A stretch of 35,132 nt of DNA from the NCBI GenBank assembly GCA_024640985.1, contig JAHEDY010000015.1, positions 1-35,132 of the forward strand, read 5' to 3'. A program made the translations under genes and the position numbers. The stretch comes from Gammaproteobacteria bacterium. Lineage in GTDB: Bacteria > Pseudomonadota > Gammaproteobacteria > Pseudomonadales > Litorivicinaceae. The stretch's first letter is position 1. The number at the start of each line of letters is the position of its first letter. This document shows positions 1 through 35,132 of this stretch, one piece after another. Below the pieces are notes generated by a model. That model ran no database searches and was not told the origin of the DNA. It was given only the letters and a program-made list of their open reading frames with translations.

Positions 1-683
1 TCGTTGCGCGCCGTAAAGAGGCTTTAACATCGGTTCAACAGCAAATTGAGGACGCCGGGGGGTCGGCCGAGGTCGCCTGTTGTGATCTTTTTGACCGTGC
101 GTCTCGTCAAGCTCTGTGTCAATTGATCGAAGATCTCCCGCGTCTTGACGTACTCGTAGCCAATTCCGGAGGGCCAGCGCCTGGCATGGCACCAGGGATT
201 GCTTCAGAGGTTTGGACCCGAGAGTTCGATGCGATGGTGTTGGGCTTGATCGAGATTATTGATACCGCGGTCATTCGGATGAAAGACGCGAAATTTGGCC
301 GAATCCTCGTGATTGGATCGTCCGGAATTGTCGTTCCAATTCCAAAACTCGCCGTCTCGAACACATTGCGCTCCGCAGTCGGTGGGTACGTGAAAACATT
401 GTCGGAACAGGTCGCATCTTACGGCGTAACCTGTAATATGGTGTTGCCGGGACGTGTTGAGACCCCACGGACTCAAGCGATTGACGCAGCAACAGCGAAG
501 AGCCTTGGAATTACCGAAGAGCAAGCGCGAGCCAACTCGATTGCAACGATCCCGACCGGGCGTTATGGACAAGCTCGGGAGTTTGGTTCTGTACTGACGT
601 TTTTGGCCAGCGAGCAAGCAGGTTACATTACAGGGAGTCAGATCCGTGTTGATGGAGGAGCTATTCGCTCGATCAATGCCTAA
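1..683 (+). CDS. Short-chain dehydrogenase/reductase-like protein (5' end outside window)
   Basis: The reading frame is open from base 3 to the TAA at 681-683, so the N-terminal cofactor-binding glycine motif lies outside the window. Visible family marks are the NSGG turn (the NAGG position), the strand ending in VIGSSG, the VLPGRVETPR segment after the active site, and the C-terminal YITGSQIRVDGG. These place it in the classical SDR superfamily (COG1028), which are usually NAD(P)H-dependent oxidoreductases of the cytoplasm. Where YxxxK is expected the sequence is LAVSNTLRSAV, so the catalytic Tyr and Lys are absent. A subgroup of SDR proteins with a similar SNALR-type motif is known, so this looks like a family trait and not decay. 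Substrate unknown. It lies 55 bp upstream of a TAXI-TRAP transporter on the same strand and may share its operon. Confidence 0.85.
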   Translation, partial: VARRKEALTSVQQQIEDAGGSAEVACCDLFDRASRQALCQLIEDLPRLDVLVANSGGPAPGMAPGIASEVWTREFDAMVLGLIEIIDTAVIRMKDAKFGRILVIGSSGIVVPIPKLAVSNTLRSAVGGYVKTLSEQVASYGVTCNMVLPGRVETPRTQAIDAATAKSLGITEEQARANSIATIPTGRYGQAREFGSVLTFLASEQAGYITGSQIRVDGGAIRSINA

Positions 684-738
684 GGTTAGGATGACCGACT
701 TGAAAGACATGAGAAAAAATAACTACGGAGTCTAAAAG

Positions 739-1749
739 ATGAAACGTCGTTCATTACTTACCCTGTCGGCAGGTCTGCTGGCGGGATCGTTAACCGTCTC
801 TGGTCTGGCTGTCGCCGATGCAAAAGACTATGTACTGAATACTGCTTCAACAGGAGGCACGTATCATCCGGTAGGGACGGCTATTGCAACCCTGTCGAAG
901 GTCAAATTATTACCGAAACAGAAATTTAGCCTGACAGCGGTGAACTCTGCGGGTTCTGGTGCTAATGTCCAGGCGATGGGCGCGGGCACTGCAGATTTCG
1001 CGATCTTGCAGGGCCTCTATGGCTCTTACGCGGCTACCGGCACCGGTCCAATCTCTGACCCACAAAAGAATCTGCGTTCTGTGACGATGCTGTGGCAAAA
1101 CGTTGAACAGTTTGTGGTTGCCAATTCAGCGGTCAAGACCGGAACTGTGTCTGACATGCTGGCGTTGAAAGGCCAGGGTGCTGGTATGGGTGCGAAGAAT
1201 TCAGGAACGCTGGGATCCAACAAGGTCTTGATGTCGGGACTCGGAATTGATATCGAGACAGACTTCTCATTAGTTTATGGCGGCTATGGTCCGACAGCAG
1301 ACGCTTTGGCGAACGGGCAAATCGTTGCTGCGGGTATTCCTTCAGGGCCACCAACAGGTGCAATTACCAAGTTAATGGCTGGTAATGAAGGCAAGTTCAC
1401 GATTCTTGATGTGACAGCTGATGAGGCGAAGAAGCTTGACGGTGACCGGATGCTTTGGACCCCATACACAATCAAGGCTGGAACCTATCCGGGGCAGTCA
1501 AAAGACATTAATACCGTTGCCCAACCTAACTTTTTGGCGGTCAACGCCAATGTTGATGACAACCACGTCTATTTGTTGACTAAGACGATGTATGAAAATC
1601 TGCCATTTTTGCAGGCCATTCATCCAGCAACAAAAGCGATGGCAATCGAAAAAGCAATGGCTGGGTTACCAGTACCTCTTCACCCAGGTGCAGCGAAGTA
1701 TTATCAAGAAGTGGGGCTGACCGTTCCTTCACACTTGATCAGTAAATAA
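739..1749 (+). CDS. TAXI family TRAP transporter solute-binding protein
   Basis: This is the periplasmic receptor of a tripartite ATP-independent periplasmic (TRAP) transporter of the TAXI class. It captures a small substrate, usually a carboxylate or amino acid, for the membrane permease. The first 28 or so residues form a signal peptide: MKRR, a hydrophobic stretch, then a cleavage region near AVADA. The mature protein starts with YVLNTASTGGTYHPVG, the characteristic TAXI opening in which the ligand is bound. The length of 336 aa is typical. The ATG is preceded by ACGGAGTC at good spacing. The fused permease gene follows after a strong hairpin, the usual receptor-permease order. The substrate cannot be read from the sequence. 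Confidence 0.93.
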   Translation: MKRRSLLTLSAGLLAGSLTVSGLAVADAKDYVLNTASTGGTYHPVGTAIATLSKVKLLPKQKFSLTAVNSAGSGANVQAMGAGTADFAILQGLYGSYAATGTGPISDPQKNLRSVTMLWQNVEQFVVANSAVKTGTVSDMLALKGQGAGMGAKNSGTLGSNKVLMSGLGIDIETDFSLVYGGYGPTADALANGQIVAAGIPSGPPTGAITKLMAGNEGKFTILDVTADEAKKLDGDRMLWTPYTIKAGTYPGQSKDINTVAQPNFLAVNANVDDNHVYLLTKTMYENLPFLQAIHPATKAMAIEKAMAGLPVPLHPGAAKYYQEVGLTVPSHLISK

Positions 1750-1758
1750 TGATTGATT

Positions 1759-1784
1759 CCTAAGGCTGGATATCCAGCCTTAGG
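1759..1784. promoter_or_regulatory. Perfect 26-bp palindrome between TRAP receptor and permease genes
   Basis: The half-site CCTAAGGCTGGAT is followed immediately by its exact reverse complement, so the RNA could form a long GC-containing stem with a minimal loop. It starts 9 bases after the receptor stop codon and ends 14 bases before the permease ATG. The sequence after it (GGGCTTTC) has only a short T-run, so it is a poor intrinsic terminator. A processing or partial-termination element that leaves more receptor than permease mRNA is the likeliest role. This is inferred from position. Confidence 0.6.
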
Positions 1785-1798
1785 GCTTTCATCAACCC

Positions 1799-3991
1799 AT
1801 GAGTTCATCAGAGTTATCCGTAAAGCCTGTCGTCGCCAATCGCGATGAATGGCTGGCACTTGGGCAGCAAAGGACCCCAAAAACATGGCTTCAATGGGTT
1901 TTTGTCGCGTTTGCGGTTGTTTTTGCATTCTGGCATGTAGCCACCAATCTTCTCATTAATGAATCTGCTCTCTGGCAAAATGCGATTCATTTCGCGGGCT
2001 TTGCGGTCTTGGCCAGCGTCATTTTTCCTGCACGATTATTTGGGCGTCAGTCACTGGCTTTTGATCTGACATTTGGACTCCTGGTTGCTTGGGCTGCGTG
2101 CTGGGTGATCGCATCTGAGTCACGGATTTATGCTGACACGCTCGCAGTGACTGGCCAATCATGGCAATTTAATCTCTGGGATTGGTGTGCTGGTGGTCTT
2201 CTGATCGTTGCTGCGATTGATTTTTCCCGCCGGGTCTCAGGTTGGGTAATTCCAGCGCTGATCGTTTTCTCTGTTTGTTACATCTTGTTCCTTGGAGAAT
2301 CTCTACCCGGCGTATTTCGAACAGCCAGTCTTCCCCTCGACGATGTGTTGTTTCGAACGATCTACAACGACGAAGGGCTGTTTGGCATCCTCGCGACTAT
2401 TTCGTCATCCAACATCACTTTGTTCATGATTTTCGGCGGGTTTCTTGTCATCTCGGGCGCCAGTGATTTTGTCATTGAATTATCGAAAGTGGTTGCTGGG
2501 CGGGTGCGCGGCGGTGCGGCTTTTGTGGCGGTGTTGTCGTCCGCGCTCACAGGTACTATTAGCGGATCTGCGGTTGCTAACACAGCGTCAACTGGGGTGA
2601 TCACTATTCCCCTGATGAAATCCAGTGGATTCCGCGGACGGTTCGCAGCAGGTGTCGAGGCTGCGGCATCGACTGGTGGGCAGCTGATGCCCCCGATCAT
2701 GGGCGCTGGCGCTTTCGTGATGGCCAGTTATACATCCATTCCCTATTCAACCATCGTTGCCGTCTCGGTGATTCCTGCCTTGTTGTATTTCTTGTCAGTT
2801 GCTTTTGTTGTGCGAATTGAGGCGGTGAAGCATCGCGTTGGTGAAGGGATCGACATGACTGTGAGTCGAACCAAAATCATTGCGGGTGCTCTGACCTTTG
2901 TCATCCCTCTTTCAGTCATGATCTACTTTCTGATGTCTGGCGTGACACCGTCTTTCGCAGCGTCTGCGGCCATTGCAGTGTTGATCGTGGTGTCATGGAT
3001 TGCCTGGTTGATCGGTCAATGGACCGGCACTCAGGATTTGCAAACGAATGTGATGAACTTGAAGCGGATCATCGAAGCCTGTTTGTTGGGCATGCGAGGT
3101 GGAATTTTGACCGCGGTCTTAATGGTATCGATCGGTGTGATTAATAACGCCATCGTAACTAGTGGTATTGGGAATGGTTTCTCGCTCATGATTGCGCAGT
3201 GGTCTCAGGGTTCATTGGTCATTGCCATTCTCCTGATTGGCTTGGCGTCGCTCGTGTTGGGAATGGGATTGCCAGTCACCGCTGCCTACATCATTTTAGC
3301 TATTCTATGCGCGCCAGCTTTGGCGGGTATTCTGTCTGACACCATCATCATTGAGAAACTCATTAACGGGTTAACCGATCCCGCGCAGGCCGCGATGTTC
3401 ATGTTAGTTGATAGCCCGCATGCCGCCAAAGTCATGGTCGGTATGACCTTGGAGGAAGCCTCCAGTCTGATGTCGGCGATGCCCTTTGAAGTGGCGATGA
3501 CGGTGCGTCCGATGCTGATTGAGGCCGAAACCCTGATGGGCTTTTTGCTGGTCGCGCATTTGATTATTTTCTGGTTAAGTCAGGACAGTAACGTCACTCC
3601 ACCGGTGTGCCTTGCTGCCTTTACGGCGGCAGGGATTGCTAAATCACCACCGATGGCCACTGGATTTCAGGCTTGGAGGGCGGCCAAGGGTCTTTATGTG
3701 GTACCGCTTCTGTTTGCCTATACGCCGCTCATTAACGGAACCTTTCCGGAGATGTGCCAGATCGGCTTTTTTGCGTTGTTTGGGATCTATGCGACCAACG
3801 CAGTGATCGCACGATTTGCGGAGGGCCCCTTGGCTCTATGGCATTGGCCACTTCTGGTGATGGGTGGGGTGCTTTGTTATGTGCCTTTGGATCTGCTGCT
3901 GAATGGCGTAGGGGCCTTGTTGGTGACATTGGTGATTTGGTTGACCTATCGACAGAACCAATTCTTAACGGACGACACAGCATCCCGTTGA
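1799..3991 (+). CDS. TRAP transporter fused permease subunit (4TM/12TM, DctQ-DctM fusion)
   Basis: This is the inner-membrane component of the TAXI-TRAP system, importing substrate delivered by the upstream receptor with a sodium or proton gradient. The protein has 730 residues. A hydrophobic N-terminal part corresponds to the small DctQ-like subunit. The large DctM-like domain carries the diagnostic segments GTISGSAVANTASTGVITIPLMK and GGQLMPPIMGAGAFVMASY, and later VLGMGLPVTAAYIILA. Many membrane segments continue to the C-terminus, which ends in a short hydrophilic tail. The ATG follows the intergenic palindrome directly and no strong ribosome-binding site is visible, consistent with lower translation than the receptor. 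The size and domain order match fused TAXI-TRAP permeases. Confidence 0.93.
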   Translation: MSSSELSVKPVVANRDEWLALGQQRTPKTWLQWVFVAFAVVFAFWHVATNLLINESALWQNAIHFAGFAVLASVIFPARLFGRQSLAFDLTFGLLVAWAACWVIASESRIYADTLAVTGQSWQFNLWDWCAGGLLIVAAIDFSRRVSGWVIPALIVFSVCYILFLGESLPGVFRTASLPLDDVLFRTIYNDEGLFGILATISSSNITLFMIFGGFLVISGASDFVIELSKVVAGRVRGGAAFVAVLSSALTGTISGSAVANTASTGVITIPLMKSSGFRGRFAAGVEAAASTGGQLMPPIMGAGAFVMASYTSIPYSTIVAVSVIPALLYFLSVAFVVRIEAVKHRVGEGIDMTVSRTKIIAGALTFVIPLSVMIYFLMSGVTPSFAASAAIAVLIVVSWIAWLIGQWTGTQDLQTNVMNLKRIIEACLLGMRGGILTAVLMVSIGVINNAIVTSGIGNGFSLMIAQWSQGSLVIAILLIGLASLVLGMGLPVTAAYIILAILCAPALAGILSDTIIIEKLINGLTDPAQAAMFMLVDSPHAAKVMVGMTLEEASSLMSAMPFEVAMTVRPMLIEAETLMGFLLVAHLIIFWLSQDSNVTPPVCLAAFTAAGIAKSPPMATGFQAWRAAKGLYVVPLLFAYTPLINGTFPEMCQIGFFALFGIYATNAVIARFAEGPLALWHWPLLVMGGVLCYVPLDLLLNGVGALLVTLVIWLTYRQNQFLTDDTASR

Positions 3992-4039
3992 GATCTGTGG
4001 TTTAATTCTGATCAAAGTGTATGGATCAGGAGGTTTGGG

Positions 4040-4102
4040 ATGCGTTTTTTGTTGCTTGTCGGTTTGTGTAGCGTGTTGACCGGGTGTATCTCCATTTTCT
4101 GA
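4040..4102 (+). CDS. Possible tiny lipoprotein or leader peptide (20 aa)
   Basis: A 20-residue frame opens at an ATG with a consensus AGGAGG (4028-4033) at ideal spacing. The product has one basic residue after the Met, a run of hydrophobic residues (FLLLVGLCSVL), then the lipobox LTGC and only four further residues (ISIF). Read literally, it is a complete lipoprotein signal peptide whose mature form would be a five-residue lipopeptide. The stop TGA lies 9 bases before the ATG of the DUF3422 gene, in the same reading frame, and that gene has no clear ribosome-binding site of its own. It could therefore be a real micro-lipoprotein or a leader that couples translation of the next gene. Unusually good initiation signals are the main support. 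Confidence 0.5.
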   Translation: MRFLLLVGLCSVLTGCISIF

Positions 4103-4111
4103 TATCGATCC

Positions 4112-5314
4112 ATGCAGCAAAACCCTCATCGTATTCGTCTTGAAGCTAATCGAGAACTTCACGCCCGTCCTTTCCCAATACTGAGTGCCACCTGTCGATT
4201 GGTGCATCTGTGTGTCCGCGTATCACCAACATCACGGGATGAGGTGCGAGCTTGGCTCAGAGAAAAGATCAAGGATTTCCCCGAAGACTTCCAAGGGCAT
4301 TGGGAACGTCCGGGGGTTGATTCCTGGGTTCGTGTCGAACGGCACACAGAGTTTGTTGCGATTACACAGGTTGTTCCAGAAGGTCTTCAATTTACTGAAG
4401 TTGCCGACTCACAATGGATTGATCGCTCACCGCAAGATGTTCTTGTTCTGGCGAGGGTCTCCTCGTCGGTCGGCGGCAAAATGCCTGCTGACGTTGAGGC
4501 GGTGAGCACCTTGCGCAGCGGTGAGGTTGTTGCTGGGAGTAACTTTACTGAAGATAACGCAGGGTTTACCTCATGGACGGTGGCGTTTAAGAAAGATCCA
4601 GGAGATGAGGCGGCAGGGCGACTGTTGCAAATGATTCTGGAAATTGAAACCTATCGAACGCTTGCAGTCATGGGAATGGATCGAATCCGAGCTGTTCATC
4701 CGATTTTGCAGCGTGTCGCTAATCATCTTCCGAAAGAGATCACAGAAACGCTCGATCATGATGCGATGATGAAGACACTTGCTTCTCTGTCAGCCCAAGA
4801 AAGTGAATTACATGCGGTCTGGGAGAAGCTTGCGTGGCGGATCGGGGCGAACCAGGCCTACCATGAATTGGTATTTCAACGACTTGATCAGTTAAAGGCT
4901 CATGGCTTGGATGGATATGTGGGCATCCGTCACTTCTTGAAGCGACGTTTGACACCTGCCGTTTCGACCGCAGAAACCGTGCTCCGTCGTCGTTCAGAAC
5001 TCGCCGAACAGATTGATGAACGCGCTCAGTTGTTACGCACCCAGTTACAATTGAATCTGCAAAGCCAGACGCGAGATTTATTGGCTAATCTTGATAAGAG
5101 CGCCGAGCGACAAATTCGATTGCAGTCGGCAGTTGAAGGGTTATCAACTGTTGCTATTGCCTATTATGCAGTGGGTTTGATCTCACCGACACTTGAGCCC
5201 TTTGTCGAGCCTGCATTCAAAGATTGGGTGAAGGCCGGTTTGGCGCCTGCCGTGATCGGCGTGGTGTGGTGGACCCTGTCACGAATTCGGAACAGGGTCA
5301 GTCACAACACCTAG
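4112..5314 (+). CDS. DUF3422 family membrane-anchored protein
   Basis: The N-terminus HRIRLEANRELHARPF is the hallmark opening of the DUF3422 family, whose molecular function is not established. The 400 residues comprise a soluble N-terminal domain (to about residue 200), a long helical central region with likely coiled coils (about 215-330), and two C-terminal hydrophobic segments (VAIAYYAVGLISP and GLAPAVIGVVWWTL) that would anchor it in the inner membrane. The start ATG lies 9 bases after the stop of a tiny lipoprotein-like frame and lacks a strong ribosome-binding site. Its last 36 bases overlap the 3' end of panD on the other strand. Confidence 0.88.
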   Translation: MQQNPHRIRLEANRELHARPFPILSATCRLVHLCVRVSPTSRDEVRAWLREKIKDFPEDFQGHWERPGVDSWVRVERHTEFVAITQVVPEGLQFTEVADSQWIDRSPQDVLVLARVSSSVGGKMPADVEAVSTLRSGEVVAGSNFTEDNAGFTSWTVAFKKDPGDEAAGRLLQMILEIETYRTLAVMGMDRIRAVHPILQRVANHLPKEITETLDHDAMMKTLASLSAQESELHAVWEKLAWRIGANQAYHELVFQRLDQLKAHGLDGYVGIRHFLKRRLTPAVSTAETVLRRRSELAEQIDERAQLLRTQLQLNLQSQTRDLLANLDKSAERQIRLQSAVEGLSTVAIAYYAVGLISPTLEPFVEPAFKDWVKAGLAPAVIGVVWWTLSRIRNRVSHNT

Positions 5315-5680
5315 CTGGCGCGCCTCTTCGGCGGTAATGATCTGGTTGTGTTGGTTCACAAAAACGACTTTGGGTCGATGGTTTTGTGCTTCTGTATCAG
5401 TGAATTGACCGAATGCGGCCAAAATCAAAATGTCACCGACGCGAGCCCGATGAGCGGCTGATCCGTTGACTGAAATTATGCCCGAGCCGCGCGGTGCCTC
5501 AATGGCATAAGTCACCAGTCGTTCGCCGTTGTTGACATTCCACAAATGAATCTGTTCGTTGGGGAGAATGCCGGCAGCATCCATCAGATTTTGATCGATC
5601 GCGCAGGATCCAATGTAATCCACCTCTGCTGCGGTCGTTGTGACACGATGCAGTTTGCCTGTCATGAGTGTTCGTAACAT
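5279..5680 (-). CDS. panD: Aspartate 1-decarboxylase
   Basis: PanD decarboxylates L-aspartate to beta-alanine, a precursor of pantothenate and coenzyme A, in the cytoplasm. It is a pyruvoyl enzyme made by self-cleavage. The protein begins MLRTLMTGKLHRV and has the cleavage site Gly24-Ser25 in the motif YIGSCAIDQ. Lys9 and the later WNVNNGERLVTYAIEAPRGSG and NGSAAHRARVGD segments also match the family. Its 133 aa are close to the usual length of about 126. The ATG at 5678-5680 was chosen over longer in-frame possibilities because GGGAGA precedes it and the alignment starts there. No panB or panC is visible nearby. It is divergent from the DUF167 gene and overlaps the DUF3422 gene tail to tail. 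Confidence 0.96.
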   Translation of the reverse strand: MLRTLMTGKLHRVTTTAAEVDYIGSCAIDQNLMDAAGILPNEQIHLWNVNNGERLVTYAIEAPRGSGIISVNGSAAHRARVGDILILAAFGQFTDTEAQNHRPKVVFVNQHNQIITAEEARQLGVVTDPVPNS

Positions 5681-5723
5681 ACAATTCTCCCTGAGGCCGC
5701 GCATCATAAAGGAGTTTTTTGCT

Positions 5724-6050
5724 TTGCACAAAAATAGCGATGAGTTACCGGTTTGGCTGATTTGGAAACATGAAGGATGGCTTGTGCAGCTGGCGATTCG
5801 CTCGGGTGCACGAGAAACACGTGCCGATGGGGTATTGAATGACCGCTTGAAGTTGTTTGTCAAAGCACCGCCCATTGAAGGCAGGGCGAATCAGACCATC
5901 ATTGTTGCAATCGCAGAGGCCATTGACACGTCTAGGAGCCAAGTGCACCTAGTGAGTGGACTGAAGTCGAAGCAAAAAAGTGTCAGGATTGAATTGCCGA
6001 GGGAGGCGGGTGCACGACTCTCGCATCAGCTCGCCTCGATTGGTCATTAA
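5724..6050 (+). CDS. DUF167 (YggU) family protein
   Basis: The core matches DUF167: LAIRSGARETRADGVLNDRLKLFVKAPPIEGRANQTIIVAIAEAI, then VHLVSGLKSKQKSVRIEL, where the APPxxGxAN and SGxxSxxK elements define the family. These are small alpha/beta proteins of unknown function. I chose the TTG at 5724 because AAAGGAG (5708-5714) lies 9 bases upstream, giving 108 aa. That matches the usual 95-105 aa better than the longer frame, which would run back into the panD coding region. It is divergent from panD and shares 4 bp with the end of speE. Confidence 0.88.
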   Translation: MHKNSDELPVWLIWKHEGWLVQLAIRSGARETRADGVLNDRLKLFVKAPPIEGRANQTIIVAIAEAIDTSRSQVHLVSGLKSKQKSVRIELPREAGARLSHQLASIGH

Positions 6051-6889
6051 TCGATCATGAGATCTTGGACATACTTCGGAAGTCCGAATGCTCCGAGATG
6101 AACCTCGGGAGAGTAGTATTTCAATGCGTTGAGTTGTTCAGTGCGATGCTTCAAGGTTGCATGATCAGGCGTTTTTATGTTGCTTTTGCTTGCAAAACCC
6201 ATGGCCATCGCGCCGCCTGCATAGGTTGGCACAGGCGTTAGGTAAAACGACCGAGTTGCGAAACAGGATTTCCAGCGCCGATAGGTGTTAGTGACTTCGT
6301 CACCTTGCATGTAAGGCACACCGTTTTGCGTTACTAATATACCGTCAGTGGCTAGGGCGTTAGCGCAACCCTGGTAGAAGTGTGACTCGAAAAGCACTTC
6401 GCCTGGGCCAATGGGATCTGTGGAATCCGTGATAATGACATCATAGGTCTCTGTGTTGGAGGCGATGAAAGCGGCTCCATCATCGATCACTAGATTCAAA
6501 CGGGGATCGTCAAAGGCGCCTTGTGAGTGATTTGGGAAAAACTCCACGCACATGTCGACGACAGCACGATCAATTTCCACTTGTGTGACGGATTCGACGG
6601 AGGAGTGTTTGAGGACCTCGCGAAGAATCCCTCCATCACCACCGCCGATGATCAACACGCGCTTGGGGGCACCATGTGTATTCATCGGCACATGCACCAT
6701 CATCTCGTGGTACACGAATTCGTCGGCTTCGGTCGTTTGAATCACGCCATCGAGAGCCATCACGCGTCCGAAGCGGGAGTTGTCAAAAATAATCAGGTGT
6801 TGATGACCAGTGTCTGCTTCAAACAGGGTTTTTCCTTGCTCGAAATTTTGACCCCATTCCGAATACAGTGTCTCTTGGTAACGAGTCAC
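6047..6889 (-). CDS. speE: Spermidine synthase (polyamine aminopropyltransferase)
   Basis: SpeE transfers the aminopropyl group of decarboxylated S-adenosylmethionine to putrescine, giving spermidine, in the cytoplasm. The 280-aa protein starts with YQETLYSEWGQNFEQGKTLFEADTGHQHL. It carries the nucleotide-binding motif GGGDGGILREVLKH and the acidic pair in IITDSTDPIGPGEVLF, with LVTQNGVPYMQ later, all typical of the family. Its ATG overlaps the speD stop as ATGA, so the two genes are translationally coupled and supply substrate and enzyme together. The 3' end shares 4 bp with the convergent DUF167 gene. Confidence 0.96.
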   Translation of the reverse strand: MTRYQETLYSEWGQNFEQGKTLFEADTGHQHLIIFDNSRFGRVMALDGVIQTTEADEFVYHEMMVHVPMNTHGAPKRVLIIGGGDGGILREVLKHSSVESVTQVEIDRAVVDMCVEFFPNHSQGAFDDPRLNLVIDDGAAFIASNTETYDVIITDSTDPIGPGEVLFESHFYQGCANALATDGILVTQNGVPYMQGDEVTNTYRRWKSCFATRSFYLTPVPTYAGGAMAMGFASKSNIKTPDHATLKHRTEQLNALKYYSPEVHLGAFGLPKYVQDLMID

Positions 6890-7383
6890 CGAATTTTACC
6901 GCGACGCTCTTCAACACACTCCGATCGAGTAGGACGGAAATATCGACCCAAAATCTCAATCGCCCGATGTGGATTGGAGTCGCCGCACATGAAGACGTCG
7001 AAAGCTGCGTAGTCTTTCTCAGGCCAGGTGTGAACGGAGATATGCGACTCGGCCAATACAGCAACACCGCTGATGCCACCGTTGGGTGTGAAGTGGTGGA
7101 GATGAATGTGCAAAAGAGTGGCGTTACACTCGTCAACACAAGCGCGCATGGCTGCTTCCATTCGCTCGAGGCAGTCAAGGTCTTTGGCGCCCCAAAGATC
7201 AATAATCAGGTGTGTTCCGGCAAAGATTTCGCCGTCTTTGGAGATGAAGTGATCAAGTGATTGATCGCGATCTTCAATCTGGTCGTGTTGTGGCCAATTT
7301 TGCGTGGCAACCGCTGTCAAGGTTGTGCTCAATTCAGGTGATACCCCCTGGATCTGATTGAATGTATACGATATGCGATACAT
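6886..7383 (-). CDS. speD: S-adenosylmethionine decarboxylase proenzyme
   Basis: SpeD decarboxylates S-adenosylmethionine to provide the aminopropyl donor for SpeE. It is a pyruvoyl enzyme that cleaves itself at Glu112-Ser113 in the motif AESHISVHTWPE. The catalytic Cys lies in FDVFMCGD (Cys133), and GTHLIIDLWG and HHFTPNGGISG are other family segments. At 165 aa it is longer than the short prokaryotic class, because about 50 residues precede the conserved GTHLIIDLWG block. Related longer forms occur in gammaproteobacteria. The ATG follows GGAGAGACGG. Upstream is about 220 bp without a gene that should hold the operon promoter. Confidence 0.95.
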   Translation of the reverse strand: MYRISYTFNQIQGVSPELSTTLTAVATQNWPQHDQIEDRDQSLDHFISKDGEIFAGTHLIIDLWGAKDLDCLERMEAAMRACVDECNATLLHIHLHHFTPNGGISGVAVLAESHISVHTWPEKDYAAFDVFMCGDSNPHRAIEILGRYFRPTRSECVEERRGKIR

Positions 7384-7605
7384 CCGTCTCTCCGAAGGTA
7401 CCGCGCGGTTAAAAGAGCATAAATCCTCGTGTTATCAGCTCAAGTAGCGCGAAGTTTAGTGATTTTTGTTGGAGGCGCAAGAAAAAATATGCAAATAACC
7501 GTTCGTTATACTAAGAGTGTTGAGCGGTGAAGGTCAGGATCTAGGGCATGGCGATGAAATGAAGCGATTACTCTGATCACTCTTTTCGTCATTGGATCCG
7601 CTTGG
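7384..7605. other. Intergenic region upstream of speDE
   Basis: This gap of about 220 bp separates the start of speD from the end of the next reverse-strand gene. It is A/T-rich around 7455-7515 and should contain the speDE promoter, but I cannot choose a convincing -35/-10 pair. No RNA gene, repeat or intrinsic terminator is recognisable. Confidence 0.5.
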
Positions 7606-7932
7606 TCATGCGGCTGCTGTGAGCTCAGGCTCTTCAGACTGGTAAGTGAGCTCTGATGCGTCAACCACGGTTGTTGGATAAGACCGACGATCGTCAATGG
7701 CCTTTTTAGCCATAAACACGGCTCCAACGATGATGAAAATGACATTCATCACTGCTGATGGCCACGCTTGTGAATACGCACTGGATGCAGCGATCATGAT
7801 GCAACTGAAAACAGACGTGCCGTGAAAGAGATAGCTGCTGCCGCTGACCCATCCGCGCGTCAAGCTAAAATACGCGGCGAGGTAAATAAGTCCTCCAGCG
7901 AATCCAAGCCCTAGCATGACGGTGTCTAACAC
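7606..7932 (-). CDS. Small membrane protein of the CBU_0592 type
   Basis: The 108-aa product has three predicted membrane helices: LGLGFAGGLIYLAAYFSL, YLFHGTSVFSCIMIAASSA and AVMNVIFIIVGAVFMA. A short charged C-terminal tail follows. The pattern GxxGxxxYLxAYxxL...WPSxxxNxxxxxxG matches the CBU_0592-like family of small bacterial membrane proteins, which has no known function. The start is taken as GTG because TAGGAGT precedes it by 9 bases; an ATG five codons downstream is the alternative. It stands alone on the reverse strand and is divergent from the zinc-ribbon gene. Confidence 0.75.
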   Translation of the reverse strand: MLDTVMLGLGFAGGLIYLAAYFSLTRGWVSGSSYLFHGTSVFSCIMIAASSAYSQAWPSAVMNVIFIIVGAVFMAKKAIDDRRSYPTTVVDASELTYQSEEPELTAAA

Positions 7933-8213
7933 GGAAAACTACTCCTAAAGTCGTGTAATGTGCGCGCAGTTTATCGATTTTTTTCGCTACCACAAGTAAG
8001 AAAAATCAAATAGTTTTAATGAGTTAGGTCGTTTTGTTGCAGGGCAAAAATTTTGTTAGCTAATGAGTTTGAAGGATCCTTCGGCATCGATTCTCAGGCA
8101 ATCAAAGCATTGAGTCGCGAAAATGGATCGGAAAATTCATTCGCCAACGAACGAATTCTGTTTTCATAGACACGAAGGTTGACCTTAAGGTCTCTAGGGA
8201 GCAAACGAAAAAA
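7933..8213. other. A/T-rich divergent intergenic region
   Basis: About 280 bp between two divergent genes, A/T-rich in its first half. It contains two 12-bp perfect palindromes, GAAGGATCCTTC (8071-8082) and GACCTTAAGGTC (8181-8192). The second sits about 20 bases before the ATG of the zinc-ribbon gene and could be an operator. No RNA gene or terminator was recognised. Confidence 0.4.
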
Positions 8214-8399
8214 ATGTGGGATACCGTTGAAATTATGTGTCCATACTGCGGTGAATTTCAGCAGACAGATATTGATGCGAGCGCTGGCAGTCAAGAATAT
8301 TGGCAGGATTGCCAAGTCTGCTGTTGTCCCATTCTTTTTCATCTGCAAGTGAACGCAGATCATGATTTTCAGGTCACTGTACGACGTGATGATGAGTAA
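8214..8399 (+). CDS. CPXCG motif-containing cysteine-rich (zinc-ribbon) protein
   Basis: The 61-aa protein has the pair CPYCG near the N-terminus and CQVCCCP in the second half, with the family signature DASAGSQEYWQDCQVCC between. This matches the small CPXCG cysteine-rich family. The cysteines most likely bind a zinc ion; a cellular role is not established. The ATG is preceded by TAGGGAG at slightly long spacing. A LysE-family exporter gene starts 3 bases after its stop codon, so the two are almost certainly co-transcribed. Confidence 0.85.
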   Translation: MWDTVEIMCPYCGEFQQTDIDASAGSQEYWQDCQVCCCPILFHLQVNADHDFQVTVRRDDE

Positions 8400-8402
8400 T
8401 TG

Positions 8403-9011
8403 ATGCAACTTGACGTCTGGTTGGCTTACGTCCTGGCGATGATCGTGATCTCGGTTTCCCCAGGTTCAGGTTGCATTAACACCTTATCGACCAGCTTGAG
8501 TTATGGGTTTCGCCAGGCATTACCTGCGATTGCGGGCCTTCAGGTGGGTTTGGTTGTCCAGTTGATGGTAGTAGGGGTTGGTTTAGGCGCGATCCTCGCC
8601 AGCAGTGAATTGGCGTTTACGGTCTTACAATGGGCAGGCGTTGGTTATTTAGTGTGGATTGGTGGATCCAAGTTGATATGGCCGCAGGTGCAGTTTGCCC
8701 GTGACATCACGAGCGCACCAAAATCAGCCCTCTTCACTCGGGCGATTTTAATCAATGTGACTAACCCGAAGGCCTTCGTTTTCTTGGCTGCATTCTTTCC
8801 GCAATTTGTTGACCATAGCCAACCGTTGCTACCGCAATATTCGGCGTTGGCAGTGACGTCTGTGGCGATCGATACGGTGGTGATGTTGAATTACGCTTGG
8901 CTCGCTCACGCGCTGAGACCATTGCTTAATTCGGAAGCATTAATGAAGCGGCAGGAACAGTTTTTCGGATTGTTATTCGTGATCGCCGGAAGCCTGCTGG
9001 CGCTCTATTAA
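8403..9011 (+). CDS. LysE/RhtB family amino-acid exporter
   Basis: This is an inner-membrane translocator of the LysE/RhtB superfamily, which exports amino acids or derivatives such as homoserine, threonine and lysine. The N-terminal helix ends in the motif VSPGSGCINT, a form of the family PGPxxxxT element. SLSYGFRQALPAIAGLQVG follows, then hydrophobic segments consistent with five or six membrane helices in about 202 aa, the usual length. The ATG at 8403 is preferred over the adjacent TTG. The substrate is not predictable. It follows the zinc-ribbon gene by 3 bases and shares 4 bp (TTAA) with the convergent YbaK-domain gene. Confidence 0.9.
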   Translation: MQLDVWLAYVLAMIVISVSPGSGCINTLSTSLSYGFRQALPAIAGLQVGLVVQLMVVGVGLGAILASSELAFTVLQWAGVGYLVWIGGSKLIWPQVQFARDITSAPKSALFTRAILINVTNPKAFVFLAAFFPQFVDHSQPLLPQYSALAVTSVAIDTVVMLNYAWLAHALRPLLNSEALMKRQEQFFGLLFVIAGSLLALY

Positions 9012-9448
9012 GCCGCGAATTCACGACTCCAACGTTCAAAGTCGGTTAGCTTACTGAGTTCATCGGGCGTGATCGCCATCCAACCATGAAGAACTCCTGC
9101 AGGAACGTATAAACATGGGGAGTCGAGGCAGATTGGGTCAAGTGTCGTGTGTAGCAAATGTGGCAATCCAAATGGGGGCAACCACTGCGCATGGTAGCCG
9201 GTCAATAGGTAGGCCTGCATGGGATTTGCTCGGCGTTCGCTGGCGTCGAGTCTCGGTTGCTGGTTCCAAGGATGAATCGCGATCCGCGGGGCATGGTCTG
9301 CGCGCAAAAGCAGCGAGCAGGTTAAGATATCCTCCTCTCGGCAACCAAGCGACAGACTAAGTTGGCCTACCTCTGCTTCCAGTTCATAGATTTTGGCATT
9401 GCTGCCAAAACGCTCTAGAAATTCAAGAAGTCCGAGCGGTGGAGTCAT
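9008..9448 (-). CDS. YbaK/EbsC-domain protein (aminoacyl-tRNA deacylase-like), atypical
   Basis: The C-terminal half carries the YbaK fold signature: a region like LLLRADHAPRIAIHPW, then LLTGYHAQWLPPFGLPHLL and a PAG turn in LYVPAGVLHGW. Relatives hydrolyse mischarged aminoacyl-tRNAs such as Cys-tRNA(Pro). In typical members the core strand reads (V/A)KTLLL, with a conserved catalytic Lys. Here the aligned stretch is ILTCSLLL, with Cys or Thr in place of Lys, so activity may be changed or lost. The length is 146 aa from ATG 9446-9448; a GTG three codons earlier is possible. It is divergent from the LuxR-type gene. The family call is by pattern only. Confidence 0.65.
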   Translation of the reverse strand: MTPPLGLLEFLERFGSNAKIYELEAEVGQLSLSLGCREEDILTCSLLLRADHAPRIAIHPWNQQPRLDASERRANPMQAYLLTGYHAQWLPPFGLPHLLHTTLDPICLDSPCLYVPAGVLHGWMAITPDELSKLTDFERWSREFAA

Positions 9449-9518
9449 TGTTCTCACTTTCTTCCCCAGGCTCCCTTCCAGTTCCGAGGTATTAGGATAT
9501 CACACTCTGAATCATCGG

Positions 9519-9598
9519 TGGTGCGGTTGGTGCAGTTCCGCACCATTGCTCTTACCTATCACTGTGACACCGGTGTCACAGTGCGGCACCGGAGGTGC
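9519..9598. promoter_or_regulatory. Three consecutive hairpins upstream of the LuxR-type gene
   Basis: Three inverted repeats follow each other. The first is TGGTGCGG (9519-9526) pairing with CCGCACCA (9538-9545) across an 11-base loop. The second is a perfect 24-bp palindrome at 9560-9583, with half-site CACTGTGACACC. The third is GCACC (9586-9590) with GGTGC (9594-9598) around a GGA loop. The last stem buries GGAGG (9591-9595), the only strong ribosome-binding-like sequence before the regulator gene. GGTGC occurs three times and GCACC twice, so alternative pairings are possible. A regulatory leader, an operator for a dimeric protein, or both would fit. Confidence 0.5.
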
Positions 9599-9617
9599 GA
9601 AAAAATTATTGTAATTG

Positions 9618-10226
9618 GTGTCCGTGCGGATCAAGTCTTGGCCTGATCAGCTCAAATCCTCTTCAGGGATTCGGGTGATTCGACTCAGTGCTTTGCAAGA
9701 GGCTTCTGCTGTCGATATTTGTGTCTATCTGTTTGCGCGTATCAGACAAGGACTGAGTCAAGCAGTGACCGAGATCAGCGCGGCGAACCGGACGAAGTTC
9801 GTAGTGATTGATCAGGTCTGTGATCTCGATATTGCCATGTTATTGGTGAAGGCAGGCTGTCATGGCTATCTGAGCTGCGATGACAGAGGGTTCGATTTAA
9901 GGCGGATTACAAGTGTGCTGTTAGCCGGACGATATTGGGTTCCTAGGGCTGTACTTGAACGCATCGTTGAAGAGTTGACGGTTGACCGTGATGCGATCAC
10001 AGAATCGCTGTGTCAGCTTCTCTCTCCGCGCGAGCACGAAGTGGCGCTATGGATTTCCAGAGGACTCTCCAATAAACGGATTGCCAGAGAAATGGGAGTG
10101 ACTGAACGCACGATCAAAGCCCATCTCAGTCACATTTTTCAAAAAACTCCGGTGAGCGATCGACTAGAGCTCGCTTTGCTGATGAAGGGTGAATTGCCTG
10201 AGCGGATTCGCGTAAATCTCCAATAG
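9618..10226 (+). CDS. LuxR-type response-regulator-like transcription factor
   Basis: The C-terminal domain (about residues 135-192) is a clear LuxR-type helix-turn-helix: LSPREHEVALWISRGLSNKRIAREMGVTERTIKAHLSHIF. The N-terminal part resembles a receiver domain in its second half (VKAGCHGYLSCDD, then VLLAGRYWVPRAVLERIVEEL) but lacks the normal first strand and acidic cluster. A TAA at 9612-9614 forces the start to TTG 9615, GTG 9618 or GTG 9624, none with a close ribosome-binding site. In another frame just upstream, a receiver-like first strand (IIVIGVRADQVLA) lies at the right distance from GGAGG, so the annotated start may be wrong or the gene frameshifted. Targets unknown. The 3' end overlaps the acyltransferase gene by 63 bp. 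Confidence 0.8.
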   Translation: MSVRIKSWPDQLKSSSGIRVIRLSALQEASAVDICVYLFARIRQGLSQAVTEISAANRTKFVVIDQVCDLDIAMLLVKAGCHGYLSCDDRGFDLRRITSVLLAGRYWVPRAVLERIVEELTVDRDAITESLCQLLSPREHEVALWISRGLSNKRIAREMGVTERTIKAHLSHIFQKTPVSDRLELALLMKGELPERIRVNLQ

Positions 10227-11294
10227 TTTGTCGCGATATTTCTCGGGGGTTCCTGATATTAACGCCTGGAAGCGCTCTTGAACGTCGGGAAGAAGGTCGT
10301 CTGGAAGATGGTGCTTCTTCAGCAAGGCATCCGCTAAGCGTCCGGTATCAAAGACACGTTGCCCAAGGATGATTTGATGATCAATTAGTGTCGCTAATTC
10401 CTGAGGTGTCTCAGGGACATCGGTGATTGGTTTGCCAAAATGCAGATGCACGCGTCCTTTCCAGCCCATGATCCCGGCAGCTATCGACTGCACATCTTCG
10501 TCAGGGCGTTTGGTGTAATAACCATCCCGCTCAGTCATTGCCAGCTCCCGTGCTTTCATAGGAGCACATGGATCGAATTCGTAGGAGATGGACACCGGGA
10601 CGATTTGTGCTGCGCGAACGGCTTCCTCAAAGGATTCATTGCGCGGCTTGCCGGCCATCGCAATCATTTTTAAGATCGCCGGATCGGTACGATCAATTCC
10701 ATCCTTTGCACGACCCTCTCGATGCGCAATCCAGATTGAATGTCCATCTTCAATCGACTGGCGAATGTAGCCTGAGAGTGCTGAGTAGGTCTGCAACATT
10801 TCTCGCGGACCTGAGACATTGCGTTTTACGATAAAACTTTTGTTGAGACGCATCAGGTCCCCAACGAAGGGTTTTTTGACCAAGTTATCCCCAATCGCAA
10901 TGCGTACGGTGTGAAACCCACCGTTATAGAGCGCCCAATTGACGAATGCGGGATCCATCGCAATGTCGCGATGGTTACTTAAAAAAAGATAGGATTGCTC
11001 GGGATTCAGATGTTCAAGACCTGAGACAGTGAAGGTTTCAGTGGTTCGAGATAAGACTTTTGCCAGCTGTGGCTCCACCGCTGACTGGAAATCGTGAATG
11101 GTTTGAATGACCTGCGCTTTGGAGCGCAAAAATGAACGGATTCGTGGCCGTAAGATCAAGCTCAGCGGCATGAACCAGCCTTTAAATTTCAATTGCCCGA
11201 TGGCTTTGATGAACTCATCATCGTTGATGAGTCGATCGATGACTTGGGGGACGTCCTGGTCGCTGTATGGCTCAATATCAGAAATATCGGTCAT
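10164..11294 (-). CDS. Glycerophospholipid acyltransferase (PlsC superfamily, about 376 aa)
   Basis: The protein has the acyltransferase motif NHRDIAMDP (HxxxxD) near residue 120 and a second block in WIAHREGRAKDGIDRTDPAILK, which replaces the usual FPEGTRS. This belongs to a longer proteobacterial branch annotated as 1-acyl-sn-glycerol-3-phosphate acyltransferase. Such enzymes transfer acyl chains to glycerophosphate lipids at the inner membrane, but the exact acceptor of this branch is uncertain. The ATG follows AAGGA. The gene is divergent from ung with a 49-bp gap, and its last 63 bases lie opposite the LuxR-type coding sequence. A second, shorter PlsC-type gene occurs at 25.0-25.8 kb. 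Confidence 0.83.
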   Translation of the reverse strand: MTDISDIEPYSDQDVPQVIDRLINDDEFIKAIGQLKFKGWFMPLSLILRPRIRSFLRSKAQVIQTIHDFQSAVEPQLAKVLSRTTETFTVSGLEHLNPEQSYLFLSNHRDIAMDPAFVNWALYNGGFHTVRIAIGDNLVKKPFVGDLMRLNKSFIVKRNVSGPREMLQTYSALSGYIRQSIEDGHSIWIAHREGRAKDGIDRTDPAILKMIAMAGKPRNESFEEAVRAAQIVPVSISYEFDPCAPMKARELAMTERDGYYTKRPDEDVQSIAAGIMGWKGRVHLHFGKPITDVPETPQELATLIDHQIILGQRVFDTGRLADALLKKHHLPDDLLPDVQERFQALISGTPEKYRDKLLEIYANPLRQFTLHQQSEL

Positions 11295-11343
11295 TCGTTA
11301 TCCTTATCACAAACCGAAATTATACCGAAAACGGAAACTAACA

Positions 11344-12060
11344 ATGCAATTAGAACGGATATTTTCTGATCTCCCGCAAGACTGGCAGGAATTTTTAGGG
11401 TCTGAGGAACTGTCTCAAATTGCATTGGAGTTCGACCAAAAGGTACTGAGCGAGGAGAGTTATCCGTCAAGGTCTCAGCGATTTAGAGCATTCGAGCTGT
11501 GCTCGCCGGCGATGTGCTCAGCAGTCATTGTCGGGCAGGATCCTTACCATGGGCCTGATCAGGCAACAGGCCTTGCGTTCTCGGTCAATCAACAAACAGC
11601 GATCCCTCCATCACTTCGAAATATTCTTAAGGAATGGCGGGCTGAGTTTGGCGTTGTCGAGATGCCAAGTGGAGATCTGACTCCTTGGGCTCGGCGTGGT
11701 GTCCTGTTGATGAATCGCGTGCTGTCCGTTCGCCCAGGGGAGGCAGGAAGTCATCGAAATCTTGGATGGGAACGATTCACGGATTTAGTGATCAAGCGGT
11801 TGGCAGGTGATGCTCGCTACCGAGTGTTTTGTTTGTGGGGGAGTGATGCTCGACAATTACGAAGACTCATTGATGAGCGTCAAGGCGTGATCGAATCGGT
11901 CCATCCTTCTCCATTGTCCGCTCACCGGGGATTTTTTGGATCAAGACCTTTTAGTCAAATCAATCAACGACTGGCGGCGCAGGGGTTGTCAGAGCTTGAC
12001 TGGTCGCTGCCCCTCAACTTGCCGAGTGATCGTCAGGGGCACATGGATCAGTTGTTTTAG
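11344..12060 (+). CDS. ung: Uracil-DNA glycosylase, family 1
   Basis: Ung removes uracil from DNA and starts base-excision repair. The 238-aa product contains motif A, GQDPYHGPDQATGLAFSV, with the catalytic Asp at residue 66. The leucine/minor-groove motif HPSPLSAHRGFFGSRPF holds His187. WGSDARQLRRLI and LLMNRVLSVRPGEAGSH are also conserved. I took ATG 11344 because family alignment begins there (LERIFSDLPQDW); the frame stays open upstream but is only a shadow of the divergent acyltransferase gene. No strong ribosome-binding site is visible. The 3' end overlaps ygfZ by 72 bp on the opposite strand. Confidence 0.96.
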   Translation: MQLERIFSDLPQDWQEFLGSEELSQIALEFDQKVLSEESYPSRSQRFRAFELCSPAMCSAVIVGQDPYHGPDQATGLAFSVNQQTAIPPSLRNILKEWRAEFGVVEMPSGDLTPWARRGVLLMNRVLSVRPGEAGSHRNLGWERFTDLVIKRLAGDARYRVFCLWGSDARQLRRLIDERQGVIESVHPSPLSAHRGFFGSRPFSQINQRLAAQGLSELDWSLPLNLPSDRQGHMDQLF

Positions 12061-12780
12061 ATTGACCGACACAGGCGCCAGCAACAACGCAGCTTGATCT
12101 TCCAGATCGTTTGCCGCATCAAAGACTTGGAATGACGTGCCTTCCAGTTCCACGGATTCACCAGGAAACACCGGAGTCTCTCGATACACAAAGAGGTACT
12201 TTTTGGCTTGGCCTAAGTGCTCAAGGCGAGCAATGACTTCTTGGCCGGTGTAACAGCCTTTCTTGAAATCGACGCCGCCGAGCATTTGATAATGCGCTTG
12301 CTGTGGGATGAGCAGATCAGCAGAACCCTGACGAACAAAACCCAGTCCGGCTGACAGTCTTGCGATATCCGCTTTCGGGTCATGCGGTTGGTCTTGATCA
12401 CCAACCAGCCATTGCGTCTTTCCAAATTCTCCAATCAGCGTGGTCCCGGGTTTGTGCTGACAAGTAGCGGGTGACAGCGAGGATTGCGCGATCAAGTTGA
12501 CTGGAATGTCCGTCAAAGCAGCCGATACGCGAGCCAAAGTCAAAAACGGATGGAGCCGTTTCAACAGGGCATCTGACTGATCCATTGGAGTAATGAGGCT
12601 GACGAGGTTGTTGTATTGCAGTAATCGTCCGGACCCAAACATCCTGCCTTTCGGGTCACAAAATGCGATGAGCGGTGCATGCTCTGAGCTAAGCTCAGTC
12701 ACCTTTTGAGTGCATTGGCCCTGCAACACCTTCAGTGTCTGATCGCCTTTGAATTGAATCAAGCCAAATGGAGAATTCAT
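11989..12780 (-). CDS. ygfZ: Folate-binding protein YgfZ (iron-sulfur cluster maturation)
   Basis: YgfZ is a tetrahydrofolate-binding relative of the glycine cleavage T protein that supports assembly or repair of certain iron-sulfur enzymes. The diagnostic motif is KGCYTGQEVIARLEHLGQAKKYL, with the conserved Cys. The N-terminus, ALIAFCDPKGRMFGSGRLL in particular, matches the family. The 263-aa size is slightly below the usual length of about 320. AGAGGCG precedes the ATG. It is divergent from sdhE, as in Pseudomonas. A functional link is plausible, since succinate dehydrogenase is itself an iron-sulfur enzyme. The tail overlaps ung by 72 bp. Confidence 0.93.
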   Translation of the reverse strand: MNSPFGLIQFKGDQTLKVLQGQCTQKVTELSSEHAPLIAFCDPKGRMFGSGRLLQYNNLVSLITPMDQSDALLKRLHPFLTLARVSAALTDIPVNLIAQSSLSPATCQHKPGTTLIGEFGKTQWLVGDQDQPHDPKADIARLSAGLGFVRQGSADLLIPQQAHYQMLGGVDFKKGCYTGQEVIARLEHLGQAKKYLFVYRETPVFPGESVELEGTSFQVFDAANDLEDQAALLLAPVSVNLKQLIHVPLTITRQVEGQRPVKL

Positions 12781-12794
12781 GCTGCGCCTCTGGG

Positions 12795-12803
12795 TGCTAC
12801 ACT
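12795..12803 (+). promoter_or_regulatory. Candidate extended -10 promoter for sdhE
   Basis: TGCTACACT in the 43-bp gap between ygfZ and sdhE matches the extended -10 form TGnTAnnnT. Transcription would start near 12810, about 14 bases before the ATG and just ahead of the GGGGGGAAG ribosome-binding site. No good -35 element lies 17 bp upstream, which is tolerable for an extended -10. Confidence 0.4.
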
Positions 12804-12823
12804 AGTGGTCATAGGGGGGAAGT

Positions 12824-13099
12824 ATGGACGATCGAACTGAATTCAACAGACTTTATTGGCATTCCAGACGCGGAATGCTGGAGATCGACGTGATGCTGAT
12901 GCCCTTCACCCGGAATCATTATCCGGATTTAGCAGCCAACGATCAGGAGGCCTACCGGAGACTCCTGGATTGTGAAGATCAGGACATTTGGGAGTGGTTG
13001 CGTGGATTTAAACTGCCTGACGATCAAGCTCTGGCTCACATTGTGTTGAAAATCCGCCAAGCCAGCGGTGATCTGGGCGTTACGCAAAACCAGCAGTGA
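12824..13099 (+). CDS. sdhE: FAD assembly factor SdhE
   Basis: SdhE (YgfY) promotes covalent attachment of FAD to succinate dehydrogenase and fumarate reductase flavoproteins. The 91-aa protein has the essential RGxxE motif as RRGMLEID (residues 15-22). The downstream pattern LLDCEDQDIWEWLRGFKLPDD is also typical. The start ATG has a G-rich ribosome-binding site. The gene is immediately followed, with a GTGA overlap, by a short YgfX-like gene. The ygfZ-sdhE-ygfX-nadB neighbourhood is conserved in gammaproteobacteria. Confidence 0.94.
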   Translation: MDDRTEFNRLYWHSRRGMLEIDVMLMPFTRNHYPDLAANDQEAYRRLLDCEDQDIWEWLRGFKLPDDQALAHIVLKIRQASGDLGVTQNQQ

Positions 13100-13371
13100 A
13101 AGCACTGACTTGGTTAACCGGTCAACACGGTGTTTTGAAGACGCGTCCTCGCTTGGTGCAATTGCAATTTGACGAGAGTGCGGGTCATCTGATCGTGCAG
13201 ATGGAATCTAGAAGGGTCGAATTGATGTCATTTCATTTCGATGAGTGGCACTTCAGCCCCTTGAGTTATTGTGTGATCCATCTGCCTGCTGCGAGAGGGA
13301 CGCTGCATTGGATCGCTCGCACTAACGCCCGAGATCTCCGTGAGTTACGTCATCGGTGCAGTTTGCATTGA
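13096..13371 (+). CDS. Short YgfX-like protein without the membrane hairpin
   Basis: The position directly after sdhE, with a GTGA overlap, is that of ygfX (cptA). The 91-aa sequence resembles the C-terminal half of YgfX proteins: RPRLVQLQFDE, then a short-strand region with SPLSYCVIHLP, ending in ARDLRELRHRCSLH. In the usual form of about 135 aa, the first half consists of two membrane helices. Here no hydrophobic segment is present, and none could be encoded upstream because sdhE ends there. It may be a soluble variant or a degraded gene. YgfX has been described as a membrane partner of SdhE or a cell-shape toxin, but that role should not be assumed here. The stop abuts the nadB stop. Confidence 0.6.
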   Translation: MKALTWLTGQHGVLKTRPRLVQLQFDESAGHLIVQMESRRVELMSFHFDEWHFSPLSYCVIHLPAARGTLHWIARTNARDLRELRHRCSLH

Positions 13372-14967
13372 CTAACGTTCTTTGCCCGGGATTAAGATCG
13401 TGTCATCAGGATGTTTCGATAGATCCGGGTGATCGAGGGTGAAGTGGAGCCCTCTGGACTCCTCACGCTTGAGCGCACAACGGATAATGAGTTCGGCGAC
13501 AACCACGAGGTTTCTCAATTCAATTAAGTGGGTGGTGATCCGGTAATTGGCATAAAAATCTTCAATTTCGCGGGCGAGTAGTTGTGCCCGGTTTAATGCC
13601 CGCTGAAGACGCTTGTCTGTGCGGACAATACCCACGTAGTCCCACATAAAGCGTCGGATCTCAGCCCAGTTGTGTGCGATGACAACATCTTCATCGCTAT
13701 CAATGACCTGCGACGCATCCCAGGGGTTGACAGTGGCGTGAGGCATCTTGGTCTTCACGGTTTGTGCGATGTGAGCTGCGGTTGCGCGTCCGTAGACAAT
13801 GCATTCCAGTAGCGAATTCGAGGCCATGCGATTCGCGCCATGAAGCCCTGTCGAACTCACTTCTCCAATGGCGTAAAGGCCAGCGAGGTCGGTCTCGCCA
13901 TGCAGGTCGACGAGGACTCCCCCGCAGGTGTAGTGAGCTGCCGGTACCACAGGTATCCATTGTCTTGTCATGTCGATCTCAAGTTCGATGAGCCGCTGAT
14001 AGATTGTCGGAAAGTGATCTTTGATAAAGGAAGGCTCTCGATGTGTGATATCGAGATACAGGTGGTCTGCACCAATCCGCTTCATTTCGTGATCGATCGC
14101 GCGTGCGACAATGTCGCGTGGAGCAAGTTCAGCCCTGGGGTCGAAGCCTGGCATAAACCGTGTGCCGTCAGGCAGGCGCAGAATCCCGCCTTCACCACGG
14201 ACTGCTTCCGAAATGAGAAAAGACTTGGCATCTGGGTGGTACAAACAGGTTGGGTGAAATTGATTAAATTCCAAATTGGCGACGCGACATCCCGCTCGCC
14301 ATGCCATGGCAATTCCATCACCACTCGCGCCGTCGGGATTGGAGGTGTAAACATACGCCTTGCTGGCGCCGCCGGTGGCAAGCACAACAGCATGTGCTAG
14401 AAAGGTATCGACTTCTCCGGTCTGTTTATTCAAGACATGACATCCACGAACACGTCGAGTTCGGGGGCCACGACCGCGATCGAAGCACAAATCGACCGCG
14501 ATGAAGTTGTGATAGAAAGTGATGTTGGCAGTGGCCGAGGCTTGTTGATCAAGGGCATCTTGAATCGCCCACCCGGTTGCGTCCGCCGCATGCAAAATTC
14601 GGCGATGCGAGTGACCACCCTCACGGGTGAGGTGAAAGGATTGGTCAGATTTGGTGAAAGCCACGCCTTGTTCCACTAGCCAATCAATGGCGTCTCGAGC
14701 ACTTCCCACGACGTGTTCCACAACATCCTGATGGCACAGCCCAGCACCAGCGATGAGGGTATCTTGAACATGACTTTCAATCGAATCTTGATCATCGATG
14801 ACTGCAGCTACGCCACCCTGGGCCCAGCGCGTGGATCCGCCACTTGGGTCTTTGGTGAGCACAGCCACGGACAGATCCTTCGGAACGGAGAGCGCAGCAG
14901 TGAGGCCTGCAGCACCTGCGCCCAGCACCAGCACGTCGACCTGGTGGAGTTGTGGCCCAACACTCAT
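13372..14967 (-). CDS. nadB: L-aspartate oxidase
   Basis: NadB is an FAD enzyme that oxidises L-aspartate to iminoaspartate, the first step of de novo NAD synthesis. The 531-aa protein has the dinucleotide-binding motif VLGAGAAGLTAAL (residues 14-26) and STRWAQGGVAAVIDDQDS. It also has HTREGGHSHRRILHAAD-type substrate loop residues (seen as LTREGGHSHRRILHA) and the C-terminal GEVSSTGLHGANRMASNSLLE. Length and order match the family. AGGACA precedes the ATG. It is divergent from rpoE, the arrangement seen in Pseudomonas and Escherichia. Confidence 0.97.
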   Translation of the reverse strand: MSVGPQLHQVDVLVLGAGAAGLTAALSVPKDLSVAVLTKDPSGGSTRWAQGGVAAVIDDQDSIESHVQDTLIAGAGLCHQDVVEHVVGSARDAIDWLVEQGVAFTKSDQSFHLTREGGHSHRRILHAADATGWAIQDALDQQASATANITFYHNFIAVDLCFDRGRGPRTRRVRGCHVLNKQTGEVDTFLAHAVVLATGGASKAYVYTSNPDGASGDGIAMAWRAGCRVANLEFNQFHPTCLYHPDAKSFLISEAVRGEGGILRLPDGTRFMPGFDPRAELAPRDIVARAIDHEMKRIGADHLYLDITHREPSFIKDHFPTIYQRLIELEIDMTRQWIPVVPAAHYTCGGVLVDLHGETDLAGLYAIGEVSSTGLHGANRMASNSLLECIVYGRATAAHIAQTVKTKMPHATVNPWDASQVIDSDEDVVIAHNWAEIRRFMWDYVGIVRTDKRLQRALNRAQLLAREIEDFYANYRITTHLIELRNLVVVAELIIRCALKREESRGLHFTLDHPDLSKHPDDTILIPGKER

Positions 14968-15010
14968 ATTACTTGTCCTTTTTTATCACTCATGTCATCG
15001 TAGTCATTGA

Positions 15011-15024
15011 ATTTCTTGAGAAAT
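15011..15024. promoter_or_regulatory. Inverted repeat in the nadB-rpoE intergenic region
   Basis: ATTTCT and AGAAAT flank a TG centre in the 69-bp gap between the divergent nadB and rpoE starts. It lies 12 bases before the chosen rpoE ATG. An operator for either gene is possible. It could equally be chance in an A/T-rich stretch. Confidence 0.25.
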
Positions 15025-15036
15025 CGTACGTTGGGT

Positions 15037-15633
15037 ATGGAGTCGCCAGTTCAAAAAGTCGAGGCTGAAAACGATCAGCTGCTGGTCGATCGTGCGCGCT
15101 TGGGCGATCGCCATGCGTTTGATTTGTTAGTACTCAAGTATCAGTCTCGCTTGTTGTCTCTGGTCAACCGCTTGGTCTCGAATCAAAGCGATGCACTCGA
15201 CGTCCTTCAGGATACCTTCGTCAAGGCCTATCGGTCACTACACACCTTTCGCGGCGAGAGTGCATTTTACACCTGGCTTTATCGAATCGCTGTGAATACT
15301 GCCAAAAATCACCTCGCATCCAAGTCGAAAGAAGCCAAAGACGTTTCTGTTGATGATGAAGCTACCGGCGATTTATCGGTACTGCAGGATTTCAGTGCGC
15401 CCGATGAGGAAGCCGGTGCTGAAGAATTACAGGTAGCGATTTTGCATGCCATCGAACAATTGCCTGATGACTTGAAACAGGCATTAACGCTTCGGGAGCT
15501 TGAAGGAATGAGCTATGATGAAATTGCGCTGGCGATGAATTGCCCGATCGGCACCGTGCGTTCTCGGATATTTCGGGCGCGTGACCATGTGGTTCAGGAA
15601 ATTTCTCAACAATTCCCAGGAACTTTTTTGTAA
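15037..15633 (+). CDS. rpoE: RNA polymerase sigma factor RpoE (AlgU)
   Basis: This is an ECF sigma factor that directs the envelope-stress response and is held inactive by RseA. The sigma-2 region is DLLVLKYQSRLLSLVNRLVSNQSDALDVLQDTFVKAYRSLHTFRGES, followed by FYTWLYRIAVNTAKNHL. Sigma-4 is LPDDLKQALTLRELEGMSYDEIALAMNCPIGTVRSRIFRAR. The length is 198 aa against about 192 in relatives. I chose ATG 15037 because homology begins soon after. TTG codons upstream (15007, 15016) are in frame, and no start has a clear ribosome-binding site. It heads the long rpoE-acpS block. Confidence 0.96.
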   Translation: MESPVQKVEAENDQLLVDRARLGDRHAFDLLVLKYQSRLLSLVNRLVSNQSDALDVLQDTFVKAYRSLHTFRGESAFYTWLYRIAVNTAKNHLASKSKEAKDVSVDDEATGDLSVLQDFSAPDEEAGAEELQVAILHAIEQLPDDLKQALTLRELEGMSYDEIALAMNCPIGTVRSRIFRARDHVVQEISQQFPGTFL

Positions 15634-15689
15634 TGAACTTGTCAAAGATTGGTATTACAGTAAACCCCATACAGTGGAGTGGTGGCTGA

Positions 15690-16355
15690 ATGACTGAAAC
15701 CTTACGGCAATCCCTGTCGGCTTTAGTGGATCAGGAAGCAACGGAATTCGAGGCGCGAAAAATCGTCGACGCAACGAAAACTCGTGGCGATCTCAAGGCT
15801 TACTGGGCGTCATGCCAGGCCATCAGCAGCACAATGCGTGGAGAGAGTCTTCTGGGCTCCAGTTTGCTTGATCGGATCAATGCTGAACTCGATGGGGTCG
15901 CTGAGGCGAAGCCCATCGTTGATGCCTCACATCATCAAGCCGAACCGCATGTCACCTTCCTGCCTGCCAAAGAAGCGTTGCCCAACCGGTTTGCAGCTCT
16001 GTCCGGCCAGTTGGCGATTGCGGCATCGATCGCTTTTGCGGTGGTTATTGGTGTGAAAGTTGTCGCACCGGTGGATACGCAACCCTCTGTTGCGGTCGCT
16101 GAGCCATTGGAAGTGATTAAATTTCAGATGCCTGTGCAAAAAGAAACAGTTTCGGTCGATGGGATGACAAGCCGGCAAGATGCTGTTGAAAGACGTCCTG
16201 TGGCGAGAATTTTGACAGAGCAAGACATGAAGCAATTGGTCAGTAACCGATTGAGCCCGTATTTGATTCGTCATGCTGAGAATACGGCTGTCGTTGGCGG
16301 AACATCGGTTTTGCCATTGGCTCGTATCATGGGGCGTGACGAGCCAATCGAGTAA
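15690..16355 (+). CDS. rseA: Anti-sigma-E factor RseA (MucA)
   Basis: This is a single-pass inner-membrane protein. Its N-terminal cytoplasmic domain binds RpoE, and staged proteolysis of it releases the sigma factor. The N-terminus, LRQSLSALVDQEATEFEARKIVDA, is the typical RseA start. A membrane helix occupies about residues 104-125 (LSGQLAIAASIAFAVVIGVKVV), followed by a periplasmic tail of about 95 residues that would meet RseB. The C-terminus around SNRLSPYLIRHAENTAVVGG resembles MucA. The gap from rpoE is 56 bp, and the stop overlaps the rseB start as TAATG, so coupling is expected. Confidence 0.94.
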   Translation: MTETLRQSLSALVDQEATEFEARKIVDATKTRGDLKAYWASCQAISSTMRGESLLGSSLLDRINAELDGVAEAKPIVDASHHQAEPHVTFLPAKEALPNRFAALSGQLAIAASIAFAVVIGVKVVAPVDTQPSVAVAEPLEVIKFQMPVQKETVSVDGMTSRQDAVERRPVARILTEQDMKQLVSNRLSPYLIRHAENTAVVGGTSVLPLARIMGRDEPIE

Positions 16356-17326
16356 TGCTTGCTCGATGTATTGGCGCGTTGTTTAGTGCGCTTATCCTGC
16401 TGAGTCCGCCATCTTTCGCCATCAGCTCAGAGCCGGCGAAAGAGAAACTTCGCTCCATGACGATGGCGGTTCGCACCTTATCCTATTCCGGAAAATTGGT
16501 TTATCAACGAGCGGATGTTTTAGCCAATCTAGCGTTTCAGCATGACGTCATTAACGGAAAGGAAGCCGCGCGGTTAAGACGGCTATCGGGTCAGCCCCTA
16601 GAACGAGCGCAATCGGGGAATGTGCTCATCGAGGCGGTGCCAGGTCCGGACGTTCTGAGGCAGGGATACCCACTGCCTGGCATGATCAATGCCGAATCCA
16701 CGCAAATTTTTGAAGCCCCTTATCAGATCACTCTTGGTAATGTCGAACGGATCGCAGATCGGTCGGCGCAACTAGTTCTTGTTGAATCGATGGATGGGCA
16801 TCGCCACAGCTACAAATTCTGGGTCGATGAGGAAACCTCCTTGTTGCTGCGGTCTCAGACAGTAAATGCCGATAATCAAACCTTGGAGCAGTATGAGTTT
16901 TCAGAGCTCACTGTGGGGCCGCAAACCGTAGAGATCGCAGGCGGGCAAGAGGCGTTGCAAGTCAAGGTCTATCCGATTACCGAGCCTGAGTCGGTGTTGC
17001 AATTTTCGCCGGCGAGTTGGCTTCCCGCCGGTTATCAACTAGTGTCCGCATTGCCTTCACGAGCGGGCAGTCATCGGGTGTATACGCTTGTTTACACTGA
17101 CGGATTGGGGAGTTTTTCAATTTTTCTTGAACTAACCAATGCGCGACCAGAGCCTGATATGCAGGCAATTCTTGGTCCCACAGTTGCTTTGGGCAAGGAT
17201 TACGCGCTTTCTGGCGGAGCACTTCGAGTCACCTTGGTCGGCGAAATTCCTCCTGAAACCGGGAAAACCATTATCGATGCGCTCGATGTAGATGGTTTAA
17301 AAGGGCTATTGAGTCGAACGCAGTGA
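16355..17326 (+). CDS. rseB: Sigma-E regulatory protein RseB (MucB)
   Basis: This is a periplasmic protein that binds RseA and protects it from cleavage until lipopolysaccharide or lipoprotein mislocalisation signals arrive. The N-terminus is a signal peptide with cleavage near SFAIS. The LolA-like domain covers roughly residues 25-205 and includes LSYSGKLVYQR and HRHSYKFWVDEETSLLLRSQ. The C-terminal domain includes FSPASWLPAGYQLVSALP and YTDGLGSFSIFLE. The 323-aa length is standard. It starts inside the rseA stop (TAATG) and ends over the GTG of rseC (GTGA). Confidence 0.95.
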   Translation: MLARCIGALFSALILLSPPSFAISSEPAKEKLRSMTMAVRTLSYSGKLVYQRADVLANLAFQHDVINGKEAARLRRLSGQPLERAQSGNVLIEAVPGPDVLRQGYPLPGMINAESTQIFEAPYQITLGNVERIADRSAQLVLVESMDGHRHSYKFWVDEETSLLLRSQTVNADNQTLEQYEFSELTVGPQTVEIAGGQEALQVKVYPITEPESVLQFSPASWLPAGYQLVSALPSRAGSHRVYTLVYTDGLGSFSIFLELTNARPEPDMQAILGPTVALGKDYALSGGALRVTLVGEIPPETGKTIIDALDVDGLKGLLSRTQ

Positions 17327-17730
17327 ACTGTGAAAAGCGAGTCGAAGTGGTTGCTGTGATGGCGGACCATTGCTGGGTCAAACCAATGTCTCAGCCCTTG
17401 TGTTCAGCCTGTGAGGAACTTGGCCGCTGTCGGTCGGATTGGCTCCGGCAAAAAACTTCTGGCCAAACCTTTGAAATCCCTTTGAGTGATCCCATTTCTT
17501 TGAATGTCGGTGAGGTCGTGACACTTTGCATCGACGGTCAGCGTTTGAGCTCACAGCTCGTGAAGCTTTATATTCTGCCGCTGTTGGGGCTTGTGGGCCC
17601 GATTATCGTTGGGCAGTCCCTTGCGTGGAGCGAGACGCTTCAGGCAGGCGCTGGTCTGTTTGGGCTAGCCCTGGGTTGGGTGTTCAGTCAGCGCTGGATA
17701 CGAACGTTTCAGATAAGGATCAATCGATGA
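17323..17730 (+). CDS. rseC: RseC/MucC family membrane protein
   Basis: The 135-aa protein has an N-terminal cysteine-containing segment (CSACEELGRC, near residues 27-36). Two membrane helices follow (KLYILPLLGLVGPIIVGQSL and LQAGAGLFGLALGWVFSQRW), the RseC/MucC layout. The family is linked to sigma-E control and, in some bacteria, to the SoxR-reducing system; its mechanism is poorly known. The start is GTG in a GTGA overlap with rseB, and the stop overlaps the mucD ATG as ATGA. Confidence 0.92.
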   Translation: MNCEKRVEVVAVMADHCWVKPMSQPLCSACEELGRCRSDWLRQKTSGQTFEIPLSDPISLNVGEVVTLCIDGQRLSSQLVKLYILPLLGLVGPIIVGQSLAWSETLQAGAGLFGLALGWVFSQRWIRTFQIRINR

Positions 17731-19100
17731 GTGCAGCGATACGATTTGTTTTGGGTTTTCTCGTGATTGCCAGCGTGCAAGCGCAGGCACAATTACCTGA
17801 GTTTACGAAGCTTGTGGATACGGTTTCACCGGCGGTTGTCAACATTTCTACACGCTCGACGCAACCGGCTTCTCGTCCGCAACAAATGCCAGATTTGCAG
17901 CAATTGCCGCCATTTTTTCGGGAGTTCTTCGAGCGCGGGGTGCCGATGCCTCCACAAGAACGTGAGGGCCGCTCTCTGGGCTCAGGATTTATCATCTCTG
18001 AAGACGGGTACGTCTTAACGAATAACCACGTCGTGGAAGGGGCTGATACGGTGATTGTTCGCTTGAATGATCGTCGAGAATACGCCGCAACCATTGTCGG
18101 AACGGATCCACGTTCTGATGTTGCTGTGTTGAAGTTGGATGCCGATGATTTGCCGGTGGTCAAGATTGCCGATAGTGATGCAGTGAAACGGGGACAATGG
18201 GTTGTTGCGATTGGGTCTCCGTTCGGTTTTGATTACAGCGTGACGGCGGGAATCGTGAGTGCCACAGGCCGTGCCTTACCTGACGAAAGTTATGTGCCAT
18301 TTATTCAAACGGATGTGGCGATTAACCCAGGGAATTCCGGAGGTCCGTTATTTAACCTCGAGGGCGAGGTTGTGGGAATCAACTCACAGATTTTCACGCG
18401 CTCAGGTGGGTTTATGGGTTTGTCATTCGCGATCCCGATGAATTTAGTGATGAATGTTGCCGAGCAGCTAAAAGAAGATGGGATTGTCCGTCGCGGCTGG
18501 CTTGGCGTTTTAATCCAAGAAGTGAATCGCGATCTTGCCTTGAGCTTTGGTTTGGATAAGCCGATGGGAGCCTTGATCGCGCAAGCCTCGGCCTCTGGCC
18601 CTGCCGGAAAGGCGGGAATCCAGCCCGGAGATATTGTGGTTCGTTTTAATGGGAAGGATGTCGATCGATCCTCCGATCTTCCACCGATGGTTGGACTGGT
18701 GCGCCCCGGATCGACGGTTCCGGTGGATGTCGTGCGCCAAGGCGATCGGCTCACCATCGATGTCACCATTGAGCAACTCCCTGACGCTGACCAAGTGGCA
18801 CAGACGATGTCATCGCAGCCGAAAGGGCTTTTAGGTATGGTGGTTGACGAAGTGCCAGATTCATTGCAGGCGGATAACAACCTTCAAGGTGGTATCTTGG
18901 TGAAAGAGGTGACCGAAGACCCTGCATTAGGCGCAGGGCTTCGAGCAGGTGATATCATTACGCAGGTCGGCGGTCGAGAAATCTCTGAGGTGTCTGACTT
19001 ACAAAATCTGATGGATTCGTTGCCCACCGATCGGCCGATTCCGGTTCTAGTTGTACGTGGAGGGAATTCAACATTTCTCACTTTGCGATTAGGTCGTTAA
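17727..19100 (+). CDS. mucD: Periplasmic serine protease MucD (DegP/HtrA family)
   Basis: MucD degrades or refolds misfolded envelope proteins and restrains the sigma-E response. A signal peptide ends near QAQA. The trypsin-like domain has His101 (TNNHVVEGAD), Asp131 (DPRSDVAVLK) and Ser204 (NPGNSGGPLF), a complete triad. Two PDZ domains follow, the first from about residue 265 (RRGWLGVLIQEV) and the second near 375 (LLGMVVDEVP). The length is 457 aa. I chose the ATG at 17727 because it overlaps the rseC stop, has AAGGAT before it and opens a normal signal peptide; the longer frame upstream is a shadow of rseC. Confidence 0.96.
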   Translation: MSAAIRFVLGFLVIASVQAQAQLPEFTKLVDTVSPAVVNISTRSTQPASRPQQMPDLQQLPPFFREFFERGVPMPPQEREGRSLGSGFIISEDGYVLTNNHVVEGADTVIVRLNDRREYAATIVGTDPRSDVAVLKLDADDLPVVKIADSDAVKRGQWVVAIGSPFGFDYSVTAGIVSATGRALPDESYVPFIQTDVAINPGNSGGPLFNLEGEVVGINSQIFTRSGGFMGLSFAIPMNLVMNVAEQLKEDGIVRRGWLGVLIQEVNRDLALSFGLDKPMGALIAQASASGPAGKAGIQPGDIVVRFNGKDVDRSSDLPPMVGLVRPGSTVPVDVVRQGDRLTIDVTIEQLPDADQVAQTMSSQPKGLLGMVVDEVPDSLQADNNLQGGILVKEVTEDPALGAGLRAGDIITQVGGREISEVSDLQNLMDSLPTDRPIPVLVVRGGNSTFLTLRLGR

Positions 19101-19135
19101 ACTAACGCGATTTTTTCGCTAGGAGCACTGGTGTC

Positions 19136-20932
19136 TTGACTGACCCCTCACACATTCGAAACTTTTCGATCATCGCGCACATTGACCATGGGAAATCAAC
19201 GCTGGCTGACCGTTTCATCCAGCGATGTGGTGGGCTGTCCGAGCGAGAAATGGGCGCGCAGGTCCTTGACTCAATGGATATTGAGCGTGAGCGCGGGATC
19301 ACAATCAAAGCACAAAGCGTGACTCTGAATTACACAGCCCTCAACGGTGAGGTCTACGAACTCAATTTTATCGATACCCCAGGACACGTGGATTTCAGTT
19401 ATGAGGTCTCGCGTTCACTCTATGCCTGTGAAGGCGCGCTTTTGGTGGTGGATGCCGCTCAGGGTGTTGAGGCGCAATCGGTTGCCAATTGTTATACGGC
19501 CATCGAGCAAGGTCTTGAAGTCGTTCCCGTGTTGAACAAGATGGATCTGCCACAGGCAGAACCAGAGCGGGTAAAGCAAGAGATTGAAAATATCATTGGG
19601 ATCGATGCCTCTGAGGCCATCCCTTGTTCAGCGAAAAGTGGCTTGGGGATTGATGAGCTGCTTGAACAATTGATCGTCAAGATCCCGCCACCGACCGTTG
19701 ATCGAAGTCTGCCGACCCAAGCGCTCATCATCGATTCATGGTTCGATAATTACTTGGGTGTGGTCTCGTTGATCCGAGTGACACAGGGTTCTTTGAAAAA
19801 AGGACAGAAGATTCGAGTCAAGAGCACGGGTCGTGACTGGCAGATTGATGATGTGGGGGTGTTTACACCCAAACGCCATTCGACGGGGTTGCTGCAGGCT
19901 GGACAAGTCGGATTCATGATTGCCGGGATTAAAGACATTCATGGTGCTCCCGTCGGCGATACTCTGGTCGATTCGAAGTTTTCAGACACCAAAGCTCTGC
20001 CGGGATTCAAAAAAGTGAAACCGCAGGTATATGCCGGGTTATTTCCAGTGTCTGCCGATGATTTCGAAGATTTTCGTGAAGCCCTCGAAAAACTGACATT
20101 GAATGATGCCAGTCTGATTTATGAGCCAGAGACCTCTGATGCACTGGGATTTGGGTTTCGTTGCGGGTTCTTGGGCATGTTGCACATGGAGATCATCCAA
20201 GAGCGACTTGAGCGGGAGTACGATCTCGATCTGATTACCTCAGCGCCCACGGTGGTCTACGAAGTCATCACGACTGACGGTCAGACCCTGTATGTCGATA
20301 ATCCTTCTCGATTGCCAGATGTGGGATCGATTGAGGAAATGCGCGAGCCGATGGTTGCGGCAACCATCCTGGTGCCAAATGAATATGTCGGATCGGTCAT
20401 GACTCTGTGTGTTGAAAAGCGCGGCATACAGCGTGATCTGAAATACATGGGTAGCCAGGTCCAGATTGAGTTCGACTTGCCGATGGCCGAAGTGGTGATG
20501 GATTTCTTCGATCGTCTGAAGTCTGCGACACGCGGATTTGGTTCGTTGGATTACAGTTTTGTTCGGTTTCAAGCCTGTCCATTAGTCCGGCTGGATATTT
20601 TAATTAATGGTGAGCGAGTTGATGCCTTGGCCGCGATCGTGCATAAAGATCACTCGCAGTCGCGAGGTCGAGAATTGGCTGAGAAGTTACGTGAGTTAAT
20701 TCCACGTCAAATGTTTGATGTCGCGATTCAGGCGGCAATCGGTCGCCATGTCATTGCTCGAACTACGGTGAAAGCTCTGCGTAAAAATGTGACCGCAAAA
20801 TGTTATGGTGGGGACGCGACGCGGAAGCGAAAATTATTAGAAAAACAGAAAGCCGGTAAAAAACGGATGAAACAAGTGGGTCGCGTTGAGATTCCACAAG
20901 ATGCCTTCTTGGCGGTATTAAAGGTAGATTAG
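19136..20932 (+). CDS. lepA: Elongation factor 4 (LepA)
   Basis: LepA is a ribosome-associated GTPase affecting translation initiation or back-translocation. G-domain motifs are AHIDHGKST (G1), RGIT (G2), DTPGH (G3) and NKMD (G4). The specific C-terminal domain, with [35 protein letters not shown], distinguishes it from EF-G. The 598-aa length is standard. The start is TTG at 19136, with AGGAGC 9 bases before it, and the sequence [23 protein letters not shown] aligns from there. It is 35 bp after mucD and 3 bp before lepB. Confidence 0.97.
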
Positions 20933-20935
20933 GAA

Positions 20936-21685
20936 ATGGATTTCACGCTCATTTTAGTGATCATCGTGCTGGTATCGGGCGTGATTTATGGTTTAGACCT
21001 TCTGTATTTCAAGCGAAAGCGCGATGGTGCCGAACCCGGATTGATCATCGACTATAGTCGCTCGTTTTTCCCAGTGCTTTTCCTGGTCTTGATGCTTCGG
21101 TCGTTTCTGTTCGAACCCTTTCAAATCCCCAGTGGATCCATGCTTCCGACATTGAAAATCGGTGATTTCATTCTGGTGAATAAGTTCGATTATGGACTTC
21201 GATTGCCTGTCCTTGGACAGACAGTCGTCGAGTTTGGAGAGCCCAAACGGGGTGATGTCATGGTTTTCAAATACCCGGAGGACACACGGATTAATTTCAT
21301 TAAGCGGGTAGTTGGTGTCCCTGGGGATACCGTTGAATATCGCAATAAAGTGGTCTACGTCAATGGTCAGGCGCAGACACTCACAGTGCTCGCTCCAGAC
21401 GGTTCGCTCATGATGCCAGCCTTGACTGAGGAGGCCTCTGAGCAACTGGGTGACCGTGAACATCGGATTTGGCGTCGAATGACTCAAGGCCGTAATTTTG
21501 GCCCGATTCAGATTCCCGAAGGTCAATATTTTGTGATGGGCGACAATCGGGATAACTCCAATGACAGCCGCGTCTGGGGTTTTGTGGATGATTCATTAAT
21601 TGTGGGTCGTGCTTTTGCAGTTTGGATGCATTGGGAATCCTTATTCTCCATTCCCTCTTTTAGCGATGTACGGATCATCCAGTGA
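20936..21685 (+). CDS. lepB: Signal peptidase I
   Basis: LepB removes signal peptides from exported proteins at the periplasmic face of the inner membrane. Two N-terminal hydrophobic segments (residues 3-20 and about 44-58) bracket a short basic loop. The catalytic Ser68 lies in PSGSMLPTL and the general-base Lys123 in NFIKRVVGVPGD. The motif MGDNRDNSNDSR is conserved near the C-terminus. The 249-aa size is shorter than the E. coli enzyme but within the family range. The GTGA overlap with rnc shows coupling. Confidence 0.97.
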   Translation: MDFTLILVIIVLVSGVIYGLDLLYFKRKRDGAEPGLIIDYSRSFFPVLFLVLMLRSFLFEPFQIPSGSMLPTLKIGDFILVNKFDYGLRLPVLGQTVVEFGEPKRGDVMVFKYPEDTRINFIKRVVGVPGDTVEYRNKVVYVNGQAQTLTVLAPDGSLMMPALTEEASEQLGDREHRIWRRMTQGRNFGPIQIPEGQYFVMGDNRDNSNDSRVWGFVDDSLIVGRAFAVWMHWESLFSIPSFSDVRIIQ

Positions 21686-22362
21686 GTTCGAGCGACCTCG
21701 ACGATTTACAATCTCGATTGGCCTATCGGTTCAAAGATATCGGTTTCCTTGAATCGGCACTCACGCATCGAAGCATGGGTCCTGCGCACAACGAACGGTT
21801 AGAATTCTTGGGTGACTCGATTGTCAATTTCGTGGTTGCCGAAGCGTTATTTCGAAGATATCCAGAAGCCCGGGAAGGAAAGCTCACCAGGATGCGAGCA
21901 TCGCTCGTCCGCGGCCAATCTCTATCTCAACTCGCTCGACGACTGCAATTAGGCGAAACCATTCGCCTGGGAAGTGGTGAACGGAAAAGTGGTGGCCGTC
22001 GTCGTGATTCGATTCTGGCCGATGCGATGGAAGCTGTCATTGGTGCGATTTTTTTGGATGGCGGAATGTCAGCTTGCCAAGAATGCATCAATAAATGGCT
22101 TGAGTCAGAACTGGCGTCGGTCAATCCCAATCAAGTGGATAAAGACCCGAAAACCGCACTTCAAGAATGGTTGCAGCGCGATCGAAAAGAGCTTCCGGTG
22201 TACCGGGTTCTTGAAGTCCTTGGGCCTGCTCATCAACAGACATTCCGTGTGCAAGTACAAGTGGACGGATTAACCGAATATCCGATTGGCACTGGGGCCT
22301 CGCGGCGTGAGGCGGAGCAAGCCGCTGCTGCTGATGCATTGGATCAGCTGAGTAACCTATGA
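21682..22362 (+). CDS. rnc: Ribonuclease III
   Basis: Rnc cleaves double-stranded RNA, including rRNA precursors. The catalytic domain has the signature NERLEFLGDSIVNFVVAE, and the distal acidic residues lie in DAMEAVIGAIFLDGG. A double-stranded-RNA-binding domain follows from about residue 153 (DPKTALQEWLQRD, ending in GASRREAEQAAAADAL). The 226-aa length is standard. The start GTG is in a GTGA overlap with lepB, and the end overlaps era as ATGA. Confidence 0.97.
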   Translation: MSSSDLDDLQSRLAYRFKDIGFLESALTHRSMGPAHNERLEFLGDSIVNFVVAEALFRRYPEAREGKLTRMRASLVRGQSLSQLARRLQLGETIRLGSGERKSGGRRRDSILADAMEAVIGAIFLDGGMSACQECINKWLESELASVNPNQVDKDPKTALQEWLQRDRKELPVYRVLEVLGPAHQQTFRVQVQVDGLTEYPIGTGASRREAEQAAAADALDQLSNL

Positions 22363-23252
22363 CCCAGAAATTTGGCTTTGTGGCCATTGTCGGCCGTCCT
22401 AATGTGGGCAAATCGACCCTGTTGAATCATATCTTGGGCTTTAAATTATCCATTACCTCGCGAAAGCCGCAGACCACTCGACATCGAGTGCTTGGAATTT
22501 GGACTGAAGAGCAGGTGCAAATTGCCTTTGTCGATACGCCAGGAATGCATACCGACCAGCCGAAAGCAATGAATCGGATGATGAATCAGACCGCTGAGCA
22601 GGCGCTTTCTGGTGTTGATGCCGTGGTGATGCTAACGGATGGCCGGATATGGAACGAGCTCGATGAGCGGGTCTATCAAAAAGTCAAACGATCGACGTGC
22701 CCCACCTATTGGGTGATCAACAAAGTCGATAAGCTTGAGCAAAAAGGTCAACTCTTCCCGCACGTTCAATCCATTGTGGCTGATCACACCTTTGATGAGG
22801 TCTTCCCGGTGTCGGCATTGAAGAATCTGAATCTTGAACCCTTATTGAGTACGCTCAGAAGTCAGATGCCGGAAGGGCCTTTCTTGTATGACGAAGATCA
22901 AATTACTGATCGTTCGGAACGGTTTTTGGCCGCGGAAATTGTGCGTGAACAAATCATGCGGCAATTGGGTGATGAGGTCCCCTACGAGACAACAGTGGAG
23001 ATTGAATCGTTTGACCATTCCGGAGAGCGCGTCGGAATCCACGCTCTAATCTCAGTAGAACGGGACGGTCAGAAGGCAATTTTGGTCGGAGAAGGTGGTA
23101 GTCGATTGAAACAGATTGGAATCGAGGCTCGGAAACGTCTGGAAGATCTGTTGGATGCGCATGTGGCTCTGAAGCTCTGGGTTAAAGTCAGAGCCAGTTG
23201 GTCGAATGACGAGCGTGCTTTGAAGTCACTGGGCTATTTTGAGTCAGACTGA
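22359..23252 (+). CDS. era: GTPase Era
   Basis: Era is an essential GTPase that binds the 3' end of 16S rRNA and assists small-subunit assembly. G motifs are GRPNVGKST (G1), DTPGMH (G3) and NKVD (G4). The C-terminal KH domain contains ILVGEGGSRLKQIGIEARKRLE. The 297-aa length is standard. It overlaps rnc by 4 bp, and its stop shares one base with the recO start (TGATG). Rnc and Era both act on rRNA, which fits their coupling. Confidence 0.97.
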   Translation: MTQKFGFVAIVGRPNVGKSTLLNHILGFKLSITSRKPQTTRHRVLGIWTEEQVQIAFVDTPGMHTDQPKAMNRMMNQTAEQALSGVDAVVMLTDGRIWNELDERVYQKVKRSTCPTYWVINKVDKLEQKGQLFPHVQSIVADHTFDEVFPVSALKNLNLEPLLSTLRSQMPEGPFLYDEDQITDRSERFLAAEIVREQIMRQLGDEVPYETTVEIESFDHSGERVGIHALISVERDGQKAILVGEGGSRLKQIGIEARKRLEDLLDAHVALKLWVKVRASWSNDERALKSLGYFESD

Positions 23253-23914
23253 TGCAAAAGCTCTGGGTGATCCGGAAGCAACCCTATCGCGAAACGAGCG
23301 CGTTATTAACTGTCCTGGTTGATGAGAATCGTTTAGTGCGTTGCATCGCCCGCGGTGGTGGCAAGGTTGGTGAATTCCAGCCCTTGTTTGGCGTTTTTGC
23401 ATCGACGAAGACGCTGGTAAATCTTTCAAAAATTGAACCAGCTGGCGCAAGGCTTCCGCTGCAAGGAATCGATCTCGTCAGTGGGCTGTATCTGAATGAA
23501 ATCACACATTGGATTTTGCCCGAAGGCGCTGAAATTGATTGTCTATTTGACACCTACACAGAATGCATGAAGGATATTTCGCGTGGATCCGTCGCGGGAT
23601 TGCGCCGTTTTGAGCGGTTCTTATTAGAGGCGGCTGGTCAGTATCCGATGCTGGTTCGTGATCGCGGTGGTCGGGAGCTTCGTGACGATGTGTGGTATCG
23701 ATTGCACCAACATCAAGAATTGGTTGAGGTGAATCAAGGTGAGCCGGATGCCTTGATGGGGAAAGAGTGGTTGGCGCTAGCAAACCCAGACTACTCAAAT
23801 CCCACGACTGCGCGATACGCGAAGTGGTTGCATCGAGGGCTTGTGGATTATGCGATCGGAGGCCGGCGACTGGTTTCCCGTGAAATGTTGTCAGAGATTG
23901 GAAAAAATAGATGA
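23252..23914 (+). CDS. recO: DNA repair protein RecO
   Basis: RecO works with RecF and RecR to load RecA on gapped DNA. The N-terminal OB-fold matches the family: WVIRKQPYRETSALLTVLVDENRLVRCIARGGGK. The helical C-terminal part includes RRFERFLLEAAGQYPML. Length is 220 aa, slightly shorter than in E. coli. Cysteines of a zinc site, found in some RecO proteins, are not evident. The start shares a base with the era stop and the end overlaps pdxJ as ATGA. Confidence 0.93.
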   Translation: MQKLWVIRKQPYRETSALLTVLVDENRLVRCIARGGGKVGEFQPLFGVFASTKTLVNLSKIEPAGARLPLQGIDLVSGLYLNEITHWILPEGAEIDCLFDTYTECMKDISRGSVAGLRRFERFLLEAAGQYPMLVRDRGGRELRDDVWYRLHQHQELVEVNQGEPDALMGKEWLALANPDYSNPTTARYAKWLHRGLVDYAIGGRRLVSREMLSEIGKNR

Positions 23915-24645
23915 ATCACTATGTGAAATTGGGTGTCAATATCGATCATGTCGCGACATTGCGTAACGCAAGAGGCGGTCAGGATCCGGTGTTACTGCAG
24001 ATGGCGCTGGCTGTGGAAGAGGCCGGTGCTGACGGGATTACGATTCATCTTCGTGAAGATCGACGCCACATTCGTGACGATGATGTGTGGTTACTGAGAA
24101 GTCATTTGCGAACGCCGATGAACCTTGAGATGGCAGCCACTGATGAAATGGTTCGCATTGCACTAAAAGCATTGCCAAAAGCATGCTGTATCGTTCCTGA
24201 GCATCGTCGAGAAGTCACAACAGAAGGTGGCCTTGATGTGGTGAACCAGTTGTCGTTGTTAGGGATGCAAGTGGCTAAGCTCAACGATGCGGGCATCGAA
24301 GTGAGTCTTTTTATTGATGCGGATATGAATCAAATCCAAGCAGCCCATGACATTGGGGCTCCCGTGATCGAATTACACACTGGTGAATATGCCAACGCAG
24401 CGACACCGGAGCAAATGGGCTCCGAGCTCGAGCGGTTGGAAGAGGCGACGGTCTTTGCACAAGGGTTGGGGCTGGTGGTGAATGCCGGCCATGGATTAAC
24501 CAAATTCAATGTGGGTGCGGTTGCTGCAATCGATGGAATGAATGAGCTCAACATTGGCCACAGTTTGGTTGCCCGTGCGCTGATGGTTGGTTTACCTCAG
24601 GCGGTCGGTGAGTTTCGGGCGATCATGGACCGCGCTTGTCTGTGA
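23911..24645 (+). CDS. pdxJ: Pyridoxine 5'-phosphate synthase
   Basis: PdxJ condenses deoxyxylulose phosphate with 3-amino-2-oxopropyl phosphate to form pyridoxine phosphate, in the DXP-dependent vitamin B6 pathway. Diagnostic segments are LGVNIDHVATLRNARGG, ITIHLREDRRHIRDDDV, CIVPEHRREVTTEGGLD and VVNAGHGLTKFNV. The 244-aa length is standard. It sits between recO and acpS, with ATGA and GTGA overlaps, as in many gammaproteobacteria. Confidence 0.97.
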   Translation: MNHYVKLGVNIDHVATLRNARGGQDPVLLQMALAVEEAGADGITIHLREDRRHIRDDDVWLLRSHLRTPMNLEMAATDEMVRIALKALPKACCIVPEHRREVTTEGGLDVVNQLSLLGMQVAKLNDAGIEVSLFIDADMNQIQAAHDIGAPVIELHTGEYANAATPEQMGSELERLEEATVFAQGLGLVVNAGHGLTKFNVGAVAAIDGMNELNIGHSLVARALMVGLPQAVGEFRAIMDRACL

Positions 24646-25049
24646 TCGTCGGGATTGGCGTTGATTTGTGTGAGATTGCTCGAATCCGAGACGCGATTGC
24701 ACGTCATGGTGAGAGTTTTGCGGGACGCATTCTAGAGTCAAAAGAGCTTGATGCCTATCACGCGCTCAATCCGTCGGCAAAGCCTGCCTTCCTTGCCAAA
24801 CGATTTGCGGCCAAAGAGGCAGTGGCAAAAGCCTTAGGAACAGGGATTGGTCGCGGTTTTGGATTTCATGATATCGCGGTTGATCACGATGAATTGGGCC
24901 GACCGCTGGTTCGATTGAATCCGAATAGCGACGCTTTGTCAGAGGCTCGTCAGCATCGGATCCACTTAAGCATTAGTGATGAGCGATCACACGCGATCGC
25001 ATTTTGCACGATTGAGACTAGCTCAGTTGACGCTCGACGCGACGTTTAA
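24642..25049 (+). CDS. acpS: Holo-[acyl-carrier-protein] synthase
   Basis: AcpS transfers 4'-phosphopantetheine from coenzyme A to acyl carrier protein. The metal-binding Asp is in IVGIGVDLCEIARI and the Glu in RFAAKEAVAKALGTGIG. HLSISDERSHAIAF ends the fold. Length is 135 aa from GTG 24642, close to the usual 126. I chose the GTG, which overlaps the pdxJ stop (GTGA) like the other junctions of this operon, over a TTG two codons earlier. It closes the operon; its last 32 bases overlap the convergent acyltransferase gene. Confidence 0.95.
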   Translation: MIVGIGVDLCEIARIRDAIARHGESFAGRILESKELDAYHALNPSAKPAFLAKRFAAKEAVAKALGTGIGRGFGFHDIAVDHDELGRPLVRLNPNSDALSEARQHRIHLSISDERSHAIAFCTIETSSVDARRDV

Positions 25050-25800
25050 GTGGTCCGTGAACTCTGACTTCTGCAGTTTTCGCTAACGTTTTACGATCCA
25101 GTTGCGGGTTTAGGGGCTTGCGGATCCAGACTTCAACCAGAACTCCTGGCCGTAAAATCAGTTTCAGGAAGTGCTTAAAAAATGGGGCGTCTGTTCCCCA
25201 AGTATAGAATTGCCTGTCGCGAGGAGACAACTGGCCGCCGTGGCGTTCTCGGTAAACCAAACTGACTGGCTGAATATAGGCATTGCCGCGTTTAGGTGCT
25301 TCGAAGAGCGCACTTTTAAATGGGAGGATAGACACTCCGTCGGTTGATGTCCCCTCGGGAAACATGATGACATTGAAGCCTTGATTCAGTGCATTGACGA
25401 GCGGTGTTAATTCATCGTCGGCGCGAGATCGTTTCCTTTGAATGAAAATGGTTCGCTGTAGCCAGGCTATCCATCCGATCACAGGCCAATCCCGCACTTC
25501 TTGTTTTGAGACAAACACTGCAGGAATCAGGCTTCCGAGAACAAAGACGTCGAGGTAAGACACATGATTAGCAACCACGAACAATGGCCGACGTGGACTG
25601 AAGTCGTGGAACAGCCGAATTCGGATTCCTAAAATACGCAGCGCGCCACGATAGAATCGCAAGCGCAGATGACGGCCATCTCCGGTGCGTAAGAGAAACC
25701 CCACCGTTTGTTGAACCAGTGAGAGTAAAAACCACAGAATCAGTAACCCAATGCGGGCCATGGCACGCAAAATAGCGCCAGTGACTTCTATGTTTTTCAA
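25018..25800 (-). CDS. Lysophospholipid acyltransferase (PlsC-like)
   Basis: This is a membrane-associated acyltransferase of the PlsC family, which converts lysophosphatidate or related lysolipids to diacyl forms. An N-terminal hydrophobic segment (IGLLILWFLLSLVQQTVGFLL) precedes the motif NHVSYLDV (HxxxxD). The second block is FPEGTSTDG, followed by IQPVSLVY. Length is 260 aa. The TTG at 25798-25800 overlaps the ppnN stop as TTGA and is the most upstream choice. An ATG 13 codons later, just before the hydrophobic segment, is the alternative, and neither has a clear ribosome-binding site. It may be PlsC itself or a specialised acyltransferase. Confidence 0.87.
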   Translation of the reverse strand: MKNIEVTGAILRAMARIGLLILWFLLSLVQQTVGFLLRTGDGRHLRLRFYRGALRILGIRIRLFHDFSPRRPLFVVANHVSYLDVFVLGSLIPAVFVSKQEVRDWPVIGWIAWLQRTIFIQRKRSRADDELTPLVNALNQGFNVIMFPEGTSTDGVSILPFKSALFEAPKRGNAYIQPVSLVYRERHGGQLSPRDRQFYTWGTDAPFFKHFLKLILRPGVLVEVWIRKPLNPQLDRKTLAKTAEVRVHGPLKRRVERQLS

Positions 25801-27185
25801 TAGGTTGGGATGATTTTGTAACAGTGTTTGTAGTCTCCGTTAGCTTTCATCCGTTTCTCGGTAATCAGCCGTTGTAACAATTCATCAAGGGCGTTGCCAA
25901 GTTCCGGTGATGCATGAACTTCAAAGGGTCCATGGTGTTGGATCAATGCTTGAGTCTCTGGTTTCACGTTACCAGCCACAATTCCAGAGAATAACCGCCT
26001 GAGTTCGCAGGCGAGAACTTGGGGGGGCTGGTTGGTATTGAGCTGAAGTTCTCGCATCGTCTGATGTGTTGGAATAAATGCGCGTTGCAGAGCTTCTGGT
26101 ATGTCGAGTGTCCAGTTGAAGTAATAAGCATCGTTGGTTTCAATGCGATAAGAGCGAACCGCGTCACGACCTTGTTGAATCCGTTCGGCGACGGCTACGG
26201 GATCATCAATCAACACTTCCAGGCGCTGTGTTAGAGAACGACCGAGGGTGGCGTTGAGAAACCGGCGATAGGCGTCAATAATTCCAGTCGACGCCTGAGG
26301 TCCCGTTAAAATGATGGGGATCGGATCGCGCGCGTTGGATGGGCTGGATAAGATCGCCAAGAGATAGAGGATTTCTTCGAATGTGCCAGCTCCGCCTGGG
26401 AAAACAATAATCCCGTGGGCGATACGGACGAATGCCTCTAAACGCTTCTCAATGTCAGGCATGATCACGAGGTCGGAGACCACCCCATTTGGCGGCTCAG
26501 CTGCAATGATTCCAGGCTCACTGATGCCGATAAAACGGCCCTCTGTGTAGTTTTGCCGACGGTGAGCATAGAGCGCACCCCGCATTGGTCCCTTCATCGC
26601 ACCAGGCCCACAACCGGTGCAGATGTCAAAGCGACGAAGTCCTAGCTCTTGGCCGACCGCCTGAGTGTAGTCATACTCCACTTGGTTGACGCTACGGCCG
26701 CCCCAGCAAACAACACATGACAGCTCTCGGTTGGATTCCAAGACTTTTGCATTTCTTAGAATCTGAAAGACCAGATTTGAGCATTCTACGGGCCCAAGTT
26801 CAGAGACGTTTTGGCATAAATCACGGCTGTGCAGGAGGTCCCTTAATACCGCAAACAAGTGATCATGGATGGTTTCAATTAAGACTCCGTCGACAAATGC
26901 CTGAGCGGGTGCGTTTTTTAAAATGACCTTGAGTCCGCGAGGATGGCGCTCAAACTCAATCGTAAACTCTGGATATTGCGCAAACAGGCCCAAACTATCA
27001 TCTGTGGCCACGCCACCATTGAGAACCGCAAGAGCGCAATTGCGAATCAACGGATAAAGCCCTTCATCGGTGTGGTTGATGAGTCGGTTTGTTTCGTCTT
27101 GGCTAAGAAATGCCAAATGATTGCGTGGATGAACAGAGGTTTCTAGAATTCTGGCAGCTTCAATAATGGCACTTGGGCGATTCAT
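25797..27185 (-). CDS. ppnN: Nucleotide 5'-monophosphate nucleosidase PpnN (LOG family)
   Basis: PpnN (YgdH) hydrolyses pyrimidine and purine 5'-monophosphates to base and ribose 5-phosphate; in E. coli it responds to (p)ppGpp. The central LOG/lysine decarboxylase-like domain has CTGCGPGAMKGPMRGA and PGGAGTFEEILYLL. Flanking N- and C-terminal domains are of PpnN type, giving 462 aa against 454 in E. coli. I placed the start at ATG 27185 (MNRPSAIIEAARIL) because AGGATG lies 6 bases upstream and homology begins there. The TTGA overlap joins it to the downstream acyltransferase gene. It is divergent from hrpA. Confidence 0.93.
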   Translation of the reverse strand: MNRPSAIIEAARILETSVHPRNHLAFLSQDETNRLINHTDEGLYPLIRNCALAVLNGGVATDDSLGLFAQYPEFTIEFERHPRGLKVILKNAPAQAFVDGVLIETIHDHLFAVLRDLLHSRDLCQNVSELGPVECSNLVFQILRNAKVLESNRELSCVVCWGGRSVNQVEYDYTQAVGQELGLRRFDICTGCGPGAMKGPMRGALYAHRRQNYTEGRFIGISEPGIIAAEPPNGVVSDLVIMPDIEKRLEAFVRIAHGIIVFPGGAGTFEEILYLLAILSSPSNARDPIPIILTGPQASTGIIDAYRRFLNATLGRSLTQRLEVLIDDPVAVAERIQQGRDAVRSYRIETNDAYYFNWTLDIPEALQRAFIPTHQTMRELQLNTNQPPQVLACELRRLFSGIVAGNVKPETQALIQHHGPFEVHASPELGNALDELLQRLITEKRMKANGDYKHCYKIIPTY

Positions 27186-27279
27186 GAGACATCCTATGCA
27201 TGGAGATTTGAGAGTTACATATTTCATGTGACGAAAAAAGCGCTTCGTCGATATTTGTTGCAAACCCCATCATCGTTTT

Positions 27280-30200
27280 TTGCCCAGAGAGTGTAAGCCT
27301 AGATTGTCATCATTAACTTGTGAAATACCGCATCCACGTTCTAAAGATGGACCTTCGTTGACACTGGATTTTCCTGATTTACCAGTGACCGATGCATTGC
27401 CTGAGATTGAGCTGGCCTTGCGATCTCATCAGGTCGTGGTCGTGGTGGGTGAGACAGGTTCAGGGAAAACAACGCAACTGCCGAAGCTGTGCCTCAAAAT
27501 GGGCAGAGGTGGTCAAAAACAAATTGTTCATACCCAGCCACGTCGATTGGCTGCGCGCTCAGTGGCTGCGCGGATTGCTGAGGAGCTGCATTCTGAGTTG
27601 GGAGAATTGTGTGGATACCAGGTTCGGTTTGAGCGCCAAGCATCTGACGATACTCCCATTAAGTTGGTCACAGATGGGCTATTGCTCGCTGAGTTTCGAG
27701 ACGATCCATCGTTGGAACGGTATGACACGATCATTATCGATGAGGCGCATGAGCGCAGTCTCAATATCGATTTTTTGTTAGGGATTTTAAAAACGATCTT
27801 GCCTCAACGACCGGATCTCAAGGTAATTGTGACGTCGGCGACCATTAATTATGAGAAGTTCAGTGCCCATTTTTCTGATGCGCCAGTGATTCAAGTTTCT
27901 GGGCGGACTTTTCCTGTGGACGTCCACTACCACCCAATCCGCGATTTTGATGTGTCAAAGCTCGATGGAACTCGCCTTGCTCAAGCGATTCATCAGGCTG
28001 TCTTTGATCTGCGGGCGATCGACCGAGAGCAACAGCGGCCCATGGGCGACATGTTGGTTTTTCTGCCGGGGGAGCGAGAGATCCGTGATGTATCACAGTT
28101 TTTGAGGCAAGCTGCAGTCGACCGCTTAGATGTCTTGCCTCTCTACGCCCGCCTAGGAGCGAAGGAGCAGTCCCGCATTTTTCATCCGACAGGACAGGGA
28201 ATGCAGCGGATTGTCTTGGCGACCAATGTGGCAGAAACATCACTCACCGTCCCTGGGATCCGTTATGTGATTGATTCAGGGCTTGCTCGGATCAGTCGCT
28301 ATTCGCCGCGCAGTCGAATCCAACGTCTGCCGATTGAGCCTGTGAGTCAGGCCAGTGCGAATCAACGCTCGGGTCGTTGCGGTCGGACAGAGCCTGGGAT
28401 TGCAATCCGCCTCTATGACGAGTCCGATTTTCAGTCGCGAGCGACTTTTACGGATGCTGAAATCCTTCGAACCAATTTGGCTTCAGTGGTTCTGCAATGT
28501 TTGGACCTTGATCTTGGCGATCCACTAATTTTTCCATTTGTTGATCCGCCGGAGGCTCAGCTAGTTCGTGATGGAATCCAACAATTACGTGAGCTAGATC
28601 TGATTTCTGCGCAAGGTCAATTAACCCAGCTCGGTCGCCGTGTCGCTCGAATCCCGCTGGATCCCAGGATTGGTCGAATCCTTCTAGACGCAGAACGTCG
28701 GCGCGTGTTTTGGGAAGTCAGTGTGGTTGCATCGGCATTATCGATTCAAGATCCACGTGAAGCACAGTTTGATGGAGCGGAGATTGCAGACCCATCAAGT
28801 CAGTTTGTGACGTTATGGAATCTGTGGAACCGAGTGGAAAACGCGCGAGATGAATTGTCCAATTCGAGATTTCGGCAGTGGTGTCAGTCTGAAGGGCTGA
28901 ACTACAACCGACTTCGAGAGTGGCGTGAGATTCACCGGCAAACGCTGTTGAGTTTTCGTGACCAAAAACATGCGCCCCAGTCAGACAATCTGGACCGCAT
29001 TGGCTTTCATACGGCGCTCTTGACCGGACTGTCCAGTCAAATCGGCCGCCGAGATGAGTTGGATTATCAAGGGGTTCGGAATCGACGTTTTCGGATTCCC
29101 AAAAATGCCATTCAAACGAAAGCCCCTTGGGTGATGGCTGCGGAATTGGTGGAAACGCATCGAATCGTCGCGAGAACGATCGCTCAAATTGATCCGAAGT
29201 GGGTCGTTGCTGCGGTTCCCCGATTACTGAAATACACCTATGCAGAACCGTTTTGGTCGAAAAAACAAGGGCGCGCTTTGTGTTATCGCACCACTCGACT
29301 GTTTGGCTTGGCATTGATCGAACGTGAGGCGGTCGGCTATGCATCCATTGATGGAAAGCTTGCACGGCGGCTTTTGATGACTGAGGGATTGATTGCCGGT
29401 GACATCAAAACCCGTTTGCCGTTTATGACACACAACCAAGCCGTCTTTACTGAGGCGTCTGATATCGAAGCGAAATTGCGGCGCGTTGACGTGATGAAGG
29501 CGCCAGAAGATTTGTTGGAATGGTTCGATGTCCGTTTCCCTGAGTCAATTACCGATGTTCGTGGCTTGGAAAACTGGTGGAAAACAGCGACAGAAGAGGA
29601 TCGAAAAGCGTTGTATCTGACCGTTGATGATCTGAAGCTCGATCCGGAGATGGCATTGAATACTGCGCATTTTCCAGAACAGGTTGCACTGGGACATCTG
29701 ACCTTGCCAGCGAGTTATCAGTTTGCTCCTGGTCAAGATGACGATGGGGTCACTGTGCAAGTGCCACTTGCGGCATTGATGCAGTTAAAACCTGAAAATT
29801 TGGAATGGACAGTTCCAGGTGCGATCGAAGAAAAAGTCGAAGCGATGATCCGAGCGCTACCCAAAACGATCAGACGGCAATTGGTTCCCATTCCAGACTT
29901 TGTCAAAACGATCATGCCGATGATCGAGGCAAATTCTGGTGGTTTGATGCAATCGGTAGCGCGTTGTGTGACCAAGCGAACGGGGATGGCAGTTGATCCC
30001 TTGGTTTGGGCAGATCAACAACTGGACGCGCGGTTGACCTTGCGAATTGAAGTGACGGATTCCGATGGGCTGGTGATGGATAGCGACCGTGATCTGTTGA
30101 GTTTACAGCGTCGTCTGGGTGACCAGGTGGGCGAAATCCAGCACGCCTCGTCAGAGACGGTGTATCACGATTGGCCGGTGGGTCTTGAGTTGGCTGCGGA

Positions 30201-31011
30201 GTCCATCGCCGATGTTGGTGGTATTGAAATGAAGCGTTTTGAGCGTTTCATTTATCAGTCTGAGGGCGTAATACTCGGTTATCTGTTCGATCCGATTGAT
30301 GCCTCGGTGCAACATCGGACGGCTGTTGCTCAGTTATTGGTGGAACAGTGCGCTGACTTATTGCGATTCCTGAAGTCAAAAGAGAGGGTCTATCAAAAAG
30401 CAATCGTATCGATCTGTCGTGATGACGATGATGAAAGCCAGTTAAGACGATTGTTGGTGCTGTCATGCTTGGATGGGGATTCAGAGGTCTTATCCGAGCA
30501 GCAGTTCAAGCGAGCCAGAGAGTGCGTGCGTGGACGGTTGCATGCAAGGGCGTTGGCAGTGATGGGTTCGATTGAATCGGCAATGTCTCGACACCGGACA
30601 CTCAAGCAACGGCTTGGCGGTAAGATCCCGGCGGCCTGGTTAACGCCGATTGCTGCCATGAAAGCGCACGTAGAGCATCTCTGCTCCGATGTTCTAGCCA
30701 ATACTCCTGCTGATCGACTGATTGATCTCGATCGATATTTGCAGGCGATCGAGATGCGCCTGGAGAAATTACAGTCCCGCTTACTCTTGGATGCGCAATG
30801 GCAGAAAGAGGTGGATGAGATCGAGTCAGGCCTGAAAGCATTATGGTCAACATACCCAGAGGATTGGCAATATCAGGATCGACAATTGGTGGATTTGAGG
30901 TGGCAAATCGAAGAGTTTCAAGTACTCTGTTTTGCTCAATCGTTGAAAACACGCGAGAAGGTGTCGTTTAAACGGCTGTCGACTGCTTTGAGGGACTATC
31001 GAGAATTATGA
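27280..31011 (+). CDS. hrpA: ATP-dependent RNA helicase HrpA
   Basis: HrpA is a DEAH-box helicase linked to rescue of stalled or collided ribosomes and RNA processing. Motifs in order: Walker A GETGSGKTTQ (residues 57-66), DEAH at 154-157 (IIIDEAHERS), TSATIN (motif III), and QRSGRCGR (motif VI). The HA2/OB region follows, then the long C-terminal domain typical of HrpA (DUF3418). Length is 1243 aa against about 1300, the difference being a short N-terminus. There is no ATG before the conserved core; TTG 27280 is the earliest start after an in-frame stop, and TTG 27304 or 27358 are alternatives. Its stop overlaps mlaA as ATGA. Confidence 0.95.
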   Translation: MPRECKPRLSSLTCEIPHPRSKDGPSLTLDFPDLPVTDALPEIELALRSHQVVVVVGETGSGKTTQLPKLCLKMGRGGQKQIVHTQPRRLAARSVAARIAEELHSELGELCGYQVRFERQASDDTPIKLVTDGLLLAEFRDDPSLERYDTIIIDEAHERSLNIDFLLGILKTILPQRPDLKVIVTSATINYEKFSAHFSDAPVIQVSGRTFPVDVHYHPIRDFDVSKLDGTRLAQAIHQAVFDLRAIDREQQRPMGDMLVFLPGEREIRDVSQFLRQAAVDRLDVLPLYARLGAKEQSRIFHPTGQGMQRIVLATNVAETSLTVPGIRYVIDSGLARISRYSPRSRIQRLPIEPVSQASANQRSGRCGRTEPGIAIRLYDESDFQSRATFTDAEILRTNLASVVLQCLDLDLGDPLIFPFVDPPEAQLVRDGIQQLRELDLISAQGQLTQLGRRVARIPLDPRIGRILLDAERRRVFWEVSVVASALSIQDPREAQFDGAEIADPSSQFVTLWNLWNRVENARDELSNSRFRQWCQSEGLNYNRLREWREIHRQTLLSFRDQKHAPQSDNLDRIGFHTALLTGLSSQIGRRDELDYQGVRNRRFRIPKNAIQTKAPWVMAAELVETHRIVARTIAQIDPKWVVAAVPRLLKYTYAEPFWSKKQGRALCYRTTRLFGLALIEREAVGYASIDGKLARRLLMTEGLIAGDIKTRLPFMTHNQAVFTEASDIEAKLRRVDVMKAPEDLLEWFDVRFPESITDVRGLENWWKTATEEDRKALYLTVDDLKLDPEMALNTAHFPEQVALGHLTLPASYQFAPGQDDDGVTVQVPLAALMQLKPENLEWTVPGAIEEKVEAMIRALPKTIRRQLVPIPDFVKTIMPMIEANSGGLMQSVARCVTKRTGMAVDPLVWADQQLDARLTLRIEVTDSDGLVMDSDRDLLSLQRRLGDQVGEIQHASSETVYHDWPVGLELAAESIADVGGIEMKRFERFIYQSEGVILGYLFDPIDASVQHRTAVAQLLVEQCADLLRFLKSKERVYQKAIVSICRDDDDESQLRRLLVLSCLDGDSEVLSEQQFKRARECVRGRLHARALAVMGSIESAMSRHRTLKQRLGGKIPAAWLTPIAAMKAHVEHLCSDVLANTPADRLIDLDRYLQAIEMRLEKLQSRLLLDAQWQKEVDEIESGLKALWSTYPEDWQYQDRQLVDLRWQIEEFQVLCFAQSLKTREKVSFKRLSTALRDYREL

Positions 31012-31718
31012 TGCGCGCGATCTATTTGGTTATCGCTCTGTTTGGTATGCCGGCCTTGGCTGTGGCTGAAGCGGAAAACGATCCATTCGAGGGTTGGAAT
31101 CGCGCGATGTTTTCCTTTAACCAAAAGGCCGACAAATACGTCTTAAAGCCAGTCGCCGAGGGATACCAAGCAGTGACGCCGGCCCCAGTGCGTAAAGGCG
31201 TGAGTAACTTTTTTAATAACCTCGGAGAGCCAATCACGGCTGCTAACTCCGTGTTACAGGCAAAGCCAGGCAAGGCTGCGCGGTCCTTAACGCGATTTGT
31301 GTTTAACACGACCTTCGGCCTGTTGGGTATTTTTGATGTTGCCGGTGCGATGGGGATTGAGCGGGAAAATGAGGATCTCGGACAGACTCTTGCCTACTGG
31401 GGAGTCGGCTCAGGACCCTATCTGGTGTTGCCTGTGCTTGGGCCGAGCAACCTGCGGGACCTCGGTGGACGCTTTGGCGATCGGCCGCTGAATCCGATTA
31501 GCTGGCAAGACGACGTAGGGACCACTGAAATGCTGATCGGTGATGGGATCCAGACGCGCGCGCAGTTATTGGGAATGGAACCGAAATCTGTCGGTGACCC
31601 TTACGTTCTGATGCGAAGCGCTTATGAGCAACGACGTCGTTACCAAATCAACGATGGCATCGTGGTTGACTTGTTTCTTGACGATCCCTTCTTGGATGAC
31701 CCTTCAGCCGCTCAATAA
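31008..31718 (+). CDS. mlaA: MlaA (VacJ) family outer-membrane lipid asymmetry protein
   Basis: MlaA sits in the outer membrane and removes misplaced phospholipids from the outer leaflet as the first part of the Mla system. The family core is NDPFEGWNRAMFSFNQKADKYVLKPVAEGY, then FFNNLGEPITAANSVLQAKPGKA and FNTTFGLLGIFDVA. The 236-aa protein has a signal peptide ending near AVAEAE but no lipobox cysteine, unlike E. coli MlaA. I believe some Pseudomonas-type homologues also lack it. The ATG overlaps the hrpA stop, and a second ATG follows at once. No other mla genes are in the window. The tail overlaps tal by 15 bp. Confidence 0.93.
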   Translation: MMRAIYLVIALFGMPALAVAEAENDPFEGWNRAMFSFNQKADKYVLKPVAEGYQAVTPAPVRKGVSNFFNNLGEPITAANSVLQAKPGKAARSLTRFVFNTTFGLLGIFDVAGAMGIERENEDLGQTLAYWGVGSGPYLVLPVLGPSNLRDLGGRFGDRPLNPISWQDDVGTTEMLIGDGIQTRAQLLGMEPKSVGDPYVLMRSAYEQRRRYQINDGIVVDLFLDDPFLDDPSAAQ

Positions 31719-32633
31719 GCGCTCAAGAGTTTCTTGATCCTTGATAAACCGAGTGATCCCATCGGCAAGTTTTTCGTTCGCCATGCTGTCTGCGGCAATA
31801 GCCAGCAAGAATTCGTCCCGAGATAACATTTTCAATGGCTCTCCGGTTGGCGACATGGTTGGCATTGGCTGAACCCGTTCTTGCCGATTTTCGAGCTCCT
31901 CAAGCAATGCCGGAGAGATTGTTAGTCGGTCGCAGCCAGCGAGCGCTAAGACTTGATCAGCGGTCCGGAACGAAGCACCCATGACGATGGTTGAGACACC
32001 ATGGACCTTATATTGATTCAGGATGTTTTTGACGGATAAAACGCCAGGATCTGATTGGGCCGACTCGGGGATCTCTCCCTTGGCGACGTACCAATCATAG
32101 ATTCGCCCGACAAACGGGCTGATCAGTGTTGCCTGAGCATTTGCCGCTGCGATCGCTTGAGTCTCTGAAAACAGCAGTGTGAGATTACAGCCGATTCCTT
32201 CTTCCTCAAGGGCTTTTGCGGCTTGAATACCGTCCCAAGTGGAGGCGAGTTTGATCAAAATTCGATCTTTCGAAATGCCGAATGTCTCGTATTTTTTCAG
32301 GATCAAGTGGGCTTGTTCAATCGAACGCGCTGTGTTGAATGAGAGGCGCGCATCAACTTCAGTTGAGACGTACCCTTTGATGCGTTGCGCGATCTCAACA
32401 CCAAATCGCACAGAGAGATCAAGCGCAGCTTCAGCAGCTGAGGCAAATTGTCCTGTTGCCAAGCCGAGTTTGGTTTCAGCAATTAACCCAGCAGTTACAG
32501 GCGATTGAGCTTGTTTGAGGATCAATGATGGGTTGGTGGTGGCATCCACTGGCTTGAAGGTTTCAATGGCATGGAAATCAGCTGTGTCGGCGACCACAAC
32601 ACTGTGTTCACGGAGTTGTTCTAAAGTATTCAT
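31704..32633 (-). CDS. tal: Transaldolase
   Basis: Transaldolase moves a dihydroxyacetone unit from sedoheptulose 7-phosphate to glyceraldehyde 3-phosphate in the non-oxidative pentose phosphate pathway. The Schiff-base Lys128 is in ILIKLASTWDG. PVDATTNPSLIL near the N-terminus, EGIGCNLTLLFS and SPFVGRIYDWY also match the classical TalB type. The length of 309 aa fits. Its ATG overlaps the dusA stop (ATGA), so the two are co-transcribed. The 3' end overlaps mlaA by 15 bp. Confidence 0.96.
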   Translation of the reverse strand: MNTLEQLREHSVVVADTADFHAIETFKPVDATTNPSLILKQAQSPVTAGLIAETKLGLATGQFASAAEAALDLSVRFGVEIAQRIKGYVSTEVDARLSFNTARSIEQAHLILKKYETFGISKDRILIKLASTWDGIQAAKALEEEGIGCNLTLLFSETQAIAAANAQATLISPFVGRIYDWYVAKGEIPESAQSDPGVLSVKNILNQYKVHGVSTIVMGASFRTADQVLALAGCDRLTISPALLEELENRQERVQPMPTMSPTGEPLKMLSRDEFLLAIAADSMANEKLADGITRFIKDQETLERLLSG

Positions 32634-33622
32634 ACTGTCTCTACATTAGGGATGGCTGCGAGTGCGTCTTCAACGACCGCCCAGTCTGCGTCTGGCAGAT
32701 GCGCTCTTTCACTGAGAATCCGGCGATACTGGCGAGCACCAGGGACCTGATGATACAGACCCACTAGGTGTCTTGTCAGGTGTTTCAGCGGAAATCCTTC
32801 GGCCAGGATGGACTCCACATAGGGTCGATAGGCTAACAATGCCTCATAGGCGGTTTGGTTTGGTGGTTCGGATTGGAAGAATTCGCGATCGACGCTTAGT
32901 AATAATTGTGGGGTTTGATAAGCGGCCCGACCGACCATGACACCATCAACTCGAGTTAATTGTTCAAGACATTGCCCCAAGGAGGTTAATCCACCATTTA
33001 AAACAATTTCCATTTTTGGAAACTGTGTTTTCATTAAATAAACGAGTTCATAGTTCAATGGTGGAATATCGCGATTTTGCTTCGGAGATAACCCTCCTAA
33101 TATGGCTTTCCGAGCATGAATAATTACATGTTTAATATTTGAACTATTTAACACGTTAATAAACTCAGGGAGGGTATCTTCGGGTATTTGCTCATCAATT
33201 CCCAAACGGATTTTGGCCGTGATTTTTGGGCCTTTTGTCCCCGCTGCGTTGAGCATTGCCTGAAAACATTCAGAGACGCGATTTGGGTCCGCCATCAGAG
33301 CGGCTCCAAAACATCCAGCTTGAACGCGATCAGACGGACAGCCAAGATTGAGATTAATTTCATCAAATCCAAGATGTTTGACCAGATTGGTAGCTGCAAA
33401 GAGCTCGTCAGGATTGGATCCTCCCAATTGAAGTGCTAGTGGATACTCAGCTGGCGAGTGGGCTGTCAAACGCTCCAGATTTCCGTGTATCAATGCCTGC
33501 GCTGTCACCATCTCGGTGTACAGCAATGCTTTTTGAGTCAAGGTGCGAGCGAACATTCGCCAATGGCGATCTGTCCACTCCATCATTGGGGCTGTTGAAA
33601 ATCGAAATGAGGGAGTTGTCAT
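32630..33622 (-). CDS. dusA: tRNA-dihydrouridine synthase A
   Basis: DusA is an FMN enzyme that reduces uridines at positions 20/20a in the tRNA D-loop. The N-terminus RFSTAPMMEWTDRHWRMFARTLTQKALLYTEMVTAQALIHGN is of the DusA subfamily. The catalytic Cys is in GCPSDRVQAGCFGAALM, and NGGLTSLGQ and DGVMVGRAAY are in the barrel. The length is 330 aa from ATG 33622; a TTG two codons earlier is possible. No clear ribosome-binding site precedes it. A patch around 32985-33180 is distinctly A/T-richer than the rest of the gene. Confidence 0.95.
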   Translation of the reverse strand: MTTPSFRFSTAPMMEWTDRHWRMFARTLTQKALLYTEMVTAQALIHGNLERLTAHSPAEYPLALQLGGSNPDELFAATNLVKHLGFDEINLNLGCPSDRVQAGCFGAALMADPNRVSECFQAMLNAAGTKGPKITAKIRLGIDEQIPEDTLPEFINVLNSSNIKHVIIHARKAILGGLSPKQNRDIPPLNYELVYLMKTQFPKMEIVLNGGLTSLGQCLEQLTRVDGVMVGRAAYQTPQLLLSVDREFFQSEPPNQTAYEALLAYRPYVESILAEGFPLKHLTRHLVGLYHQVPGARQYRRILSERAHLPDADWAVVEDALAAIPNVETV

Positions 33623-33628
33623 GGGCAA

Positions 33629-33760
33629 AGTTTAAAAAAAACAACTGGTATTCGCCAGTGATTTGATTGTTATTGAGATTGAACGTATTCAACGAGATTG
33701 AATTCTTTTAAATAGTGATTACTATTTACCTTGAGTATATGAAGAATAAGGATTCTATTT
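33629..33760. promoter_or_regulatory. A/T-rich divergent control region of dusA and the H-NS-family gene
   Basis: About 130 bp of strongly A/T-rich sequence between divergent genes. It holds a direct repeat GAGATTGAA (33675-33683 and 33694-33702) and an inverted repeat TTGAA/TTCAA (33679-33692). A second inverted repeat, AAATAGT/ACTATTT, lies at 33710-33727. Such DNA is the preferred target of H-NS-type proteins, so autoregulation of the downstream gene is plausible. Confidence 0.45.
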
Positions 33761-34078
33761 GTGGAATTAGAGCATTTAAGTTTAAGTGAGTTACAGGTCT
33801 TTCGCGCTCGAGTGGATCAAGAGATTGAAAAGCGTCGTATGCAGGTTCGAAAAGAGGGCCTAGAGAAAATCAAATCGATTGCCGCCGAATATGGTTTGTC
33901 TGCTGATGAATTAAAATCCTTGTCGGGAAATAAGGCCGTGAGTAAGCGAGGTAGCGTGGCTCCAAAATATCGCGACCCTAAAGACTCAGAAAATACATGG
34001 ACCGGGCGTGGCCGGAAGCCGAAATGGGTCGAGGCATTCCTGAATTCCGGTGGTCAGCTCGAACAGATCGCTATCTAG
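33761..34078 (+). CDS. H-NS histone family DNA-binding protein
   Basis: This is a nucleoid-associated protein of the H-NS family. The N-terminal part (about residues 1-45) is a charged helix suited to dimer formation: LSLSELQVFRARVDQEIEKRR. A linker follows, and then the C-terminal DNA-binding motif YRDPKDSENTWTGRGRKPKWVEAFL, with the core TWTGRGRKPKW. Such proteins bind A/T-rich minor grooves and silence genes, often foreign ones. At 105 aa it resembles the shorter Burkholderia/Xanthomonas-type members. The start is GTG, with AAGGA 8 bases upstream. It lies just ahead of gltX, and its own upstream region is very A/T-rich. Confidence 0.9.
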   Translation: MELEHLSLSELQVFRARVDQEIEKRRMQVRKEGLEKIKSIAAEYGLSADELKSLSGNKAVSKRGSVAPKYRDPKDSENTWTGRGRKPKWVEAFLNSGGQLEQIAI

Positions 34079-34091
34079 TCTTCATCACCGA

Positions 34092-34126
34092 CTCCAGCAG
34101 GCGCTATACTCTCCCGCTTGCTGGAG
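34092..34126 (+). promoter_or_regulatory. Hairpin covering the gltX ribosome-binding site
   Basis: CTCCAGCAGGCG (34092-34103) can pair with CGCTTGCTGGAG (34115-34126), giving a 12-bp stem with one G-U pair and an 11-base loop. The 3' arm contains most of GGAGGA (34123-34128), the gltX ribosome-binding site, so folding would hide it. No T-run follows, so it is not an ordinary terminator. The loop contains TATACT (34105-34110), which could be a -10 promoter element. In that case the transcript would start downstream and miss the 5' arm, so the hairpin would only act on read-through RNA from the H-NS-family gene. Confidence 0.5.
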
Positions 34127-34132
34127 GATCAC

Positions 34133-35132
34133 ATGACTGTTCGAACACGTATCGCGCCTTCTCCGACCGGGGATCCCCACGTCGGCACTGCCTATATCGC
34201 TCTTTTTAACTACGCTTTTGCCAAACAGCATGGTGGACAGTTTGTCTTACGTATCGAAGATACAGATCAGAAACGCTCAACGACTGAATCTGAGAAAGCG
34301 ATATTGGATGCGCTCCGCTGGACGGGTTTAAGTTGGGATGAGGGCCCGGATATTGGTGGAGACTCAGGTCCCTATCGGCAAAGTGAGCGGCGAGCAGAAT
34401 ACGAATCGCATTGCCATACACTCCTCGAGACTGGGCATGCGTTTCATTGCTTCTGTTCGCCAGCCGAGCTTGACGCGATGCGGGCCGAGCAGATGGCAGC
34501 AAAGCAGACACCTCGATACGATGGACGTTGCACACATCTCGATGCGGCTGAGGTTCAGGCTCGTTTAGCTCGGGGCGATGATCATGTCGTTCGGATGCGG
34601 GTGCCAACAGACGGTGAGTGTTCGGTTCATGATCGGCTGCGCGGATTGATTCAGATTCCGTGGGCGCAAGTCGATATGCAGATTTTGATGAAAGCCGATG
34701 GGCTTCCGACTTATCACTTGGCTAACGTTGTTGATGACCATTTGATGGGGATTACCCATGTCATTCGGGGTGAGGAATGGATTCCATCAGCACCAAAACA
34801 CCAATTGCTGTACCAGTATTTCGGCTGGGAGATGCCGGAGCTATGCCATCTGCCGTTACTCAGGAATCCAGATCAATCCAAGCTCAGTAAGCGTAAAAAT
34901 CCAACATCGATTTTGTATTACCGTGATCAAGGCTTTTTGCCTGAGGCGTTGCTCAATTATCTTGGTCGAATGGGTTGGTCGATGCCGGATGAACGTGAGC
35001 AATTTGATTTGGCTGACATGGTGAGTGCGTTTGACATCGATCGTGTGTCCCTTGGTGGACCAATTTTTGATGTTGATAAGCTGACTTGGCTGAATGGTCA
35101 GTGGCTGAAACACTCACTCACCGATGAGCAAT
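34133..35132 (+). CDS. gltX: Glutamyl-tRNA synthetase (3' end outside window)
   Basis: GltX charges tRNA(Glu) with glutamate. The frame opens at the ATG after GGAGGATCAC and runs off the window without a stop, so 333 codons are visible. The N-terminus [25 protein letters not shown] holds the class I HIGH-type motif (GDPHVG). [12 protein letters not shown] follows, and the KMSKS loop is seen as [32 protein letters not shown] and [14 protein letters not shown] are typical of the discriminating GluRS family, though the discriminating status itself cannot be settled here. The anticodon-binding part is beyond the edge. Confidence 0.96.

Follow-up and report, generated by a model that had tools for sequence, protein, structure and literature searches.

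A conserved operator candidate beside a lineage-private perfect palindrome at a probably decaying LuxR-type regulator locus of a Litorivicinaceae genome

The DNA analysed here (the window) is a stretch of 35,132 nucleotides, a contig of the 1.63 Mb, 98.85% complete genome G000, and its sequence is the assembly consensus. It was compared within a genus set of 22 genomes, G000 included, in which G002 is the single close sister (the sister). The region between 9457 and 9615 is bounded by the start of a minus-strand gene and by a plus-strand ORF with a LuxR-type helix-turn-helix (HTH) domain, so that the GerE/LuxR-type gene downstream and the divergent gene upstream are where the first-pass annotation had placed them. 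The divergent gene (9008..9457, minus strand, 149 aa) is an ORF with a YbaK/ProX-like aminoacyl-tRNA editing domain, a weak assignment (Pfam PF04073, E 4e-4, under the curated cut-off). It begins with GTG in the window and with ATG in the sister, and it was detected in 15 of the 22 genomes, the window's included. On the plus strand, the ORF, Pfam and alignment evidence together delimit a NarL/FixJ-like regulator ORF with a GerE HTH (9615..10226), whose amino end is shortened and whose frame there is unlike that of the relatives. This gene overlaps a convergent acyltransferase gene tail to tail over 63 bp (10164..10226), and the relatives that carry the regulator gene show the same arrangement, with overlaps of 60-72 bp. 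The closest named match to the regulator is in a Litoricola sp. MAG (L032), and the next is in the cultured marine strain LSUCC0096 (L033), a member of OM252, which is a clade of marine Gammaproteobacteria (PMC8269220); the term 'LuxR' is absent from the main text of that paper. In a tree of the two neighbouring proteins (9008-9457 and 10167-11294), the branch of the window is about five times as long as that of the sister (0.055 vs 0.010), and the window's lineage is perhaps fast-evolving.

The first-pass annotation had described the intergenic region as an array of three hairpins sharing the words GGTGC and GCACC. As a reading of the letters this was accurate: the perfect 24-bp palindrome CACTGTGACACCGGTGTCACAGTG lies at 9560..9583, GGTGC begins at 9520, 9529 and 9594, GCACC begins at 9540 and 9586, and the only plus-strand GGAGG within 9400-9700 begins at 9591. 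The density of both words and palindrome exceeds chance in the window. Five such words within 82 nt occurred in none of 60 dinucleotide shuffles of the window (the maximum was four, reached in one of the 60), and palindromes with arms of at least 12 averaged 0.017 per shuffle, that is, one occurrence in 60 shuffles. The window also holds a second and longer perfect palindrome, of 26 bp (1759-1784), which is identical in the sister and is not present, within 3 mismatches, in the other 20 of the 22 genomes. It lies between two genes that look like those of a TAXI-type TRAP binding protein (739-1749) and of a TRAP permease (1799-3991), and it is perhaps an intercistronic mRNA hairpin.

The view that the three hairpins form one device did not survive the comparison with relatives, which split the array: the first stem is kept, the palindrome is private to the window and the sister has a broken third stem. 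Stem 1, GGTGC-N4-GGTGC-N6-GCACC (9520..9544), was followed by the conservation of its dyad at the regulator loci and by motif searches in the 22 genomes. A GGTGC-N5/6-GCACC dyad is present at eight of the 14 loci scanned (G000, G002, G013, G001, G009, G021, G010 and G003) and missing at six (G005, G012, G017, G011, G020 and G007); the genome of a fifteenth locus, G015, contains no exact GGTGCN6GCACC anywhere. All eight loci with the dyad carry the regulator gene or, in G021, a pseudogene, and the dyad is found at eight of the 10 loci that have the gene or a pseudogene. In G020 and G007 the regulator at the locus is more distant (38% identity to the sister's), and there is no such dyad. The absence of the operator candidate where the regulator gene is gone is in part plain co-deletion.

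Exact copies of the full 25-nt motif are present in five of the 22 genomes, always at the regulator locus, and allowing one mismatch adds two sites away from it. The shorter GGTGCN6GCACC has six sites in G000, the five others being inside open coding frames; over the 22 genomes it gave 43 exact matches vs 25 for the reversed control, with seven of the 43 at the regulator locus, which gives no clear hint of a wider regulon. When three mismatches were allowed, the loose dyad pattern matched all 22 genomes and was uninformative. In an alignment of the eight dyad loci the half-sites are the longest invariant blocks (5/5 columns each), an invariance of ten bases that is partly by choice since these loci were picked for showing the dyad. 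The next longest invariant block there is a run of three in the −10-like element of the divergent gene. Conservation in the same alignment was 58% for the spacer, 62.5% for the palindrome region and 87.5% for the third half-site, at 9520. Five of the six pairs of stem 1 never vary and none has changed on both sides, which favours a DNA site for a protein over an RNA stem. Judged by this pattern, stem 1 looks like a DNA operator in which a pair of inverted half-sites is joined by an additional half-site, GGTGC, in direct orientation. The proposal of a dimeric operator between the divergent genes therefore stands for stem 1; for the central dyad, to which it had been attached, it does not, this dyad being private.

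We then considered the position of stem 1 relative to promoter-like elements. Upstream of the divergent gene, an extended −10-like element (TGNTANNNT on the minus strand, 9494..9502) is a putative promoter element; at least one such match is present in the first 110 nt upstream of this gene at 14 of 14 loci, even those without the operator candidate. The distance from the dyad centre to this element is variable, from 34 to 56 nt. On the regulator side, a hexamer with three or four of six matches to TATAAT lies exactly 32 nt downstream of the dyad at eight of eight loci. It reads CATACT in G002, G013, G001 and G009, and CATATG, CAGAAT or AACAAT in the other three relatives; in the window its place (9577..9582, plus strand) is occupied by CACAGT, with three TATAAT matches instead of four, in the right arm of the palindrome. 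The 32-nt offset was the best of 55 (a mean of 3.86/6 TATAAT matches over the seven relatives, the next best being 3.14), and A2 and T6 of the hexamer are kept in six of the seven. Given this fixed spacing, as against the variable distance to the element of the divergent gene, the dyad seems to be tied to the regulator promoter, and if the hexamer is a −10 the dyad would be centred near −52. The hexamer precedes the ribosome-binding site, which was chosen by eye, by 6-8 nt in six of the seven genomes scored (21 in G010), so that the leader would be very short. No clear −35 was seen for the regulator gene. A sigma-70 scan of 9300-9800 reported neither of the two proposed promoter elements, and its single match was on the minus strand at 9634-9605 (9/12 matches); a terminator scan of the same interval gave two terminator-like sites, both of them lacking a good T run.

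The candidate operator is probably bound by the adjacent regulator. The sister's protein was modelled (pLDDT 77.1, pTM 0.58, 9 sequences) as a receiver-like domain followed by an HTH. Its best solved Foldseek matches are full-length NarL/FixJ-type regulators, with VraR, LiaR, FixJ, VpsT and NarL among the best. VraR came first (E 4.3e-8, TM 0.48), and its rmsd of 12.2 against the sister's model makes the superposition over the whole length a loose one; a better fit is given by DesR when its receiver domain is taken by itself (TM 0.71 by target, rmsd 3.7). Pfam Response_reg gave no match in the regulator up to E 1, and the receiver domain is thus degenerate. The protein therefore resembles NarL/FixJ response regulators in its domain order, the receiver-like alpha/beta domain of the sister's model being followed by a GerE-type HTH, and differs from them in its degenerate receiver and in the looseness of the full-length superpositions. 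Operators of LuxR/NarL/FixJ-family regulators are lux-box-like inverted repeats. Stem 1 is similar to them in its inverted half-sites, 16 bp end to end, its location upstream of the regulator's own gene and its fixed distance to a −10-like hexamer; it differs in the half-site itself, here GGTGC, in the extra direct copy 9 nt upstream, and in that its binder is a candidate. On these grounds the regulator would bind stem 1 and control its own promoter, and perhaps that of the divergent gene as well. It could be argued that another protein binds the operator and that the LuxR-type regulator is merely a target, since the pairing of regulator and site is one that we infer and the promoters of regulators are often controlled by other proteins. 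We consider this unlikely: among the 22 genomes the exact motif is confined to the regulator locus, as would be expected of a local regulator acting on its own gene more than of a global one, and the motif is missing where the regulator gene is missing, although, as noted, partly through co-deletion.

A different function had been proposed for the array, namely that its three stems are transcribed and that alternative pairing exposes or hides the GGAGG, the third stem being the one that hides it. This third stem, GCACC-GGA-GGTGC (9586..9598, plus strand), has lost one base of its left arm in the sister, and in the window it is absent from the predicted minimum-energy fold. The GGAGG (9591..9595, plus strand), which in the sister and G013 is closely followed by the ATG and would be the ribosome-binding site of the ancestral start, was computed to be 66% unpaired in a long transcript and 33% unpaired in a short one beginning just before it, the latter value speaking for a switch. 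In the window it lies 19 nt before the first in-frame ORF start (9615), so that it is no normal ribosome-binding site for this ORF, and the start codon that a switch should control is missing here. The window does fold more stably than shuffled sequences, both from stem 1 to the start (z −2.86, 0/200 shuffles as stable) and in a separate test of the region (z −2.05, 4/200), and stability is likewise seen in G003 (z −2.50) and G010 (z −1.94), with G001 at −1.32. However, the sister (−0.45), G013 (0.04) and G009 (−0.18) do not stand out, and no common array fold was found among the seven sequences folded. Rfam gave no match in the window at gathering scores, and a two-sequence RNAalifold run showed no pair changed on both sides. 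In a MAFFT alignment, covariation over the whole three-stem region tops nearly all shuffles (1/500 as high). This signal, which goes against the reading we favour, comes mostly from the central region, which exceeds shuffles in pairing as well as in covariation. Only 58% of the cells there are paired, with some two-sided changes, and because of this and of the poor alignment we did not rely on it. An RNA switch should show conserved stems with compensatory changes: stem 1 is invariant, without any such change, and neither the palindrome nor the third stem is kept in the relatives. Altogether, a switch of the ribosome-binding site is extremely unlikely.

The central palindrome (9560..9583) was found in one of the 22 genomes, being absent from the 21 others with up to 3 mismatches. 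A lack of dyad conservation in relatives, which the first-pass annotation had itself given as part of what would refute it, is thus what was observed for the central dyad (0 of 21), and the search of the window's own genome that it had suggested gave no second copy within 3 mismatches. The sister has CCTTGTGACACCGGAGTCATACTG at this place, in which eight of the 12 pairs are formed; five substitutions separate it from the window, and all five complete pairs, bringing the number from eight to 12. The chance that five random substitutions in the sister's 24-mer give a perfect palindrome is 6.2e-6, a figure that does not allow for the choice of place. The CATACT shared by four relatives indicates that the right arm, which covers the −10-like hexamer, is the derived one in the window.

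These five symmetry-raising changes might mean that the palindrome is an operator newly selected, for the regulator or for another dimeric protein, for example of the CRP type, and one Crp-type HTH family match does exist in the genome. We nevertheless regard this as quite improbable, given that there is neither a second copy in the genome nor a counterpart in the 21 relatives. Moreover, the HTH of the regulator is identical at the protein level in the sister, where the palindrome is lacking, and nothing in the HTH thus calls for a new binding site. A CRP site was considered and rejected: the CRP consensus is TGTGA-N6-TCACA and the palindrome is TGTGA-N8-TCACA, a spacer of 8 vs 6.

The palindrome is most simply understood as young and lineage-private, a quasipalindrome that would have been perfected by a template switch during replication. 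Perfection of quasipalindromes by template switching is described in E. coli (PMC7202029), and template switching has been inferred for RNA genes (PMC8794818). The present case resembles the mutations described in these two papers in that the changes are clustered and all raise the complementarity of the arms of an imperfect repeat that a relative still carries. It differs in being drawn from a single sister genome and in the outer pairs, which go beyond one event. Indeed, with the sister as ancestor, the inner nine pairs fit a copying of the left arm and are the most that a single switch accounts for, whereas the outer pairs 2-23 and 3-22, to which three of the five changes belong, do not fit and would need more than one switch. 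A bolder version of the template-switch origin, in which the event made a new perfect operator in one step, replacing the −10 and rewiring or silencing the regulator gene in one lineage, seems to us very unlikely. A literature search for work joining quasipalindrome, promoter and operator returned nothing related, as judged by title and abstract.

Concerning the regulator gene, all seven aligned relatives begin it with an ATG that has no counterpart in the window, where the corresponding place (9605..9607, plus strand) reads neither ATG, GTG nor TTG. Soon after the start, a 5-nt deletion shifts the reading frame of the window, and the ORF begins at the TTG at 9615. The rest of the gene is well preserved. 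Relative to the sister, dN/dS is 0.074 over 195 codons, the last 20 of which overlap the acyltransferase gene, and all 12 changes in codons 131-192 are synonymous; by this comparison the gene body is under purifying selection. The carboxyl end of the regulator may owe its strong conservation to this overlap. Because of the selection on the gene body, a product may still arise from the TTG at 9615 or from a GTG at 9618 or 9624, the choice lying between recent damage and the use of a poor start. In its strongest form this would mean that the gene is functionally intact, the TTG or a GTG just after it serving as start and the changed amino end being tolerated, as the low dN/dS and the unchanged HTH would allow. 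We see this as a genuine possibility, if below even odds. By eye, no GGAGG-like ribosome-binding site lies near those codons, the receiver-like domain has out-of-frame residues in place of its first strand (residues 2-8 of the sister's model), and the −10-like hexamer has lost a match. The lost start codon and the 5-nt deletion would rather suggest that inactivation of the regulator gene is probably under way in this genome.

Such an inactivation would not be isolated in the genus. G021 has many stops (a pseudogene), about the last 30 codons are left in G015, and in G005, G017, G011 and G012 the regulator is absent or a scrap; of the 14 relatives in which the neighbouring gene was found, six thus have the regulator gene broken or missing. 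The stub of G015 was probably kept because its retained tail includes the 63-bp overlap with the acyltransferase gene. On the tree of the two neighbouring proteins (15 rows, 6/12 inner branches poorly supported), the pattern of regulator loss needs three changes, two of which are forced by well-supported branches.

Taken together, these data are best explained by a conserved operator lying beside a private palindrome in a probably decaying regulator locus, a joint reading to which we give a probability of roughly 0.6. The three hairpins would then be three unrelated things side by side rather than one array: the operator candidate tied to the regulator, the quasipalindrome perfected by template switching over the regulator's −10-like hexamer, and the third stem, which the sister lacks, ahead of a gene that would be following several relatives into inactivation. 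The locus offers a caution, as the eye-catching perfect palindrome misleads, being private, while conservation lies in the inconspicuous GGTGC dyad. Across the genus it forms a compact series of regulator loss, from an intact gene through a lost start and internal stops to a stub kept at the overlap, and it may show, in nature, a quasipalindrome perfected over a promoter. The one-step origin of a new operator, if it were true, would provide a natural mutational mechanism that makes a ready symmetric binding site.
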